Source of the DNA: Vulcanimicrobiota bacterium
Lineage (GTDB): Bacteria > Vulcanimicrobiota > Vulcanimicrobiia > Vulcanimicrobiales > Vulcanimicrobiaceae
Assembly: GCA_019235995.1 (NCBI GenBank)
Contig: JAFAJV010000028.1
Span: 1 to 64,000, forward strand
Length of the DNA: 64,000 bases
Direction of reading: 5' to 3'
In this document: positions 1-64,000 of the stretch, in pieces
Numbering within the stretch: the first letter of the stretch is position 1
How the letters are laid out: every line of letters begins with the position of its first letter
Notes under the pieces: generated by a model
The model's database searches: none
What the model was told of the DNA's origin: nothing
Seen by the model: only the letters and a program-made list of their open reading frames with translations
Program-made: the position numbers and the translations under genes

Positions 1-870
1 GCCTGCGGCCACGACGCGCACATGGCGATCCTCTTGAGCGCCGCCCGGACGCTGCTCGAGCGTAGGGACGACGTCCCGGGCACGCTGGTGCTATGCTTTC
101 AGCCCGGCGAGGAGGGGTTCTCCGGGAACAAGTTCATGATCGAGGACGGCGCGCTTGAGAATCCGCATGTCGATCGCACGTTCGCGCTGCACGTATATAG
201 CGGGCTCGATGCGGGTCGGGTCGGCATTCGCGACGGTCCATTCTTCGCTTCGTCGGATCGCTTCGATATCGAGCTGATCGGCAAGGGTGGGCACGGGGCG
301 ATGCCGCAGGCGGCCGTCGATCCCGTGGTCGGCGCGGCGCAGTTGCTGACGATGCTGCAAACGGTCGCGAGTCGCGAGATCTCGCCGGAGCACCCCGTCG
401 TCGTCACCGTAGGGTCGCTGCACGCCGGGACGACGTTCAACGTCATCCCAGAGCGCGCGCACCTGCAGGGAACGGTGCGGGCGTTCGACGAGACCGTGCG
501 CCGCGCCTTACCGGAGCGGATCGAGCGTCTTACCCGCGGCCTCTGCGACGCGATGCGGCTCGATTATCGCTTCGACTACCAGTGGGTCTACCCGCCGACG
601 GTGAACGACGCCGCGGCGAACGCGGCCGTGCGCGACGTAGGTCGCGCCGTGCTGGGCGCCGAGAAGCTCGTCGACCCGCACGAGATCGTGATGTGGTCGG
701 AAGACATGGCCTTCATGCAGCAGCAGCGCCCGGGCGCGTATTTCCTCGTCGGAGCGCGCGGGCAGACCCTAGGCGCCGAGCCGCAACATAGCGCGAGGTT
801 CGACATCGACGAGAGCGCACTCGGGGTCGGCTACCGGATGATGCTCGGCCTCGCCCTCGCCTCGACGTGA
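1..870 (+). CDS. M20D-family amidohydrolase, 5' end outside the window
   Basis: Zinc-dependent amidohydrolase of the hippurate/IAA-amino-acid hydrolase type, which cleaves N-acyl amino acids in the cytoplasm. The reading frame is open from base 1 and starts with the metal-binding motif CGHDAH, so the internal ATG at 22 is not the true start and about 100 N-terminal residues are missing. The visible 289 residues include the dimerisation-domain motif GTTFNVIPERAHLQGTVR, the second metal-site motif SEDMAFM near residue 230 and a C-terminal PQHSARFDID segment that supplies the last histidine ligand. All expected ligands seem present. The stop overlaps the GTG of the next gene, so the two are probably co-transcribed. 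The exact substrate cannot be read from the sequence. Confidence 0.9.
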   Translation, partial: ACGHDAHMAILLSAARTLLERRDDVPGTLVLCFQPGEEGFSGNKFMIEDGALENPHVDRTFALHVYSGLDAGRVGIRDGPFFASSDRFDIELIGKGGHGAMPQAAVDPVVGAAQLLTMLQTVASREISPEHPVVVTVGSLHAGTTFNVIPERAHLQGTVRAFDETVRRALPERIERLTRGLCDAMRLDYRFDYQWVYPPTVNDAAANAAVRDVGRAVLGAEKLVDPHEIVMWSEDMAFMQQQRPGAYFLVGARGQTLGAEPQHSARFDIDESALGVGYRMMLGLALAST

Positions 871-2105
871 CCGGCTCCGACTTCCGCCGCTACGTGATCG
901 TGGGCAATGGATTCGCCGGCACCACGGCCGCGGAACAGCTCCGCAAGCACGACCCCGCGTGCGAGATCACGCTCTTCGGCGACGAGCCGTACCCGCTCTA
1001 CAACCGCATATCGCTGCCGCCGATGCTGCGCAAGCAGATACCCGAGGCAAAGGTGATGATCCGCAACGTCACTTGGCACGAGGAGCATCGGATCGACCTG
1101 CGCCTGCGCACGCGCGTCGAGCGCGTGATTCCACACGAGCGCGTCGTCGAGGCCGACGGCAGGCGGTATCCCTACGACGCGCTGTTGATCGCGACCGGCG
1201 GACGGCCCAATCCGATCGGTAAGCCCGGCGCCGACGGCGCGGCCAATCTCTTTCCTTTCCAGTATTTGGACGATACGCGCGCGATCTCCGAGCAGATCGA
1301 TCGGAGCCGCGCCGCCGTCGCCATCGGAGGCTCCTTCATCGCCTACGAGCTCGCCGAGGCGTTCGCGTCTCGCGGGATGGAGACGCATTGGCTGATGCGC
1401 GGCCCCCGCGGACTGCACCGCATCATCGACGAAGAGGCCGGCGCGCTCCTGCACGAGGCGGCCGCGGCCGACGGCGTACACATGCACTACGGCGAGGAGG
1501 TCGTCGAGTTGGTGCGCTCCAACGGCGTCGTCACCAAGGTGAAGACCACGCAGGGCGCGGAGATCGCCGCGGAGTGCTACGCCTACGGCTTCGGCCTCGC
1601 GATGAACACCGAGATCTGCGACGGCACGGACATCGAGACGAGCAGCAACGGCATCCTGTGCGACGACCACCTGGAGACTAACGTCAAGGGCATCTTCGCC
1701 GCCGGCGACGTGGCGGATTTTTACGATCCGATCCTCGAGATACGCTATCGCATGGGGACGTGGAACAACGCCGGCGCGCACGGCAAGGTCGCGGCGCAGA
1801 ACATGATGGGAGGCAGCGAGAAGTACCACGACGTGCCCGAGTACTCGTCGCTGCTATTCAAGGGTCAGACGATCACGCAGTTCGGCCTGGGCACCGATCT
1901 TCGTCGAGACCTGGAGATCCGGCGGAAGATCGACCGGGATAAGAAGTGGTATCGGGCGCTGTTCTTCTGGGAAGACCGGCTCGTCGGCGGGTTGATGCTC
2001 GGTAAGGGCAATCGCGCCGGCAAGCGCAAGTACGTAGAAGCGATTAAGTCCAAACAGCGCTTCCCGAAGCCCGAATGGGAAGCAATGCTGGACTGGACGG
2101 CATAG
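867..2105 (+). CDS. FAD/NAD(P)-dependent oxidoreductase (Pyr_redox_2 class)
   Basis: Flavoprotein reductase of the rubredoxin-reductase/nitrite-reductase-flavodomain class, 412 residues, cytoplasmic. An FAD-binding GNGFAG motif lies at residues 13-18, the ATG motif LLIATGGRPNPIG near 103-115, a second dinucleotide site GGSFIAYE near 152, and the GIFAAGDV flavin motif near 270. There is no redox CxxxC, so it is not a thioredoxin reductase. The start is GTG at 867, overlapping the previous stop (gtga). The C-terminal 100 residues are charged and resemble the dimerisation region of this class. The electron acceptor is not evident because no rubredoxin or ferredoxin gene is adjacent. The MBL-cupin gene follows after 11 bases and may act with it. 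Confidence 0.85.
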   Translation: MTGSDFRRYVIVGNGFAGTTAAEQLRKHDPACEITLFGDEPYPLYNRISLPPMLRKQIPEAKVMIRNVTWHEEHRIDLRLRTRVERVIPHERVVEADGRRYPYDALLIATGGRPNPIGKPGADGAANLFPFQYLDDTRAISEQIDRSRAAVAIGGSFIAYELAEAFASRGMETHWLMRGPRGLHRIIDEEAGALLHEAAAADGVHMHYGEEVVELVRSNGVVTKVKTTQGAEIAAECYAYGFGLAMNTEICDGTDIETSSNGILCDDHLETNVKGIFAAGDVADFYDPILEIRYRMGTWNNAGAHGKVAAQNMMGGSEKYHDVPEYSSLLFKGQTITQFGLGTDLRRDLEIRRKIDRDKKWYRALFFWEDRLVGGLMLGKGNRAGKRKYVEAIKSKQRFPKPEWEAMLDWTA

Positions 2106-2116
2106 GGAAGTCCGAG

Positions 2117-3193
2117 ATGCTGGAGCCGCTCCGCATCCCTAACGTCTACGCGATCACGCACCCGCTCGAGGCCGAGCCGTTCTCGACGCGCGCATACCTA
2201 TTCGTCGCCGATGCCGGAAACGCACTGGTCGATCCGCTCCCACTGGACGATTCGACGCGCGCACAGATCGAGCAGCTCGGCGGCATCGCGCGCGTCGTGG
2301 TGATGACGCCCGAGCGCCGCGGGGCGGCGGAAGGGATCGCGACGCGCTACTCGAGCGACGTCGTCGCGGAGCCGGCGCATCGCGAGCCGCTCTTCGCGGG
2401 TGCGGTCGCGATTCGGCTCGCACACCAGCGACGGTCCCACGAGTTTGCAATCAGCATCCCGGCCATTCGCGCCGTCGTGGCCGGCGACTCGCTCGTCGGC
2501 ATTCCGGCCGGAGCGCTCTCGATGTCTCCGGAGGGCGATTACGCCGATGCGCGCAAGGCGGCGCTCGGCCTGCGCGCGATTCTGCGGGAAAACCCCGATG
2601 CGCTGCTCCTGACCTCCGGCCAGCCGATCTTCACCGGGGCGTACGCGGCGCTCTACCGCACGCTCTACGAGCGCGCCGGCGCCGAGATCCACCGGATCAA
2701 CCTCGACGAGCTCGACGTTCGTGACGAGCGCGGCGAGCGCGTCGAGCAGCCTTCGATCTATCACATTCGCGACGCCGAGGTGGGCTTCGTCGTCGGCGCG
2801 CGCAGGCTAGGCTATCGCGTGAGCACGCTCGGACCCGGCCGGCGCTTCTGTCCGTTGCACTCTCACGCTCGCGAGGAGGAGCTGTTCTTCGTGCTCGAGG
2901 GCCAGCCGAGCGTGCGTACACTGGCGGGCACCATCCGCTGCCGCAAGGGCGACTTCATCGCGTTCCCCGTTGGCGCGAGCGGCACGCACCAGCTCGTTAA
3001 CGAGAGCGACGCCCCGGCGACCGTCATGCTGCTGGCGCGCAGCGAAGACGTCGAGGCCTGTTACTATCCGGACTCCGATAAGCTGTTGCTCGATACGGAC
3101 GTGCCGATCGCTGAGGGCGTCGATTCCTTCATCGTCGCGGCGAGCCCGCAGCTCGACTATTTTCACGGCGAGGATCAGCAGCGGCAGCCCTAA
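2117..3193 (+). CDS. degenerate metallo-beta-lactamase-like domain fused to a cupin
   Basis: A 358-residue protein of unknown function. Residues 1-190 follow the layout of a metallo-beta-lactamase fold: a YLFVADAGNALVDP opening, a VVAGDSLVG strand and an LLTSGQPIF turn. The HxHxDH metal motif is replaced by TPERRGAAE, so metal hydrolysis is unlikely. Residues 220-345 form a cupin with the metal-ligand signature CPLHSHAREEELFFVLEG and a later GTHQLVN histidine, so the cupin may bind metal. I chose the ATG at 2117 because GGGAAG lies 7 bases upstream and MLEPLRIPNVYAIT is a natural N-terminus; the frame stays open to 2075 inside the upstream gene. The 3' end overlaps the convergent threonine aldolase gene by 65 bases. 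Confidence 0.7.
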   Translation: MLEPLRIPNVYAITHPLEAEPFSTRAYLFVADAGNALVDPLPLDDSTRAQIEQLGGIARVVVMTPERRGAAEGIATRYSSDVVAEPAHREPLFAGAVAIRLAHQRRSHEFAISIPAIRAVVAGDSLVGIPAGALSMSPEGDYADARKAALGLRAILRENPDALLLTSGQPIFTGAYAALYRTLYERAGAEIHRINLDELDVRDERGERVEQPSIYHIRDAEVGFVVGARRLGYRVSTLGPGRRFCPLHSHAREEELFFVLEGQPSVRTLAGTIRCRKGDFIAFPVGASGTHQLVNESDAPATVMLLARSEDVEACYYPDSDKLLLDTDVPIAEGVDSFIVAASPQLDYFHGEDQQRQP

Positions 3194-4214
3194 TGCAGGC
3201 GGCGAAGTCGTCCACGTCTTGCGGCGTCGTCGCCCAGTGCGTCATCCAGCGCACCTCCGGCAACGACTCGTCGAACACGTAGAAGAAGAAGTCTTCTCGG
3301 ATTCGCTCGATGGCGCTGCGCTCCAGCGTCGCGAAGATCGCGTTGCAACGAACCGGCCGCGTGACGCGCACTTGCGGGATTTCGCGGATGCGCTCGTGCA
3401 GCCGCTGCGCCATGGCGTTGGCGTGCGCGGCGTAGCGTGCCCAACGCTCCTGGGCGAGCAGCGCCTCGAACTGCGCGGCGACGTAACGCATCTTCGAGGC
3501 GAGCTGCATCGCCTGCTTCTGCACGAACGGAGCGGCCCGCGCATGCAGCTTCGGCTCGAAGAAACAAATCGCGTCGCCCAGCATGAGCCCGTTCTTGGTG
3601 CCGCCGAAGGTAAGCACGTCGACGCCGGCATCCACGCTCGACTCGCGCAGCGTGGCGGCGAGCGCGACGGCCGCGTTCGAGAGACGCGCCCCGTCGACGT
3701 GGACGATGAGGCCGTGGTCGTGCGCGAAGCCGCAGAGCTCGCGCAACTCAGCGAGCTCGTACACGCCGCCAAGTTCGGTCGCCTGCGAGATAGAGACGGC
3801 GCGCGGCTGTGGAAAGTGCACGTCGTGCCCCACCAAGAGGTACGGCTCGAGGTCGGCCGGCCGCAGCTTCCCGTCGGTGGTTGGGATCGGGATGACCTTC
3901 GAGCCCGAAAAGCGCTCGAACGCGCCGCACTCGTCCGTCTGGAGGTGCGCGCTGGCGGGTGCGAGCACCGCCTCCCACGGACGCAGCAGCGAGCTAAGGG
4001 CTGCGACGTTCGCTCCGGTTCCATTGAGCGTGAAATAGACGTCCGTACCCTCGCCGAACGTTTCTTTGAAGCGGTCGATCGCGCGAGCCGTCCACGCGTC
4101 GTCGCCGTAGCCGACGGCGTCTCCGGCGTTCGCCCCGACAATCGCCTCGAGGATCTCCGGCGCCACCGGCGCGTTGTTGTCGCTGCCGAAACTGCGGCGC
4201 ACTGAAGCATTCAT
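3129..4214 (-). CDS. ltaE: low-specificity L-threonine aldolase (beta-eliminating lyase family)
   Basis: PLP-dependent fold-type I enzyme that cleaves threonine/allo-threonine to glycine and acetaldehyde in the cytoplasm; 361 residues, near the family length of about 340-350. The N-terminal FGSDNNAPVAPEI segment, the ring-stacking His about residue 90 (ASAHLQTDE), Asp174 in VHVDGARLSN and the Schiff-base Lys207 in FGGTKNG are all visible. The ATG start at 4214 faces the divergent ETF-QO gene 46 bases away. The last about 20 codons overlap the convergent MBL-cupin gene. Related lyases such as phenylserine aldolase cannot be excluded on motifs alone. Confidence 0.85.
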   Translation of the reverse strand: MNASVRRSFGSDNNAPVAPEILEAIVGANAGDAVGYGDDAWTARAIDRFKETFGEGTDVYFTLNGTGANVAALSSLLRPWEAVLAPASAHLQTDECGAFERFSGSKVIPIPTTDGKLRPADLEPYLLVGHDVHFPQPRAVSISQATELGGVYELAELRELCGFAHDHGLIVHVDGARLSNAAVALAATLRESSVDAGVDVLTFGGTKNGLMLGDAICFFEPKLHARAAPFVQKQAMQLASKMRYVAAQFEALLAQERWARYAAHANAMAQRLHERIREIPQVRVTRPVRCNAIFATLERSAIERIREDFFFYVFDESLPEVRWMTHWATTPQDVDDFAACIRAAAADPRRENSRAAGSPRR

Positions 4215-4260
4215 GGCTCTTGAGGATTCTGCCTCAGCGCCGTTTAACTAGCATTCCCCT

Positions 4261-5913
4261 ATGGCTGAGCGCGACCGGCTCGAAGTGGACGTTCTTTTCG
4301 TGGGCGCCGGACCGGCCAGTCTCGCCGGGGCGATTCGGCTGGGGCAGCTCGCCCAAGAAGCGGGCCGCGCGCTCGAAATCATGGTGATCGAGAAGGGCGC
4401 GGAGATCGGCAATCACGGCCTGTCGGGCGCGGTCATGGACCCCCGGGCGCTCGACGAGTTGCTCCCCGCCTGGCGCGACGGCGCGCCGGTCGAATCGCCC
4501 GTCACGAGCGACGAGCTGTGGTTCTTGACCGCGCGCGGCAAGATCAAGGCGCCGTTCGTCCCACCGCCGCTGCGCAATCGCGGCAAGTACGTTACCTCCC
4601 TGCAGAAGCTCTGCAAGTGGCTGGGGGAGCGCGCCGAGGAAGTGGGAGCCCAAGTTTTCCCGGCGTTTCCCGGTCAAGAGTTGCTGTGGCACGAGAAACG
4701 CGTCATCGGCGTACGAACCGGCGACAAGGGACTTGACCACAACGGGCAGCCGAAAACGAATTACGAGCCTGGTGCGGATATTCTGGCGAAGGTCGTGGTG
4801 CTCGGAGAAGGCCCGCGTGGAACGCTTGCGAAGCAGGCCGCGGCGCGGCTCGCGCTCGACGCGGGACGCGAGCCGCAGGTCTATGCTGCTGGGGTCAAAG
4901 AGCTGTGGCAGCTCCCCGACGACCGCTTCAAGGCCGGCGCCGTGATCCACACGTTGGGATATCCGCTGCCGCCCGAGACCTTCGGCGGCGGATTCATCTA
5001 TGGCATGAGCGGCAACGTGCTCGATATCGGATTCGTCACCGGGCTCGACTACAAGAACCCGACGACTGACCCGCACAACGAGCTGCAACGCATGAAGCTG
5101 CATCCGGCCGTCGCCAAGATGCTCGAGGGCGCGAAGCTGATCCGTTACGGCGCAAAGGCGATTCCCGAGGGCGGCCTGTTCGCGATGCCGCGAGCGTACG
5201 CCGACGGACTTTTGATCGTCGGCGATTCGGCGGGCTTCCTCAACGGCATGCGGCTCAAGGGCATTCACCTCGGGATGAAGTCCGGGATGCAGGCAGCCGA
5301 GACGATCTGGGACGCGCTTGCTGCGGGGACGTGCGACGCGGCGACGCTGTCGTCGTACGAGCGGCGATTCAAGGATTCGTGGGCGTTCGAGGAGCTGCGT
5401 GGGGCGCGCAACTTTCATCAGGGATTCGCTAAAGGTCTGCTGCCGGGACTGATTAATGCGGGGCTGTCGACGCTGCGCGGAGGCGCCGGATTCGGTTTCA
5501 TCGACAAGCTTCCGGGAGAGCCGGGATACGCGCGCATGGCCAAGATGGGCTGGCCTCCCAAGGAGACGCCTCGCGCCCCGATCGACAACGTGCTGACCTT
5601 CGACAAGCTGACCGACGTTTATAATAGCGGGACGATGCACGAAGAGAACCAGCCCTGTCATCTGATCGTCGCCGACACCAACATCTGCCGCGACCGCTGC
5701 ACGACGGAGTACGGCAACCCGTGCCGCTACTTCTGCCCGGCGGCCGTATATGAGCCGATGTTCGAGCCGGTGGACGCCACGTTCGAGGGCCGCCTGCAGA
5801 TTAATTTCACGAATTGCGTTCACTGCAAGACGTGCGACATCGCGGATCCCTATCAGATCATCACGTGGGTGCCGCCGCAGGGCGGCGAAGGCCCGGTCTA
5901 CACCGGTATGTAG
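4261..5913 (+). CDS. electron transfer flavoprotein-quinone oxidoreductase (ETF-QO)
   Basis: Membrane-associated flavo-iron-sulfur enzyme that passes electrons from ETF, fed by acyl-CoA and amine dehydrogenases, to the quinone pool; 550 residues, the normal size. An FAD-binding GAGPASLAGAIRLGQL motif lies at residues 16-31, a quinone/FAD region DGLLIVGDSAGFLNG near 320, and a C-terminal [4Fe-4S] ferredoxin-like module with cysteines in CPAAVYE and NCVHCKTCDIADP. The protein ends in the family-typical PQGGEGPVYTGM. Extra cysteines occur in the CRDRCTTEYGNPCRYF stretch, as in FixX-like modules. No etfA/etfB genes are nearby. thiO starts one base after its stop, so it may be read as part of the thi operon. 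Confidence 0.93.
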   Translation: MAERDRLEVDVLFVGAGPASLAGAIRLGQLAQEAGRALEIMVIEKGAEIGNHGLSGAVMDPRALDELLPAWRDGAPVESPVTSDELWFLTARGKIKAPFVPPPLRNRGKYVTSLQKLCKWLGERAEEVGAQVFPAFPGQELLWHEKRVIGVRTGDKGLDHNGQPKTNYEPGADILAKVVVLGEGPRGTLAKQAAARLALDAGREPQVYAAGVKELWQLPDDRFKAGAVIHTLGYPLPPETFGGGFIYGMSGNVLDIGFVTGLDYKNPTTDPHNELQRMKLHPAVAKMLEGAKLIRYGAKAIPEGGLFAMPRAYADGLLIVGDSAGFLNGMRLKGIHLGMKSGMQAAETIWDALAAGTCDAATLSSYERRFKDSWAFEELRGARNFHQGFAKGLLPGLINAGLSTLRGGAGFGFIDKLPGEPGYARMAKMGWPPKETPRAPIDNVLTFDKLTDVYNSGTMHEENQPCHLIVADTNICRDRCTTEYGNPCRYFCPAAVYEPMFEPVDATFEGRLQINFTNCVHCKTCDIADPYQIITWVPPQGGEGPVYTGM

Positions 5914-5914
5914 C

Positions 5915-7057
5915 GTGAGCCGCACCGGTGACGTCGTGATCGTCGGGGCGGGTGTGATCGGCCTCGCAATCGCTTTCGAGCTGATCGAGCGCGGCGCGTC
6001 GGTCCGCGTCATCGATCGGGGCGAACCCGCGGGCGCGGCTTCATGGGCCGCCGCCGGGATGCTCGCGCCCTACACGGAGCGCGTGCGCCACGCCGCGCTC
6101 GTACGTTTCTGCGCAGCGTCGCTGCAGGAGTATCCCGGCTTTATCGCGCGCGTCGCTGCGGCGAGCGGCGTCGACGCGCATCTGCGCTTGGACGGAGTGG
6201 TTCACGCGGCGTTCGACGGCGCGGAGCTCGAGTCGCTGCTCCGACACGCGCAAACGCTCGCCGCCGAGCGCGTCGACTGCGAGATTCTCGAACGCAGTTC
6301 GCTCCTTGCGTCCGAGCCATGGCTCGGCGCCTTCGTCGTCGGCGGTCTGAGGATCGCGGGCGAGGGCTGCATCGATAATCGCCGGCTCGGTCGCGCGCTG
6401 CTCGCGGCATGCGCGGCGCGCGGGGCCCGGGTAGAGCGCAGCTCCATCGTTCGTCTCGAGTGCGACCGCCGGCGCGCGCTCGGCGTTCACACGGAGCGCG
6501 GGTTCGTCGCCGCGGGAGCAATCGTCAATGCGTGCGGAGCGTGGGCGGGGCGCGTGGACGGCGTTCCTGCGCACTGCGCGCCGCCGGTCGCGCCGATCAA
6601 GGGGCAGATGATCGCGCTCGCCGCCCCGATCGGGCTCGTGCGGCGCCCCACGTGGGTTCCTGGCGCGTATCTCGTCCCGCGTGACGACGGGCGGCTGCTG
6701 ATCGGTGCGACGGTGGAATCGGCCGGCTTCGACGAGCGCATCACCGCCGCGGGCGTGCACGAGCTGCTGCACGCCGCGCTCGCCGCGGCGCCCGCGCTGC
6801 GCGATTTCGCGATCACGGAGAGCTGGGCCGGCCTACGGCCGGGCACGCCGGACGGCTTGCCCTTCCTCGGACGGACGCCGCTCGAGGGATTGCTGCTCGC
6901 CACGGGTCATTATCGCAACGGCATCCTGATGGCCCCGGCGACCGCGCGGTCGATCGCCGACGCCGTCGAGGGCCGCGATACGGGCGCTCTCGAAGCGTTC
7001 ACGCTCGCTCGCATCGGCACGGAAGAGGCGTTCGGGAGACGAATCACTCACGCGTGA
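5915..7057 (+). CDS. thiO: glycine oxidase ThiO
   Basis: FAD-dependent oxidase that converts glycine to dehydroglycine for assembly of the thiamine thiazole ring (the aerobic route). The DAO-fold protein of 380 residues begins with the Rossmann motif VIVGAGVIGLAIAFEL, then SWAAAGMLAPYTE, which is typical of ThiO, and has a C-terminal GLRPGTPDGLPFLG and ATGHYRNGILMAPATA flavin region. I chose the GTG at 5915, directly after the ETF-QO stop; the longer open frame upstream is only read-through of the ETF-QO region. Its stop overlaps the thiS GTG (gtga). Having thiO rather than thiH implies an oxygen-dependent thiazole pathway. Confidence 0.92.
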   Translation: MSRTGDVVIVGAGVIGLAIAFELIERGASVRVIDRGEPAGAASWAAAGMLAPYTERVRHAALVRFCAASLQEYPGFIARVAAASGVDAHLRLDGVVHAAFDGAELESLLRHAQTLAAERVDCEILERSSLLASEPWLGAFVVGGLRIAGEGCIDNRRLGRALLAACAARGARVERSSIVRLECDRRRALGVHTERGFVAAGAIVNACGAWAGRVDGVPAHCAPPVAPIKGQMIALAAPIGLVRRPTWVPGAYLVPRDDGRLLIGATVESAGFDERITAAGVHELLHAALAAAPALRDFAITESWAGLRPGTPDGLPFLGRTPLEGLLLATGHYRNGILMAPATARSIADAVEGRDTGALEAFTLARIGTEEAFGRRITHA

Positions 7058-7254
7058 AGGCAACGATCAATGGCCGCGCGCACGAGCTGCCGGGCGAGTT
7101 GACGGTCGCGGCGCTGCTCGAGCTGCTGGGCTCGCCGACTTCGGGCGTGGCCGTCGCGCGCAACGACCGAGTGGTCCGGCACAGCGAGTATTCGAGCGAC
7201 GTGGTCCGTGAAGGAGACCGCCTCGAGATCATCCAGGCGGTGGCGGGCGGATGA
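7054..7254 (+). CDS. thiS: sulfur carrier protein ThiS
   Basis: Ubiquitin-like sulfur carrier for thiazole synthesis; its C-terminal glycine is adenylated and thiocarboxylated before sulfur transfer in the ThiG reaction. The 66-residue product has the beta-grasp pattern [13 protein letters not shown] and ends with the required diglycine (AVAGG). The GTG start overlaps the thiO stop and its stop overlaps the thiG ATG, so translation is coupled along thiO-thiS-thiG. No thiF is seen in the window, so activation must use an enzyme encoded elsewhere. Confidence 0.93.
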
Positions 7255-8039
7255 GCGCCGACGTGCTGCGCCTCGGGCGCTACGACTTTGTATCGCGACT
7301 CATCGTCGGAACGGGCAAGTATCCGTCCCTCGACGTGATGCAGGCGGCGCACGACGCCAGCGGAGCGGAGATCGTGACGGTCGCGATCCGTCGTATCAAC
7401 CTCGACGACGCCGGCGGTCGCACGCTGCTCGACTACATCGACCGCGACCGCTATACGATTCTGCCGAACACCGCCGGATGCTACTGCGCCGACGACGCCG
7501 TGCTCACGGCGCAGCTCGCGCGCGAGCTGCTCTCTACCGATCTCATCAAGCTCGAGGTCATCGGCGACGCGCAGACGCTCTATCCCGATACGCGAGGGAC
7601 GCTCGTAGCCGCGGAACGGCTCGTCGCGGAGAAGTTCACGGTGCTGCCCTACATCGGCGACGACCCAATCGCGTGCCGGCAGCTGGAGGAGCTGGGGTGC
7701 GCGGCCGTGATGCCGCTCGCGGCGCCCATCGGCAGCGGTCTGGGTGTCTGCAATCCCTACTCGATCGCCATCATCAAGCAGCGGGCGAAGATCCCGGTGA
7801 TCGTAGACGCGGGCGTGGGCACTGCCTCCGATGCCGCGATCGCCATGGAGTTAGGCGTGGACGCGCTTCTCATGAACACGGGCATCGCACGGGCACGCGA
7901 TCCCGTCTTGATGGCGACCGCGATGAAGCACGCTACGATCGCGGGGCGTCAGGCGTTCTTGGCCGGTCGGATGGAGAAGCGGCTCTTCGCCGACGCGTCG
8001 AGCCCCATGCAGGACCTCATCGGGACGCAGGCGCGCTAG
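7251..8039 (+). CDS. thiG: thiazole synthase ThiG
   Basis: TIM-barrel enzyme that joins 1-deoxy-D-xylulose 5-phosphate, dehydroglycine and ThiS-thiocarboxylate into the thiazole phosphate; 262 residues, the usual size. The [12 protein letters not shown] opening, the Schiff-base lysine in [10 protein letters not shown], the phosphate-binding [15 protein letters not shown] loop and the [20 protein letters not shown] segment are all present. The ATG overlaps the thiS stop (atga). The last 23 bases overlap the convergent methyltransferase gene. No thiC, thiE or thiD is nearby, so this is only the thiazole branch of thiamine synthesis. Confidence 0.95.
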
Positions 8040-8631
8040 CTATCACGAACCAGTGAACGGCGCCGCGTAGCGGCGACTCGGGATGAGCCCACGCTCCGAC
8101 GACGTCGTCGACACAGCGCTCTTCCATCGATTCGATCGTGACGTGCGGGGCGAGCATTGCGCGCAAACGACCGCGCCCGAAGTAGGCGTGAGCGATGCCG
8201 CGCTCGTCCCCCTCGGTCGGCGCGAACGTCCAGGCACCGACGCGCTCGCCCTTGCCGAAGCGGGCATCGCGCGCCGAAGCGAAGGTCGCGAAGAGCAGTC
8301 CGCCCGGCTCGAGGTGCTGCGCGATGGAGATCACCTTGTCCGATACGATTGACTGGGTCCCGTGCAGCAGCCCATGTGTCGAGAGCGCCGCCGCGAACCT
8401 GTCTGTAATGCCCCCCAGCGGCGTAGCCGATTCTGCGACGCCGTCGGCGACCGACACGACGCGGAGCCCCGCATCGCGTAGCGCTCGCGTGTTGCGCCCC
8501 CTGCCCGCCGCGAAATCCAACACGTGGACGTCTCTGCTCCGAGGGCGCAGGCGCGCGATGAGCGCTCTAGCCAGGGGATGCGCGGCTGCAATGGTGTCCT
8601 GGGCTTGTGGCGAAGGGGGCGGTTTGCGCAC
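8017..8631 (-). CDS. class I SAM-dependent methyltransferase
   Basis: Small 204-residue methyltransferase of unknown substrate. SAM-binding motif I is [15 protein letters not shown] at about residues 37-51, followed by the acidic strand VVSVADG and a motif [13 protein letters not shown] typical of post-II strands. It resembles the TehB/UbiE-like small-molecule methyltransferases, but nothing fixes the substrate. The start is GTG at 8631, 30 bases from the divergent bcp start, so the two probably share a promoter region. The 3' end overlaps thiG by 23 bases. Confidence 0.75.
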
Positions 8632-8661
8632 AGCGCCTCACTTCGAGAAAGGGCAACCACG

Positions 8662-9075
8662 ATGCTTCGCGAGGGCGATAGACTCCCGGCGGTAACCGTG
8701 CTGGACGACGAAGGCAACTCGGTGACGACGACGGACCTGCTGGGTGGTCCGCTGGTCCTGTACTTCTACCCGAAGGACGATACGCCGGGCTGCACGAGCG
8801 AGGCGTCGCAGTTTCGCGACAGCTACCGAGCGTTTCAGGATAAGAAGGCACGCATCGTCGGTGTGAGCCGCGACTCGGTCGAGTCGCATCAGCGCTTCAA
8901 GAAGAAATTCGCCATTCCGTTCACGCTGCTGGCCGACACCGACTCGCTGCTCTATAAGGCGCTTGGCGTCACCGCGCGAACGACGTTTCTGATCGACGCC
9001 GGCGGGACGATCGCGAAGATCTGGCCGAAAGTCAACGTGAACGAGCACGCCGAGGACGTGCTACGGAGCCTCTAA
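8662..9075 (+). CDS. bcp: peroxiredoxin Bcp/PrxQ, apparently 1-Cys
   Basis: Thiol peroxidase that reduces hydrogen peroxide and organic hydroperoxides; 137 residues, slightly shorter than the usual 150. The peroxidatic Cys44 sits in PKDDTPGCTSEASQFRD. PrxQ proteins often have a resolving Cys five residues later; here that place is Ser and there is no other cysteine in the protein, so recycling must use an outside thiol. The ATG at 8662 follows a GAAAGGG ribosome-binding site. The open frame upstream to 8524 overlaps the divergent methyltransferase and is not used. Confidence 0.9.
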   Translation: MLREGDRLPAVTVLDDEGNSVTTTDLLGGPLVLYFYPKDDTPGCTSEASQFRDSYRAFQDKKARIVGVSRDSVESHQRFKKKFAIPFTLLADTDSLLYKALGVTARTTFLIDAGGTIAKIWPKVNVNEHAEDVLRSL

Positions 9076-9152
9076 GAGCCAGGGCTCGCCTTCGCATCGT
9101 CGGCTCGAGCCCGGCGACGCCCCGGCCGGGCAGCGCGTGCAGCTGCTATCTG

Positions 9153-9845
9153 TTGCAGACCGGCGCGGCCACGATCCTCTTGGATCTCGGCTGCGGGGCG
9201 CTCGGAAAGCTGCAGTTGGCGGCATCCATCGCCGACCTGGATGCGATCGTCGTCTCGCACATGCATGCCGATCATTTCTTCGACCTCGTGCCGCTGCGCT
9301 ATGGGCTGAAGTACGTTAGGAGGCTTTCGGAGCGGATGCCCCTCTGGCTGCCGAGAGGCGGGCGCGAGACGCTCGAGGGCCTGCGCAAGATCATCGGACG
9401 CGACGACAACGTCGACTTCTTCGAGGGCGTCTTCGCGATCCGCGAATACGACGCGGAGGAGGCGATCGCGATCGGCGACGTGCGCCTGACCTTCTGCGCC
9501 ACGCGGCACTACGTCGACGCTTTCTCGATTCGGGCCGATTGCAACGGCGCGAGCCTCACGTACTCGGCCGACACGGCGCCGTCTCCTGCAGTCGCGGAGC
9601 ACGCGCGCGAGAGCACCATCTTTCTCTGCGAGGCGTCGCTCGGGCTCGGAACCGAAGAGGGCGAGCGCGGTCATATGTCCGCGCGCGAGGCCGGCGAGAT
9701 GGCGCGACGCGCCGACGCCGGCCGGCTCGTGCTGACGCACTATCCCGCAGCCGCGGAGCCGGCGGCTCTCGTTGCCGCGGCAAGAGAAAACTTCTCCGGC
9801 CCGGTGGAATGCGCCGTCGACGGCCGCGAGCTGCCAGTCGAATAA
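9153..9845 (+). CDS. MBL-fold hydrolase (RNase Z-like superfamily), start codon unclear
   Basis: Metallo-beta-lactamase-fold hydrolase, at least 230 residues, with the metal motif SHMHADHFFD and a C-terminal LTHYP histidine. It could be a phosphodiesterase or lactonase; it lacks a clear RNase Z exosite. The first canonical start is TTG at 9153, but codons from 9084 upstream of it read RLRIVGSSPATPRPGSACSC, which is the family's usual first strand. No ATG, GTG or TTG occurs in frame between the stop at 8955 and 9153. The real N-terminus therefore probably begins upstream, perhaps at ATC 9096, overlapping or adjoining the end of bcp. Confidence 0.8.
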   Translation: MQTGAATILLDLGCGALGKLQLAASIADLDAIVVSHMHADHFFDLVPLRYGLKYVRRLSERMPLWLPRGGRETLEGLRKIIGRDDNVDFFEGVFAIREYDAEEAIAIGDVRLTFCATRHYVDAFSIRADCNGASLTYSADTAPSPAVAEHARESTIFLCEASLGLGTEEGERGHMSAREAGEMARRADAGRLVLTHYPAAAEPAALVAAARENFSGPVECAVDGRELPVE

Positions 9846-9853
9846 GAGGCGCT

Positions 9854-10384
9854 TTAGTTTTCCGTCTTTGGATTCGTGCGCGGAAGCGAGAATTGGATCA
9901 GCGCGTGACACGGCGCGAGGCCGCGGCTGATCACGGCGTAAGGCGTGACCTTGAGGCCGAGCTCGCGCAGCCTCCCCGCGGCGGCCATCAGGTCCGCCGC
10001 GCCGGAGACGACGTCCTCTAGGAGCAGCGCGTGCTGGCCGGCGACGTACGGTCCCTCCACGTAGTCGTTCGCGAATGCGCCATAGGCCTTGGGCTTCTTG
10101 CGCACCGCCAGCAGCGGCAGGCCCGACATCTGCGAGACCGCGGTCGCGATCACGACACCGCCGAGCTCGGTGCCCGCAATGACGTCGGGATTCAGCTCCG
10201 CGATCACGGGCGTGAAGAGCCGCGCGATTCGCCGCAGCACCTGCGGATCCGAGAAGAGGCTGAACTTGTCGATGTAATAGTCGCTGCGGGCACCACCCGC
10301 GAGCACGTAATCGCCGCGCGTCAGCGCGCGCTCTACGATGATCTTCCGCAGCCACGTGAGCTCGGGAAGGCTTATATGGTCCAC
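9854..10384 (-). CDS. pyrE: orotate phosphoribosyltransferase
   Basis: Transfers the ribose 5-phosphate of PRPP to orotate in pyrimidine synthesis; 176 residues. The YVLAGGARSDYYIDKFSLFSD segment, GTELGGVVIATAVSQ and the PRPP-binding motif HALLLEDVVSGAADL are visible. I chose GTG at 10384, which gives an N-terminus MDHISLPELTWLRKIIVER and overlaps the end of the upstream binding-protein gene by 13 bases; codons further upstream merely mirror that gene. It is the last gene of the minus-strand run starting with the PHP gene. The short length fits the bacterial PyrE subgroup that lacks an OMP decarboxylase partner. Confidence 0.9.
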   Translation of the reverse strand: MDHISLPELTWLRKIIVERALTRGDYVLAGGARSDYYIDKFSLFSDPQVLRRIARLFTPVIAELNPDVIAGTELGGVVIATAVSQMSGLPLLAVRKKPKAYGAFANDYVEGPYVAGQHALLLEDVVSGAADLMAAAGRLRELGLKVTPYAVISRGLAPCHALIQFSLPRTNPKTEN

Positions 10385-12006
10385 TGCCAGGCGTTCCAGG
10401 ACTCGACGACCGGATTGGGATCGAAGCCCTTGAAGTCTACGCTGATCGGTTCCATCTGTTTTAGCCAGTAGAGAAAGATCATCGGGTTGTCTTTGGAGAG
10501 AAGATCCTGGATCGCGAAGTACGCCGACTGCCGCGTCGGGCGATCGTAATGCGTCAGCGCGATCTCTTGCAGCCGTTGCATCTGCCGGCTGCAGTACCGC
10601 GAATAATTGTACCCGCCGGGCGGGACGTTCTCGCACATCAGCTGCGTGCTGTCCTCCGGGTCTATCCCCGCGTACCAACCCGCCGACGAGATGTCGAATT
10701 TACCGAGCTGCAGGATTCCGCCCATGCCGGCGGGCGCGAACAGCACGTCGCCCGGATAGTACTTGACCTCGGTGTCGATCCCGGCTTCCCTCAGCATCGC
10801 CTGCAACTCGACGCTCAAGCGCCGCCGCGTTGCATTGGAGTTGTTGGAAACTACGACGAGGGTGAGCCGCTGGTCGCCCTTGCGCATGATGCCGTCGGGT
10901 CCGGGAGCCCAGCCGGCCTCGCGCAGGAGCCGCCGCGCCATCGCGGGGTCGTGCGCGTACGAGCGCACCGAGGGATTGAACGCCCACATCCAATCCGGGA
11001 TGTCTTCCGTCGCGACTGTTTGGGTGTCGTACGTGAGCGTGCGAACGATTTCGTTCTTGTCCAGCGCGTATGCTATCGCAAGCCGCACGCGGGGGTCCTT
11101 CAGCACGGGGTGCGAGCAGTTTAGCTGGAGGCTCTCGTACCCGTTGACGTTGACCCAGACGATCTTCACCTCGGACGCCGACCGCAGCGCCTGATAGGTC
11201 TGCTGTGACGCCTGGAACATGTAGTCGATCGCGTGCGAACGCATGAGATTAACCGACGTTTCCTCGTCCGGGATGATCCTGACCTCGACCGAACTCAGAT
11301 CCGGTCTGCCCATGAAGAACTTGTCGTTGCGGCTCACGGTGATGTGGTCGCCTCGCGACCACTGCACGAACTTGAACGGCCCGTCGCTGACGACGGGGCG
11401 GCTGTTGAAGGGAATGTTGTTGATGTTCGGATATTGCGCGAGCACGTGTGCCGGTGCGAGCATGTACGGCTGATCGCTCTCGGCGAAGAACGTGTTCACG
11501 AACGCCGAGAACGGCCGCTTGAGATGTACGACAGCCGTCAGCGCGTTCGGCGTATCGATGTTGCGGATGAAGTCGTAGCCGTGGCGCGAGACGACGTTGT
11601 TGTCGGGGTTCATGATCGCTTGCCACGACCATTTCACGTCGGCGGAGGTGACGGGTACGCCATCCGTCCAGCGCGCGTCCCTGCGCAGGTGATAGGTGAT
11701 CGTCATGCCGTCGCGGCTGATCCCGCCGTTTTCGAGCGTCGGTACCGGGGAGGCCAGCATCGGCAACGGATCGCCTTTGGCGTCGGCCGTAACCAGCGGC
11801 TCGAACATCAGCCGATCGACGAAGACGTCGGTCGTGTTCGAGTTGAGCAGCGGATTGAGATTTTTCAGGTCCGACTGCACGGCGACCCGCAAAACGCCGG
11901 GATGCGTCCACGGATGCCGCCCGCCCGCGGTCTCGTTCCCAACCTTAGAGCACGCGGCTAGGGAGAATGCGATCAGGACAGCCCGAAAAAGCTGGACGCT
12001 TCTCAT
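10372..12006 (-). CDS. peptide/nickel-type ABC transporter substrate-binding lipoprotein (SBP_bac_5)
   Basis: Extracytoplasmic DppA/OppA-type binding protein of 544 residues. A signal peptide ends in the lipobox LAAC (Cys19), so the mature protein is lipid-anchored. Residues after the Cys read HPWTHPGVLRVAVQSDLKNL, a segment shared with the two binding proteins at 43.8-47.1 kb. The family hallmarks DGMTITYHLRRDARWTDGVP and LAIAYALDKNEIV are present. No permease or ATPase gene is adjacent. It lies between EF-G2 and pyrE in the same minus-strand unit, starting 42 bases after the EF-G2 stop. The ligand could be a peptide, an opine or a porphyrin; the sequence does not decide. Confidence 0.88.
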   Translation of the reverse strand: MRSVQLFRAVLIAFSLAACSKVGNETAGGRHPWTHPGVLRVAVQSDLKNLNPLLNSNTTDVFVDRLMFEPLVTADAKGDPLPMLASPVPTLENGGISRDGMTITYHLRRDARWTDGVPVTSADVKWSWQAIMNPDNNVVSRHGYDFIRNIDTPNALTAVVHLKRPFSAFVNTFFAESDQPYMLAPAHVLAQYPNINNIPFNSRPVVSDGPFKFVQWSRGDHITVSRNDKFFMGRPDLSSVEVRIIPDEETSVNLMRSHAIDYMFQASQQTYQALRSASEVKIVWVNVNGYESLQLNCSHPVLKDPRVRLAIAYALDKNEIVRTLTYDTQTVATEDIPDWMWAFNPSVRSYAHDPAMARRLLREAGWAPGPDGIMRKGDQRLTLVVVSNNSNATRRRLSVELQAMLREAGIDTEVKYYPGDVLFAPAGMGGILQLGKFDISSAGWYAGIDPEDSTQLMCENVPPGGYNYSRYCSRQMQRLQEIALTHYDRPTRQSAYFAIQDLLSKDNPMIFLYWLKQMEPISVDFKGFDPNPVVESWNAWQWTI

Positions 12007-12048
12007 CGCTACGTATTGCGCCCGCAGTGCCGCTTCGTTGCTGCCTAC

Positions 12049-14100
12049 TCAGACCGCGGCTTTGGGAGCGACGCGGTTGCCGGGAACCGGATCGTATCGC
12101 TCGTGCCGCCACGAGTAGGTGCCGAGCCCTTGGGTCCCCGTGCGCAGCTCGGTGATGTAGCGCGAGAGCTCGACGGCCGGGACGTATGCCTCGACGACGT
12201 CGAAGCCCGCCCGGTCGGCGGGATTCATGCCGAGAATCTGCCCGCGCTTGCCGGTGAGCTGCTGAATGACGGTGGACGTGTAGCCGGTCGGCACGATCAC
12301 CTGCACCAAAGCGATCGGCTCGAGCACGACGGGATTGCACTTCGGAAGCGCGTCGCGCACGCCCATGCCCGCGGCGGTCTTGAAGGACTGCTCGCTGGAG
12401 TCCACGTCGTGATACTGGCCGTCGAAGAGCGTGACATGAACGTCGGTCACGGGGTAGCCGCTCGGACCGTGGGCGAGCGCTTCGCGCACGCCCTTCTCAA
12501 CGGCGGGAATGAACTGCCGCGGCACGACGCCGCCGACGATCTTCTCGTCGAAGCTCACGCCCGAGCCGCGTTCGCGCGGCTCGAAGCGCAGCCAGACGTC
12601 GCCGAACTGGCCGTGTCCGCCCGTCTGATGCTTGTAACGCGAATGAACCTCCGTACCGCCCGTGATGGTCTCCTGATACGGAATCGTCGGCGCCGCGGTC
12701 GCGACCTCGACCTTATATTTGCGAGCGAGCCGCTCGACGGCGATGGCGACATGCTGCTCGCCGCTGCCGAGCAGAAGCAGCTCGTGCGTCACGTCTGCGC
12801 GCTCGAGCCGGAGCGCCGGATCTTCGTCCACGATGCGCGCGAGCATCTGCGAGATCTTCGCCTCGTCGATTCGCTCCTTGGGTTTGATCGCGACGGCGAA
12901 GACCGGCTCGGCGACGGGAACCCGCGGCAAGAGCACCTTGTGCCCGTTCGACGTCAGCGTGTCGCCGGTCGCGACGGAATCGAGACGCGCGAACGCGACG
13001 ATCGAGCCGGGACCGGCCTCCGGGATCGGTTCCTGCTTCTTGCCTTGCAGACGATAGAGCCCCCCGAGGCGCACCTTCTCCTCCTGTCGGCCGACGTTCG
13101 CGAGCGTAGCATCGGCCTTGACGGTGCCGGAGATGACGCGCGCAATCGACAGCTTTCCGCTTTGCGGATGGATAGCCGTCTTGATGATGCGCGCAATCGC
13201 GGGCGCCGCCGGATCCGGAGCGATTGGACGGCCCTCGGCGTCCGGAAGCGGTGCGTCGGCGGGCGATGGAAACCAATGCTCGATTGCGCGGACGAGCGCG
13301 TCGACGCCCGCGCCCGATATTCCGGCGGCGACGAGCACCGGAATCACCTGATCGTGCGCGCACTCGCTGCAAAGGTCGCGATCGATCTCGTCGAGCGGAG
13401 GCTCGACGCCCTCGAGGAGCTCCTCCATGAGGTGATCGTCGAAGTCCGCCATGGCTTCCAGCAGCTCGACGTGCTTGCGCCCCGCGAGCTCGCGCAGCTC
13501 CGCCGGTATCTCTCCCTCGCCCGCTTCGAACCGGAATGCCTTCATGCGCGCGAGGTCGACGAATCCCGAAAAATGCTCCGCGCTTCCCAACGGCCACTGT
13601 TCCGCCACGACGTGACGGCCGTACGCTTCCTGCAAGGCCGCGAGCGTTGCCGCGAAGTCGGCTCCGGGGCGGTCCATCTTGTTGACGATGAAGACGTGCG
13701 GCATATGCGTCGCTTCGAGGTGATTGACGATGGCCTGCGTCTGCACGACGCGAGCGGGGTCGGCCTCGACGACGATCACGGCGGCGTCGACGCCCGCCAG
13801 CGCCTGTTTGGTCTCTTCGAAGAAATCGATGAAGCCGGGCGTGTCGACTATCGTGATGTCGACGTCGTGGGCCGTCGTGTGTGCGAAGCCAACGGTGGTC
13901 GATTGAAGATGCGCGGCATCCTCGGGCTCGTGATCCGTTACGGTCGTGCCGTCGGCGATTGATCCGCGCCGCCCGATGGCACCCGTGTGGGCGAGAATCG
14001 CCTCGACCAGCGTGGTCTTGCCCGTGTGGTGGGGTCCGACGAATGCGACATTCCTAAGGCGCACAATATCCGCCAATGCCTTGCTCCTCCCTCGACTCAA
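12049..14100 (-). CDS. elongation factor G-like GTPase (EF-G2/FusA2 class)
   Basis: Translational GTPase paralogue, 683 residues with the five-domain EF-G layout. The P-loop is GPHHTGKTTL (residues about 21-30) instead of GHVDHGKTTL, and the switch I consensus RGITI is absent, replaced by a TTVTDHEPEDAAHLQSTT region like that of mycobacterial FusA2. The G3 DTPGFIDF and G4 NKMD motifs are intact, so GTP binding is expected. Domain IV contains a HSRYKHQTGGHGQFGDV segment typical of EF-G. It is therefore probably an auxiliary EF-G rather than the housekeeping one, which is not in the window. It starts 3 bases after the PHP gene stop, so the two are co-translated. Confidence 0.88.
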   Translation of the reverse strand: MSRGRSKALADIVRLRNVAFVGPHHTGKTTLVEAILAHTGAIGRRGSIADGTTVTDHEPEDAAHLQSTTVGFAHTTAHDVDITIVDTPGFIDFFEETKQALAGVDAAVIVVEADPARVVQTQAIVNHLEATHMPHVFIVNKMDRPGADFAATLAALQEAYGRHVVAEQWPLGSAEHFSGFVDLARMKAFRFEAGEGEIPAELRELAGRKHVELLEAMADFDDHLMEELLEGVEPPLDEIDRDLCSECAHDQVIPVLVAAGISGAGVDALVRAIEHWFPSPADAPLPDAEGRPIAPDPAAPAIARIIKTAIHPQSGKLSIARVISGTVKADATLANVGRQEEKVRLGGLYRLQGKKQEPIPEAGPGSIVAFARLDSVATGDTLTSNGHKVLLPRVPVAEPVFAVAIKPKERIDEAKISQMLARIVDEDPALRLERADVTHELLLLGSGEQHVAIAVERLARKYKVEVATAAPTIPYQETITGGTEVHSRYKHQTGGHGQFGDVWLRFEPRERGSGVSFDEKIVGGVVPRQFIPAVEKGVREALAHGPSGYPVTDVHVTLFDGQYHDVDSSEQSFKTAAGMGVRDALPKCNPVVLEPIALVQVIVPTGYTSTVIQQLTGKRGQILGMNPADRAGFDVVEAYVPAVELSRYITELRTGTQGLGTYSWRHERYDPVPGNRVAPKAAV

Positions 14101-14103
14101 TCG

Positions 14104-15639
14104 TTAGCGGCGCTTTGCCGCGGTTTTCTTCTTCTTCGCGGCCTTCTTCGCGTGACCGGTCAAAAGGCGCTTCGGCTTTGGCTTCGCCGGGCGCCGCGGC
14201 ACCGGCTTCTTGGCCGCCGCCTTCTTGCCGGGCAGTCGCTTTGCAGCGGTTTTGCGCGCGGTCGGCCGGCTCGTGGTTTTCTTCTTGCTCCCGCGGACCG
14301 GCGAGACTTTCTTGCGCTGTGCCGTGGCCGGTTTCGAGACCCGCTTTGAGGTCTTCTTGGGGGGCCTGGCGGCCGGGCGATTCTTGCGGCTCGACGCGGC
14401 GCTCGTGGCATTCTTCTTGGGCACCGCCCGTTTGCCGGTACGTGCGGCCTTGGCTTTGGACGCCGACGACGAGGACTCCGCGGAGCGCCGCGACGTGCTC
14501 GGCGTCGAGGAGGCGGCGGCGCGTTTCTTCGGGCCGGCGTCGCGCATCGTGCGACCCTCGCGCCGCCCCGTGACGCCTTCCGCATCCTCGGGCAGCCCGA
14601 GCTCGGCACGGCTGTAGCCGGTGATGCTGCTGCCCGGCGCGATCGGCTGTCGGCGTGCCAACGCCTCCGCTTCGAGGTGTTCTCGCGTGGCGCGCAGCGC
14701 CACGCGCGCCAGCCGGCCGCCCACTGGAAACACGACCTCGTTGATCTTCGCATCGTCGAGCAGCTTGAGCACGGCCTCGAACGCGTTGCCTTGGTCTCGA
14801 GGGCTGTGCGCATCCGACCCGACGGCGATTCCGACCCCGCGCGCCTTCGCCTTTCGAATGAGGCGGGCGTTCGCATCGAGATACTTTTTCTTGCGGTCTT
14901 CGGGGCTGTCGCGATACAGGAACCGCGTGTTGATCTCGACCGCCAGCCCTCGGCGGTGCGCGACGTCGAGCATGCGATCTTCGTACTCTTCGAGCTTCTT
15001 CGCAGCCGGCCAGCGGCCGAGCGTGGCGGGGGCGTAGAAATGCCCGATGACATGCGAGGGGAGCTTCTCGAGGTCGTCGACGAGCTTTGCGATGTACAGC
15101 TCCCAGAGCTGATCGGTGTTCACGACCTCGTAGAGCTCCGCGAACTCCTCGTTGTCGAACGGCCAGAGCCACTCGGCTCCCTTCTCTGGATGCTGGATCG
15201 GAACGAAGTGCACCGACCGGATGATGCCGTCGGGTCGCATCGCGTCGATGATGTTCTGCGCATCGGGGCGCGCGCGCGGGTCGTTGTCCATCTCCGCCCC
15301 GATGGAGAAGCGCATGCCGCGCCGCAGACCCTCGGATACGAGAGCGGCGTGCGCGACGTCGACGCCGGCCGTCTCGGCCGCGCCGAGCAGATCTCCGGCC
15401 TGGGCGAGCTTCAGCGCGCGGCGGACCGTGTTGACGGCGCCCGGGTCCTCGAACGTCAAGTAGTTTGCGTGATCCGCGACCATCATGAACCGCGGAGAGA
15501 ACCGGCGACACGCGTGATAAAACCAGAGGAAGAGCATTCGCGCCGAGTAGGCGATGGGGCGCTCCTCGGTGTAGGGCCGATGCTCACCCTTGGCATGTCC
15601 GTGAATGTCCGGAATGGCCGCCATCCGAGGATCGCTCAT
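14104..15639 (-). CDS. PHP-domain phosphoesterase with histone-H1-like basic tail
   Basis: A 511-residue protein. Residues 1 to about 370 form a PHP metal-dependent phosphoesterase: HxH at 13-15 (DIHGHAKGEH), VADHANYL, GAEMDNDP, AVEINTRF and the final VGSDAHSPRDQG motif. Residues about 371-511 (bases 14107-14529) are a low-complexity Lys/Arg/Ala/Pro/Ser tail with almost no acidic residues and KKAAAKKPVPRR-type repeats like bacterial histone H1 homologues, so binding to DNA or RNA is expected. I chose the ATG at 15639; the GTG at 15681 would add 14 codons that lie inside an inverted repeat. EF-G2 follows after 3 bases. The substrate is unknown; PHP relatives include histidinol phosphatase, nucleases and polymerase exonucleases. 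Confidence 0.82.
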   Translation of the reverse strand: MSDPRMAAIPDIHGHAKGEHRPYTEERPIAYSARMLFLWFYHACRRFSPRFMMVADHANYLTFEDPGAVNTVRRALKLAQAGDLLGAAETAGVDVAHAALVSEGLRRGMRFSIGAEMDNDPRARPDAQNIIDAMRPDGIIRSVHFVPIQHPEKGAEWLWPFDNEEFAELYEVVNTDQLWELYIAKLVDDLEKLPSHVIGHFYAPATLGRWPAAKKLEEYEDRMLDVAHRRGLAVEINTRFLYRDSPEDRKKKYLDANARLIRKAKARGVGIAVGSDAHSPRDQGNAFEAVLKLLDDAKINEVVFPVGGRLARVALRATREHLEAEALARRQPIAPGSSITGYSRAELGLPEDAEGVTGRREGRTMRDAGPKKRAAASSTPSTSRRSAESSSSASKAKAARTGKRAVPKKNATSAASSRKNRPAARPPKKTSKRVSKPATAQRKKVSPVRGSKKKTTSRPTARKTAAKRLPGKKAAAKKPVPRRPAKPKPKRLLTGHAKKAAKKKKTAAKRR

Positions 15640-15642
15640 TGA

Positions 15643-15847
15643 GGAACCCGTTGGGTTATGGTCATGCGCGCTGTTGGGCACGCCGCGGCGGTAGGCGCCG
15701 TGTCAAACCCGAAGGGCTGAGGTAGATCTCGGATGATTTTCTTGTCGCTCGGTCGGTCACAGAGCTCTGCTGTGCTCCCTCCCTCGCTCCTAAAATTCAT
15801 CCGAAATCTACCTCAGCATCGCACATGAGCATAACCCGACAGGCTCC
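15643..15847. repeat. nested inverted-repeat element between PHP and alkyltransferase genes
   Basis: This stretch holds no gene and contains two nested inverted repeats. The inner pair is 15716-15740 (starting gctgaggtagat) and 15792-15817 (ending atctacctcagc), with only two or three differences over about 25 bases. The outer pair is 15643-15673 and 15817-15847, sharing gggttatg and tcatg blocks with about 25 of 31 bases matching. The loop contains a further short palindrome (cacaga...). It could fold into a long RNA hairpin that ends the sigma/anti-sigma transcript, or be a small miniature element with terminal inverted repeats. No second copy was seen in the window. Confidence 0.6.
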
Positions 15848-15871
15848 TTCAGGAGTGGCTAAGGTTGGCGT

Positions 15872-16603
15872 CTAACGCCGGTAGCCCTCCATTTCGAGAA
15901 GACGGGCCTTCATCTCGATGCCGTAATAATAGTTGTGCAGTTCGCCGGACGAATCCACGACGCGATGGCACGGAAAGAGCAGCGGCAGGGGATTGCGCGC
16001 CATCACGCGCCCGACGGCACGCGCCGCCCGCGGCCGTCCGATCTGCGTGGCGACCCACGCGTACGAACGCACCTCACCCGGGGGGATGCGCGCCGCGGCG
16101 CGCAGCACCGCCTGTTCGAACGGCGTGAGAGCGCTGATGTCCACGATCGCGTCGTCGATTGTCCACGTGCTGAAGAATTTCTCGAGGGCCACAACGAGCC
16201 AAAGCGGCGCGTCGCCGGGAACGACCTCGCGGCGCAGTCGCCTCCCGGCGCGCGCGATCACCTCGTCGAGCGGCTCTCCGGTGTCAAGGCTGACATAGGC
16301 GATCCTATGGTGCTTAAAGCCTACGAAGACTCGCCCGAGCGGCGTCGCGACGGCGGACAGGACGATCGGCGAGTGCCCCTTGCCCTTGAGCGCGGCAATG
16401 TGCTGGATGACCTTCTTCGCCAAGTCGCAGGACGGTTCTGGGCGCGGCAGACAGGAGAGACAATACGCCACGCCCTCGTACTGTTCGTACATGTCCTGGC
16501 AAGAGGGGCAGGCGCGCAAGTGCACGTGGACGGTTTCCTTGAGCGAGGCCTGACACTCGCCGCGGAGCTCGTCCCAGAGCGCCTCGACGTCACGACAACG
16601 CAT
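15872..16603 (-). CDS. zinc-finger anti-sigma domain fused to O6-alkylguanine-DNA alkyltransferase
   Basis: A 243-residue fusion. Residues 1-44 form an anti-sigma zinc finger with ligands spaced as Cys3, His28, Cys32 and Cys35 (HVHLRACPSC), the ZAS pattern. After a linker with further cysteines (48, 51, 59), residues 78-243 are an Ogt/MGMT suicide alkyltransferase: the Arg finger in RAVGR (195-199), Asn204 in RNP, acceptor Cys212 in PCHRV and Glu239 in LEMEG are all conserved, so repair activity is expected. I chose ATG 16603; AAGGAG lies 9 bases upstream inside the sigma gene, and the 14-base overlap couples its translation to the sigma factor. Likely role: holds the ECF sigma factor inactive and senses DNA alkylation. 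The coupling of repair to sigma release is inference. Confidence 0.88.
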   Translation of the reverse strand: MRCRDVEALWDELRGECQASLKETVHVHLRACPSCQDMYEQYEGVAYCLSCLPRPEPSCDLAKKVIQHIAALKGKGHSPIVLSAVATPLGRVFVGFKHHRIAYVSLDTGEPLDEVIARAGRRLRREVVPGDAPLWLVVALEKFFSTWTIDDAIVDISALTPFEQAVLRAAARIPPGEVRSYAWVATQIGRPRAARAVGRVMARNPLPLLFPCHRVVDSSGELHNYYYGIEMKARLLEMEGYRR

Positions 16604-17258
16604 GCATGGGGACTCCTTCGGGAGAAAATCGTCCGATCTGCGGTCCGAGGATACGCCGTAATATGCGCACCGCCCGATGGACGTGGGATTTGACCGTGCC
16701 GATCGGCTGATGAAGAATCTCGGCGATTTCGGGGTGGCTGCGGCCCTCGATGAATCGGAGCGTCGCGGCCGCGCGAAGGTGCATCGGCAGCTGCAGGAGC
16801 GCGCGCTCCACCAGGGCGATCTCGGTGTTTTGCTCGACGATCGCCTCGGGCTGCGGCGGCCCCTCGTTGGATTCGCGTAGAATGGCGTCCGGGTCGGCCA
16901 GCGCGTCGAGCGCGACATTCGTCGGGCGCTTGCCCCGGAGCCGGTTGCGCGTCACATTTAGCGTGATCGTGTAGAGCCAAGGCTGCAAGCGCAGGTCCGC
17001 CCGTTGTTCCGGCGACATCTTTCCGAGAGCGCGATACGCACGCACGAAAGCGTCCTGAACGATCTCTTCGGCGTCCTCGCGGTTCCCCGTCATGCGCAGG
17101 GCGAAACCGTACAGCCGCCGCTGATAGTCGTCCACGATGGCCTCGAAGTTTGCAGGAGTCGGAGCGCCGTCGCCGCGGGTGTGAGACCGGGCGGGCCGCT
17201 CCGGCGTTCTGGCTGATGGCACGTAAACTCCCGTAAGGAGTGGTGCGAGCGCGCTCAT
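16590..17258 (-). CDS. ECF-type RNA polymerase sigma factor
   Basis: Alternative sigma factor of 222 residues containing only regions 2 and 4. Region 2 spans about residues 38-110 (YGFALRMTGNREDAEEIVQDAF and RLQPWLYTITLNVTRNRLR), and region 4 spans about 150-205 with the helix-turn-helix GRSHPEIAEILHQPIGTVKSH. The first 35 residues are poorly conserved, so a later start is possible. The gene overlaps the zinc-finger alkyltransferase by 14 bases, the usual arrangement of an ECF sigma factor and its anti-sigma partner. Upstream I found a GTGAAAC sequence near 17294-17300 (minus strand) but no convincing -10 partner, so autoregulation is plausible but not shown. Confidence 0.9.
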   Translation of the reverse strand: MSALAPLLTGVYVPSARTPERPARSHTRGDGAPTPANFEAIVDDYQRRLYGFALRMTGNREDAEEIVQDAFVRAYRALGKMSPEQRADLRLQPWLYTITLNVTRNRLRGKRPTNVALDALADPDAILRESNEGPPQPEAIVEQNTEIALVERALLQLPMHLRAAATLRFIEGRSHPEIAEILHQPIGTVKSHVHRAVRILRRILGPQIGRFSPEGVPMHALS

Positions 17259-17422
17259 ACAGTGCCCCGGACCACCACTGCTAGGGCCGTGGTTTCACGC
17301 TCGCGGCAAAAACTCCTCAGCAGCGTCCCGGCGCCAGGCGGCGATCGCAGGGGTTTGCGGCTTCGCTTCTAAAGCACGGCCATGGCGCTTTTGCTGGGCC
17401 GCCCGGCCCGGACCTGATACCG

Positions 17423-17459
17423 AGCCGCTCGCTCGTATGAGCAAGCGGCTTTTGTTTTT
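17423..17459 (+). terminator. intrinsic terminator or leader attenuator
   Basis: An 11-base stem (17423-17433 with 17440-17450, one mismatch) with a six-base loop is followed by TTTGTTTTT, the form of a rho-independent terminator on the plus strand. No plus-strand gene precedes it. The stretch 17259-17422 holds no ORF I can support, so this either ends a small RNA or attenuates the gene starting at 17490. Confidence 0.6.
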
Positions 17460-17489
17460 GGTTTGTCGAGAATGAGAGGTGCAGATTTC

Positions 17490-17882
17490 ATGACGCAAGC
17501 CATCGAGCCGACGGAGATCTCGTTAGACGCCTACACGCTCTGTAGCTTTTTGCCGAACATCGAGTCGGCTCGCGCGCTGCCGCTCGTGCTGATCGGGTAC
17601 CGTCAAAGCGAAGACCCATGGTTCGTGTGGCTCGTTCCGAAAGACGGCGTGGACCCACAGGGCCTCACCGACGACCCCTATTACGCGAAAGTGCTTCACG
17701 ATCCGCGAGCATATTTCAAGAAGAAGCTCGCCAAATACGTCGAGGAGACCGGCTCGGTCAAGCGCGGAATCGAGATGCTGATCGACTGCCACCAAAACCA
17801 TCTGGCGCTGACGCCGTTGACGGAGCTCCGCGAACAGCCCTTCCGCCACCCGCTCCAAGTCGAGCTCGTCGGAGCGTTCTAG
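17490..17882 (+). CDS. conserved-looking hypothetical protein, 130 aa
   Basis: I do not recognise this 130-residue soluble protein. It has no signal peptide, membrane segment or clear motif. The composition is ordinary for a folded protein, with an aromatic-rich middle (EDPWFVWLVPKDGV) and a basic helix (RAYFKKKLAKYVEE). I chose the ATG at 17490 because AGAGGTG lies 8 bases upstream; starts at 17463 and 17472 lack a ribosome-binding site. A terminator-like hairpin ends 30 bases upstream, so expression may be controlled by attenuation. It is convergent with the next minus-strand gene and is separated from it by 11 bases. Confidence 0.7.
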   Translation: MTQAIEPTEISLDAYTLCSFLPNIESARALPLVLIGYRQSEDPWFVWLVPKDGVDPQGLTDDPYYAKVLHDPRAYFKKKLAKYVEETGSVKRGIEMLIDCHQNHLALTPLTELREQPFRHPLQVELVGAF

Positions 17883-17893
17883 GGACCTCTCCT

Positions 17894-18592
17894 TCAGACG
17901 TTCCCTAGCGCCCTAATCCGGCGGCGGTAGACGATGCGGACCGGCATCGAGGCCGGCGCGCCGCGTTGGTGCAGACGCGCCTCGATCGTCAAGGTTACGG
18001 TGAGCGCGAGCAGCAGTCCGTCGTCGACCGCATAGTAAGCGGTCCCGTCCATTCGCATGCGGCCCGAAACGGTTGCATCGGCGCGGCCGGGTAGCGCGCC
18101 GTCCATCGGTCCCTCCGACTCGAACCTCACGGCGACCGTCGCGCGGCCTTCGATGGGTCCGCTGGCGGCCGGACGCAGAAAGCCGCGCAGCAAGGTGTGG
18201 CCCTGGAGCGGCGAGCTCGCCGCGAACGGAACCGGGCGGTGGAGTTCCCGGACGTCTTGCAGCGTGACGCTGTCCAAGCGCACGGCAAACGGCTGATTCA
18301 GTACGGTGAGGAAGTTTGGATCGTCGTCGACCGTGTCTTCGAAAGAGCCGTCCGGCCGCAGCATTTGAACGAACCGCGCCTTTCCGCTGGTATTCTCGTC
18401 GCCGGCGGTGCGCGTGTACCGAGCGTCCGCCTCGAATCGGAGCGACCGCGCGTCGCTCCGGATCGACAGGTGCTGCGTGCCTGCGTATCCGACGCCGGAC
18501 ACGGTGGCGCTCCGTTCGCCCTGATAGACGTCTTCACCGAGGATCCGGTACTGCAGGTCGGCATGCGCCGGCGCCGCCGGCGACAACAGCAC
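17894..18592 (-). CDS. secreted beta-rich protein of unknown function, start codon unclear
   Basis: Unrecognised protein, about 232-241 residues, rich in beta-strand patterns (repeated xRFEAxARY and VAVRFESEG segments), with a VYRRRIRALGNV end. The first canonical start, GTG 18592, would cut the signal peptide in half. Nine codons further upstream, an in-frame ATC at 18619 gives the perfect signal sequence MKLGVALLAVLLSPAAPAHA, and an ACGGAG ribosome-binding site stands exactly 7 bases before it. I therefore think translation starts at ATC 18619, or that the base is a sequencing error for ATG. Export to the periplasm or cell surface follows from the signal peptide. No neighbour suggests a function. 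Confidence 0.72.
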   Translation of the reverse strand: MLLSPAAPAHADLQYRILGEDVYQGERSATVSGVGYAGTQHLSIRSDARSLRFEADARYTRTAGDENTSGKARFVQMLRPDGSFEDTVDDDPNFLTVLNQPFAVRLDSVTLQDVRELHRPVPFAASSPLQGHTLLRGFLRPAASGPIEGRATVAVRFESEGPMDGALPGRADATVSGRMRMDGTAYYAVDDGLLLALTVTLTIEARLHQRGAPASMPVRIVYRRRIRALGNV

Positions 18593-18694
18593 GGCAAGCA
18601 GGGCAACGCCAAGTTTGATTGTGGAGCTCCGTTTCTTCCGAGTGGTTCTTTTCTCTTAACAGTATCACCCGATGCAAGAGGAAGCCGACGCTCT

Positions 18695-19012
18695 CTACAT
18701 TCGGTTGAAAGCGGCCCGGCGCCGCTGGCTCAGAAAGAAGCGGACGTCCGCGGTGCGTTCGCAGACGACGATGGTCTCGGCGTCGGTAAAGACGCGCCCA
18801 TTGATCGTGATGGTAAAATCGCCCGCTGCGAGCCCGGAGAGCGTGCGATGGAGGCTGCGCGAAAACTTGTCGGGCGGCGCGTGCGCTCCGATCGCCTCGC
18901 GCACGGCAAACCGCAGCAGATCGCGGATGCGCACCGGCGTCGCAAGCGCGAAGGCGCCCGAGCCGCCGACGGCGACGGCGTGGAGATCGAGCGGAACCTT
19001 CACGCGGATCAT
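18695..19012 (-). CDS. hypothetical protein, 105 aa
   Basis: Unrecognised small soluble protein, 105 residues from ATG 19012. Its composition (MIRVKVPLDLHAVAVGG opening, a helix LLRFAVREAIGAH and a strand pair FTITINGRVFTDAETIVVCE) looks more like a folded protein than the opposite-strand frames, which are rich in Arg and Ser. There is no good ribosome-binding site. It is divergent from the gene at 19075 with 62 bases between starts. The 102 bases between it and the secreted-protein gene hold only the latter's leader. Confidence 0.45.
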   Translation of the reverse strand: MIRVKVPLDLHAVAVGGSGAFALATPVRIRDLLRFAVREAIGAHAPPDKFSRSLHRTLSGLAAGDFTITINGRVFTDAETIVVCERTADVRFFLSQRRRAAFNRM

Positions 19013-19074
19013 CAGCCCGTCATTTTCTGCCGCATCGAGGAGCTGCCTGCTGCCGGGGATAAATGATTTAGTCA

Positions 19075-19470
19075 ATGTCCTTCGGGAATGTGCCGGCGGA
19101 CACGCTGGGCGGCGCACTCGAAAAGCTACTCGCGAAGATGGACGAAAGCGAACTCGCCATCTGGTACGAGCGCGAGCTTGCCACGATGCCGCTCGAAGCG
19201 TTTCATGCGTTCGTCGAGGCGCTTTTTGCAGCATTTCGCGCGCGCGGTGAATCCTCCGAAGATGCGGCCGAGGGCGCCGGCACGACGCTCGAGAGCATCT
19301 CGCGGCGACAGCAGGGCGCACCGGAGGCGCTGATCGCGTATGCGCGTGCCAATCGGGACCTCCTCAAGGAATCGATCACGCTGTTCGTGCGCCGGCGCCC
19401 GGACTTCGTCGCGGTCTTGCCGGCGACGCTGCGCGAAGCGCTCGCCGAAGGGCTGATATCGAACGCATGA
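19075..19470 (+). CDS. hypothetical helical protein, 131 aa
   Basis: Unrecognised, mainly alpha-helical, acidic protein of 131 residues without signal peptide or membrane segment. Amphipathic helices such as LGGALEKLLAKMDESELAIW and AFHAFVEALFAAFRARG suggest a helical bundle. Its stop overlaps the ATG of the next gene (atga), so it is translationally coupled to a membrane-anchored protein and may be a partner of it. The start ATG 19075 has a weak ribosome-binding site. Confidence 0.65.
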   Translation: MSFGNVPADTLGGALEKLLAKMDESELAIWYERELATMPLEAFHAFVEALFAAFRARGESSEDAAEGAGTTLESISRRQQGAPEALIAYARANRDLLKESITLFVRRRPDFVAVLPATLREALAEGLISNA

Positions 19471-20216
19471 GAGAGCCTCCGCGCCGGCGCCGGTTAGACG
19501 ACGAGCCGAGTGGAGGGCTGCCGCTCTTCCCGCTGATCTTGGTGGTCGTCTTGGCCGGCCTTTTGCTTGGCGGAGCGCTCGCGCACTTCTTCGGCGGATC
19601 GGGCGGCGCGCCCGCGCCGAAGAACGTCGCCGTCGCGCCGATGTCCTCCGCCACACCGCTGCAGCCACTCGCGGCGCCGTCTCCGAGCGCGACGCCGACG
19701 CTGCTGCGCCGTCCCACGGCGGCGCCCTCGCTCACGCCGACGCCGGCGGTGTCGCCGAAGCTCTCGGCGACGCCGAAGCTCACGCCTGCGCCGAAGCGGG
19801 TCGCGGTCGCGACGGTCCATCCGAGTGCGACCCCCCTGCAGACGCCCACGCCGAGTCCAACGGTGACGGTCGCGCCGAAAGCGGCGGCGACGCCGAAACC
19901 GCCGGCGGCGACGCCGGTCGTCGCACCGGAAGGCGACGACCGCGCCACGTCGGTCGTGCGCTCGTACTTGCAGGCGTTGAGCCGCGGAGACCGGCCGGGC
20001 GCGGCGGCATATCTGGCGCACGGAACGCCCAGCGAGAACTTCATGGGCTCCGGCTCACACATCCAGTCCATTCGTTCGGCCAATGTGGGGCCGGATACGT
20101 ACAAGGTAACCGCCGACGTCGAAACGGCGAGCGGCGAGTACTACGTGACGTTTACGTTGCAGCCGGGTCCCGCCGGCTTACAGATCACCGACCACTACGC
20201 GATCAAGACTCAATAG
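19467..20216 (+). CDS. membrane-anchored protein with Pro/Thr-rich spacer and C-terminal NTF2-like domain
   Basis: A 249-residue bitopic protein. A basic cytoplasmic N-terminus (RRRR near residue 8) precedes one transmembrane helix at about residues 18-44. Residues 50-155 are a low-complexity Ala/Pro/Thr/Ser spacer built from repeats such as ATPKLTPAPK, probably spanning the periplasm. The last 95 residues (VVRSYLQALSRGDRPGAAAYL onward) have the helix-then-sheet pattern of an NTF2/SnoaL-like fold with DVETASGEYYVTFTLQ strands. The function is unknown. The upstream gene overlaps by 4 bases. The gene is convergent with the symporter gene, 7 bases away. Confidence 0.7.
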   Translation: MREPPRRRRLDDEPSGGLPLFPLILVVVLAGLLLGGALAHFFGGSGGAPAPKNVAVAPMSSATPLQPLAAPSPSATPTLLRRPTAAPSLTPTPAVSPKLSATPKLTPAPKRVAVATVHPSATPLQTPTPSPTVTVAPKAAATPKPPAATPVVAPEGDDRATSVVRSYLQALSRGDRPGAAAYLAHGTPSENFMGSGSHIQSIRSANVGPDTYKVTADVETASGEYYVTFTLQPGPAGLQITDHYAIKTQ

Positions 20217-20223
20217 GCGATAG

Positions 20224-21852
20224 CTAAATTTCGGCGCCGAGGCCGGTGTTGGCGCGAACCTGGAGCTGATCGAACATCTGCTCCGACTCGCGGTCGCGCC
20301 ACAGCAGCGTGCCGAAGATCGCGCCGACGAAGCCGATCGGAATCGAAACGATCCCCGGGTTCTCGAGCGGAAAGCTTGCGCGGCTTCCCATGAATACGGG
20401 GCTTGCCGCGATCAGCGCCAGCGATGCTCCCAGCCCGGAGAGCATGCCGATCATCGCGCCCGACCGAGAGAAGCGCCGCCACGACAGCGCCAGCAGAATG
20501 ACGGGTACGTTCGCACTCGCGGCAACCGCGAATGCGAGGCCGACGAGAAACGCCACGTTGAAGCCGCGCAGCGCGATCGATAGCACGATGGCGAGGATGC
20601 CGACGCCGAAAGCCGCCACGCGCGCGACGAAGAGATGCTCGGTCTCGTCGCCGCGGCCGTTTCTCACGAGGCTGAACCAAATGTCGTGCGCGAACGCGGA
20701 GGATGCGGTCAGCGTGAGTCCCGAGACGACCGCGAGAATGGTCGCAAACGCGACAGCGGCGACGAAGGCCGTCAAGAGCGAGCCCTCGAGTCCGGCCGCG
20801 AGGAGCGGAGCCGCCAAGTTGCTGTCGGGCTGCGGCACGATGTACGCCTGTTTCGTCAGCTGTTCGTTGAGCGCGGCCTGTTGCGCCGGGTGGTGCGCGA
20901 TGTAGGCGATGGCCTGGCCGGCGTACATGCGCGGGCCGATGCGCTCCTTGCCGACGATGGTAGCCGCGCCTAAACCCATGAACGACGTCGACAGGTAGAA
21001 TGCGCCGATCAGCACCATCGCCCACGCCACGGACGTCCGAGCGGCCTGCGCCGACGGCACCGTGAAGAACCGCATAAGAATATGCGGCAGGCCGGCCGTG
21101 CCGAGCACGAGCGCGAGCCCGAGCGACACGAGATTCCACGCGCCGGGCGCGCCGTGGAAGAGCAGGCCGGGCTGCAAGAGGTTGACGGCGTGGTCGCCCG
21201 CGCGAACGTGTGACGCCGCCGCGAGGAAGCCTCCCAGCGAAAAGTGATAGTGCGCCAGAACCAGCAGCGAAAGCCCTACCGCCGCCGACAGCAAGAGCGC
21301 GGCGGTGATGATCTGGACCCACGTCGTCGCCAGCATGCCGCCGAACAGCACGTAGATCAGCATCAAGACGCCGACGGCGACGATCGCCGCGACGTCTCCG
21401 AGCTGCGGAAGCAGCAGCTTGGCCAGGGCGCTGACGCCGACCATCTGCGCTATCAAGAAGAAGAGCGTGATCGCGAGCGTCGAGAGCGCCGCGGTGGCGC
21501 GAACGCCGCGGCCGCGCAAACGGAACGACACGAGATCTGCCACGGTATACTTGCCGGCGTTGCGCAAAGGCTCGGCCACCAGGAAAAGGACGGCAAGATA
21601 TGCGACGAGCCATCCGACCGCATACATGAAGCCGTCGAAACCGTAGAACGCGATCAGGCCGGTGATTCCGAGGAAAGACGCGGCCGAGAAGTATTCGCCG
21701 GCGATGGCCCACCCGTTCTGGAGTCCTCCGATGCGCCGGTTAGCGGCGTAGAAACCGCGTCGCGTCGTGCTCTGGCCCGAGGCCCAATACGTTACGATGA
21801 GCGTGATGCCGACGAAGATCGCGAACATCACGAGAGTCTGCTGAGTTCTCAT
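20224..21852 (-). CDS. sodium:solute symporter, acetate permease (ActP)-like
   Basis: Thirteen-helix SSS-family sodium symporter of 542 residues in the inner membrane. The family signature near the N-terminus (GWAIAGEYFSAASFLGITGLIA), the sodium-site helix GLPHILMRFFTVPSAQAAR and a long periplasmic loop between residues 270 and 340 match the ActP subgroup, which takes up acetate and other short monocarboxylates. The DUF485 gene immediately upstream (3-base gap) is the usual YjcH partner of ActP, which supports the subgroup. The pair is the tail of the sufCDSU operon, an unusual place. The start is ATG 21852. Confidence 0.88.
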   Translation of the reverse strand: MRTQQTLVMFAIFVGITLIVTYWASGQSTTRRGFYAANRRIGGLQNGWAIAGEYFSAASFLGITGLIAFYGFDGFMYAVGWLVAYLAVLFLVAEPLRNAGKYTVADLVSFRLRGRGVRATAALSTLAITLFFLIAQMVGVSALAKLLLPQLGDVAAIVAVGVLMLIYVLFGGMLATTWVQIITAALLLSAAVGLSLLVLAHYHFSLGGFLAAASHVRAGDHAVNLLQPGLLFHGAPGAWNLVSLGLALVLGTAGLPHILMRFFTVPSAQAARTSVAWAMVLIGAFYLSTSFMGLGAATIVGKERIGPRMYAGQAIAYIAHHPAQQAALNEQLTKQAYIVPQPDSNLAAPLLAAGLEGSLLTAFVAAVAFATILAVVSGLTLTASSAFAHDIWFSLVRNGRGDETEHLFVARVAAFGVGILAIVLSIALRGFNVAFLVGLAFAVAASANVPVILLALSWRRFSRSGAMIGMLSGLGASLALIAASPVFMGSRASFPLENPGIVSIPIGFVGAIFGTLLWRDRESEQMFDQLQVRANTGLGAEI

Positions 21853-21855
21853 GGC

Positions 21856-22191
21856 TCAGGGACGCGCGTCGAAGAGCTCGCGAGTTTCGTGTTTTCGAAT
21901 GCGGGCGGCCTGGAGATCGAACTTGCGCGCTCGCCGCACGTAAAGCGCGAGCAACAGCCAGGCCATTGCGAACTGCGAGAGGGCGAAGGCGTAGGCGATC
22001 GTGAGCGGGCCCCACGCCGGCCGGCTCATGACTGCCGGCCAGAATCCCACCGAGACGGGCAACGCGAGATAGTAGGCGATGAAGAAGAACGTCGCCGGCG
22101 TGACGAACCACCGGCGCGCGCGGACGAGCGCGCGAAACTCCGGTTCGGCGGCTAACTCCGTCCAGCGGGTGGTCCTGAGATGGTGCATCAT
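21856..22191 (-). CDS. DUF485 inner-membrane protein (YjcH-like)
   Basis: Small 111-residue membrane protein with two transmembrane helices (about residues 28-50 and 62-85), matching DUF485: an N-terminal FRALVRARRWFVTPATFFFIAYY stretch and a LTIAYAFALSQFAMAWLLL second helix. In many bacteria it is encoded just before an ActP symporter, as here, and probably assists it. The ATG at 22191 overlaps the sufU stop (atga); the open frame further upstream is sufU read out of frame. Confidence 0.82.
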   Translation of the reverse strand: MMHHLRTTRWTELAAEPEFRALVRARRWFVTPATFFFIAYYLALPVSVGFWPAVMSRPAWGPLTIAYAFALSQFAMAWLLLALYVRRARKFDLQAARIRKHETRELFDARP

Positions 22192-22577
22192 TCCTCGTCC
22201 GGCCAGCCGGCCAGTTCGCCGATCGCTGCGCTCTTGAGGACGCGCAGACCCAGCATCGCGCACTTCATGCGGGTCGGGCTGATGCCGATCCCAACGTTCT
22301 CCAATACGGCGTCCTTCGAGAGCTTCGCGACGTCCGCCAGCTTCATGCCCTTGACCATCTCCGTCAGCATCGAGGCAGAGGCCTGGCTGATCGCGCAGCC
22401 CTTGCCCGAGAAGCGAACGTCCTCGACCACGCCGTCGTCGAGCTTCAGCTGCATTCGAATCTCATCGCCGCACAGCGGGTTGAGATCCTCGGCTTGCGCG
22501 TCCGAGCGTTCGAGCGTGCCGAAGTTGCGCGGATTTCGGTAGTGGTCTAGGATGTAATCGCGGTAGAAGTCATCCAT
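22188..22577 (-). CDS. sufU: Fe-S assembly scaffold/sulfur-transfer protein SufU
   Basis: U-type protein that receives sulfur from SufS during Fe-S cluster assembly; 129 residues. The zinc/cluster ligands are Cys36 in NPLCGDE with Asp38, Cys61 in GKGCAIS and a third Cys near 105 in RMKCAML. The insertion before the last cysteine (GIGISPTRMKC) marks it as SufU rather than IscU. It follows sufS by 22 bases, and its stop overlaps the DUF485 start. The paralogue at 26513 lacks that insertion, so the two probably have different roles. Confidence 0.92.
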   Translation of the reverse strand: MDDFYRDYILDHYRNPRNFGTLERSDAQAEDLNPLCGDEIRMQLKLDDGVVEDVRFSGKGCAISQASASMLTEMVKGMKLADVAKLSKDAVLENVGIGISPTRMKCAMLGLRVLKSAAIGELAGWPDEE

Positions 22578-22599
22578 CCGAGGATTTCTTTTCGCTTCC

Positions 22600-23844
22600 T
22601 CAGACTCCGAAGACGCGCGCGGCCTTTTCGATCCCGCTGCAGAGCGCGTCGACGTCGGCCTCGCTGTTATAGATGTAGAAGGAGGCGCGCGCGGTTGCGG
22701 CCCATCCCATCTTGTCCATCAGCGGCATCGTGCAATGATGTCCGGCGCGCACGCAAACTCCTTCGGTGTCGAGGATAGAGGCGAGGTCGTGCGCGTGCAC
22801 GTCCGCGAAGTTGAACGAGATCACGCCGGAGACCAGGGCGGGGTCGCGCGGACCGTAGATCGCAAGGCCTCGAGGTTCGAACTCCGCCAGCCGCCCGAGG
22901 GCGTAACCGGTCAGGATCCGCTCGTGCTCGCGGACCCATTCCATGCCGATCGCCTGCAGGTACTCGGCGGCGACGCCGAAGGCGATCGCATCGGCGATGT
23001 TGCTCGTGCCGGCCTCGAATTTTCGCGGGGGATCGTTGAACGTCGTATGCGCGTATTCGACCCTACGGATCATGTCGCCGCCGGTGACAAACGGCGGCAT
23101 GGCCGCAAGCAGGTCGTGCTTTCCGTAGAGGACGCCGATTCCGGTCGGCCCGAGCATCTTGTGGCCGCTGAAAGTGTAGAAGTCGGCGTCGAGCGCCTTG
23201 ACGTCGACCGGCAGGTGCGGCGCGCCCTGCGCCCCGTCGACCAAGACGACCGCGCCTGCCGCGTGCGCCCGGGGGATGATCGTCTCGAGCGGCGCGATCG
23301 TGCCGAGCGTATTGCTGACGTGAGCGATTGCCACGAGCTTGCAGCCTTCGAGCAGTCGATCCAGATCGTCGAGCACGAGCACGCCGCGGTCATCGACGGG
23401 GATGAAGCGCAGCTCCGCGCCGGTGCGTTGGGCGAGGAGCTGCCACGGCACGAGGTCGGAATGGTGCTCGAGCTCGGTCAGCAGGAGCGCGTCGCCGGCG
23501 CGAAGGTTGCTGCTGCCCCAGGAATAGGCGACCAGGTTGATCGCTTCCGTCGTGTTGCGGACCCACACGATTTCCGAGGTCTGGGCGCCTACGAAGCGCG
23601 CGAGCTTGACCCTGGCGCGCTCGTACTCCGTGGTCGCACGCGCGGCGATCTCATATACGCCGCGGTGAATGTTCGCGTTGTACTGCTCGTAATAGTCTAC
23701 GAGCGCCTGGATGACTGCCCTGGGCTTCTGCGACGTCGCGGCCGAGTCGAGGTAGACGAGGCGCTTACCACGCGACGTCGGTCGGGCCAGAATCGGAAAA
23801 TCCGCGACGATCGCGTCGACCTTCGGCGTCGCGGCTACGCTCAC
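22600..23844 (-). CDS. sufS: cysteine desulfurase SufS
   Basis: PLP-dependent type II cysteine desulfurase that supplies persulfide sulfur for Fe-S clusters; 414 residues. The PLP-binding Lys is in YTFSGHKMLGPTGIG, the catalytic Cys in RAGHHCTMPLM, and the N-terminus has the YLDSAATSQKP motif. The GTG at 23844 overlaps the sufD stop (gtga), so it is coupled to sufD; the open frame extends much further but that part is out of frame with sufD. SufU downstream is its expected sulfur acceptor. Confidence 0.95.
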   Translation of the reverse strand: MSVAATPKVDAIVADFPILARPTSRGKRLVYLDSAATSQKPRAVIQALVDYYEQYNANIHRGVYEIAARATTEYERARVKLARFVGAQTSEIVWVRNTTEAINLVAYSWGSSNLRAGDALLLTELEHHSDLVPWQLLAQRTGAELRFIPVDDRGVLVLDDLDRLLEGCKLVAIAHVSNTLGTIAPLETIIPRAHAAGAVVLVDGAQGAPHLPVDVKALDADFYTFSGHKMLGPTGIGVLYGKHDLLAAMPPFVTGGDMIRRVEYAHTTFNDPPRKFEAGTSNIADAIAFGVAAEYLQAIGMEWVREHERILTGYALGRLAEFEPRGLAIYGPRDPALVSGVISFNFADVHAHDLASILDTEGVCVRAGHHCTMPLMDKMGWAATARASFYIYNSEADVDALCSGIEKAARVFGV

Positions 23845-25031
23845 GATAGCTTCCGCGCCAGCGTGTCGCGGATTTCGTCGCGGAGCGACGCGGTGGGAAA
23901 GCGCTCGATGGCCGGCTCGAAGAATCCCAGCGCGATCATTCCCTCGGCCGCCGACCGTTCGATGCCGCGCGACTCCATGTAAAAGATTTGATCCGCGTCG
24001 ATCGCGCCGACGGTCGCGCCGTGGTAGGCCTTCACGTCGTTGGCGCCGATCTCGAGGGCCGGGACGGAGTCGACGTGGGCGCTCGGCGAGAGGAGGAGCG
24101 CGTCGTCGCGGAGCCTTGCGTCGCTCCCTTGTGCGTGGGGCGCAATCCGTATGTTGCCGAGAAACCTCGCCTGCCCGCGCTCGCTCGCGGCCGACTTGAC
24201 GATCGTCTCGGACGTCGCTTTGCCGGCGCGATGCTCGACCGTGCTGACGACGTCCACGTGTTGCGACGATCGCGGGAAGAAAATCGTGGTGACGTCGGCG
24301 CGCGCTCCGGGATGATCGAACTCCACCAAGAGATCCCCTGCCGCAAGTCGGCCGCCGAGCTCCGCGCATGCCCAGGAAACCGCCGCGTCGCGACCGGGAC
24401 GAGCCGCGCGGCTCGTGATGACGCGCGCGCCCTCGCCGGCATACTGCAGCACCGCGTACGTCACGTTCGCGTTCTCTTCGGTGACGATCTCCGCTGCGCC
24501 GCAGACGAACGCGTCGCCTTCGCCCGTTATACGCTCGATGATCGTCGCGCTTGCGCCGCGCTCGGCGAGGACGACGTTCCAGGGGAAGATCGCCGCACCG
24601 GCGGCGGCGTCAGCGCGGATCACGATCGGCTCGTGCGCGGCGCGATCCGCGCGAACGTAAATGAAGGCGCCAACTGAGGCGAACGCCGCGGCCAGCGCGC
24701 CGAACTTGGTCTTCGCGATTCTCGTCGTGCCGAACGCCCGCGCGAAAAGTTCCGGATACTCTCGCGCCGCGGTCGCCAGATCGCACGCCAGGACGCCGTC
24801 GCCGGCGTTTTCTACGCGAACGCTGCCGCTCGCCGGACCGATCGCGTCGGCGGACGGCGCGATCGTCTCGAAATCGACGCGCCAGAATCGCCCGGGCTTC
24901 TCGCGGCCGCTGCGCAGCGAGAAGAAGCGCTCCAGCGCGGCCGTCCGGGCGCTACGATCCAAGGGCGGCCGCTCGAGCGAAGAGACTTTGTCGTAGAGCT
25001 CTTCTCTGGGAGCCGTCAGCGTGTCAGGCAA
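23841..25031 (-). CDS. sufD: Fe-S cluster assembly protein SufD (SufB/SufD family)
   Basis: Beta-helix scaffold subunit of the SufBCD complex, 396 residues, nearer SufD than SufB in length. The C-terminal signature AYHGATVGAIDADQIFYMES followed by GIERSAAEGMIALGFFEPAIE is typical of SufD. I chose TTG 25031, overlapping the sufC stop by 8 bases, giving MPDTLTAPREELYDKVSSLE; AGGG lies about 9 bases upstream. The open frame continues into sufC but has no better start. No sufB gene is present in the cluster, so either SufB is encoded elsewhere or this protein forms a homodimeric scaffold with SufC. Confidence 0.88.
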   Translation of the reverse strand: MPDTLTAPREELYDKVSSLERPPLDRSARTAALERFFSLRSGREKPGRFWRVDFETIAPSADAIGPASGSVRVENAGDGVLACDLATAAREYPELFARAFGTTRIAKTKFGALAAAFASVGAFIYVRADRAAHEPIVIRADAAAGAAIFPWNVVLAERGASATIIERITGEGDAFVCGAAEIVTEENANVTYAVLQYAGEGARVITSRAARPGRDAAVSWACAELGGRLAAGDLLVEFDHPGARADVTTIFFPRSSQHVDVVSTVEHRAGKATSETIVKSAASERGQARFLGNIRIAPHAQGSDARLRDDALLLSPSAHVDSVPALEIGANDVKAYHGATVGAIDADQIFYMESRGIERSAAEGMIALGFFEPAIERFPTASLRDEIRDTLARKLS

Positions 25032-25785
25032 TGGCGCGTGCCCTGAGCTCGTCGTACCCCTCGCGCTCGATCCTGTGCGCGAGATCGACTCCACCGGTCT
25101 TGACGATCCGCCCGTCGATCATCACGTGCACGACGTCGGGAATGACGTACTGCAGGATGCGCGGATAGTGCGTGATGATGAGGAAGCCGGTGTTCACGCC
25201 CTCGTCGCTCGCGCGCAGCGCCGCGATCGAGCTCCCGACGGCTTTGAGCGCGTCGATGTCGAGGCCGGAGTCGGTCTCGTCGAGGATCGCGTATTTCGGC
25301 GCGAGCACCGCGAGCTGCAGCATCTCCAGGCGCTTTTTCTCACCGCCCGAGAAGCCATCGTTCAGGTAGCGGCCCATGAACGACGGATCGATGCCGAGCT
25401 GCTCCATCTTTTCGAGGAGCAGCGCGCGAAACTTCGCCGGGGGAAGATCGCCGGGGCGCTCCGCCTGGCGCGCCGCGTGGAGAAAGTTCGCGACCTTGAC
25501 GCCGGGTATCGCGGCCGGATATTGAAACGAGAGGAAGAGCCCGGCGCGCGCGCGCTTATCCGGCGGCAGCGCGAGCAGGTCTTGGCCGTCCAGCTCGACG
25601 CGGCCGGTCACGTCGTACTGGGGGTGTCCGGTCAGCGAGAAGGCTAGCGTGGACTTGCCGCTGCCGTTGGGACCCATCAGGGCGTGCACGCGGCGCGGCT
25701 CGACCGTCAAATCGATGCCCTTGAGGATCTCGTTTCCGGCGACCCTGCAGCGTAAATCTTTGATCTGGAGGCCTGGCTGAAGCAT
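25024..25785 (-). CDS. sufC: Fe-S cluster assembly ATPase SufC
   Basis: ABC-type ATPase of the SUF complex, cytoplasmic, 253 residues. Walker A is GPNGSGKST at about residues 38-46, the signature loop is FSGGEKKRLEML, Walker B is YAILDETDSGLD and the switch His is in ITHYPRIL. The ATG at 25785 is only about 7 bases after the -10 hexamer, so the mRNA is probably leaderless. It is the first gene of sufC-sufD-sufS-sufU and is divergent from sufR. Confidence 0.96.
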   Translation of the reverse strand: MLQPGLQIKDLRCRVAGNEILKGIDLTVEPRRVHALMGPNGSGKSTLAFSLTGHPQYDVTGRVELDGQDLLALPPDKRARAGLFLSFQYPAAIPGVKVANFLHAARQAERPGDLPPAKFRALLLEKMEQLGIDPSFMGRYLNDGFSGGEKKRLEMLQLAVLAPKYAILDETDSGLDIDALKAVGSSIAALRASDEGVNTGFLIITHYPRILQYVIPDVVHVMIDGRIVKTGGVDLAHRIEREGYDELRARAIA

Positions 25786-25792
25786 GCGATTT

Positions 25793-25822
25793 ATCCTAGC
25801 CGAGGCTCTCTTAGAAAGTCAA
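25793..25822 (-). promoter_or_regulatory. predicted sigma-70 promoter of sufCDSU
   Basis: On the minus strand a -35 TTGACT (25817-25822) and a -10 TAGGAT (25793-25798) are separated by 18 bases. The predicted transcription start falls at or next to the sufC ATG (25785), with 7 bases between the -10 and the ATG and no Shine-Dalgarno sequence. Confidence 0.65.
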
Positions 25823-25833
25823 GGAAAAACTTT
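25815..25833. promoter_or_regulatory. candidate SufR operator
   Basis: The inverted repeat AAAGT-N9-ACTTT covers the -35 region of the sufC promoter and touches the -35 of sufR. It lies near the centre of a larger mirror arrangement flanked by a perfect 9-base inverted repeat (25792-25800 and 25853-25861) that contains both -10 hexamers. Binding by SufR is inferred from position only. Confidence 0.45.
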
Positions 25834-25860
25834 ACTATCTGCCGCCATTCGTGCTAGGAT
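25831..25860 (+). promoter_or_regulatory. predicted sigma-70 promoter of sufR
   Basis: The plus strand has a -35-like TTTACT (25831-25836) and a -10 TAGGAT (25855-25860) with an 18-base spacer. The -10 is identical to that of sufC on the other strand. Only 10 bases separate it from the sufR ATG, which implies a leader of three or four bases. Confidence 0.5.
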
Positions 25861-25870
25861 AGCGCCGAAG

Positions 25871-26512
25871 ATGCACGTCGACCGCTTCTTTCAAACGACC
25901 CGAGGGAAGATCGTCAGCGAGCTTCGCCGTCACGGCTCCGCATCCGCGGCGGACCTGGCGCGCTCGTTCGGGCTGTCGCCCAATGCGGTTCGCCAGCAAC
26001 TGATGGTGCTCGAGCGCGATGGGTTGGTTGCCGAGCGGTCGGTCCGGCGCGGGCCGACCAAGCCTACATTTGAATTCTCCTTGACCCCGGAGGCCGACCG
26101 GCTGTTCCCTCAGGGTTACGACAAGATGCTCACAGCCGTGCTGCGGGAGCTGCGGGATCAATTCGGCTCCGCGGGCGTCGAGCGAATCTTCGACGGCCTC
26201 TCGCGTCGCGCCGTGGAGCGCGCCCGCCTGGAGGTCACGGCGCAGGAGCCCGAGCAGCGCGTCGCCCAGCTCACGGACATGCTGCGCAAGTCCGGCGTGG
26301 TCGCCGAATACAGCCTGATCGACGGCGGATTCGTCCTCCACGAGCACACGTGTCCCTACTCGAGCGCGGCCAAGGAAAACCCCGAAGTTTGCCAAGTGAT
26401 CCATCACGTGATCGACGAGACGCTCGGCGGCGAGCACGAGCAGACCGAATCGTTGGCGCACGGCGGAAAACAGTGCCGTTTCGAGCTCCGTCCAAAGGAA
26501 TTGGCTATCTAG
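25871..26512 (+). CDS. sufR: Fe-S-sensing transcriptional regulator SufR
   Basis: DeoR/ArsR-like regulator that represses suf genes when its [4Fe-4S] cluster is present. The protein has 213 residues: a winged helix at about 8-62 (SAADLARSFGLSPNAVRQQL) and three cysteines near the C-terminus, Cys161, Cys174 and Cys202, in the SufR arrangement. I chose ATG 25871; the longer frame upstream crosses the promoter region. It is divergent from sufC with an 85-base shared control region. The U-type scaffold gene starts on the base after its stop. Confidence 0.92.
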   Translation: MHVDRFFQTTRGKIVSELRRHGSASAADLARSFGLSPNAVRQQLMVLERDGLVAERSVRRGPTKPTFEFSLTPEADRLFPQGYDKMLTAVLRELRDQFGSAGVERIFDGLSRRAVERARLEVTAQEPEQRVAQLTDMLRKSGVVAEYSLIDGGFVLHEHTCPYSSAAKENPEVCQVIHHVIDETLGGEHEQTESLAHGGKQCRFELRPKELAI

Positions 26513-27001
26513 ATGGACTTTCCAAAGTTCCAGCGCCTCGTCGAAGAGCGTAGCGGATTTCGCACCATGGAGAACGCTACGGCGAGCGGCGAGTACTTCA
26601 GCGACTCGTGCGGCGACATGTACAACTTTTTCTTGAAAGTTGGGCCGGGCGCGGTGATCGAGGACATCACCTACTTCACGACCGGCTGCGGGTTCGGCAC
26701 GGCCACATGCAGTCTGGTCGTCGAGCTCGCCAAGGGCAAGACCATCGAGCAGGCCGGGCAAATCTCCCCGGCCGACATCGAGAAACAGCTCGACGGCTAC
26801 CCCGAGAAGAAGAAGGACTATCCGGAGCGCGCCCTCGAGGCGCTCCACGTCGCGCTCGACGATTACCGCGACAAGGTCGCCGGCGGGTCCGTGCCCGACT
26901 ACGCCGCGATGCCGCGCGCTGCGGCGCCTCCGCAACCGCGCGCCGCGCAGGCACCGCCGGCGAACGACGAACCGGGGAAGCTGCTCATCAAACTGCGCTA
27001 A
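26513..27001 (+). CDS. IscU/NifU N-terminal-like Fe-S scaffold, atypical
   Basis: A 162-residue U-type scaffold relative, probably helping Fe-S assembly. The core has SDSCGDMYNFFLKV with Cys33, then an FTTGCGFGTATCSLV segment with two cysteines. The usual third ligand Cys near residue 105 is absent; a second Cys within the GTATC loop may replace it. Residues 125-162 are an Ala/Pro-rich tail. The ATG is the base after the sufR stop, so it belongs to the sufR operon, controlled apart from sufU on the other strand. It overlaps convergent thpR by 14 bases. Confidence 0.82.
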   Translation: MDFPKFQRLVEERSGFRTMENATASGEYFSDSCGDMYNFFLKVGPGAVIEDITYFTTGCGFGTATCSLVVELAKGKTIEQAGQISPADIEKQLDGYPEKKKDYPERALEALHVALDDYRDKVAGGSVPDYAAMPRAAAPPQPRAAQAPPANDEPGKLLIKLR

Positions 27002-27551
27002 CCGATAGCCGCACGTCTCCGACGCGTTCGTAGCGGGAAGTGTTGTTTGCGCGGTCCGGAAGCGATTCGAACAGCGTCAGGCGCTCCACGCGCAGCGGGA
27101 TCGCAGGGACCTCGATGAGCGGCAGCGGATGCGTCGGCGCCTTAACCCGCGCGATCGTCACGTGCGCCACAGAGTCGTTCTTGAATTCGAAGCCGCGGGC
27201 GGCGTAGGCGCTCCGCACCGTCTGCGACAGGGCGCGAAAGGGCGCACCCTGCTCGCGCGCACCGACGTAGGCGATGCGGGGGCGCCGCTCGTGGGGAAAG
27301 CCGCCGACTTTGTCGAGCGTAACGGCGAAGGGCGCGATTCTCGCGGCCGCGTCGAGCGCCTCCACGACGCCGGCGTACTGCTCAGCCCCGACGTAGCCCA
27401 AGAATGCGAGCGTAAGGTGAAGCTTGTCGCGCGCCTCGTAGTGCGCCGCGAAACCAGTACGCACGAGCCGCTCCGAGATCGCCGCGCACGCTTCGCGCGC
27501 CGTTTCGTCGAGGTCGATTCCGACGAAGAGCCGGCGCTTGCGCTCGTTCAC
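26988..27551 (-). CDS. thpR: RNA 2',3'-cyclic phosphodiesterase ThpR
   Basis: 2H-phosphoesterase that opens 2',3'-cyclic phosphates to 2'-phosphates and may have RNA ligase activity; 187 residues. The two HxTx motifs are HLTLAFLG and HVTIARV, and the N-terminus MNERKRRLFVGIDLDE is typical. I chose GTG 27551, which overlaps the upstream MBL gene stop (gtga); the longer frame mirrors that gene. It is the last gene of the folD operon. Confidence 0.9.
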   Translation of the reverse strand: MNERKRRLFVGIDLDETAREACAAISERLVRTGFAAHYEARDKLHLTLAFLGYVGAEQYAGVVEALDAAARIAPFAVTLDKVGGFPHERRPRIAYVGAREQGAPFRALSQTVRSAYAARGFEFKNDSVAHVTIARVKAPTHPLPLIEVPAIPLRVERLTLFESLPDRANNTSRYERVGDVRLSVSAV

Positions 27552-28183
27552 TGCAGGTACGGGTTCGAGCGGCGCTCGACGCCGATCGTCGTAGATGGTC
27601 CGTGGCCGGGGACGACCGGCGTGGCGTCCGCATATGGCAGCAAATGGGTGCGGATGGAGCGCACGATGTCCCCCATGGACGTCCCGCCGAGATCCCATCG
27701 CCCGATCGAACCGGCGAAGAGCGTGTCGCCGGTGAGCAGCGTGGTGTCTCGCCCGTCCCCGACGGCGAAACAAACGCTGCCCGGCGTGTGGCCCGGCGTG
27801 TGGTGCACGCCCACGGAGATAGACCCGAGCTCGAGGAGCTGTCCGTCGCGCAGCTCACCGTCGAGCCTGACGACCGAAGGCGCGGCCGGCAATCCCAGCC
27901 ACTGCGCTTGCCACGCGAGGGTCGCGTAGAGCGGCAGATCCGCGGGGTGCAGCAGCGCGGCTCCCCCCGCACGCTCCCGCAGCCTACCGAGATCGCCGAT
28001 GTGGTCGATGTGCGCGTGAGTGTGCACCAGGTATTCGGCGCGCCAGCCGCTCCGCTGCAGCAATGCTGCGACCTCGTCCACGCCGTCGCCGCCGTCCACG
28101 ACGATGGCCGCGCCGGATTTTTCATCGGCGATGACGGTGCAGTTGCAGGCGAGCGGCCCGACGGGAAACGTTCGAATGATCAC
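27548..28183 (-). CDS. MBL-fold hydrolase, glyoxalase II-like
   Basis: Glyoxalase II-type metallo-hydrolase of 211 residues. The metal motif THAHIDHIGD, a second-shell HHTPGHTPGS, the bridging Asp in LTGDTLF and a PGHGPSTT histidine are present, so two metals are expected. It is shorter than GloB and lacks its C-terminal substrate helix, so it belongs to the YcbL-like group with an undefined thioester substrate. I chose GTG 28183; AAAGGG is very close upstream. The gene lies between the flavin reductase (5-base gap) and thpR (overlap). Confidence 0.88.
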   Translation of the reverse strand: MIIRTFPVGPLACNCTVIADEKSGAAIVVDGGDGVDEVAALLQRSGWRAEYLVHTHAHIDHIGDLGRLRERAGGAALLHPADLPLYATLAWQAQWLGLPAAPSVVRLDGELRDGQLLELGSISVGVHHTPGHTPGSVCFAVGDGRDTTLLTGDTLFAGSIGRWDLGGTSMGDIVRSIRTHLLPYADATPVVPGHGPSTTIGVERRSNPYLQ

Positions 28184-28188
28184 GCCCT

Positions 28189-28671
28189 TTAGTCGACGTG
28201 GATGCCGAAGTCGTGGAAGCCGCCGTTGAAGTATCCGAGCGGCGAACCGGCGCGGGCGTTGCATGACAGCACGCGACCGACCAAGATCGAGTGCGAGCCG
28301 ATTTGATGTTCGTGCGAGACCTCGCAGTCGAAGTGCGCGATCGCGCCGCCCAAGACGGGCGCGCCCGTCGCGTCGATCGCGTACTCGACGCCGGCGAACT
28401 GACGGTCCCGAACCTTTCCCGAGAAGCGCTCGGCGAGGCGTCGCTGGTCGCCGGCGAGCACGTTGACGCAAAACACGCGCGACGTCGAGATGAACAGGTA
28501 GCTGCGGGCCTCCCGATTGATGCAGATCAGCAGCGATGGCGGCTCGAGCGACACGCTCGCGAAGGCGTTGACGGTGATCCCACGCGGTTCTCCCTCCTTG
28601 AGGGTGGTCACGACCGTGACCCCCGTGGGCACGTGGCGCATAGCGTGCCGAAAGGCCGCAGCGCTCGTCAT
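28189..28671 (-). CDS. flavin reductase-like FMN-binding protein
   Basis: DIM6/NTAB-type FMN-binding split-barrel of 160 residues. The FMN-binding GVTVVTT stretch, the GITVNAFASVSLEPPSLLIC block and the C-terminal GSHSILVGRVLSC strand match the reductase component of two-component flavin monooxygenases. No monooxygenase gene is adjacent, so its partner is unknown. The ATG overlaps the O-methyltransferase stop (atga). Confidence 0.88.
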   Translation of the reverse strand: MTSAAAFRHAMRHVPTGVTVVTTLKEGEPRGITVNAFASVSLEPPSLLICINREARSYLFISTSRVFCVNVLAGDQRRLAERFSGKVRDRQFAGVEYAIDATGAPVLGGAIAHFDCEVSHEHQIGSHSILVGRVLSCNARAGSPLGYFNGGFHDFGIHVD

Positions 28672-29207
28672 TGCCGGCGTGCGCCGATGCCGGTGCCCTC
28701 GCCGAGCGGTAAAACTGTCGCGTCGAGCGCTGGATGCGTGAGAAACCGTCGTACGAAATCCGCGGCGGGCGTGCAGTCGTAGAAGATCGCCAGACCCGAG
28801 AGCTTGAGCATCGGTATCACCAGCTCGAGGTACCGGCTATAGTCCTCGCGGCCGGATGCGACGAATACGATGTCGAGGTTGCGCTGAGGAAAATTCTCGA
28901 GCAATTCCGGAGCCGGCGTATTGAAAAGCTCGATGTAGTCGTCCTCGCCGGCGCGACGAAAATATTCGAGCGCGACCTCAGTGTGAGCGGCTTCGCGCTC
29001 CACCGTCCAGATTCTGCCCATGCGCGGTTGAGCCAGCGCCATCGACAGCGTGGAGTAGCCATATGAAGTGCCGACCTCGAGAATACGGTTCGCTTGCATG
29101 GCCGTGACCATCGTGGACAGGAAGCGCCCCATCTCACGCGAGACGACGGGGACGCGGTCCTTGTGTGCGCGCTGCTCCAACTCGAGCAGGATCGGATGCG
29201 TTCCCAC
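28668..29207 (-). CDS. O-methyltransferase (catechol-OMT-like family 3)
   Basis: SAM-dependent methyltransferase of 179 residues. SAM motif I is ILEVGTSYGYSTLSMA at about residues 42-57, and there is an IWTVEREAAHTEVA acidic-loop segment. The catalytic metal-site Asp common in this family is replaced: the motif reads IVFVASGREDYSRYLE where FIDADK is expected, so classical catechol chemistry is doubtful. The GTG start follows the folD stop by one base. Confidence 0.78.
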   Translation of the reverse strand: MGTHPILLELEQRAHKDRVPVVSREMGRFLSTMVTAMQANRILEVGTSYGYSTLSMALAQPRMGRIWTVEREAAHTEVALEYFRRAGEDDYIELFNTPAPELLENFPQRNLDIVFVASGREDYSRYLELVIPMLKLSGLAIFYDCTPAADFVRRFLTHPALDATVLPLGEGTGIGARRQ

Positions 29208-29208
29208 T

Positions 29209-30090
29209 TCAAGTCGCCTTGGGCGCCGCGTAACGAGCGACCTGCGACCGCTCCGCGGCCTTCACGACGTTGCGCAGCAGAGCCACATTCGTCACGGGTC
29301 CGACGCCGCCAGGCACGGGCGTAATGGCGCCCGCGACGCGTGCCGCACTCTCAAAATCTACGTCGCCTTTCAACGCTCCATTCACCATCGTCGTGCCGAC
29401 GTCGATGACGGTCGCGCCGGGCATTAGGTCTTCGCCGCGCACGAGCCCAGGCGAGCCCGCGGCGACGACGACGACCTCTGCCGTCTTTAGGTACTGTTGA
29501 AGCCCACGCGATTCGCGATGCAGTATCGTGACCGTCGCGTCTTGGGCGATCATCAGCCACGCGACGGGAGCTCCGACGACGATCGAGCGCCCGACGATCG
29601 CGGCGCGGCGTCCACGCAGCGGCCAGTGCGGGCTGCGCTCGAGAAGAAGCATCACCGCGGCGGGCGTCGCCGGGACGTACTCGGTCCCGCTGCCGAATGC
29701 CAGGTGGCCCTGGTTCGTGGGGTGAGTGCCATCCACGTCCTTGTGCGCGGGAATCGCGTCCGCGATCTCGCGGATCGGCAGATGTGCCGGCAGGGGCTGC
29801 TGCAACATGACACCGTGCGTCGCCGGATCTGCGTGAAGGCGCTCCAGCCGGAACCGGATCTCTTCCAGCCTGGCGGTTTCCGGCACCCGGTCCACGCTGA
29901 CGTCGACGCCGACCCGCTCGCCCGTCCGCGCGAGGTTGCGAACGTAAGAGTTGCTCGATTCGTTCTCTCCCACGAAGACGACGACGAGGCGAGGATGAAT
30001 CCCGCTGTCGCGCAACGCACTCGTACGGGCGAGGAGTTCCGTGCGCAACTCCGCCGCGAGGCTTCGTCCGTCGAGAATCAAGGCAGGCAC
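29209..30090 (-). CDS. folD: methylenetetrahydrofolate dehydrogenase/cyclohydrolase FolD
   Basis: Interconverts 5,10-methylene- and 10-formyl-tetrahydrofolate with NADP; 293 residues. The substrate-binding LQQPLPAHL, KDVDGTHP and the C-terminal TPVPGGVGPVTNVALL signatures are present, and the NADP site is VGRSIVVGAPVAW. Where the family has YVxxK with the catalytic lysine, this protein reads YVRNLART, so the lysine aligns with Leu. Family knowledge says that lysine is needed for cyclohydrolase activity. It starts at GTG 30090, 18 bases from the divergent thioredoxin start, and heads a five-gene operon. Confidence 0.9.
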   Translation of the reverse strand: MPALILDGRSLAAELRTELLARTSALRDSGIHPRLVVVFVGENESSNSYVRNLARTGERVGVDVSVDRVPETARLEEIRFRLERLHADPATHGVMLQQPLPAHLPIREIADAIPAHKDVDGTHPTNQGHLAFGSGTEYVPATPAAVMLLLERSPHWPLRGRRAAIVGRSIVVGAPVAWLMIAQDATVTILHRESRGLQQYLKTAEVVVVAAGSPGLVRGEDLMPGATVIDVGTTMVNGALKGDVDFESAARVAGAITPVPGGVGPVTNVALLRNVVKAAERSQVARYAAPKAT

Positions 30091-30108
30091 GCCGTCGCCG
30101 TTTCGTCC

Positions 30109-30678
30109 GTGGAAGGAGGGGCACCTACGCTACAGAGCTCGGCAACGTACCGTTACATCGTTTGGCTCATCGTGCTCGTGGCGGCGGCGGTGACCGTCCT
30201 GGTTCTCGAACCGTTTTTCGTCTCGAGGCCCGCTAAGACGGCCGGTCCCGCAGGGCTCGTCGGACAGTCCGCACCGGTCTTTGAGTTGCGCGACGACCGC
30301 GGTGCGTCCGTTTCGCTCGCGCGCTATCGCGGACGTCTGGTCGTCATGAACCTGTGGGCCTCATGGTGCCCGCCATGTCGCGCGGAGATGCCCGACCTGC
30401 AACGCTTGGCTACGCTGTATGCCGGCCGAGATCTCGTCATCGTCGGAGTGAATGAGGGCGAGTCGCCGCAACGCGCCGGCGCCTTCGCGAGCTCACTGCG
30501 CATTCGCTTTCCGATATGGATCGATTCCGGCGAGCAATACGGCCGCACCTACGCGGCTCTGGGACTTCCCACGACGATCATCGTGGACCGGAGCGGGATC
30601 GTCGCGCGCGGCTTCGACGGCGCGCTGACGTTCGATCAGATGAGGGCAGCCGTCGGCCCGCTGTTGGCGCAACGGTGA
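30109..30678 (+). CDS. TlpA/ResA-like membrane-anchored thioredoxin
   Basis: Periplasm-facing thiol-disulfide protein of about 183-189 residues. A single signal-anchor helix (YIVWLIVLVAAAVTVLVLEP) precedes a thioredoxin domain with the active site WASWCPPCRAEMPDL and the cis-Pro LGLPTTIIVD, as in CcmG/ResA proteins that reduce apocytochrome c. GTG 30109 is the only canonical start before the helix, but a strong AAGGAGG (30113-30119) lies downstream of it and is spaced exactly 7 bases from in-frame ACG 30127, which may be the real start. The stop overlaps the next gene (gtga). Confidence 0.88.
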   Translation: MEGGAPTLQSSATYRYIVWLIVLVAAAVTVLVLEPFFVSRPAKTAGPAGLVGQSAPVFELRDDRGASVSLARYRGRLVVMNLWASWCPPCRAEMPDLQRLATLYAGRDLVIVGVNEGESPQRAGAFASSLRIRFPIWIDSGEQYGRTYAALGLPTTIIVDRSGIVARGFDGALTFDQMRAAVGPLLAQR

Positions 30679-31577
30679 GCGCATTCGTGGTCACGTCGCT
30701 CCTGGTCGTGGCGGGCGTCGTCGTCGGGATCGTGATCCCCGGACGCGCCGTCTACCACGCGGGGTGGTACAACGTTGCGCTGCTCGCGCTCGCGATTTAC
30801 ACGGTTGCCGCGGCGCGCAGGCGCTTTCGCGCCGCGCGTGCAGCGCGTGCGCGAGCGGCGATCGTCGCGCTGGCCTTCGGGACGGCGACCGTCGCGGTGG
30901 CGGGCGCGGCGAGCGGTCTGCTCGGCCCGGACGATCAGACGGTCGTCGGTGCGCCGGGACAGCGCGTTAAGGTAGAAGGACTCGGCACGCTCGCCTTTCC
31001 GTTCTTCGGGCAGTCTTCGGTTGTACCCGACGTCGTGCTCGAGCGTCCGCCGAGTTCGGCGCTGACGATCGGCGGCAGCGCGCGCGACACGGGGAGCTTC
31101 ATCCTACGCAGCGTGCCGAGAGACGTCGCATATGTCGAGGCGCGTGACCCGCGCGGCGGCCGTCTCACCGTCACGCAGCCGACCGGCGGCGTGTTTCTCT
31201 CGCCCGTGCTCCTGATGCAGCACCGGCAGAGTCTCGCCGGGCTGGATCTTCCGTTCGATTCCTTCAACGTTCCGGCCGCGCGACGGGTCGTCAAGGCGGT
31301 GCTCTTCACGCCGGCACAGGCGGCGATGCTGCTGCACGGCCGCGATCGTCCCGGCGAGGCGGCCGTGCTCTTCGCGGTCGACGATGAAAACGAGCGGCTC
31401 CTGCCGCACGCGATCGCGCTGAGCGCCGGCGGTCAGCCCGTCAGGGTGGGGGGCCTTGTCCTGCGCGCCACGGTGCAGTCCTATCCCGCCATCGAGGTGG
31501 TATCCACGCCGAATCTCATCGCGACCGCGCTCGGCGCGCTGCTCGTTATCGGCGCGATCGCAGCGCTCACGTTGTAG
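30675..31577 (+). CDS. membrane protein, possibly cytochrome-c-maturation related
   Basis: Unrecognised 300-residue integral membrane protein. Helices lie at about residues 2-22, 28-45 and 60-80; a large extracytoplasmic beta-rich domain spans 85-275, and a final helix spans about 280-300. The C-terminal segment RVGGLVLRATVQSYPAIEVVSTPN followed by a helix recalls the end of ResB/Ccs1 proteins, and the coupled upstream thioredoxin fits that idea, but no haem ligands are evident. The GTG overlaps the thioredoxin stop. Its 3' end faces the glycosidase gene 12 bases away. Confidence 0.72.
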   Translation: MSAFVVTSLLVVAGVVVGIVIPGRAVYHAGWYNVALLALAIYTVAAARRRFRAARAARARAAIVALAFGTATVAVAGAASGLLGPDDQTVVGAPGQRVKVEGLGTLAFPFFGQSSVVPDVVLERPPSSALTIGGSARDTGSFILRSVPRDVAYVEARDPRGGRLTVTQPTGGVFLSPVLLMQHRQSLAGLDLPFDSFNVPAARRVVKAVLFTPAQAAMLLHGRDRPGEAAVLFAVDDENERLLPHAIALSAGGQPVRVGGLVLRATVQSYPAIEVVSTPNLIATALGALLVIGAIAALTL

Positions 31578-31589
31578 TCGCGCGCGGGA

Positions 31590-33725
31590 TTACCGTCCCG
31601 CGACGATCGCGCGGACGTTGCGCAGGACGATCGTCCCTTCGGAGAGCTCGATGCCCTTGGGGCGCAACACGTAGATCGATATCAGACGGGCCGCATCGGT
31701 GTCCGGCGGAAAGCGCACGGCGACCGTCCGCCAGCCGGGCTGTCCGAGGTCCGCCGCCTGCACGAGCGTGTCCTCGTTGATTGCGTTGCGAACGTTGACG
31801 CGTACCCTTGCATCGCTCCCGTCATCGTGCAGGTCGAACGTAAGGCCCATCGTGCCGGACGGCAGCGGAAGATCGGCCGTCGCATACGCGGCGCGCTCCG
31901 TGCCGCCGAAGGAGAACGAAAGTGCGACGCAGCTGCGGCAGCCGGCGTCCCTGGCGATCGAGCCCGCTCCTCCGTGCGGCAGCGTCGTGAAGCGCGCGTG
32001 GTCGGCGAAAGCCAGGGCCACGTCGTGCGATCCCACGGTCACCAATGCATCGGCAGCGGCGTCGCCGATGCGGACGGATACGCGCGCGTTATGAGATGCG
32101 GCACGAAATTGACCGCGAGCGTCGATGACCCCCGAGCTCGCGGACCAGCGCAGGGTGGGCGGCAGCGCGAGCGCATAGCCGTCGCGGTCGTACGCGCGTG
32201 CCGACAACGCGATGGTCGCGTTCGGGTCGACGTTCGGCCGGGAGGGCAGGATGCGGGTGCGCGCCGGCGCGGCCGCGATCTCGATCGGCACGCTGCCGTG
32301 CAGGTTGCCGTCGCGTAGCACGATCCGGCCGCTGCCCGGACGCAGCGCGATGAATTCGCCGTCGCGGTACTCGCCCAGGGCCGGCGGGAGCACCTGCGTT
32401 ACCACCGCGCCGCTGATCGTCGCGTGATTTGCGGCGTCGACGGCCGCGATGCGCAGCGGCACCTCGGCACCGGGCAGCGCCCGCAGCGCGCCCGGTCGCG
32501 CCACGAGCCGAATGGGCGGCCCGGCAGGCGCCGTGCTGTACACAAGGATGCCGTCGGCGACGGGTCGCTCGCGGCCATCGGACGGGGAGTTCATGACGTC
32601 GGCGTCGCTTTCTCCCAGGCGCCGCGCGACAAGCGTCGACGAGCCTCCTCCGTCGAAAAGCAGCCCCTCCGTCGCGCCGAGCGCGCGCATGAGCGCGGCG
32701 AACTCGGGTCGCGTCACGCCCACGCTCAGCTCCGGCTGACGCCCGTCGACCTCGACGAGAAACAGCCGCCCGTTGGGCGCGATGGCCGCGCCCGAGCACG
32801 GCATCCGCCGCGAGTTTTCAACGCGGTAGGGAGCGTCGCCGTCGTCGTACCAGGCGCCGTCGTGCAGAATCAGAGCGCCGCCGCCGACGGCGGCGCTGAT
32901 CGAGTCGAGGCCCAACGGCGCGAGGTCGCCGCTGACGGTCACGACGGCGTTGGCGTCAGGCACGTTGATGAAGCTGTAGTCGTTGAGCCCGATCGCTACG
33001 TAGTAGCCGGGGGGCTGCGCCTCGAGATTGTTCGCGGCGCCGATCACCCGATAGCGAGTGAGGGGCGGCGTGTCGCCGAGCGGCTCGACCTTCACCAGCG
33101 TGACGTCGTCTTGCGGTCGCACGCGTCCGTAGAGCGGAGTCAACAGCGAGAGGCCGCCGTTTGGCATCTCGTCGATGCCGTCGAGCGGCATCGTTCGCTG
33201 ATCGATTTCGATCTGGCCGTTGAAACTGAACTCCGCGATATGAGGCATTCCGTCATGCGTGATCGCGAGCGCGTATCGCTTGTAGGGCGGCTGCACGAGC
33301 GTGCCCGCGCGAACGACGATGCCGATCGGACGGTTCGTGTTGCCGATATCGAAGAAGTCGCCGTTGATTCCCGCGACCGCCCGCGTGCGCCGCGCCATCG
33401 AGCCGATCGTTTCGCCGCGCGATTCGAGCGAGTCGTCGGCCAGGACCGCACCCAGATGCACGTCGGCGCGATGCGGTTCGACGGACACAACATGCACGGA
33501 CAACGGCCCGACCGCCGTGAGGAGCTGATAGTCTGCGTACATCACCCCGGGCGCGACGCTCTCGATCGTCGGCGCCTCTTGCTGGATGCGCGGGAAGGGG
33601 GCATCGGGCGCGATCCGCGCCGGCAGCGCGTCTTCATACGCCACAGCTCGCGCGGCACCGACAAAGGCGAGCAGCATCGCAAGCATCGCGCTTCGCAGTG
33701 GATTCGGCTTTGTACGCGATCTCAT
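31590..33725 (-). CDS. secreted phosphodiester glycosidase family protein (NAGPA-like)
   Basis: A 711-residue exported protein. A signal peptide (about residues 10-29) is followed by a phosphodiester-glycosidase domain (about 60-390) with the landmarks AVAGINGDFFDIGN, SAAVGGGALILHDG, FLVEVDGRQPELSVGVT and GLLFDGGGSSTLV, as in the uncovering enzyme that removes GlcNAc from phosphodiester-linked glycans. Residues 420-590 look like two Ig-like modules, and the last 120 residues form a beta-sandwich (TMGLTFDLHDDGSDARVRV) probably binding carbohydrate. The ATG overlaps the beta-propeller gene stop. Likely acts on surface or extracellular polysaccharide; the substrate is unknown. Confidence 0.88.
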   Translation of the reverse strand: MRSRTKPNPLRSAMLAMLLAFVGAARAVAYEDALPARIAPDAPFPRIQQEAPTIESVAPGVMYADYQLLTAVGPLSVHVVSVEPHRADVHLGAVLADDSLESRGETIGSMARRTRAVAGINGDFFDIGNTNRPIGIVVRAGTLVQPPYKRYALAITHDGMPHIAEFSFNGQIEIDQRTMPLDGIDEMPNGGLSLLTPLYGRVRPQDDVTLVKVEPLGDTPPLTRYRVIGAANNLEAQPPGYYVAIGLNDYSFINVPDANAVVTVSGDLAPLGLDSISAAVGGGALILHDGAWYDDGDAPYRVENSRRMPCSGAAIAPNGRLFLVEVDGRQPELSVGVTRPEFAALMRALGATEGLLFDGGGSSTLVARRLGESDADVMNSPSDGRERPVADGILVYSTAPAGPPIRLVARPGALRALPGAEVPLRIAAVDAANHATISGAVVTQVLPPALGEYRDGEFIALRPGSGRIVLRDGNLHGSVPIEIAAAPARTRILPSRPNVDPNATIALSARAYDRDGYALALPPTLRWSASSGVIDARGQFRAASHNARVSVRIGDAAADALVTVGSHDVALAFADHARFTTLPHGGAGSIARDAGCRSCVALSFSFGGTERAAYATADLPLPSGTMGLTFDLHDDGSDARVRVNVRNAINEDTLVQAADLGQPGWRTVAVRFPPDTDAARLISIYVLRPKGIELSEGTIVLRNVRAIVAGR

Positions 33726-34978
33726 GCGGGCGGATGCCAGACCGCAACGGCCAGGGGATAGCCGCCCGTCGGGAACGGCGCGTGGGGGGCGCGCCGCAAC
33801 GAGCGCGTATCGAAGACGTCCACGGCGTCGGCACCCGCACACGGCACGTATAGCCGAGCCGCAGCCTCGTCGTAGAGCGGTTTCCAGGGGATATTGCACG
33901 TCGCTATCGGTGCGTGCTTGGGGTGCAGCGTGGACGCATCGAGCACGTCGACCTTGCCGAGCTGCTCGTCGGTGACGAAGAGCGTGTGCGTCGCGGGATC
34001 GAGTGCCGCGCCGAGGGGGAATGCAAGATGCGGGCTACGCGCCACGACGCGTGGCGTCGCAGCGCGCAGGTCGATCGCGACCGCCGCACCGGGCGCGGCA
34101 AAGGGCGAGCCCTCACTCTGATTCGATATCGCGTACAACAGCGTGCCGCCTGGCGAAAGAGCGAGCGAGAAAACGCGCGGCACCGCCGCGAAACGCCGGA
34201 GAACTCGCATCGTGCGCGTGTCGACGGCGGTAACGGTGCCCTCGTTCGTATTTGCGACGTAGACGACGTGACGCGCGGCGTCCACCGCTAGGCCTTCCGG
34301 CGTCGCGCCGGTCGCCACGCGGGACACGGAGCCGTCGAGCGTCACGCGCGTCAACGCCCCGGTTCCGTCGACGTCTCGGTCGGTGACGAAGACTGCGTGC
34401 GTGGCGGCATCGATTGCGACCTCGTCGCCCAGCCACACGCCGTCGACTCTAGCGACGCCCCACGGCGACAGCGTCGCGAGCGTGAGCCGCGACCCTTGGG
34501 TATCGGCGGCGGCTATTCTTCCGAGCGCGTCAACGTCGGTATCGGTCGGTGTGCCACCCGTGGCGAGTACGCCCAGGACGGAGAAGGAGCCGGCATCGTG
34601 AAAGACGAGCCCGTCGTCGTAGGACGCAACGACGAGGAACGAGCGTGCGGCGTTCGGCGGCGCTCCTATCCGCAGATTAGCTGCCGCCAGTCCGTTCACG
34701 TTACCCGCGACGAGCAGCGCGCTTCCCGGTGATGTTCGCGAGGGAATCTCATATACGCCGGCCGGTGACAGGCTGCCGGGCCCGAGAACCGCGGCGTGGT
34801 AGGGCGCGCCGAAGCCGTCGATCCGCAGCGGGATGCTGCTTCCGGGTAGATACGGCCACGCCGTCGCGGCGATCTTCCCCGACGCAATGCGCGGGCACGG
34901 CGTGCGGGGCACGCTCCCGGCGAGCGCGATGCCTGCGACGAGCAGCGCGGCGGTTCGACGGAGGCCCCGGCGGTACAC
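33722..34978 (-). CDS. secreted YncE-type beta-propeller protein
   Basis: A 418-residue exported protein with an N-terminal signal helix (AALLVAGIALAGSVP). Repeats of about 40 residues with the YVTN-like pattern occur, for example HVVYVANTNEGTVTAVDTRT, HTLFVTDEQLGKVDVLDAST and ARLYVPCAGADAVDVFDTRS, which indicate a seven-bladed propeller. It has no clear catalytic residues, so a binding or structural role is likely. It lies between the DUF4337-like protein (3-base gap) and the glycosidase (overlap). Confidence 0.85.
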   Translation of the reverse strand: MYRRGLRRTAALLVAGIALAGSVPRTPCPRIASGKIAATAWPYLPGSSIPLRIDGFGAPYHAAVLGPGSLSPAGVYEIPSRTSPGSALLVAGNVNGLAAANLRIGAPPNAARSFLVVASYDDGLVFHDAGSFSVLGVLATGGTPTDTDVDALGRIAAADTQGSRLTLATLSPWGVARVDGVWLGDEVAIDAATHAVFVTDRDVDGTGALTRVTLDGSVSRVATGATPEGLAVDAARHVVYVANTNEGTVTAVDTRTMRVLRRFAAVPRVFSLALSPGGTLLYAISNQSEGSPFAAPGAAVAIDLRAATPRVVARSPHLAFPLGAALDPATHTLFVTDEQLGKVDVLDASTLHPKHAPIATCNIPWKPLYDEAAARLYVPCAGADAVDVFDTRSLRRAPHAPFPTGGYPLAVAVWHPPA

Positions 34979-34981
34979 GAG

Positions 34982-35518
34982 TTAGGAACCCCGTACAAGC
35001 CCGACCACGAAGAGCACGAGCCCGAGTCCGGACACGGCGCAACCGATCGAAAGCAGACGGCTTCCTCCCGACAGGGCCGAGATTGAAACCAGCACGATCG
35101 AGATCTCAAAGGCCGTCGTCGCATACTGAAGCAGCTCGTACGACTTCAAGATGCGCTCGGAGCGCTCGTCCTCTGCCAGCGCCTGGCGCTCCAACGCCCG
35201 TGCTCGTTCGAGCGCCACGGGCGCCGCCGCGCTCTCCGACTGCGCCACCGACTCCAGCTGCGCCTTCTTCCGCGTATCTTTCACGAGGTCGCTCGCGATG
35301 AGCGCTCGATAGATGTTGAAGCGGATCTGCTTGGCCTCGTAGGCGGTGAACATATCGGTGGCGCGCGCTTGCGTGAGGATCGCCTGATTCTTCGCCGAGA
35401 GCGCCGAGATCGAGCGATGGTGCGCGAAGAGCGTGCCCAGTGCCGCCAGCACCGCGATAACGGCGGCAGCGAGCGAGACTAATCGGCCGCCCTGATTCGG
35501 CTCGACGCCCGGGTTCAC
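34982..35518 (-). CDS. DUF4337-like membrane protein
   Basis: A 178-residue protein with a transmembrane helix at about residues 12-32, a long charged coiled-coil-like region (about 40-135, with QARATDMFTAYEAKQIRFNIYR), and two closing helices at about 128-150 and 155-175. The order and the TAYEAKQIR motif match DUF4337 proteins. The function is unknown. I chose GTG 35518, which overlaps the nitrilase stop (gtga). Confidence 0.7.
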   Translation of the reverse strand: MNPGVEPNQGGRLVSLAAAVIAVLAALGTLFAHHRSISALSAKNQAILTQARATDMFTAYEAKQIRFNIYRALIASDLVKDTRKKAQLESVAQSESAAAPVALERARALERQALAEDERSERILKSYELLQYATTAFEISIVLVSISALSGGSRLLSIGCAVSGLGLVLFVVGLVRGS

Positions 35519-36813
35519 GTTGCTGCGGGTTCTTCGCGTTCTGCCAGCTCGGAGACCCACTGCAGACCCTCTATCACATCGGTTCCCGGCGCGACCGACG
35601 TCTGCGCCGATTTGCGCGGATCGAACACGAACGTGGCGAGACGATAGTCGCCGTAGGTGCCCGCGACGACGGCCCCATCCGGATCGACGGCGAACGCGCG
35701 CTCCCCGGCGCGGTCGAAAACGACGACATGCACGCGCAGCTCGAGCGCGCGTGCCCGCGCGATGCGCTCCACCCACGGACTGCCGAGCGCGGTCCTCCAG
35801 ATTATCAGCCAATATCCCGCCCGGCGAAAGGGAACGACCCCTCCCGGGTCGAGCATGCGCGCGTCGTCGATGCGCGCCGCGGGGACGGAGCCGGCGAGGG
35901 CGGCGAAGCGGGCGTCATCGTCCGGAGAGAGCGCGAACTCGTCGTCGAGCATCTCCAAGCGCGAGCCGGTGTCGGCCGGAAGCGCTTCGCACGAGATGGC
36001 GATGCGCACCGAGCGCTCGGGCCGTACGCCGCAGGGCGCGAGGCAATCCGGCATGACGCGAGCGGGTCTCTCGGCCGCGAGCCGCACCGTCGCCTGCAGC
36101 GTTTCGGCGCGATGCTGGTCCGCAAGCGCGACGAGCTCGCCGCGCGCATCGGCAACCTGACTCTTGCCGCAATACGCGACCATCCCCAGCTCGACGCCAC
36201 ACTTGTTGGCAGCGACGAACGGCACGCGGTTCTCGTAGGCCCGGACGCGGCCGAGCAGATCGGCCTGAACGTTCTCGAGGGCTTCAGGGTCGCGCCCGCT
36301 CGTCACCCAAGCGGTGGGCATCACGAGAAGCTCGGCTCCCCGGTCCACGAGCGTACGGGCGATGGTCGGAAGCCTGCCGTCGGCACAGATCATCACGCCG
36401 AGAGTCGCGACGCTCGTCTGCACCGGAGCCAGCCGATCGCCGCGCGCGAACCAACGCCGGTCGAAATGCCACAGAAAAAGCTTGTCTACGCGCCCTGCGA
36501 GCGACCCGTCGGCGTCGATGACGACGGCGCGGTTTCGAGCGACGCCGCCGTCGCGCGCAACGGCGCCCGCCACGATCACGGTCCGGCTCGAGCGCGCGAT
36601 CTCGCGGAGCTGCTCGAGCGCTTCGTTGACGCGCGCCTCGTCGAACGAAGCATCGCCCAAGACGTACGCTGGGAAGGTCGCCTCGGGAAGCACGACGACA
36701 TCGGCGTGCGAGCAGCGACGCACGGCCTCGAGCGCGCTATGCAACGCCCCGTCGAAATCGTTTCGATCGCGTGCACGCAGTTGGACTGCTGCGACGGCAA
36801 TGGAGCGAGTCAT
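35515..36813 (-). CDS. nitrilase-superfamily carbon-nitrogen hydrolase
   Basis: Amidohydrolase of the nitrilase superfamily, 432 residues. The Glu-Lys-Cys triad is visible as VLPEATFP (Glu about 44), GRVDKLFLWHF (Lys about 117) and GVMICADGRLP (Cys about 153), so it should be active. The C-terminal 150 residues are extra compared with the 270-residue core and contain a TTG-like lipid or sugar-free beta-rich module of unknown role. I chose ATG 36813, since the 32 codons upstream have no clear coding pattern. It heads the operon nitrilase, DUF4337, propeller and glycosidase. Confidence 0.88.
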   Translation of the reverse strand: MTRSIAVAAVQLRARDRNDFDGALHSALEAVRRCSHADVVVLPEATFPAYVLGDASFDEARVNEALEQLREIARSSRTVIVAGAVARDGGVARNRAVVIDADGSLAGRVDKLFLWHFDRRWFARGDRLAPVQTSVATLGVMICADGRLPTIARTLVDRGAELLVMPTAWVTSGRDPEALENVQADLLGRVRAYENRVPFVAANKCGVELGMVAYCGKSQVADARGELVALADQHRAETLQATVRLAAERPARVMPDCLAPCGVRPERSVRIAISCEALPADTGSRLEMLDDEFALSPDDDARFAALAGSVPAARIDDARMLDPGGVVPFRRAGYWLIIWRTALGSPWVERIARARALELRVHVVVFDRAGERAFAVDPDGAVVAGTYGDYRLATFVFDPRKSAQTSVAPGTDVIEGLQWVSELAEREEPAAT

Positions 36814-36957
36814 TGCTTGGCGTTGTTCGCGGCGCGAAAAGCCCCGCCCCTCGTCGACGTTGGTCTGGAAGGCCGCCAGGCCGCTTCTGCTGAAAGAATT
36901 ATTCCCCAATGGGCCTTACCGCGCCACCGCGGTACCCGAAGGGAGATTTTTTCATAC

Positions 36958-37680
36958 GTGAGACGCACGCTATCAACGTTGTCGCTTACGATAGCCGCTG
37001 CCAGCACCGGTCTATTGTACATGGCGCCGAGTCATTCCGCATCCGCGCTCGCGGCGACCGCAACTCCGACGAAAGCCACGCCGACGCCCCCCACGAGCGA
37101 GAAGAAGGACGCGTGCGGCGCGACCAAGAGCAAATGGGCGCACTTGCAGTGCGAGGACTTCAACAGCTCCGCTCCCGGAGACGAATACTTCGGCCGCATG
37201 AAAATGAGCTATCTCGGGATCGATAACACCTATAAGGATGGCGCGGTCAGCGCCGGCGCCTACACGACCGACCCGCGGCTCATCTCGAAGCTGGACTTCG
37301 CCACCGAAGCGCTCCTTCGCTGGGCCGCTAAGTATCCCAACGATCCGCAGTTGCCGCGTTCCTATTTCCTGGGAGTCCAGGTGCTGCGAAAGGTTTACAC
37401 GCAGCCCGAGCAAGAGACGGCTTGGGATTTCATGCAGATCCTCGTCACGCGGTACGGCAACACGTACTTCGGAAAGACGATGAAGGCCAGCATCAGCCAC
37501 GGATACACCGAGCACTGGTTCGCGCTCGCGCAGATCTGCCCGACGCCGCTGCCGCTGGGCGTCGGCGTCATGCCCGAGGTCACGCCGGACGTCACGCCCA
37601 GTCCGTCCCCGGCTCCTGGGCACCCGGCGGTCGTCTTGATCACACCGCCTTGCGTTCAACCGTCGGCCGCGCCCGGATAA
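36958..37680 (+). CDS. secreted hypothetical protein
   Basis: Unrecognised exported protein of 240 residues. A signal peptide (RRTLSTLSLTIAAASTGLLY) is followed by a Thr/Pro-rich spacer (residues 33-50), a central domain of about 140 residues with paired cysteines (DACGATKSKWAHLQCEDF, then CPTPLP near 195), a DVTPSPSPAPG linker and a final Cys. The start is GTG 36958 with GAAGGGAGA about 12 bases upstream. The 144 bases between this gene and the divergent nitrilase contain no ORF. A terminator follows 21 bases after the stop. Confidence 0.72.
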   Translation: MRRTLSTLSLTIAAASTGLLYMAPSHSASALAATATPTKATPTPPTSEKKDACGATKSKWAHLQCEDFNSSAPGDEYFGRMKMSYLGIDNTYKDGAVSAGAYTTDPRLISKLDFATEALLRWAAKYPNDPQLPRSYFLGVQVLRKVYTQPEQETAWDFMQILVTRYGNTYFGKTMKASISHGYTEHWFALAQICPTPLPLGVGVMPEVTPDVTPSPSPAPGHPAVVLITPPCVQPSAAPG

Positions 37681-37701
37681 GACGAGGCCGTCCGTCATGA
37701 C

Positions 37702-37736
37702 GAAAGCCCCTGCATCCGGCAGGGGCTTTCGGTTTT
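37702..37736. terminator. bidirectional intrinsic terminator
   Basis: A perfect 12-base stem (gaaagcccctgc, 37702-37713, with 37719-37730) and a five-base loop are followed by CGGTTTT on the plus strand. It lies between the convergent secreted-protein gene and the stalk-barrel gene and could serve both. Confidence 0.85.
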
Positions 37737-37754
37737 GCGATACGGGGCGGAAGC

Positions 37755-39089
37755 TTAGATCTTCAGCCCGATTCCCGCGTATGGGCCGCTCTCGGAGAAT
37801 CCGATCGGCGCTGCATTGTAGTTCCAGCCACGATCGCCCATGAATCCCGCCTCGAGGAAGAGTGGGAATCCTTGGAACGTGTAGGAGACGCCAATGTCAT
37901 ACTTGAGGATGTTGTAGCCCACGTTGAACGTGCAGCCGGTGGTTGCGCCCGGAGTTCCGCATCCACCCGGCGTGCTCTGATAGTTACCGTTTACCCCGAA
38001 GAAGTAGATCGCGTGGCCATACCACGAGAACACGTGATCGAGGTCGGGTAACTTCTCGAGTCCAACTCCGGCCCCGTTTTCCCTCGGATAGCCGTAGTTG
38101 TTTCCGCGCCACATGTACGCGCCGACGATGTAGATGCGCGGGTGCAGCACACGAATGCCGAGCCGTGCGTCGAAGTCGTAGTCGCGACCGGTGAACGTCG
38201 GAACCGACGAGGTGCCGAGGCCGCCGATCGTCGTCACGAGGCACTCAGGATCTCCGGCGCCGCCGCAGTTATGCCCCCAGTTCCACTGACGATAGTCGAC
38301 CTCGACCATCCAGGGCAAGTTGGCGATCGGGAACTCGAGCGCGCCGTGGAGGCGATATGAGAACCCGCCTTGGTTGTTGTTGCTCGACGCACCCGGGACG
38401 AACTCGTTGTACACCTTTGGTGAGATAATGTAGTCGCCCGCCACGTAGAAGTCGTAGTAGGGCGCCACGATCGGCACCGGCGTCGGAGTCGGCGGCGGTG
38501 GAGGTGGCGGAGGTGGTGCTGGGCTCGGCGGCGGGGTCGCCGGGATGTAGCGCACGACCACCAGACGGCGATCGGGCACCCACTGAACGTAGGCTCCCAT
38601 GCCTTCCGAGATCACGCGCACCGGTACGAGGATGACGCCTTGATAGATCATTGGCGGCACGTCTAGGGGACGCGACTCGCCGTTGATGATGACTTCCGGC
38701 TTACCGACGGTCACCTTGACCTCGGCGCCGGCTTTGCTGACCGTCACCATCTTGCTGCCCGCGTCGTACGACACGGTCGCACCCATTTGCTCGAACATCG
38801 ACCGAAGCGGAATCAAGAGCGTTCCGCCCCGAACCAGTGCTGCGAGCACGCGACCCTGTTTCAGGATGTCGGGCTTTGCATAGACGTGGTGGTCATTGTA
38901 GAGAATCGGGTACTGACCCGACGGCGGCGAACCGAAGTTCGCCGGAGGAGCAGCCGTCGCGCCCTGACCCTGCGCTACCGCGTTGGTTCCAATGTTGCCA
39001 TGCGATGCGGCGGGATGGGCTGCGACTGCGTTGAATCCAAGGCCGGCTGCCAGCAGCACGGTCAGGACTCCAGTGCTCAGTCGCTTCAA
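37755..39089 (-). CDS. copper amine oxidase-type stalk domain fused to a beta-barrel-like outer membrane domain
   Basis: A 444-residue exported protein. A signal peptide ends near residue 24. Residues about 85-180 hold a copper-amine-oxidase N-terminal stalk domain (GGTLLIPLRSMFEQMGATVSYD and IYQGVILVPVRVISEGMGAYVQW), followed by a pure proline/threonine linker at 185-207. The C-terminal 230 residues show alternating aromatic and polar beta-strands (FYVAGDYIISPK, DFDARLGIRVLHPRIYIVGAYM, FPLFLEAGFMGDRGWNY) as in outer-membrane barrels. The start is TTG 39089, preceded by a perfect AGGAGG 7 bases upstream. A likely surface-binding or wall-attachment role is inferred. Confidence 0.82.
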   Translation of the reverse strand: MKRLSTGVLTVLLAAGLGFNAVAAHPAASHGNIGTNAVAQGQGATAAPPANFGSPPSGQYPILYNDHHVYAKPDILKQGRVLAALVRGGTLLIPLRSMFEQMGATVSYDAGSKMVTVSKAGAEVKVTVGKPEVIINGESRPLDVPPMIYQGVILVPVRVISEGMGAYVQWVPDRRLVVVRYIPATPPPSPAPPPPPPPPPTPTPVPIVAPYYDFYVAGDYIISPKVYNEFVPGASSNNNQGGFSYRLHGALEFPIANLPWMVEVDYRQWNWGHNCGGAGDPECLVTTIGGLGTSSVPTFTGRDYDFDARLGIRVLHPRIYIVGAYMWRGNNYGYPRENGAGVGLEKLPDLDHVFSWYGHAIYFFGVNGNYQSTPGGCGTPGATTGCTFNVGYNILKYDIGVSYTFQGFPLFLEAGFMGDRGWNYNAAPIGFSESGPYAGIGLKI

Positions 39090-39134
39090 TGTGTCCTCCT
39101 AAGCTGGTAATTGAGACCTGAGGCTTACCCGCCC

Positions 39135-39192
39135 GGGCCCGTGGGCCCGTAGGGCAATCCTTTAGCGTCCTCTTCGGGAGGGGGCGATTGCC
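39135..39192. promoter_or_regulatory. structured leader upstream of the stalk-barrel gene
   Basis: The 124 bases between the thioesterase stop and the TTG at 39089 contain two strong hairpins and no gene. GGGCCC-gt-GGGCCC lies at 39135-39148. A larger stem pairs 39153-39159 with 39186-39192 (ggcaatc/gattgcc) and holds an inner CCTC/GAGG stem with a TTCGG loop. On the minus strand these would be in the 5' leader. They match no riboswitch class I can name. Confidence 0.4.
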
Positions 39193-39213
39193 TCCCCTGC
39201 AGTAGGAGCCTGG

Positions 39214-39609
39214 TCAGGCCAGCTTTTCTCTCAGTTTTGCTAGGAACTTGGCCTTGTCAATGATGTACCGCTCGTGGGTTCCTTCGGCGACGGCCTCTTG
39301 CTCGTCGAAGACTTGTACCGCGAAGCTCACGCGCGGTCCGTCCAACATCACGACTTCGACCTCGGTACGAACGATGAACCCCACCGGCACGGGCTTTTTG
39401 TGTTCGAGGTCGATATGCGTGCCGAGCGTAATTTGGCCGGATTTCAAGATCGGCTCGACGCAGTGGATCGCGGCGCTTTCTACCAGCTGAACGAGCATCG
39501 ACGTGGAGAGGACGTCGACTCCCTTGTTCCCCGCCTTTTCGGCGGTCATCCACTCCTCGACGCGGCTCTGAAGGCTGTACGAGCGCCCGATGTCGAGTTT
39601 CACGCTCAT
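39214..39609 (-). CDS. hotdog-fold thioesterase, fluoroacetyl-CoA thioesterase-like
   Basis: Acyl-CoA thioesterase of 131 residues resembling FlK. The catalytic set is suggested by Thr in STSMLVQL, Glu in LVESAAIHCV and His in GTHIDLEHKKPVPVG. Family members hydrolyse acyl-CoA or remove toxic acyl-CoAs. The ATG 39609 has no strong ribosome-binding site. It is separated by 133 bases from the divergent adaptor gene, a region that holds only a low-complexity, AT-richer promoter-like stretch (about 39690-39742). Confidence 0.85.
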   Translation of the reverse strand: MSVKLDIGRSYSLQSRVEEWMTAEKAGNKGVDVLSTSMLVQLVESAAIHCVEPILKSGQITLGTHIDLEHKKPVPVGFIVRTEVEVVMLDGPRVSFAVQVFDEQEAVAEGTHERYIIDKAKFLAKLREKLA

Positions 39610-39742
39610 GCCACCTGGGAGATACGCCCTGAAGCCGATTTCCTCATGCCGAGGTTGTAGGTCCGGGCGCTTTGAATCAAAAGCCGCGGGGCGTCGTATA
39701 TCAGACTATGAAGGACGGCATTTAAAGAAAGAGATGCTACAC

Positions 39743-40999
39743 ATGAGATTCGCTCGCGGACCCGCCGCGCTGCTGGCGCTCGCCGCGAGCCTGGCAATCC
39801 CCGTATTGGGCGGGTGCGGCAAGAAGCCTCAGGCCGGAGCGATGCCCCTTGCGGTCGACGCTGCGGCCGCTTCGCGGCAGAACGTCGCGACATACGTTAC
39901 GCTGGACGGCCAGATCGCGCCGCTCGAGCAATCGACGCTCGCGTTCCAGCAGAGCGGCACCATCGTCGCGATCAACGTCAACATCGGCGACATGGTCCAC
40001 CGCGGCGAGCTGTTGGCGAGGATCGATCCTTCGACGCTGCAGGCGCAGCTGTCGCAGGCACAGGCGCAGGCCGCGCAGTACTCGGCGTCTGCGCAGGGTG
40101 CCGTCGTCGGATATCCCGTCCAGGTTCAGGGCAACGAGGCGACGCTTCAGACCGCGAAGGCCTCGCTCGCGAACGCGAAGCTCGTCTACGACCAAAATAA
40201 GCAATTATACAAGCAGGGCTACGTATCCGAGACGCAGTTGCAGCAATCCGAGGCGAATTACGTTCAGGCCCAGCAGACGTATAACAACGCCGTCGTGGGC
40301 CTGCGCAACAACGCCGTCAGCGCCCAGAACGTCAAGGCGCAGCAGGCACAAGCCCAGTCCGCCGCCGCGCAGGCAAACGTGTTGAGCACGCAGCTCTCGC
40401 AGACGTATATGTACTCACCGTACGATGCCGTCGTGGCGAATCGCCTCGTGGATCCGGGGGCGTTTGCGTCGCCGTCGCAGCCCGTGTTGCAGGTTGCGCG
40501 AATCGACACCGTCTGGATCAACGTCAACGTGCCGGACGAGGATCTCGCCTACGTGCATCCCGGCACGGGAGTCACGTTTGTGTCGACGTCGCTGCCGGGC
40601 CGCACGTTTCACGCAGCGATCCAGACCGTCAACTCCGTGCCCACGTCTGGAACGCTCTCGTATCTCGCGCGGATCGAGCTGCGCAATCCCGGCTACGCGC
40701 TGCGCGGCGGCATGCTGGTCGCAGTCACCGTGACCAAGGCGCACGCCGTCGGCGCGGTGGTCGTCCCTCGCAGTGCGGTAGCTCAGACGCCCAACGGAGA
40801 CGTCGTCTATATCGTGGTGGACAACAAGGCGCAGGCCGTACCGGTTCGGGTCGGCGTGCAGACCGACACGCTCTCGCAGGTCTCCAGCGCGCGGGTGCAG
40901 CCCGGCACGATGGTGATCACGACGCGGCCCGACGCGCTGAAGGACGGGAGCGATGTAGCGATCGCGAGCTCGGCCTCCTCGAACGCCGCGGTGCACTGA
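39743..40999 (+). CDS. periplasmic membrane-fusion adaptor lipoprotein (HlyD/RND type)
   Basis: Adaptor that joins an inner-membrane pump to an outer-membrane channel; 418 residues. A signal peptide ends in lipobox LGGC near residue 26. The lipoyl half-motifs GTIVAINVNIGDMVHRGELLARID and SPYDAVVANRLVDPGAFASP flank a long alpha-hairpin (about residues 95-215) rich in Ala/Gln. The C-terminal beta-barrel and membrane-proximal domain follow. I chose ATG 39743 because AAGAG lies 9 bases upstream; ATG 39734 is crowded against it. TolC follows after 2 bases, but no pump gene does. Confidence 0.9.
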   Translation: MRFARGPAALLALAASLAIPVLGGCGKKPQAGAMPLAVDAAAASRQNVATYVTLDGQIAPLEQSTLAFQQSGTIVAINVNIGDMVHRGELLARIDPSTLQAQLSQAQAQAAQYSASAQGAVVGYPVQVQGNEATLQTAKASLANAKLVYDQNKQLYKQGYVSETQLQQSEANYVQAQQTYNNAVVGLRNNAVSAQNVKAQQAQAQSAAAQANVLSTQLSQTYMYSPYDAVVANRLVDPGAFASPSQPVLQVARIDTVWINVNVPDEDLAYVHPGTGVTFVSTSLPGRTFHAAIQTVNSVPTSGTLSYLARIELRNPGYALRGGMLVAVTVTKAHAVGAVVVPRSAVAQTPNGDVVYIVVDNKAQAVPVRVGVQTDTLSQVSSARVQPGTMVITTRPDALKDGSDVAIASSASSNAAVH

Positions 41000-41001
41000 G
41001 G

Positions 41002-42606
41002 ATGACCCAAAGGCGGATTCCCGCGCGAGCGCTCGTCACGGCGCTTGCGCTGAGCTCGCTCGTGACGGGTGTGGCGCTGGCGCAGAGCGCGCCGGACCAG
41101 GGGCAGATTCAGGGCGTTCCCGGCGTGCAGATGCCTTCGCCCTTGCCGCAGCCCACGGTCAGCGGCACGCCGATCCCGTATCCGGCCTACGGGACGCCCG
41201 CGCCCGACGTCGCGTTGCTCAAGCCGAAAAAGGGAGTGCCGCAGTCCATCTCCCTCGCCGACGCGATCCGGATCGGCGTCGCGCTCTCGCCGACGTTCGC
41301 GCTGCAGAACGCGCAGTGGGCCGCGGTCCACGCCAAATACGCGGCGTCGGTCCAGGCCTACTATCCAGGGGTCAGTGGAACGGCGCAGACCGGAAAATCT
41401 TTCAGCAACGGCACGACGGCATCGGGGGGCGGCGTCGCGCGTCCGAGCAGCAGTCCCGGCGTCGTCGTGCCGAACGCCGCGTTCGGTCTCGCCACGCCGT
41501 CGGCGTACTCGCAGGCAACCTTCACGAATGAATCCGCGGGGATCACGATCCAGCAGCTCATCTACGACGGCGGACGCACGATCGCCAACATCCGCGCCGC
41601 TAAGGCGGCCGACATCGCCGGACGCGCGACGCTGCTTCGCCAGCTGCAAACGCTCGCACTCAGCGTCGCCAACGCCTATTACGCCGTGCTGGAAGACAAC
41701 GCGACGGTGACCGCCGACGCACAGCTCGTGCGCGAGTTCGAGGTCAACGAGGCGTCCGTCGCCGCGCAGATCCGCAACGGCGCGGCCGCGCGATCCGACA
41801 TTGCCGCCGCGCAGTTCCAGACCGCGCAGGCACGCGGCCAGCTCGTCACCGCCCAGGGGACCGCGATCGGCGCGCAGGCGACGTTCGCGACGACGCTCGG
41901 GCTCGACGCCGACTCGCAGGTCGTTCCCAAGTCGATTACCTCGCAGCCGCCGCCGCCCAATCCGAACTACACCGCGTCGCTGTCGCGCGCGCTCATCATG
42001 CGTCCGGACTACATCTCGGCCGCCTACAACGTCGAATCCGCTAAGGAGAACCTGCGCTACGCGAAGCTCGCGCGATTTCCGGTGCTGTCGGCCGGCGCGA
42101 GTGACACCATCAGCAAGCAGTTCATCAACTGCTTCTCGACAACGACGACGCTCAAGCACGGAATCGTCGTTCCGATTTCGGAATGTCCGGGCCCGCAGAG
42201 CTGGGCGAACGACAAGGTGCTCGGGTTGAACCTGTCGATTCCGATCTACGATCAGGGGCAGACGAACTATAACGTCGCCGTCGCCGCCTCGCAGCTCGAT
42301 CAGGCGGTTGCCACGCTCAACAGCACGCGGCTGACGGTGGAGTCGGACGTGCGCTCGGCGCTCGCGACGCTGATCTCGGCGCGGGCATCGCTCGTGCAGG
42401 CCCGGTCGGAGCTGACGTCCGCGCAAGTCTCGCTGGATGCGACGCAGGCTCAATATAAGGTTGGCGCGACCACGATCCTCAACGTCGTGACGGCCGAGGC
42501 GAACCTTTCGACGGCGCAATCCGCCTACATCACCGCTCTCTACGGCGTGCAGACGGCCGAACAGAACTACTTGTACGCGACGGGGATCAGCGACGTTCAA
42601 ATATAA
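41002..42606 (+). CDS. TolC-family outer membrane efflux protein
   Basis: Outer-membrane channel of 534 residues with a signal peptide (ALVTALALSSLVTGVALAQS). Two repeated long helical segments typical of TolC are visible, each with an ISLADAIRIGVALSP-like or LNLSIPIYDQGQTNYNVAVA motif. The N-terminal spacer is Pro-rich. It shows that the cell has an outer membrane. It partners with the adaptor 2 bases upstream. The next gene starts 10 bases downstream, so the unit continues into the haem-related gene. Confidence 0.92.
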   Translation: MTQRRIPARALVTALALSSLVTGVALAQSAPDQGQIQGVPGVQMPSPLPQPTVSGTPIPYPAYGTPAPDVALLKPKKGVPQSISLADAIRIGVALSPTFALQNAQWAAVHAKYAASVQAYYPGVSGTAQTGKSFSNGTTASGGGVARPSSSPGVVVPNAAFGLATPSAYSQATFTNESAGITIQQLIYDGGRTIANIRAAKAADIAGRATLLRQLQTLALSVANAYYAVLEDNATVTADAQLVREFEVNEASVAAQIRNGAAARSDIAAAQFQTAQARGQLVTAQGTAIGAQATFATTLGLDADSQVVPKSITSQPPPPNPNYTASLSRALIMRPDYISAAYNVESAKENLRYAKLARFPVLSAGASDTISKQFINCFSTTTTLKHGIVVPISECPGPQSWANDKVLGLNLSIPIYDQGQTNYNVAVAASQLDQAVATLNSTRLTVESDVRSALATLISARASLVQARSELTSAQVSLDATQAQYKVGATTILNVVTAEANLSTAQSAYITALYGVQTAEQNYLYATGISDVQI

Positions 42607-42616
42607 TTAAGCGCCG

Positions 42617-43777
42617 ATGACTCCGGAGATCTCCGAAGCGCCGGCGACGATTTCGGATCCGGTCAATGCCGCGATCCTCGCGGTCTCGGAGGACCGCCTC
42701 GCGGGATTCCAAACCGACCCGTTCGGCGAGATCGCGTCGCGAACGGGGATTCCGGTCGAGACCGTGATGCAGCGGATCGTGACGATGCTGCGGGCAGGGA
42801 CGATTCGCCGGGTCCGCCAGACCCTGCTCTCCACGAGCTTGGCCCAGGGCGCGCTCTGCGCGTGGGAGGTCGCGCCGGAACGGCTCGACGCAGCCTTCGA
42901 CTTCATGTTTCGCGAGGACCCGTTCTCCGGTCACGTCGTCATCCGGACGACCGACGCGGTTTCTGCCGGCAGCAAGTACCGCTTGTGGACGACGCTGAAA
43001 GTGCCGCAGGGCTACTCGCTGCGCAAACACGCGGAGTGGCTGCGCGGCGCGGTTGGAGCGCAGCGGTATCGGCTGATGCCGGCTCGGATGCTCTTTGCGC
43101 TCGGCGTGGGGCACGTTCGCCGGCGCGGGCTCGAGCCCGGGGCGCGCTCGCAGGAGCGCGCGCGACCGATGCAGGCGTCGGTCGTCGAGCTCTCCGATCT
43201 CCAGTGGCGCGTCCTCGTGGCTCTCAAGCGCGAGTTTGCGCCGGGTGAGATCCTCCGCGACGTTTGGTCGGCGCGCGCTCGTGACGCCGGACTCGACGTC
43301 GAGACGTTCGTCAACGTGGCGCGCAGCCTACAGGAGCGCCGCGTGATCGGGCGTTTCTCCACCTTTCTCGAGCACGTCAAGCCGACGGCCGGAAACGAGC
43401 GCGCGACGCGTTATAACGCGCTGTTTCACTGGGCCGTCCCCGCGGGCCGCGAGATCGACGCCGGCTCCGAGGTCGCGCGCCACTACGTGATCACGCACGC
43501 GTACTGGCGCGAGGGCGGACCGGAGTTCCACGGCGTCAACATCATGGCGGTGGCACACGGTATGGAAAAGGAGCGCGTGTTGGCGCATAAGGCGGCGATC
43601 GACGAGCACCTGCGGGAGGCGGGCATCGGCTTTTCGTATACCAACGTCTTCTGGGGCGGGCGCAGCGAGATCAAGCCCTCGGAGATCGCGCCGGACGCGT
43701 ACCGGTCGTTTTGCGCCTCTCGCGGCATCGATCCCGAGACGATGCGCACCGACCCGAAGGAAGGAGCGTCTGGGTGA
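42617..43777 (+). CDS. siroheme decarboxylase-like AhbA-AhbB (NirDL) fusion
   Basis: Two tandem Lrp/AsnC-like units in 386 residues. Half one (about 10-165) has a winged helix (PFGEIASRTGIPVETV, GTIRRVRQTL) and a ferredoxin-like part with KYRLWTTLKVP. Half two (about 185-370) repeats this: QERRVIGRFSTFLEH, then HYVITHAYWREG and HGVNIMAVAHG, the motif set of AhbB/NirDLGH. These enzymes decarboxylate siroheme to 12,18-didecarboxysiroheme in the alternative haem and haem d1 pathways. Fusion of the two halves is known for NirDL. The gene overlaps the downstream binding protein (gtga). A plain regulator is the alternative. Confidence 0.78.
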   Translation: MTPEISEAPATISDPVNAAILAVSEDRLAGFQTDPFGEIASRTGIPVETVMQRIVTMLRAGTIRRVRQTLLSTSLAQGALCAWEVAPERLDAAFDFMFREDPFSGHVVIRTTDAVSAGSKYRLWTTLKVPQGYSLRKHAEWLRGAVGAQRYRLMPARMLFALGVGHVRRRGLEPGARSQERARPMQASVVELSDLQWRVLVALKREFAPGEILRDVWSARARDAGLDVETFVNVARSLQERRVIGRFSTFLEHVKPTAGNERATRYNALFHWAVPAGREIDAGSEVARHYVITHAYWREGGPEFHGVNIMAVAHGMEKERVLAHKAAIDEHLREAGIGFSYTNVFWGGRSEIKPSEIAPDAYRSFCASRGIDPETMRTDPKEGASG

Positions 43778-45435
43778 ACGCCAAGGCGTTGTTTGCGCTG
43801 GCCGTCGTCTCGGCCGCGCTGGTCGGATGCACGAAGACTTCGACGAACGGCGCGGGAGGCGGGGCGCACTCATGGACTCAGCCGGGCGTGTTCCGCTTTT
43901 CGGAGGCAGCCGATCCGAAAAATCTCAACCCGGTGTTGGATGCCGCCACGCCTATGCTGGATCTCTCGATGTTCATCTACTCCTGGGCGATCCGGTACGA
44001 CGCGAAGGGACGCCCCGTGCCCGACGCGCTGCGCGAGGTCCCGACGGTCGCCAACGGAGACGTCAGCAAAGACGGCCTGACGCTCAAGTACAAGCTCCGG
44101 CCGAACATCAAGTGGCAAGACGGCGCGCCGCTAACCTGCAACGACCTGAAGTTCACTTGGCAAGTCGTCATGAACGCGCACAACAACGTCACGACGACCG
44201 ACGGCTACAAGAGCATCGGCAGCATCGACTGCAGTGACCGCACCGTGGCGGTCATTCACATGAAGAAGCTCTACGCGCCGTACTTGCAGCAGCTCTGGGG
44301 TGTGAACGCGAACGCGCCGATCCTGCCCGCCCACATCCTCGCCAAGTACAACGACGACAGAGGGTCGTTCAACACAGCTCCGTACAACTCGCTGCCGGTC
44401 GGCAGCGGCCCGTTCAAGGTCGTGGCGTGGAACCGCGGCCAGGACGTGCGAATGGTGGCGAATCCGTACTTCTATCTCGGCAAGCCGAAGCTGAGCGAGG
44501 TCGTCTACAAGATCCTCCCCGACGAGAACACCATGCAGACGCAGCTGCAGACCCACGAGATCGACATGCTGGCGATCGGCTCGGGGATGAAGTGGCCGCA
44601 GTACGCGGCGCTTGCCGACGACCCCGCGAACGGCCTGGTCGCCGTTCGCGTGAACTCGTTCCTCTTCTCGCACCTCGACTTCAACCTGCGGCACCCGATC
44701 GTGAGCGACCGGAACGTGCGCGTCGCGCTGGCCTACGCGACGGACCGCGGCGAGATTATCAACAAGATCCTGCACGGCTCCGCGATCCCGGCCGAGACCG
44801 ACCAGAGCCCGCAGCTGTCGTGGGCGTACACCAGCGACATCACGCACCACGCGTACGATCCGGCGAAGGCCCGCGCGATTCTGGACGCCGACGGCTGGAA
44901 GGTGGGCCCAGGTGGGATCCGGGTCAAGGACGGCCAGCGGCTGGAGTTCACGCTGAGCACGCAGACCGAGTCGAACTACGGCAAGGCGTTGCAAACGGTG
45001 CTGCAGCGCCAGTGGCGCGAGGTCGGCGCGCAGGCCGACATCAAGAACTATCCGGCCAGCCAGTTCTTCGACAACTCCGCCAACGGCATTCTGCAGGGCG
45101 GCCACTACGACGTCGCCGGATTCAGCTGGGCCGCCGCCTCCGACCCCGACGATAGCGCGATCTACTCCGCCGACAACTTCGCGCCCCACGGGCAGAACTC
45201 CATGTTCTGGGACAATCGCACCGCGACGTCCGCAATGAACGATGCGCTCTCGACGATCGATCAGACGCGCCGCAAGCGCGACTACGTCATCGTGCAGCAG
45301 CAGCTGACGTACGACGTCCCAACCATCATCATCAACTTCGCCCGGGTGCCGTACGTATACAATAACGACCTGAAGGGCTTCGACCCCTCGCCGGTGATAT
45401 CGGCCTTCTGGGACCCGTGGAACTACTCGATTTAG
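43774..45435 (+). CDS. peptide-type ABC transporter substrate-binding lipoprotein
   Basis: SBP_bac_5 protein of 553 residues with a lipobox LVGC (Cys about 19). The mature start HSWTQPGVFRFSEAADPKNL closely matches the paralogue at 45449. Landmarks include LTLKYKLRPNIKWQDGAP and VALAYATDRGEIINKILHG. The start is GTG 43774 with AAGGAG upstream, overlapping the previous stop. No permease or ATPase is present. DppA-type proteins can bind peptides or haem, and the coupling to a siroheme decarboxylase-like gene makes a tetrapyrrole ligand worth considering, but that is inference. Confidence 0.88.
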   Translation: MNAKALFALAVVSAALVGCTKTSTNGAGGGAHSWTQPGVFRFSEAADPKNLNPVLDAATPMLDLSMFIYSWAIRYDAKGRPVPDALREVPTVANGDVSKDGLTLKYKLRPNIKWQDGAPLTCNDLKFTWQVVMNAHNNVTTTDGYKSIGSIDCSDRTVAVIHMKKLYAPYLQQLWGVNANAPILPAHILAKYNDDRGSFNTAPYNSLPVGSGPFKVVAWNRGQDVRMVANPYFYLGKPKLSEVVYKILPDENTMQTQLQTHEIDMLAIGSGMKWPQYAALADDPANGLVAVRVNSFLFSHLDFNLRHPIVSDRNVRVALAYATDRGEIINKILHGSAIPAETDQSPQLSWAYTSDITHHAYDPAKARAILDADGWKVGPGGIRVKDGQRLEFTLSTQTESNYGKALQTVLQRQWREVGAQADIKNYPASQFFDNSANGILQGGHYDVAGFSWAAASDPDDSAIYSADNFAPHGQNSMFWDNRTATSAMNDALSTIDQTRRKRDYVIVQQQLTYDVPTIIINFARVPYVYNNDLKGFDPSPVISAFWDPWNYSI

Positions 45436-45448
45436 GAGCATGTTGGAC

Positions 45449-47086
45449 ATGAAAGCACGACTGGTGTTCGTTGCGGCTTGCGTCGTTCTCGGCGGGCTCT
45501 GCGCCTGCACTAAGACCGGCGGCCTCTCGACCGGAGGGCGAACGAACTCGTGGACCCAGCCGCACGTGCTGCGGTTCTCGGACGCGGGCGACGTGAACAC
45601 GCTCAACCCGCACCTCGGGCAGTTCGCCGACATAGGCTACCTGTCGTCGATGACGATGGCCTACCTGGTCAAATGGGACGAGCACAACAACCCGTATCCC
45701 GAGCTCGCCACGCAGGTGCCGACCCAAGCCAACGGCGGCGTCAGCAAGGACGGACTTACGATCACATACCACCTCCGTCACGGAGTGCGCTGGTCCGACG
45801 GCGCACCCTTCAACGCCGACGACGTGGTCTTCTCGACCAACGTCGTGAACAACACGGCCAACAACGAGGTCGGCCGGCTGGGGTGGGATCAGATCACGAA
45901 AATCGACGAGCCCGACAAATACACGGTCATCTACCACCTAAAGAAGCCCTACTCGCCGTTCATCGAGACGTTCTTTTCGACGGCCGGCGCCAACCCGTGC
46001 ATCCTGCCAAAACACCTGCTGGCGCAGTATCCGAACATCAACCACGTCGCGTATAACTCACTTCCGGTGGGCATCGGTCCGTTCAAATATCTGCGCTGGA
46101 ATCGCGCGCAGGATATCGTGCTGGTGCCCAATCCGCTCTACTGGCGCGGTCTGCCGCGCCTCAAGGAAGTGATCTTCAGGATCATTCCGGACCGCAACAC
46201 CGTGCTCTCGCAGCTCCAAGCGCACGAGATCGACATGTGGCATCTCGTGCCGGGCAACTACTTATCACGGGTGCAGGGAATCTCCGGCATCACGGTCGCA
46301 CGCCTGCCGAGCTACTTCTACGACCATCTGGACTTCAACATCCGGCATCCCGCCGTCAGCGACGCAACGGTGCGCCAGGCGCTGCGTCTGGCGATCGACC
46401 GCAAGACGCTGATCGAGAAGATCGGCCACGGCGTCGGTATTCTGCAGGAGGTCACGACGCCGAAGGACGCACCGTATGCCGTGACGTCGATCCCGCCGGT
46501 GCCGTTCGACATCGCTGCGGCCAACGCGTTGCTCGACAAGGACGGGTGGGTGCGCGGGCCCGACGGCGTTCGCGCGAAAAACGGCGTGCGTCTCTCGCTC
46601 GAGTACGCCGCTACCGCGGGGTCGCAGGACGCCGACGAGGGAATCGAGCTGGAGCGCTCGTGGTGGAAGCAAATCGGCGTCGACATCACGGTTCGGCACT
46701 ACCCGCCGGCGCTGATGTTCGCGCCGCTGCAGCAAGGCGGCATCGTCTACGGAAACAAGTGGGACGTCATCGGGTTCGCGTGGCTCAACGATGCGATCGG
46801 CGACCAATCGGCGATATACTCATGTCGCTCGTTCCCGCCCAACGGGCAGAACAACCTACACTGGTGTAACCCGCGCGCCCAAGGCGCGATGGACGCGCTC
46901 TTCGGTCACTACGATCAAGCGCAACGAAACGGCGACCAGCTCGTGATCCAGCGAGCGCTCGTCAAAGACGTTCCGACCATCGTCACCCAGCTTCGCGAGG
47001 ATATCTTCGCTCAGAACAGCGACCTAAAGAATTTCCATCCCAACGCGATCACGCCGTTCGATAACATGCTGAATGTCGATATATAG
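45449..47086 (+). CDS. peptide-type ABC transporter substrate-binding lipoprotein, tandem paralogue
   Basis: Second SBP_bac_5 lipoprotein, 545 residues, lipobox LCAC (Cys about 20), starting NSWTQPHVLRFSDAGDVNTL after the linker. Landmarks include GLTITYHLRHGVRWSDGAPF and LRLAIDRKTLIEK. I chose ATG 45449 because AGGAG is 10 bases upstream; ATG 45440 is too near it. It lies 13 bases after its paralogue, which points to duplication followed by divergence. It ends by overlapping the convergent GT87-like gene by 38 bases. Confidence 0.88.
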   Translation: MKARLVFVAACVVLGGLCACTKTGGLSTGGRTNSWTQPHVLRFSDAGDVNTLNPHLGQFADIGYLSSMTMAYLVKWDEHNNPYPELATQVPTQANGGVSKDGLTITYHLRHGVRWSDGAPFNADDVVFSTNVVNNTANNEVGRLGWDQITKIDEPDKYTVIYHLKKPYSPFIETFFSTAGANPCILPKHLLAQYPNINHVAYNSLPVGIGPFKYLRWNRAQDIVLVPNPLYWRGLPRLKEVIFRIIPDRNTVLSQLQAHEIDMWHLVPGNYLSRVQGISGITVARLPSYFYDHLDFNIRHPAVSDATVRQALRLAIDRKTLIEKIGHGVGILQEVTTPKDAPYAVTSIPPVPFDIAAANALLDKDGWVRGPDGVRAKNGVRLSLEYAATAGSQDADEGIELERSWWKQIGVDITVRHYPPALMFAPLQQGGIVYGNKWDVIGFAWLNDAIGDQSAIYSCRSFPPNGQNNLHWCNPRAQGAMDALFGHYDQAQRNGDQLVIQRALVKDVPTIVTQLREDIFAQNSDLKNFHPNAITPFDNMLNVDI

Positions 47087-48449
47087 CGAGCGCGAGTACC
47101 GCGCAGCCTAACAGCGAAGCCGAGCGCAGGAGCGACCACGCCGGAACCGCGGCCAGGAGCCCGTTTGCGCGCTGTTCGGCGAGCCACACCGCCGCGGGCG
47201 GCGCGCCGAGGGCCGCGCGGAAATTCGCGAGGGAATCGGGCCACACCGGCATCGGATGGCTCACGGCGAGAAAGGCCAAGGCGGTGAAGAGCGCCGCCAC
47301 CGCGACGCCCGCGGGCGCCGCTCCGCGATAGCCGGCCGGTCCGCCGAGCGCGACAAACGCCACGAACGCGGCGACCGCCAGCAGCAACGATTGCACGACC
47401 CCCGTCGGGCGCTGCGCGAGGCCGAGCCAGTCGACGCCGGCGAGCAGCGTGCCTGTCAGCGCGAGCGTCCGGGTTGCGCCGCCCGTGCGCCGTGCGCACC
47501 ACAGCGCGGCACCGAACGCTGTCACCAGATCGTGCTCGTGGACGAAGCCTGCAACGAAGGGCACGAGCGCCGAAAAGGCGGCGAAGCGCGCGAAGCGGTC
47601 GCGAACGCGGAACGCAATCGCTATGCAGGCCGCGATCGCGATGAGGGCGATGGCGACGCCGATAACGATCGCGGCGGCGGCACGCGCGCCGAAGCCGTAC
47701 GCGATCGCGACCGGACTGAACTGGATCGCGACGAAGCGTTCCGCCGCTCCGTGCGCGACCAGCACGTGCGCGTACGCGATGGGCCACGCCCAGCCGGCGG
47801 CGAGGGCACCGAGAGCGTAGGTCGCGAGCGTCGCGAGCAGGAGCGCGAGCGTCGAGCGGTTGCGGCCGAGTTGCGAGACGAGCCCCAGCGCGGCGTTGGG
47901 CTGCGCGAACGCGAGGCACGCGCAGGCAAACGCCGCCGCAAGCGACCGGTCCGCCAGGACGGGCACCGCGCAGGCGCCGAGAAACGTCGGCAATGCCAGC
48001 TGCCCGAGCGCCAAGTCGCTCGAGATCGGCGCGAACGCGATCGCCAGGAGGGTGCCTGCGGTGAAGTCGCTCGCCGTGACCGCGACGCCGGCGCCGCGCA
48101 AGACCACGGCCACCAGCGCGAGCAGCGAGACCGCGAGGAGCACCCACCAGCCGCGTGCCGCCGCGTCGTAGGGCCAACGTGCCGCGAGGACCCAGGCCCA
48201 CAGCGTCGCGGGCGGTCCGACGAACGGCAGCAGCTCGTCGTGCGACGCAACGACGCCCGGAACGCGCCGCTCGTCGCTCCATATCGCTCGCCCGTAGGGA
48301 TCCGCGCCGGCATTCTGCGCCGCGCCCGCGGACCAGTAGGCTTCGAAGTCGCGCGCGAGAGGGCCGGGCGTGGGCAGCGGCCGAGCCGCAAGGATCGCGA
48401 TCAGGATCGCGGCGCAAGCCGCACCGAGCAGCCATCTGCGCGTCACCAT
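47049..48449 (-). CDS. polytopic membrane protein, GT87/DUF2029-like glycosyltransferase
   Basis: A 466-residue inner-membrane protein with about ten hydrophobic helices. The first extracytoplasmic loop carries DFEAYWSAGAAQNAGADPYG, the acidic-Asp motif common to GT87 and related GT-C transferases that use polyprenyl-phosphate sugars. A later loop has HEHDLVTAFG. Family assignment rests on this loop and topology only. The start is ATG 48449, overlapping the protease stop; GTG 48446 is an alternative. Together with the protease it makes a two-gene operon. Confidence 0.72.
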   Translation of the reverse strand: MVTRRWLLGAACAAILIAILAARPLPTPGPLARDFEAYWSAGAAQNAGADPYGRAIWSDERRVPGVVASHDELLPFVGPPATLWAWVLAARWPYDAAARGWWVLLAVSLLALVAVVLRGAGVAVTASDFTAGTLLAIAFAPISSDLALGQLALPTFLGACAVPVLADRSLAAAFACACLAFAQPNAALGLVSQLGRNRSTLALLLATLATYALGALAAGWAWPIAYAHVLVAHGAAERFVAIQFSPVAIAYGFGARAAAAIVIGVAIALIAIAACIAIAFRVRDRFARFAAFSALVPFVAGFVHEHDLVTAFGAALWCARRTGGATRTLALTGTLLAGVDWLGLAQRPTGVVQSLLLAVAAFVAFVALGGPAGYRGAAPAGVAVAALFTALAFLAVSHPMPVWPDSLANFRAALGAPPAAVWLAEQRANGLLAAVPAWSLLRSASLLGCAVLALAIYRHSACYRTA

Positions 48450-49261
48450 ACGGTGGTCGTCGCGCCCGGAGTCGCGATCGCGTGCGCTTGCGCCATGACG
48501 AAGAAGAGGCCCAGCAGAGTCGCGAGATACCAAACGCTGACGCGCAGGCGCGATGCAAACGTCATGTGCTGTGCACGCGGATCGACGTGACCTCTCCAGG
48601 CGGCCAGCATCGCGGGCAGGCCTAGCAGGCCGATGATTGCGACGAATAGGATCGGAATATGGAAAAATACGGCGAACGCGACGAAGACCGCGAACCCGAT
48701 GATCCACAGCGGCGGCCAGAGCGCTCCGATGATGCGCCCGCCGTCGAACGGCGGCATCGGGATCATGTTGAAAAGATTCAAGAACGCCGAGAGATCGGCG
48801 CACGCGTACCAGAAGCGATCGTGCGAAGCCAGTCCGAGTCCGTAGCAGACGGCGGCGAGTCCGAGCCCGGTGAGTGGACCGGCCAGCGCGATGTACGCAT
48901 CCTGCTCGAGATCCTCAGGCGGCGCGCCCGCGGTGAACGCGCCGAGCATCGGAACGAAGGCGGGGAGACGCGCCGGCAGTCCGTACGCGCGAAACGCGAA
49001 GTAGTGCCCGAGCTCGTGCGCGAGGAGCAGCAGCATCACGACGACCGCCAGCTTCCATCCGAAGATGACGACGTAGATCCACAGTGAGAGCAGAAACGTC
49101 CAGCTTACTCCAATGAGCTTGGTGCCCAACAGTAAGATGAACTTGAACTTCAGCACGAACGCGAGGGCTGCGGCGAGAATCGCGCCGATGCCGCCGCCGG
49201 CGCGACGGCGCGCGGGCGCCGGAGATTCCGGCTCTGGCTCAGACGGGGGCAGGTATCGCAC
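48443..49261 (-). CDS. M50-family (site-2-like) membrane metalloprotease
   Basis: Intramembrane zinc protease of 272 residues. The zinc motif LLAHELGHYFAFRAYG supplies HExxH at about residues 86-90, and the third ligand is Asp in NMIPMPPFDGGR. Six helices are predicted. A Pro/Arg-rich cytoplasmic start (residues 1-30) precedes them. The short minimal form lacks PDZ domains, so the substrate is unknown. The start is GTG 49261, next to a perfect palindrome shared with the divergent NDH-2 gene. Confidence 0.88.
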   Translation of the reverse strand: MRYLPPSEPEPESPAPARRRAGGGIGAILAAALAFVLKFKFILLLGTKLIGVSWTFLLSLWIYVVIFGWKLAVVVMLLLLAHELGHYFAFRAYGLPARLPAFVPMLGAFTAGAPPEDLEQDAYIALAGPLTGLGLAAVCYGLGLASHDRFWYACADLSAFLNLFNMIPMPPFDGGRIIGALWPPLWIIGFAVFVAFAVFFHIPILFVAIIGLLGLPAMLAAWRGHVDPRAQHMTFASRLRVSVWYLATLLGLFFVMAQAHAIATPGATTTVW

Positions 49262-49280
49262 GCGGTTCTCTTCAACCGCG
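49261..49280. promoter_or_regulatory. perfect inverted repeat between divergent start codons
   Basis: CGCGGTT-N6-AACCGCG fills almost the entire 23-base gap between the M50 protease start (49261) and the NDH-2 start (49285). It could be an operator controlling both genes or a hairpin in the leaders. No separate -10 or -35 fits in the gap. Confidence 0.5.
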
Positions 49281-49284
49281 TTGC

Positions 49285-50571
49285 GTGCCGGTCATCGTCG
49301 TCGTGGGCGGGGGCTTCGCGGGCATCGCCGTCGCGCGGCGGCTCGAACGGCGCCTACGCACCGGCGAAGCGGAGATCGTTCTCCTCAGCCGCGATAACTA
49401 TACGCTCTTCACGCCGATGCTGCCGGAAGTGACGTCGGGAGAGCTCGAGGTGCGCCACGTCGTGACCCCGATCCGCGAACAGCTCGCGCGCACGCGATTC
49501 GTGCTCGCCGACGTGGACCAGATCGACGTCGCGCGCCGCGAGATCATGTACCACCACGTGCTGACGGGTGTGCGGACCGTCCAGCGCTACGATCATCTCG
49601 TGCTGGCGCTGGGATCGTCGACGTCAACGTTTGATCTACCCGGCGTCGCAGAATACACATGGCCGCTCAAGCGCCTCAAGGATGCGGACGCGCTGCGCAA
49701 TCATCTGGTCTGGCTGTTGGAGCTCGCCGACACGATCGCGGACGCGCAGCGACGGCTCAGGCTCCTCACGCTGGTCGTCGTCGGCGGCGGGTTTACGGGT
49801 GTGGAGACGGCGGGCGAGATCGTCGAGCTCTTCCGCAGCGTCTTGCGATTCTACAAGCGGCTGCGCTTCGACGAGGTGCGAATGATCCTCGTCGAGGCCG
49901 GCCCTTCGCTGTTGGCCGGCTTGCCGCCGAAGATGGGTCAATACTCGCGGCGCGTGCTCGAGCGCAGGGGCGTCGAAGTGCTCCTCGGTGATGGGGTCGC
50001 GGGCGCGGACGACCGCGGCCTCGCGTTAGCGAGCGGACGGCGCATCGAGACGGAGACGATCATCTGGAGTGCGGGCGTGAAGCCTTCGCCGACGATCGCC
50101 TCGATCGCCCTGCCGACGACGAAGCGTGGGGCGGTCATGACGGAACGCGACATGCGCGTCCGAGGCTTCGACGACGTATGGGCGCTCGGCGATTGTGCCG
50201 CGATCCCCGACGGCGCCGGCGGCCTCTTTCCGATGACGGCGCAGCACGCGATTCGCGAGGGTCCGCATCTGGCGGACAACGTCGTCGCTGCGCTTCGCGG
50301 GAAGCCGACGACGCCGTTTCGCTATCGGTCGCTCGGCATGATGGCGGCGCTCGGCGGCCGCAAAGCCGTCGCGCAGCTTCCGGGGAACCTCGTCATCACC
50401 GGATTCCTCGCATGGTTCTTTTGGCGCACCTACTACCTGCTTCGTTTGCCGGGACTCGACCGCAAACTGCGCGTGGCGTTCGACTGGACGCTCGAGTTGC
50501 TCTTTCCGCGTGACACCGCCGAGCTGAGATTCGGCGAGCGCGAAGGCGAGGAAGCGGCCACCAAGAGATAG
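49285..50571 (+). CDS. type II NADH dehydrogenase-like FAD oxidoreductase
   Basis: Single-subunit, non-proton-pumping NADH:quinone oxidoreductase of 428 residues, attached to the membrane. The FAD motif VVVGGGFAGIAVARRL at the N-terminus, the NAD motif VVVGGGFTGVETAGEI near residue 167 and VWALGDCAAIPDG near 300 fit NDH-2. The C-terminus has an amphipathic/aromatic helix (FFWRTYYLLRLPGL) for membrane contact. The start is GTG 49285. It transfers NADH electrons to the quinone pool that ETF-QO (4261) also feeds. Confidence 0.87.
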   Translation: MPVIVVVGGGFAGIAVARRLERRLRTGEAEIVLLSRDNYTLFTPMLPEVTSGELEVRHVVTPIREQLARTRFVLADVDQIDVARREIMYHHVLTGVRTVQRYDHLVLALGSSTSTFDLPGVAEYTWPLKRLKDADALRNHLVWLLELADTIADAQRRLRLLTLVVVGGGFTGVETAGEIVELFRSVLRFYKRLRFDEVRMILVEAGPSLLAGLPPKMGQYSRRVLERRGVEVLLGDGVAGADDRGLALASGRRIETETIIWSAGVKPSPTIASIALPTTKRGAVMTERDMRVRGFDDVWALGDCAAIPDGAGGLFPMTAQHAIREGPHLADNVVAALRGKPTTPFRYRSLGMMAALGGRKAVAQLPGNLVITGFLAWFFWRTYYLLRLPGLDRKLRVAFDWTLELLFPRDTAELRFGEREGEEAATKR

Positions 50572-50598
50572 GGCGCCGCGCGTAGAACGCTGGAACAT

Positions 50599-51990
50599 AT
50601 GCTGCGCGAGCCGATCGAACGCCTCATTCGCGATCCGAAGGAATTCACGGATGCCGTGCATTTCCCCGATCCATCCGCGATCCGGATCTACGACGAAACG
50701 CTTCGTGACGGCGAACAGATGCCGGGCGTCTGCTACACGCCGGCGCAGAAGCTCGAGATCGCAACGACGCTGGCCGACATCGGTGTGCACGTGATGAGCG
50801 TCGGCTTCCCGGCTGCCTCCGAGGGTGACCGGAGCACGCTGCAGCTCGTGATGGATGCGAAGCGCCGCGGGCACTTGGGCGACGTCGAGATCGTCGTAAT
50901 GTGCCGCAGCAACCGCAGCGATATCGACGTGACGGCGCGGACGCTGCGTGAGGTCGGCGTCGAGCCGCGAGACGTGACGTTCTTCATCTTTACGAGCGGC
51001 AGCGACCTCCATCTCAAGTATAAGATCGGAAAGACGCTGCTGCGCTACGAAGGACGCGACGAGCGGGAATGGCTCGAACTGCCGCTGTCCTTCTACCGCG
51101 CCGCCAACATTCGGCTGCAGTGCGACGCCATTACGCACGCGCGCGAATGCGGCGTCGAGCGCATCGAGTTTGGGGCCGAGGACGGGAGCCGCGGCGATGT
51201 CGCGTACTTCGTCGAGTATTTCAAGGCCGGACTCGCCGCGGGCGGCACTCGGCCGGCGTGGCCCGACACCGTCGGGACGCTCACGCCCGAAGCCACGCGC
51301 TGGTATTGCTCGCGCATCGTCGCAGGGCTTCCCGAGGGCCTTCCGATCGTCGCCCACCTCCACAACGATTACGGCCTCGGGACGATCAATGCGATCGTCG
51401 CGACGTCGTGCGGCTTCAAAGTCATCTCGGTGACGGCCAACGGGTACGGGGAGCGCGCCGGCAACGTCAAGCTGCACGAGTTCGTCGTCGCCCTGCGGGT
51501 GCTCTACGGGATCGAGCTACCCGGCTTCCAATACGGCAAGCTGCGCGAGCTCGCGCGCTTCATGGAGCGTATGAGCGGGATCCCGCTGCAGCAGCACGAG
51601 CCGATCGTGGGCTCCAAGGTCTTCGCGCACGAATCGGGCATCCACACGCAGGCGATGCTCATCGACCGCCGCATGTACGAAGCGGTCCCCGCTGAGCTCG
51701 TCGGAGGCGCCACGAACTGGGTCTTCGGCAAGCACACCGGCGCCGCGCTCGTCGAAGACACGCTGCGCCGCCAGCACCGGCGCCTCGCGCAAGCCGGCGT
51801 CGAGCCGAGCTCCGAGCTCGCGCATCGCGTCACCGACGAGGTCAAGCGGCTCCGCGAGGAGCGCGCCGCATCGAGCAAGAGCGAAGAGACGATCGAGCTC
51901 TACGAAAGCGCGATGCGCAGGCTTTCGCTGAACGAAAACGACGTCGTCGAGATCGCCCTCGCGCTCGGAGCCCCCGCCAAAGCCTCCTAA
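50599..51990 (+). CDS. 2-isopropylmalate/homocitrate synthase-family enzyme
   Basis: DRE-TIM metallolyase of 463 residues that condenses acetyl-CoA with a 2-oxoacid. ETLRDGEQMPGV holds the catalytic Arg and metal Asp, HLHNDYGLGTINAI supplies the metal histidines, and GERAGNVKLHEFV is the active-site closing motif. After about residue 380, the C-terminus is only 80 residues of mostly helix and lacks the LeuA leucine-binding regulatory domain, so isopropylmalate synthase without feedback control, homocitrate synthase or a citramalate synthase are all possible. No other leu genes are adjacent. The start is ATG 50599, 28 bases after the NDH-2 stop. Confidence 0.82.
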   Translation: MLREPIERLIRDPKEFTDAVHFPDPSAIRIYDETLRDGEQMPGVCYTPAQKLEIATTLADIGVHVMSVGFPAASEGDRSTLQLVMDAKRRGHLGDVEIVVMCRSNRSDIDVTARTLREVGVEPRDVTFFIFTSGSDLHLKYKIGKTLLRYEGRDEREWLELPLSFYRAANIRLQCDAITHARECGVERIEFGAEDGSRGDVAYFVEYFKAGLAAGGTRPAWPDTVGTLTPEATRWYCSRIVAGLPEGLPIVAHLHNDYGLGTINAIVATSCGFKVISVTANGYGERAGNVKLHEFVVALRVLYGIELPGFQYGKLRELARFMERMSGIPLQQHEPIVGSKVFAHESGIHTQAMLIDRRMYEAVPAELVGGATNWVFGKHTGAALVEDTLRRQHRRLAQAGVEPSSELAHRVTDEVKRLREERAASSKSEETIELYESAMRRLSLNENDVVEIALALGAPAKAS

Positions 51991-51997
51991 AGTTTTC

Positions 51998-52090
51998 CTA
52001 AGTCGGCTTCGGGCTCGGCGGATGCCCGCCGTGGCCGACCGGGTTGCCATCTGCCGACGGATGCGGGTGCGGAGTGACCTTGGGATGCTG
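51998..52090 (-). other. in-frame, TGA-separated extension carrying a second copy of the SDGNPVGH motif
   Basis: Directly after the TGA of the 63-residue protein (52091), the same frame continues for 30 codons to a TAG at 51998-52000. The extension encodes HPHPSADGNPVGHGGHPP, which repeats the PSDGNPVGHPPHC motif of the protein itself. It may be a read-through tail, a decayed longer protein or two formerly separate repeats. No other gene is seen from 51991 to 52090. Confidence 0.5.
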
Positions 52091-52282
52091 TCAGCTCGTC
52101 GTCGCCTTTACCGGTGTCCGACCGTTCGGACAGTGCGGCGGGTGACCCACCGGATTACCGTCCGAAGGGCAGACCAACGGCGCCGGCGTTGACCCGCCGG
52201 CTGCAACCTCGATTACGGGCATCGCGCCGAACAGCACCACACACACGCCGAGCGCAATGAAGATTTTCTTTGGTGTGACCAT
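52091..52282 (-). CDS. small secreted His/Pro-rich protein, 63 aa
   Basis: Unrecognised 63-residue protein. MVTPKKIFIALGVCVVLFGA forms a signal peptide or anchor, and the mature part is dominated by PSDGNPVGHPPHCPNGRTP, with two cysteines and clustered histidines that could bind metal. GTG or other starts further upstream would enter the M55 gene leader. A similar motif recurs in frame after its TGA. It starts 53 bases downstream of the M55 peptidase stop, so it may be co-transcribed with it. Confidence 0.6.
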   Translation of the reverse strand: MVTPKKIFIALGVCVVLFGAMPVIEVAAGGSTPAPLVCPSDGNPVGHPPHCPNGRTPVKATTS

Positions 52283-52334
52283 GGAGAGCGATTCGGCGCC
52301 GGCTCGTCTCCCTCCCCGAGTTACCACCGAAGCC

Positions 52335-53159
52335 TCACGCCTGCGAGCCGAGGCGCCAGGTCGCCACGAACGCCTTGAAGATGACCGCGAAATCGTCGTG
52401 CACGAATCGAACGCTGCGCGCGCTCGTGCGCACGAAGCTCGGAATCGTCGAGACGAGATGCGCCTGCGCGGCGGAGACCAGCTGCACGTCGAGCGCGATC
52501 GGCGGCTCGATGCGGAAGAGCTCGGCGCCGGCGGCACCGCGGACGGCCTCCTCGGCGGCCAGGCGAATCGCGCGGCACGCGGCGGCGGGCGTCATCGAAT
52601 CGGCTGCGCGGTTTCCGATAGAGTCCTTCACCACGACGCCGCGAACCCAGGGCATCTGGGAGCGAACGTCTTCGACGGTCGTCCGGTCTCCGGTGACGAG
52701 CAGCAGCGGCACGCCGTAGTAGCCGAGCAGCGCGGCATTGATCGTCGCCTCGCTGCAAGGGATGCCGTTGAGGCGCACCTCGTAGATCACCGCGGGCGTG
52801 TACGGATGGCAGAGCACGGCATCCGCCGCGCCGGCGGCGCCGTGATAGCCGATGAAGAAGGCGACGCCGAAGCCGCCGTCCGCGTCCTGCACCATCGAAA
52901 ACGGCTTGCGGTTCCCGAAGATGACGCGCACGTCGGCAGGAAGGTCGTCGAGCAGCAAGTTGCGCATCGGGCCGTGTGCGTCGTTGACGAGCGCTCCGGT
53001 CGCTCCGGCGGCCCGAGCGCCCTCGATCGCGCTGCGCACCTCTTGCGTGTAGTAGCCCCGGTAGATCTCGAAATCCGGGTGCGGAGTGCGGGCATCGACC
53101 TGCTCCCATGCGCAGACGCCCGCAACGCCCTCCATGTCGCTCGAGACGTAGACCCGCAC
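52335..53159 (-). CDS. M55-family D-aminopeptidase (DppA-type), copy 1
   Basis: Zinc-dependent D-amino-acid amidopeptidase of 274 residues. The ligand motifs VSSDMEG (Asp8, Glu10), VNDAHGPMRN (His62), FIGYHGAAG (His near 104) and a Glu in PCSEATINAAL match DppA, which cleaves D-Ala-D-Ala or D-Ala-containing peptides such as those from peptidoglycan. I chose GTG 53159, four bases after the second copy; the longer frame upstream is that gene. The paralogue upstream is about half identical by eye. Confidence 0.88.
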   Translation of the reverse strand: MRVYVSSDMEGVAGVCAWEQVDARTPHPDFEIYRGYYTQEVRSAIEGARAAGATGALVNDAHGPMRNLLLDDLPADVRVIFGNRKPFSMVQDADGGFGVAFFIGYHGAAGAADAVLCHPYTPAVIYEVRLNGIPCSEATINAALLGYYGVPLLLVTGDRTTVEDVRSQMPWVRGVVVKDSIGNRAADSMTPAAACRAIRLAAEEAVRGAAGAELFRIEPPIALDVQLVSAAQAHLVSTIPSFVRTSARSVRFVHDDFAVIFKAFVATWRLGSQA

Positions 53160-53163
53160 CGCG

Positions 53164-53997
53164 TTAGGCGACCGGATCCGCAGCTGCGGCGATGCGAGTA
53201 GCCGCGACGAAGGCCTCGAAGAGCGGCACGTATTCCTCGCTCGAGAAGCGCACCGCACGCCCTCCGACGCGCGCGAAGCCGGGCATCAGCTCGATGAAGT
53301 CGGCGTGCTCGACCGCCGCGGTTTCGATGGTCAGCTCGAACGGCGGCTCGAAGCGAAACGACGACGCACGCTCGATGCGCGAAACGGCTTCCTGCGCGCC
53401 CGCTCGAATGGCGTTCTGCGCCTGCTGCGGCGACATCGAGTTGACGGATGTGTAACCGATCGCGTCCTTTACGATCACGCCCACCGCCCACGGTAGCGAG
53501 CGAGTTGTCTCCTCGACGATCGTGCGATCGCCGGTGATGAGGACGACGGGCACGCCGAAGCTTCCGGCCAGCGCTGCATTGAGCAGCGCTTCGCTGCACG
53601 GCGTGCCGTTGACGCTCACGGCGTACACGTCGTCGGAGTACGTGTGCGCGAGCGTAGCAGCGTCGCCCGCCTTCGCGTGATAACCGGTGAAAAACGCCGC
53701 GTCGAAGCCCGCGTCGATGTTCGCCGCCATGCTCCACGGCTTCGGAGCGCCCGATATGACACGGAGCTCATCGTCATCGGGGAGCTCGTCGAAGAGCAGG
53801 TTTCGCATGAACCAGTGCGAGTCGTTGACGAGGACGCGGCGCGCTCCGGCCGCGCGCGCGCCCTCGATAGCGGCCCGCACCTCGCGGGTCATGTATCGCC
53901 GAAAGACCGGATATTCGTGCGCGTTGTTAGGATCGCACTGCTTCCACGAGCAGACGCCGGCCGTCCCCTCCATGTCGCACGAGATATACAGCTTCAT
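53164..53997 (-). CDS. M55-family D-aminopeptidase (DppA-type), copy 2
   Basis: Second DppA-like peptidase, 277 residues. ISCDMEG (Asp8, Glu10), VNDSHWFMRN, FTGYHAKAG and PCSEALLNAAL conserve the same ligands as the downstream copy, so both should be active. The ATG overlaps the TPR gene stop (atga). The tandem arrangement suggests duplication, perhaps with different chain-length preferences or as subunits of a mixed ring, since the family forms decamers. Confidence 0.88.
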   Translation of the reverse strand: MKLYISCDMEGTAGVCSWKQCDPNNAHEYPVFRRYMTREVRAAIEGARAAGARRVLVNDSHWFMRNLLFDELPDDDELRVISGAPKPWSMAANIDAGFDAAFFTGYHAKAGDAATLAHTYSDDVYAVSVNGTPCSEALLNAALAGSFGVPVVLITGDRTIVEETTRSLPWAVGVIVKDAIGYTSVNSMSPQQAQNAIRAGAQEAVSRIERASSFRFEPPFELTIETAAVEHADFIELMPGFARVGGRAVRFSSEEYVPLFEAFVAATRIAAAADPVA

Positions 53998-54452
53998 TTG
54001 CCGAGCGCCTCGCGCGCCTGCGCCAGTCCGGTTTGAGCCGCGACATTGCGCGGGTTCGCGCGCAAGGCGCGCTCGTAAAGCGGGATGGCCTGATCGAAGC
54101 GATTCGCCGCCAAGTACATGTCGCCCAATTGCGTGAGCGCGACGTCGTCGTTCGGATGCTCGGCGATGCGCTTGCGCAACGTTTGCAACGCCGCCATCAC
54201 GGGGGCCGGCGGTCCGCCCTCTACGGCGTCTTGCGAGCCCTGCCGTGCGGCGGAGGCCTGTGCCGGCGCGGCCCTGCCGAACACCGACCCGGTGACCCCG
54301 AAGCCGACCGCGACGAGGTATGCCATCGTGCATAGAAAAATCGCTCCGATCAGAGCGACGATCGGAACGTAAATACGAGGAGGCAGCCCGCCCGAGACAT
54401 CTGACGGCACGAAGAATCGGTTAGACGCCCGGCGAACGAATTCTTTTAACAT
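53994..54452 (-). CDS. membrane-anchored TPR protein
   Basis: A 152-residue protein with one transmembrane helix at about residues 28-52 (YVPIVALIGAIFLCTMAYLVAVGF) and two TPR motifs at about 85-150 (VALTQLGDMYLAANRFDQAI and LYERALRANPRNVAAQTGLA). It may act as a protein-binding platform. Its ATG at 54452 overlaps the ATG of the divergent SprT-like gene within the four bases CATG, so neither gene has a conventional leader. The M55 genes follow by overlap. Confidence 0.8.
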   Translation of the reverse strand: MLKEFVRRASNRFFVPSDVSGGLPPRIYVPIVALIGAIFLCTMAYLVAVGFGVTGSVFGRAAPAQASAARQGSQDAVEGGPPAPVMAALQTLRKRIAEHPNDDVALTQLGDMYLAANRFDQAIPLYERALRANPRNVAAQTGLAQAREALGK

Positions 54453-55005
54453 GTTGCATACGGAAGCCGACCTGCAGTTGCTCTTCGCGCGCTTGAACTA
54501 TCAATTTTTCAACGGCGAGGTGCCGGACTGCCAGATCCGTTACAACGCTCGTTTCTCGAACTCGGCGGGCAGAATCACGTACGGCGAGCGACCGATGCTG
54601 ATCGAACTGTCGCCCAAACATTTTCGGCAACATCCCGAGGCCGTGACGGACACGCTGCTCCACGAGATGGTGCACGCGTGGTGCTACGCCAGGTTCCGGG
54701 ACGCCGGGCACGGCGTTCGCTTCAAGCGAAAATTGCGCGATTGCGGCCTGGCGTCCATCTACCACGACCTCGGCAGCGTCGCCCCGCACAAGGAATCGAG
54801 TAAGCGCTACATCCTTCGATGTCAGGGGTGCGCCTTCGAGGTGCTGCGCCGCAGCCGTCCACGCACGCCGTCGAGCTGTCCCCGCTGCAACAGGCGCGGC
54901 TTCGACGCCCGCTATCCGTTGACGATCTACGAGGTCGTCGAGATGCGTGCGGCGGGAACGACAATTGACGTACTGCGCGCCGCCCGGAGAGGCGCACACC
55001 CATGA
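54451..55005 (+). CDS. SprT-like zinc metalloprotease
   Basis: SprT/Spartan-like protein of 184 residues. The zinc site [14 protein letters not shown] gives HExxH at about residues 71-75, preceded by the typical [15 protein letters not shown] and [15 protein letters not shown] segments. A C-terminal zinc ribbon has cysteines in [10 protein letters not shown] and [10 protein letters not shown]. Eukaryotic relatives degrade DNA-protein crosslinks; the bacterial role is not established. The start is ATG 54451, with no Shine-Dalgarno. It overlaps fumC by 4 bases. Confidence 0.85.
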
Positions 55006-56420
55006 CGAAGACGGCGGATGCCATGATGCGAGTTGAGACCGACTCCATGGGCGGTATTCAGGTCCCCGCCGACAAGTATTACGGCGCGCAGGCCGCGCGC
55101 TCGCTCGTTCACTTCGACATCGGCGACGGCGTTTGGCCGCGCGACGTCATGCCGAGGGAGGTGATCCGGGCGATGGCCGTGCTGAAGAAGGCGGCCGCGC
55201 TCGTGAATCACGAGCTCGGAAAGTTGGACGCGGAGAGAGCGCGGCTCATCGTCGCGGCCGCAGACGAAGTCATCGCCGGCGAGCTCGACGATCACTTTCC
55301 GCTGCGAGTGTGGCAGACGGGATCGGGCACGCAGACGAACATGAACGTCAACGAGGTGATCTCCAACCGCGCGATCGAGCTCGCGGGCGGCGAAATGGGC
55401 TCGAAGAAGCCGGTCCATCCGAACGATCACGTCAACATGTCTCAGTCCTCGAACGATACGTTTCCTACCGCGATGCACGTCGCGGGTGCACGGGCGATGG
55501 CGGAGATGCTGCCGGCGGTGCAGGAGCTGCGCGACGCGTTGAACCGCAAGGCCAAGGCGTGGTCGCACATCGTCAAGGTCGGACGGACGCACCTGCAGGA
55601 TGCGACGCCGCTAACGCTCGGGCAAGAGTTCTCCGGATACGTCACGCAACTGGATCGGGCGATCGCGGCATGTAGAGAGGCGTTGGACCCGCTTTACGAT
55701 CTCGCAATCGGCGGCACCGCCGTCGGAACGGGACTGAACGCGCATCCCGAGTTCGGCGAGCGCACCGCGCGCGAGATCGCGCGGCTGACCGGCCTTCCGT
55801 TCCGTTCACATCCGAATAAGTTCACGGCGCTCGCGTCGCACGACGACTTCGTCTTTGCCTCGGGGGCGCTCAAGATGCTGGCCGCCGCGCTGATGAAGAT
55901 CGCCAACGACATCCGCTGGCTCTCCTCGGGGCCGCGAGCGGGAATCGGCGAGCTCGTGCTTCCGGAAAACGAGCCGGGCAGCTCGATCATGCCGGGGAAA
56001 GTGAATCCGACGCAGTCGGAGGCGATGACGATGGTGTGCGTGCAGGTCTACGGAAACGACCTCGCGGTCAGCTTCGGGGCGTCGCAAGGCAACTTCGAGC
56101 TCAACGTCTTCAACCCGGTGATGATCTACAACTTCCTGCACTCGACGACGCTGCTGCGCGACGCGTGCACGATGTTCCGCGAGCACGCCATCGAGGGGCT
56201 GGAACCCAACGAAGAGCAGATCAAGCGCTACCTCGACGAGTCCCTCATGGTCGTCACGGCGCTCTCGCCGCACATCGGCTACGACAAGGCCGCCGAGATC
56301 GCCAAGAAGGCCCACCACGAGAAGACGACCCTCAAAACCGCGGCGCTCTCACTCGGCCACGTGAGCGAGGCGGAATACGACCGGCTCGTCGTCCCGAAGG
56401 AGATGACCGCTCCTCGCTGA
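55002..56420 (+). CDS. fumC: class II fumarate hydratase
   Basis: TCA-cycle enzyme interconverting fumarate and malate; 472 residues, tetrameric in the cytoplasm. The signature [16 protein letters not shown], the B-site [19 protein letters not shown] and the active-site [15 protein letters not shown] favour fumarase over aspartase. The ATG overlaps the SprT-like gene stop (atga). The C-terminal [15 protein letters not shown] segment is usual for FumC. Confidence 0.93.
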
Positions 56421-56431
56421 GCTGCGGAACG

Positions 56432-57157
56432 TCACAGCTGCCGCCAGACCAGCGTGATCGCCGCCACCACGAGCGCGATCGCGACGACGATGAGAAGCTG
56501 CGGCGAAGGCAGCCGCAGCGAGAGCCGCGCGCCGACCGGGCCCCCGAGGAGGCCGCCGGCCACCAGCGGTACGACGTCGGATCCGACGACGTCGTGCTGG
56601 AGTATGTGGGTGATCAGGCCCGGCGGCGACGTGAGCAGGATCGCGAACTGCGAGGTCGCGCTGATCGCGTGTGCCGGAAGCTCCGAAAAGTACAGGAAAG
56701 CCGGCACGAGAACGATTCCGCCGCCCAGTCCGAAGAGGCTCAAGAAGATTCCAACGATGAAGCCGAGGCCGAGCGCGCCGCGGTACGACATCCCCTTGAG
56801 CTCGTGGATGCGCCGCAGCTCCGGCCGTCCGGACATTCGGCGCTCCGCGTTCCAGGCCAAGTCGACGGCCACGACGATGAGCATCGCGGCGAGCAGCACG
56901 TCGAAGATGCGCGCGGGCATGTGGAGCGATAGGATCGCGCCGATGATGCTGCTCGGTACTCCGCCGAGCGCAATCAGCAGTCCGATCTTCAAGTGGACGC
57001 GGCGATGCAGCAGGTAGGTGAACGCGCCGCTGGCGCTGTTCGCGACGATCAAGACGAGCGAGGTGCCTGCTGCGGCCGCGGGCGAGAACCCGAGGAACAG
57101 GCGGAGGAGCGGCGTTAGGATGAAGCCGCCGCCCAGCCCGACCATCGAGCCGAACAC
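56432..57157 (-). CDS. TauE/SafE-family membrane exporter, start codon unclear
   Basis: Sulfite/organosulfonate exporter-family protein, at least 241 residues, with seven or eight helices and the repeated GLGGGFILTP and GLGGGIVLVPAF motifs. Members move anions such as sulfite or sulfoacetate; the substrate here is unknown. The first canonical start, GTG 57157, cuts the first helix. Upstream in frame the sequence reads FAFELFFAAFAASVFGSMVG, a natural first membrane helix, with in-frame ATC at 57217 and no ATG, GTG or TTG before it. If ATC is the start, it overlaps the end of efp by 10 bases. Confidence 0.82.
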   Translation of the reverse strand: MFGSMVGLGGGFILTPLLRLFLGFSPAAAAGTSLVLIVANSASGAFTYLLHRRVHLKIGLLIALGGVPSSIIGAILSLHMPARIFDVLLAAMLIVVAVDLAWNAERRMSGRPELRRIHELKGMSYRGALGLGFIVGIFLSLFGLGGGIVLVPAFLYFSELPAHAISATSQFAILLTSPPGLITHILQHDVVGSDVVPLVAGGLLGGPVGARLSLRLPSPQLLIVVAIALVVAAITLVWRQL

Positions 57158-57207
57158 GCTCGCCGCGAACGCGGCGAAGAAAAGCTCGAAGGCGAACCGA
57201 TGGTGAG

Positions 57208-57768
57208 TTAGCTCGATCGTCCGATGTACCGGCGATCGCGCGTGTCGATGCGGATGACGTCGCCGCTCTCGACGAAGAGCGGAACGTTGACCGTGGCGCC
57301 GGTCTCGAGCCGAGCGGGTTTCGTCGTATTCGTGGCGGTGTCGCCGCGGAAGCCCGGGTCGGTCTCCACGATCTTCAACTCGACGTGCGCGGGCAGGTCC
57401 ACCCCGATCGGCGTACCGTCATGGAACTGAACGTCGACGACCATGCCGTCCTTTAAGAAATCCGCGGGATCGCCGATGAGGTCGCGCTGCAGCGTGACGT
57501 TCTCGAAGCTCTGCTGATCCATGAAATGATAGCCGTCGGCGTCGTTGTAGAGCATCTGCATCTCGCGGTTGTCCACCATTGCGCGCTCGAGCTTTTCGCC
57601 CGCGCGAAAGGTTCGCTCCAGGGTCGTGCCGGTCTTGACGTTTTTCAGACGCGTCCGCACGAAGGCCGATCCCTTTCCCGGCTTGACGTGGAGGAATTCG
57701 ATGACGGTCCAAAGCTGACCGTCCACGACGATGGTCACGCCGTTGCGGAGATCGTTTGAGGAAATCAT
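57208..57768 (-). CDS. efp: translation elongation factor P
   Basis: Ribosome factor that rescues stalling at polyproline; 186 residues with three beta-barrel domains. The N-terminal loop has KPGKGSAFVRT with the conserved Lys near 34 that is modified in other bacteria. The C-terminal signature GDVIRIDTRDRRYIGR is present. ATG 57768 overlaps the plsY stop (atga). Several products in this window carry long proline runs (37755 and 19467), which EF-P would help translate. Confidence 0.95.
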   Translation of the reverse strand: MISSNDLRNGVTIVVDGQLWTVIEFLHVKPGKGSAFVRTRLKNVKTGTTLERTFRAGEKLERAMVDNREMQMLYNDADGYHFMDQQSFENVTLQRDLIGDPADFLKDGMVVDVQFHDGTPIGVDLPAHVELKIVETDPGFRGDTATNTTKPARLETGATVNVPLFVESGDVIRIDTRDRRYIGRSS

Positions 57769-58481
57769 GGGTGCTGAGAGTACGGGCCGCGGGAACGCGA
57801 GCCCTTGCCGATCGGACTCTCCGTTCCGGCGCATAAGCGAGCGATGTTGTCGCGATGGCGGACGAAGATGATCAGGGCCGCGATGATGCCGTAGGCCGTC
57901 TCCGGTAGCGAGCGCGTGAAGCCGTAGATCGCAATCGGCGCGAGCACGCTGCCCAGCAGAGAGCCCACGGACGAGTATCGAGTCGATGCGGCGCCCACGA
58001 TCCAGCCGGCCACGGCCGCGATGCCCGCCGGCCAGCAGAGCGCAAAGACGGCTCCGAACGAGGTCGCGACACCCTTCCCACCGCGGAATCGCAACCAGGG
58101 AGAAAAGCAATGCCCGAGGACCGCGCCGGTGGCGGCGAGGCTTCCCATTAACTGGTCGGTCGGCGGAAATCCCTCGCCGCTCATGTCGAGATGCCCGCGA
58201 AAGAAGTCCTGTGCCCACAGCGTCGGTGCGAATCCCTTGAGCGCGTCGAGCAGTAGCACCGCGATCGCGCCGGCAACTCCAAGCGTGCGCAGCGCGTTCA
58301 TCGCGCCGATGTTGCCCGAGCCCCGGCCGCGGATGTCGGTGCCGTAGAAGATGCGCCCGATGATGTAGCCGAACGGAATCGAGCCGATCAGGAAGGCGCC
58401 GGCAAACGTCGCGACGACGATCGCGACGAGCACGAGCGTCAGGGCGACCGCGACGGAGTTTGAAATTCCGATGTCGCTCAT
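57765..58481 (-). CDS. plsY: glycerol-3-phosphate acyltransferase PlsY
   Basis: Inner-membrane enzyme that transfers acyl groups from acyl-phosphate to glycerol 3-phosphate in phospholipid synthesis; 238 residues, about seven helices. The conserved loops GSIPFGYIIGR, GSGNIGAMNALRTLG and FRGGKGVATSFG are intact. ATG 58481 overlaps the der stop. A longer N-terminus than E. coli PlsY adds one hydrophobic segment. The der, plsY, efp order makes one housekeeping operon. Confidence 0.93.
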   Translation of the reverse strand: MSDIGISNSVAVALTLVLVAIVVATFAGAFLIGSIPFGYIIGRIFYGTDIRGRGSGNIGAMNALRTLGVAGAIAVLLLDALKGFAPTLWAQDFFRGHLDMSGEGFPPTDQLMGSLAATGAVLGHCFSPWLRFRGGKGVATSFGAVFALCWPAGIAAVAGWIVGAASTRYSSVGSLLGSVLAPIAIYGFTRSLPETAYGIIAALIIFVRHRDNIARLCAGTESPIGKGSRSRGPYSQHP

Positions 58482-59830
58482 GCCGGTTCTTCGCGATACC
58501 GGCGGGCCACGAACCGCAGCGTGAGCGGTACGCCTTCGAAGTCGAAGTGCTGGCGGATGACGTTCTCCAGAAACCGCCGATAGTGCGCCTGGACGAGCTC
58601 CGGGTCGTTGCAGTGCAAGACCACGATCGGCGGATGCGTCGCCGGCTGCGAGGCGTAATAGATACGCAGGAGCCGTCCCCCGGTCGCCGGCGGAGGATGG
58701 GCGACGACGGCGTCGCGCAGCATCGTGTTGAGCGCGGGCGTGGGGATGCGGCGGGCGAGGTTGTCGGCGACGCCGGCGACGACCGGCATCAGGCTGCCTA
58801 AGCGGCGATGCGTCTTGGCCGAGAGGAACGTGATCGGCGCGAACGAGGCGAACGGGATCGCTTCTCGAACCGCCTGCGCCAGCTCGGCCTGGTTGAAGTC
58901 GCCGCTCTGTTCGCGCACGAGGTCCCACTTGTTACCCACGACGACGAGTGCCTTGCGCTCTTCGATCGCGATGCCGGCCAGCCGGCGGTCCTGCGCCAGG
59001 ATGCCGGTCATCGCGTCGAACACGAGCAGTGCAACGTCGCAGCGCGCGATCGCGCCGAGCGATCGAAGCGCCGCGTAGTATTCGATGGCCCCGTGCGCCT
59101 CGGGCTTCTTGCGCACGCCCGCAGTGTCGATGATGCGAAAGGAGCGCCCGTGCCAGACGAACGGCGTGTCGATCGCATCGCGCGTCGTTCCGGGTGCAGC
59201 GGAGACGAGCGCGCGTTCCTCGCCCAGCAGGGCGTTGACCAGCGAGCTCTTGCCGACGTTCGGACGCCCGATCACCGCCAGAGCGAGCTCGCCCTCGACC
59301 GGCGCGTCGGCGTTCTGGGGTGGTAACAGATGCACGATGCGATCGAGCAGATCGCCGGTTCCCTCGCCGTGGATCGCGGACACGGCGACGGGATCCCCAA
59401 AGCCGAGCGGCCCGAACTCGGCGGGAACGCTCGCCGCCGCGCTCTCGCCCTCCGCCTTGTTCGCCGCCAGCACGATCGGCCGGCGCTTGCGGCGCAAGAT
59501 CCGCGCGACGTCGTCGTCCAGAGGGTGCAGCCCGGTCTGCGCGTCGACCAGCATGAGAACGACGTCGGCCTCCTCGGCGGCCGCCTCGGCCTGCCGGCGG
59601 GTCGCTTCGGCGAGCGCCTCGCCGTGCGCGACGGCCGCCGTCGGATCGATGCCGGCGGTGTCCACCAGGCTGAAGACGCGGCCGCGCCAATCGCAGAGAG
59701 CGTACAGCCGATCCCGCGTCACGCCGGGGGTGTCCTCGACGATCGCCATACGGCGGCCGATCAGGCGGTTGAAAAGCGCGCTCTTTCCCACATTCGGCCG
59801 GCCGACGATTGCCACGGTCGCGGGCTGCAT
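58478..59830 (-). CDS. der: ribosome-assembly GTPase Der (EngA)
   Basis: Tandem-G-domain GTPase for 50S assembly; 450 residues. The first P-loop is GRPNVGKSALFN (about residues 10-21), with DTAG and NKAE motifs; the second is GRPNVGKSSLVN (near 180), with NKWD. A KH-like C-terminal domain ends RFVARRYREEPA. I chose ATG 59830, giving MQPATVAIVGRPNVG in line with orthologues; GTG 59848 would add six residues. It is divergent from miaB with 83 bases between, which must hold both promoters. Confidence 0.93.
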   Translation of the reverse strand: MQPATVAIVGRPNVGKSALFNRLIGRRMAIVEDTPGVTRDRLYALCDWRGRVFSLVDTAGIDPTAAVAHGEALAEATRRQAEAAAEEADVVLMLVDAQTGLHPLDDDVARILRRKRRPIVLAANKAEGESAAASVPAEFGPLGFGDPVAVSAIHGEGTGDLLDRIVHLLPPQNADAPVEGELALAVIGRPNVGKSSLVNALLGEERALVSAAPGTTRDAIDTPFVWHGRSFRIIDTAGVRKKPEAHGAIEYYAALRSLGAIARCDVALLVFDAMTGILAQDRRLAGIAIEERKALVVVGNKWDLVREQSGDFNQAELAQAVREAIPFASFAPITFLSAKTHRRLGSLMPVVAGVADNLARRIPTPALNTMLRDAVVAHPPPATGGRLLRIYYASQPATHPPIVVLHCNDPELVQAHYRRFLENVIRQHFDFEGVPLTLRFVARRYREEPA

Positions 59831-59913
59831 GCGGTGGTGTGTTCTCACTACGGCCGAGTGAGACCCGGGCCGGAACGGCGCGGCCGTCGAGCGAACTCAC
59901 CGACACGAACAGA

Positions 59914-61353
59914 ATGCCTAGCATTTACATTGAGACGTTCGGCTGTCAGATGAACGAGGCCGACTCGCGCTATATCGCCGAGCGCGCGCTCGACGCGGGA
60001 TATACCGTCGCCCACGCGGCAGAGGACGCCAACGTGGTCGTCCTCAACACGTGCACGGTGCGCGACAGCGCCGAGCGGCGCGCCTACGGACGCATGAATC
60101 ACTTCAACGCCCTCAAGCAACGCGACCCGTCCCTACGTTTGGTCGTTACGGGATGCCTGGCCGAGCAGGATCGCGATCGGATGCAGACGCTGGCGCCGCA
60201 CGTCGACGCGGTCTTCGGTACCCGCGAGCTCGTGAGATTGGGCGACCAGCTGGCGGCGTGGTCGCCCGCCTTTCGCCCTTCGTCCTTCGACACGCGCGCT
60301 TCGCGCACGGCTCAGGATGACAAAGACGGAGAGATGCTGAGGTTCGCGATGGGCGGCACGGCTGACGGCGTAACCACTGAGTTCTCGCACCTGCGCGCAT
60401 TCGTCACGGTCCAGCGCGGCTGCTCGTACTACTGCACGTTCTGCATCGTCCCGCACGTGCGCGGACGCTTCGACCATCGCCCACGGAGGGAGATCCTTGC
60501 GGAGACCGCGGAGCGCGTCGCGCGCGGCGCGCGCGAGATCGTCCTCGTCGGGCAGACGGTCAACGCCTGGCACGACGCGTCCGGCGCCGACTTCGGCGAC
60601 CTCTGCCGCGACGTCGCCGCTCTGCCGGGGCTAGAGCGCCTCACGTTCATCTCTCCCCACCCGAAAGACTTTACGGAAAAGATCATCGAGGATCTGGCCG
60701 CGATTCCACAGCTCAATCCGCGCATCCACCTCCCGCTCCAGTCTGCGAGCGACTCGCTGCTGCGCCGAATGAACCGTAAATACACGCTGGCGGCCTTCGA
60801 CGAGAAGCTCCGTGCGCTGCGGAGCCGGCTGCCGGGATGCGCGATCACGACCGACATCATCGTCGGCTTCCCAGGTGAGACCGAAGAGGATTTCGAGGCA
60901 ACGCTCGCCTACGTTCGCACCGGCGTGTTCGCCAATGCGTTTACGTTCATCTACTCGCCGCGGCGCGGCACTCCGGCGGCGCGCTTCGAGCAGCTGGGCA
61001 AGGACGTGGTGTTCGCGCGCTTCGAGCGCCTGGTGGCCGCGCAGAACCGCATCACGCGGTCGTATCACGAAAGCAAGGTCGGCAGCATCGTGCGAGCCCT
61101 GATCGCGGGCGACTCGAAGAAAGACGCGAACAAATTGACCGCTAAGACGCCCGACAACGTCACGATCGTCGCGCCGAAAACCCCGGACTGCGGCGCCGAC
61201 CGACCGTGGCTGGACATCGCCGTCGAGCACGGCCACGTATGGGGCTGCTTCGGCACGATCGTGGGCCACGCGTCGCGTTATTCGGATCCGGTGACCGCAT
61301 GCGCCCCGGTCGTGGACTTGACCGCGCTCCGTCTGCTGCCGCTCCGGCGGTGA
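59914..61353 (+). CDS. miaB: tRNA methylthiotransferase MiaB
   Basis: Radical-SAM enzyme that adds the 2-methylthio group to i6A37 of tRNAs; 479 residues. The auxiliary-cluster cysteines appear in FGCQMNEAD, LNTCTVRDS and VTGCLAEQ, the radical SAM motif is CSYYCTFC near residue 170, and a TRAM-like end follows (VGSIVRALIAGD ... GHVWGCFGTIVGHA). I chose ATG 59914. Residues about 121-142 are encoded by a repeat-like insert (60271-60323) in the linker before the SAM domain. mutS starts inside its stop codon (gtga). Confidence 0.9.
   Translation: MPSIYIETFGCQMNEADSRYIAERALDAGYTVAHAAEDANVVVLNTCTVRDSAERRAYGRMNHFNALKQRDPSLRLVVTGCLAEQDRDRMQTLAPHVDAVFGTRELVRLGDQLAAWSPAFRPSSFDTRASRTAQDDKDGEMLRFAMGGTADGVTTEFSHLRAFVTVQRGCSYYCTFCIVPHVRGRFDHRPRREILAETAERVARGAREIVLVGQTVNAWHDASGADFGDLCRDVAALPGLERLTFISPHPKDFTEKIIEDLAAIPQLNPRIHLPLQSASDSLLRRMNRKYTLAAFDEKLRALRSRLPGCAITTDIIVGFPGETEEDFEATLAYVRTGVFANAFTFIYSPRRGTPAARFEQLGKDVVFARFERLVAAQNRITRSYHESKVGSIVRALIAGDSKKDANKLTAKTPDNVTIVAPKTPDCGADRPWLDIAVEHGHVWGCFGTIVGHASRYSDPVTACAPVVDLTALRLLPLRR
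60271..60323. repeat. repeat-like palindromic element inserted in miaB
   Basis: Within miaB the sequence reads cgcccttcgtccttcga, then a gcgcgcttcgcgc core, then ggctcaggatgac. This resembles the intergenic palindromic repeats of the GTCATCCTGAGC...GAAGGACGAAGGGC kind found in many environmental genomes. It is kept in frame and codes for RPSSFDTRASRTAQDDKD, a low-complexity linker. No second copy was found in the window. Confidence 0.5.
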
Positions 61354-63854
61354 AGGCGTCCGGACCGAAGTACTCGCCGATGCTCGAGCAGTACTTCGGG
61401 ATGAAGGCGAAGCATCCCGAGGCGATCCTGCTCTCTCGCGTCGGCGATTTCTATGAGGCGTACGGCGAGGATGCCGAGATCGCCGCGAGGGCGCTGCAGA
61501 TCGCGTTAACGAGCAAAGAGGCCGGTTCCGGGAAACGGATAGCGATGGCCGGTGTGCCGCATCACGCGCTATCCCAGTATCTCGCCCGCCTCGTGCGCCA
61601 GCGCTTCGTCGTGGCTCTCGCGGAGCAGCTGGAGGTTCCGCAGCCAAACCGGCTTGTGCCGCGGGACGTCGTTCGGCTGGTGACGCCGGGAACGCTGATC
61701 GAAGAGCACTTCCTCGACGGCAAGCAAAACAACTATCTCGCCGCGATCGCCGCGGCCGGCGACACACTGGCGCTCGCGTATGCCGACGTTTCGACCGGCT
61801 ACTCGGCGGCGACGGCGATCGACGGCGAAAACGCGTACGACGAGCTCCTCGCCGAGGTAACGCGCATCGAACCCGCTGAAATCGTCGCCGATGCGCCCGC
61901 GGACCTTCGCGCGTTGCTGTCCGCGGCGCTGGAGGGGACGCAAACGCGGCTGACGACGCCGGCGGTCGCGCTGGTCGACCAACGCGAGCGCGCCACGCTC
62001 GCAGGCTTTTCGGGCGCCGAATCGTTGGCCGTTCACCGAGCTCTCGAGGCGCTCGCCGCCTTCGTCGACCGCACCGGCGTCACGAACGGCGAACGCGGAC
62101 CGAACGAGCCGCAACTCTACCGGCGGCGGCAGTTTCTCGCCATCGACGCCGCGACGCGCAAGCACCTCGAGCTCACCGAGGCGCAAGGGCAGAACCCCAG
62201 GGCGACGCTGCTCGCGACGCTCGATCTCTGTGTCACGTCGATGGGATCGCGCATGCTGGCTCGCTGGATCCTAACGCCCCTCGTCGATGCCGCGCGCATC
62301 GGCGCCCGGCACGACGTGGTCGCGGCTCTGCTGGAGGAGCATGCGCGGCGCGGCGCGATTCGCGACGTGCTGCGTGGCGCGTTTGACCTCGAGCGGATCG
62401 CGCAAAAGATTCGCTTCCGGCGCGCGACGCCGCGCGACCTCGCCTCGCTGCGGCATACGCTGGACCTGTTGCGCCCGCTACGGCAGCTGGAATTTGCGCC
62501 GTTGGCGCCGTTGTTCGAACGCATCGGCGACTTCGGCGCCATGCTCGACGACCTCCGAAACACGCTGGTGGACGATCCACCCGCGCAGATCGGCGACGGC
62601 GGCACGATCCGGCCTGGTGCGAGCGATGAGCTCGCCGAATGCGTCGCGCTCCGCGGCGACACGCGCGCGAAGCTGTCGGAGCTGGAGCAGCGCGAGCGCG
62701 AGCGCACCGGCATCAAGACGCTCAAGATAAAATACGCGAGCCCCTTTGGCTACGCGATCGAGGTGAGCAAAAGTTACGCCGAGGCGGTCCCGCCCGATTA
62801 CGTTCGCCGTCAGACGCTCGCGAACGGCGAGCGCTACGTGACGCAGGAGCTCAAGGAGCTCGAGGTTGCGATCTCCAGCGCACAGGCGCGCCAAGAACGG
62901 CTCGAGCACGAGCTATTTGAGGCGCTCCTCGAGCGGCTGGCCGGGGACGTCGACCGGCTCCTCGTCGCCGCCGATGCGGTCGGCGAAATCGACGTGCTCG
63001 CCGCGCTCGCGCAATGTGCCGCCGAACGCGGTTACGTCCGCCCCGAATTTAGCGAAGAGAGCGTCGTCGTCATCGAGGAGGGCCGCCATCCGGTAATGGA
63101 GGCAATTCTCCACAAGAGCTTTGTTCCGAACGACCTGCGGCTGCGCGCCGCGCAGCATCGCTTCATCTTGCTGACGGGCCCGAACATGGGGGGCAAGTCG
63201 ACCTATCTGCGGCAGGCCGGCCTGTTGACGATCATGGCGCAGATCGGTTCCTTCGTCCCCGCCGCACGGATGCGGCTCGGGATCATCGACCGTATCTTCA
63301 CGCGCATCGGTGCCGGCGACGACCTCGCTTCGGGCCAGTCGACCTTCTACATGGAGATGGCGGAGGCCGCCAACATCCTGCGGCGCTGCACGCAGCGCTC
63401 GCTGCTTTTGATCGACGAGGTTGGACGCGGGACCGGGACGCTCGACGGCCTGGCGATCGCGCAGGCAATCTGCGAGTTCCTCCTCGGCCTCGAAGAGCAG
63501 GCGCCGCTGGTGCTCTTCGCGACGCATTTCCACGAGCTATGCGCGTTGGCCGAGCACTGGGGCCTCGTCGCGAACTACCACATCACCGCGGTCGAGAATC
63601 GCGCGGCCGGCGGAGCGCCCGTGTTCTCGCATCGCGTGCAGCCGGGCAGCTCGTCGCGCTCGTTCGGCATCGAGGTCGCGCGCATGGCCGGCTTGCCCGA
63701 AGCCGTGGTCGAACGGGCCCAAGAGGTCGCCGACGCCCTGTCGGGGCATGCCGACATCGAGGAGCGCGTGCCGCTTCGGCAAAAGATGCCGAAGCGGCCA
63801 TCCGCGGACCGGCAGATGTCGTTCCTCGGACCCGACCTGCAAAATCATGGCTAA
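61350..63854 (+). CDS. mutS: DNA mismatch repair protein MutS
   Basis: Recognises mismatches and recruits the repair machinery; 834 residues, near the usual size. The mismatch-reading Phe and Glu are in LSRVGDFYEAYGED (residues about 28-41), the Walker A is GPNMGGKSTYLRQ, Walker B LLIDEVGRGTGTLDG and the switch His in ATHFHELCAL. I chose GTG 61350, overlapping the miaB stop; the upstream open frame lies inside miaB. The C-terminal tail is short, so the tetramerisation region is reduced. Its pairing with miaB recurs in other bacteria. Confidence 0.94.
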   Translation: MKASGPKYSPMLEQYFGMKAKHPEAILLSRVGDFYEAYGEDAEIAARALQIALTSKEAGSGKRIAMAGVPHHALSQYLARLVRQRFVVALAEQLEVPQPNRLVPRDVVRLVTPGTLIEEHFLDGKQNNYLAAIAAAGDTLALAYADVSTGYSAATAIDGENAYDELLAEVTRIEPAEIVADAPADLRALLSAALEGTQTRLTTPAVALVDQRERATLAGFSGAESLAVHRALEALAAFVDRTGVTNGERGPNEPQLYRRRQFLAIDAATRKHLELTEAQGQNPRATLLATLDLCVTSMGSRMLARWILTPLVDAARIGARHDVVAALLEEHARRGAIRDVLRGAFDLERIAQKIRFRRATPRDLASLRHTLDLLRPLRQLEFAPLAPLFERIGDFGAMLDDLRNTLVDDPPAQIGDGGTIRPGASDELAECVALRGDTRAKLSELEQRERERTGIKTLKIKYASPFGYAIEVSKSYAEAVPPDYVRRQTLANGERYVTQELKELEVAISSAQARQERLEHELFEALLERLAGDVDRLLVAADAVGEIDVLAALAQCAAERGYVRPEFSEESVVVIEEGRHPVMEAILHKSFVPNDLRLRAAQHRFILLTGPNMGGKSTYLRQAGLLTIMAQIGSFVPAARMRLGIIDRIFTRIGAGDDLASGQSTFYMEMAEAANILRRCTQRSLLLIDEVGRGTGTLDGLAIAQAICEFLLGLEEQAPLVLFATHFHELCALAEHWGLVANYHITAVENRAAGGAPVFSHRVQPGSSSRSFGIEVARMAGLPEAVVERAQEVADALSGHADIEERVPLRQKMPKRPSADRQMSFLGPDLQNHG

Positions 63855-64000
63855 CTCTTCCATTCGATGGGGTTTCTGTGCGGCGCTGGCGGTGATTTCC
63901 GCGGCGTTCGCGGATCCGCTCGTCGAGTTCGCGTCCAACGCGGGCTGGTTCGGGCGCGGAAGCTTCACGGATCACAGCAATCTGGACGTCGTGCCGACGC
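63847..64000 (+). CDS. secreted protein, 3' end outside the window
   Basis: The frame from ATG 63847 stays open to the window end (51 codons). MANSSIRWGFCAALAVISAA is a signal peptide, followed by a FADPLVEFASNAGWFGRGSF segment. The ATG overlaps the mutS stop by 8 bases, so translation is coupled. Function cannot be assigned from this fragment. Confidence 0.55.
   Translation, partial: MANSSIRWGFCAALAVISAAFADPLVEFASNAGWFGRGSFTDHSNLDVVPT

Follow-up and report, generated by a model that had tools for sequence, protein, structure and literature searches.

Envelope damage, oxidants, light and metals are all signals for which sensing sigma/anti-sigma pairs are known. The anti-sigma factor RsiW, partner of SigW, belongs to the zinc-containing class I. 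In the parts of the class I survey drawn on here (PMC7406223), helix 1 of these anti-sigma factors contacts region 4 of the sigma factor, helix 4 contacts region 2, and about 35% of the class are soluble; the earlier note's remark that zinc anti-sigma (ZAS) proteins normally carry a membrane helix or a ligand-sensing domain is, by this figure, slightly too strict.

The window, by which we mean the whole stretch of 64,000 nucleotides analysed, encodes an ECF sigma factor and, from an overlapping gene, a protein in which a domain of the class I type is fused to a complete alkylguanine-DNA alkyltransferase (AGT; Table 1). From its sequence features, we consider it probable that this operon is a self-contained adaptive-response circuit, a one-shot switch set by alkylation.

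Table 1. Coordinates of the sigma/fusion operon in the window and of oxygenase genes at type II loci
Feature	Coordinates	Strand	Basis
ECF sigma factor gene, 222 aa, regions 2 and 4	16590..17258	-	Pfam and NCBIfam matches
Anti-sigma/alkyltransferase fusion gene, 243 aa, stop codon within coordinates	15872..16603	-	Pfam/NCBIfam matches and orthologues
Sigma/fusion gene overlap, 14 nt	16590..16603	-	Overlap of equal length at nearly all orthologous loci
Zinc anti-sigma domain, residues 1-70 (C3, H28, C32, C35), predicted fourth helix about 59-74	16394..16603	-	zf-HC2, RsiW 5wuq and 3hug_B profile matches, low-confidence helices
AGT, residues 80-243, both sub-domains	15875..16366	-	PF01035/TIGR00589, structure model, Foldseek
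Cys212 codon, predicted alkyl acceptor in PCHRV	15968..15970	-	100% conserved in 73 distinct orthologues
-35-like element TGAAACC of sigma operon promoter	17291..17297	-	GAAAC/GCAAC core in 52/52 distinct upstream regions
-10-like element GGTC, 11 nt before sigma ATG	17270..17273	-	Motif match; function inferred
PF09859 oxygenase genes near type II	L104 5289-6038; L107 2605-3339; L109 2115-2831; L110 876-1565		Pfam scan/similarity

The sigma protein has regions 2 and 4 (Sigma70_r2 at residues 42–111, E = 1.7e-16; Sigma70_r4_2 at residues 149–198, E = 1.1e-13; Pfam) without other sigma70 domains, which is the domain content of an ECF factor; it also exceeds the cut-off of TIGR02937 (sigma70-ECF), and its top NCBIfam model is SigW. 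Its N-terminus, MSALAPL, is kept as M[S/T]ALAPL among orthologues. In the fusion protein, zf-HC2 matches residues 6–36 slightly under the Pfam curated cut-off (E = 0.0015), and PF01035 matches residues 161–240 far over it (E = 4.4e-30). The 14-base overlap between the two genes that the earlier note had described is confirmed, and from this arrangement translational coupling is likely. Just downstream of the fusion gene lies a 25-nt inverted repeat (92%; arms at window positions 15716–15740 and 15793–15817, 52 nt apart), with no second copy within the window and no Rfam match; it may be a terminator or a small mobile element.

Whole-genome searches covered 149 genomes, comprising 103 of the window's order and 46 others of the phylum. 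Of the 103, 93 carry the fusion in full length (residues 1 to about 242), at 46–90% identity from end to end, and every one of the 58 order genomes with completeness of 90% or more and contamination of 5% or less matches it at E ≤ 1e-25; because of this distribution, the fusion is a product neither of chance nor of mis-assembly. Among the ten order genomes without a full-length copy, five have a piece that is partial or at a contig end, and the five with nothing at E ≤ 1e-25 are all at most 88% complete. At the same threshold, none of the 46 phylum genomes outside the order has a match. The named relatives that carry the fusion are Candidatus Eremiobacterota metagenome assemblies. The earlier note had said that a fusion never found beside ECF genes elsewhere would count against its reading; an ECF gene in fact immediately precedes the fusion in 88 of 91 loci, the three exceptions being contig ends, and these neighbouring ORFs are 69–95% identical to the window sigma factor and nearly always overlap the fusion gene by 14 nt. 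The pair of sigma factor and fusion is near-universal in the order and under strong constraint.

Other neighbours of the pair are also conserved, namely a PHP-type phosphatase, an EF-G-like GTPase, a pcp-like peptidase and hypothetical proteins; none of them is a repair gene, and they look like mere synteny. The nearest relative in the class with a similar AGT (G129, L257) has no adjoining ECF gene. Among plasmid records, none reaches 80% coverage of the fusion, and in the ten top matches the AGT part alone is aligned. One contig publicly labelled Rhodospirillales (L052; G062:C8) holds the Eremiobacterota gene pair and seems identical to a genome in the window's family; its label is probably wrong.

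The ZAS pattern Cys...H-x3-C-x2-C carries exactly the numbering that had been proposed, counted from the ATG at 16603, and C3, H28, C32 and C35 are invariant in 73 distinct orthologues; R2, W10, D11, L49, L52 and H68 are likewise strictly conserved in this N-terminal part. For a profile of residues 1–75, the best solved relative is RsiW (5wuq; E = 2.3e-4), aligned over residues 11–69 and so through helix 4; second is 3hug_B (E = 0.06), which we take to be the M. tuberculosis RslA anti-sigma domain. AlphaFold places helices at residues 3–16, 21–31, 33–41 and 59–74, with pLDDT under 50 and from a shallow alignment. On reading of the sequence no membrane segment is seen in the fusion protein, and the NCBIfam RsrA model scores far under its cut-off (16.9 versus 62.5 bits).

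A domain of this kind could itself be the sensor, responding to disulphide stress as in RsrA and ChrR and freeing the sigma factor, with the AGT carried along as an effector for repair. The H-x3-C-x2-C element is invariant, a further pair, C48-x2-C51, is present in about 84% of orthologues, and the class I survey, in the parts drawn on, describes soluble zinc-binding anti-sigma factors as often being redox sensors (PMC7406223). The same parts of the survey, however, have RsiW, the closest solved relative, binding its sigma factor independently of zinc (PMC7406223). Nine orthologues have lost the C48/C51 pair and, in the relatives that we call type II (below), the whole zinc site is missing, and for these reasons the explanation is weakened; we regard it as unlikely.

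The AGT half is the complete Ogt/MGMT domain that the earlier note had recognized. Y181, N204, P211, C212, H213, R214, V215 and E239 are 100% conserved and R195 99% conserved (73 distinct proteins), and TIGR00589 exceeds its NCBIfam cut-off. The AlphaFold model (about residues 80–240) has a pLDDT of about 85–95 over most of its length; its top Foldseek match is M. tuberculosis OGT (4wxd; E = 1.7e-11), and human MGMT and E. coli Ada-C are also matched. Because all the named active-site residues are kept, alkyl transfer by the fusion is expected. No helix-turn-helix (HTH) family, AraC-type included, is matched in the fusion protein in Pfam or NCBIfam, and the Ada zinc-binding domain (PF02805) is absent both from this protein and from its genome (G000). 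The same genome encodes three further AGT-domain proteins, so that the alkylation response would be no monopoly of the sigma/fusion system. One of the three (L002; G000:C99) is apparently an AraC-type HTH regulator fused to an AGT, that is, Ada without the zinc domain.

Release of the sigma factor need not involve covalent alkylation if reversible docking of the AGT on alkylated DNA pulls the anti-sigma part away. The DNA-binding residues of the AGT are conserved alongside the catalytic ones, as docking would have it, but so, in every orthologue, is the acceptor Cys, which a pure binder could lose. Alkyltransferase-like proteins have indeed lost theirs.

A promoter candidate, TGAAACC-N17-GGTC, spans positions 17270–17297 on the reverse strand of the window. 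The pattern GAAAC[C/T]-N14-18-GGT is found upstream of the sigma gene in all 52 distinct regions in its relaxed form and in 46 in its strict form, shuffled sequences matching at 0.1% and 0.02%, respectively. The columns flanking the GAAAC core are far less conserved, and conservation of the core is therefore not mere relatedness. The -35-like element resembles TGAAAC, the SigW-type -35 consensus. The conserved ECF-type promoter is, like the anatomy, conservation and linkage of the operon, a matter of direct observation, and it is evidence that the operon may be autoregulated; given the short distance between the -10-like element and the ATG (window 17256–17273), the transcript is predicted to be nearly leaderless.

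When the strict motif GTGAAACC-N15-17-GGTB was sought in 18 genomes of the genus, the promoter of the operon itself was the one site that clearly recurred; the remaining matches are mostly singletons, at a rate near that of the reversed-pattern control. The strict regulon is thus predicted to consist of the operon only, with no other repair gene. With a relaxed leaderless pattern, a promoter with a similar -35 recurs before cysK in ten genomes of the genus, as sensing of disulphide stress might lead one to expect, but its -35 drifts (GCGCAAC, TGCAAC) in genomes whose operon promoter stays constant. Because of this independent drift, cysK was rejected as a regulon member, and its promoter probably belongs to the regulon of another ECF factor. 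The cysK promoter reads TGAAACG-N16-GGGTTAA and is near-leaderless in about ten of the genus genomes (L218, L219, L204, L205, L225 and L209, the last being G000:C69:13409-13449). In five genomes, the relaxed pattern also finds TGAAACA-N16-GGTCTAAT directly before a gene for a small secreted carboxypeptidase-like-repeat protein (L197, L216, L217), and a single good match to the sigma-operon promoter lies close before the ATG of a pirin-like gene (L143; G021:C170:22820).

An autoregulated operon for which no further regulon target is firmly found would also suit a plain repair enzyme under its own sigma factor, with the AGT tethered to RNA polymerase through the sigma contact or with the zinc domain as a leftover. 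A leftover would hardly keep all its zinc ligands, R2, W10, D11, L49, L52 and H68 so strictly, and tethering is at odds with the class I contacts, which, in the parts of the survey drawn on, cover the polymerase-binding face of region 2 (PMC7406223); we give this explanation little credence in either form.

Further evidence for the alkylation switch comes from a sister system. In the 149 genomes, the next-best relatives of the window sigma factor adjoin another AGT gene, with a sole exception (L112). In this type II system (the window pair being type I), the gene of a sigma factor about 39–49% identical to that of the window slightly overlaps, or is separated by a small gap from, a downstream gene whose product has 253–262 aa. 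This product starts with a short helix region, continues with a full AGT with PCHRV and ends in an Ada_Zn_binding domain, in which the cysteines of C-x3-C and C-x2-C are invariant (ten aligned proteins). The N-terminal helix may be anti-sigma-like. Type II occurs in about 17 genomes from both families of the order, 15 copies being near full length and two fragments (L103-L119, L258). It lacks every zinc-domain cysteine of type I and keeps ECF factor and AGT, so that an ECF sigma factor, a helix-4-like segment and an AGT are common to both types, with the zinc domain confined to type I and the Ada domain to type II. Since each of these two domains is type-specific and the AGT is shared, the comparison points to the AGT as the likely sensor of the sigma/anti-sigma switch. 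An Ada zinc domain could provide an additional DNA contact, in line with release by docking, but the sister system repeats both alkyl acceptors of Ada and not merely DNA-binding domains; together with the invariant acceptor Cys of type I, this leads us to rate docking without alkyl transfer as quite improbable. Type II is plausibly independent support for a switch operated by alkylation.

In four genomes, a PF09859 gene neighbours type II (two scanned, E = 1e-71 and 1e-75; two by clear sequence similarity). In the Pfam description, the family is a 2OG-Fe(II) oxygenase with damaged DNA as its substrate, and these neighbours are predicted to be DNA-demethylating oxygenases. No match to the type I operon promoter was found ahead of type II sigma genes; three f2 type II loci carry a candidate promoter, TGTAACGG...GTGTTTC. 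Several type II loci also have an ORF for a tiny single-helix membrane protein (…VWNDDAERRMLR…) that overlaps or precedes the sigma gene. At one locus (L258, 2769-3572), the type II AGT keeps PCHRV without several of the usual AGT residues near the Arg finger, and is possibly a binder or sensor only.

In the AGT tree, the fused AGTs of both types share a single clade (SH-aLRT 98), with 29 Ogt, Ada and HTH-AGT proteins from the phylum falling outside it. The sigma factors of the two types also cluster, but on long branches and joined by one other ECF factor; the unpaired paralogue L112 is placed inside type I, and a grouping of solely types I and II was rejected in a constraint test (p = 0.004). 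We therefore rely on the AGT tree. The paralogue itself (L112, 3168-3962) is an ECF sigma factor 56% identical to that of the window that has no anti-sigma/AGT partner and lies beside a universal-stress-like protein.

We infer from these features that the fusion binds the sigma factor, accepts alkyl groups and releases the sigma factor on alkylation. In an undamaged cell, the N-terminal domain would hold the sigma factor as other class I anti-sigma factors do, region 4 being contacted by helix 1 and region 2 by helix 4. The AGT half would scan DNA, and an alkyl group would move irreversibly to Cys212. Alkylated AGTs are known to be changed or destabilized. Alteration or destabilization of the AGT domain would then weaken or destroy the anti-sigma half, through conformational change or loss of the whole protein, and the free sigma factor would transcribe its own operon from GAAAC...GGT, yielding more sigma factor and fresh repair/anti-sigma protein. 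With the lesions gone, unalkylated fusion would build up and recapture the sigma factor, making the response self-terminating. Type II would follow the same scheme, with the Ada-type zinc finger added as a second alkyl acceptor or a DNA-docking part. The central claim of the earlier note, an anti-sigma factor with an alkyltransferase sensor beside its ECF partner, is strongly supported by the constant ECF neighbour, the invariant catalytic residues, the apparently autoregulatory promoter, the relationship to RsiW and the paralogous ECF system with both Ada acceptors.

On balance, we lean towards a wider view, namely a new class of DNA-damage response: a repair domain joined to an anti-sigma factor takes up an alkyl group in a suicide reaction, and an ECF sigma factor is thereby set free. 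This class would have arisen once in one Eremiobacterota lineage and split into type I, with a zinc anti-sigma domain and near-universal in an order, and type II, with an Ada zinc finger, the parts of Ada being built into a sigma switch in place of an AraC activator. If true, the adaptive response to alkylation would be wired in a second way besides that of Ada, one that abundant uncultured soil bacteria (Eremiobacterota) have conserved throughout an order; a sigma factor would be under a signal that is covalent, irreversible and usable once, and the two genes would make a compact alkylation sensor, testable with SNAP-tag chemistry (O6-benzylguanine probes).

The earlier note knew of no described system of this design, and none was found in the open-licence PMC literature that joins an ECF/anti-sigma pair with an alkyltransferase; the main ECF classification (NAR 2021) lies outside that scope and may list the pair. 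Three overviews, the class I anti-sigma survey, one on ECF factors and one on AGTs, make no mention of such a pair in the passages searched, and the text of the AGT review does not contain the word 'sigma' (PMC10779285). We found no sigma/anti-sigma pair that senses DNA lesions through a repair enzyme, and as far as could be checked such a sensor is unprecedented.

Among known systems, AGT-EndoV and C. elegans AGT-2 resemble the window protein in joining an AGT to another domain, but their partners, in the parts of the AGT review consulted, are a nuclease or a histone-like part rather than an anti-sigma domain (PMC10779285). With Ogt and MGMT, it shares the AGT fold and a complete set of active-site residues; it differs in its N-terminal anti-sigma domain and constant ECF partner, and the fused AGTs form a clade of their own with respect to the Ogt and Ada proteins of the same genomes. 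The zinc class I pairs (RsiW/SigW and those of RsrA, ChrR and 3hug_B) have the same gene order, an ECF gene and then, overlapping it, an anti-sigma gene, and the likeness to RsiW/SigW extends to the Cys3...His-x3-Cys-x2-Cys zinc domain, the TGAAAC -35 and, as predicted, a fourth helix. However, RsiW is membrane-bound and freed by proteolysis, whereas the C-terminal part of the fusion is a cytoplasmic DNA-repair enzyme. E. coli Ada is an irreversible alkyl-acceptor repair protein that controls its own transcription, as the fusion would, and both of its acceptor domains are present in the type II relatives; in contrast to Ada, the window protein has neither an AraC-type HTH nor an Ada zinc domain, and its output would pass through an ECF sigma factor instead of an activator bound at the promoter.
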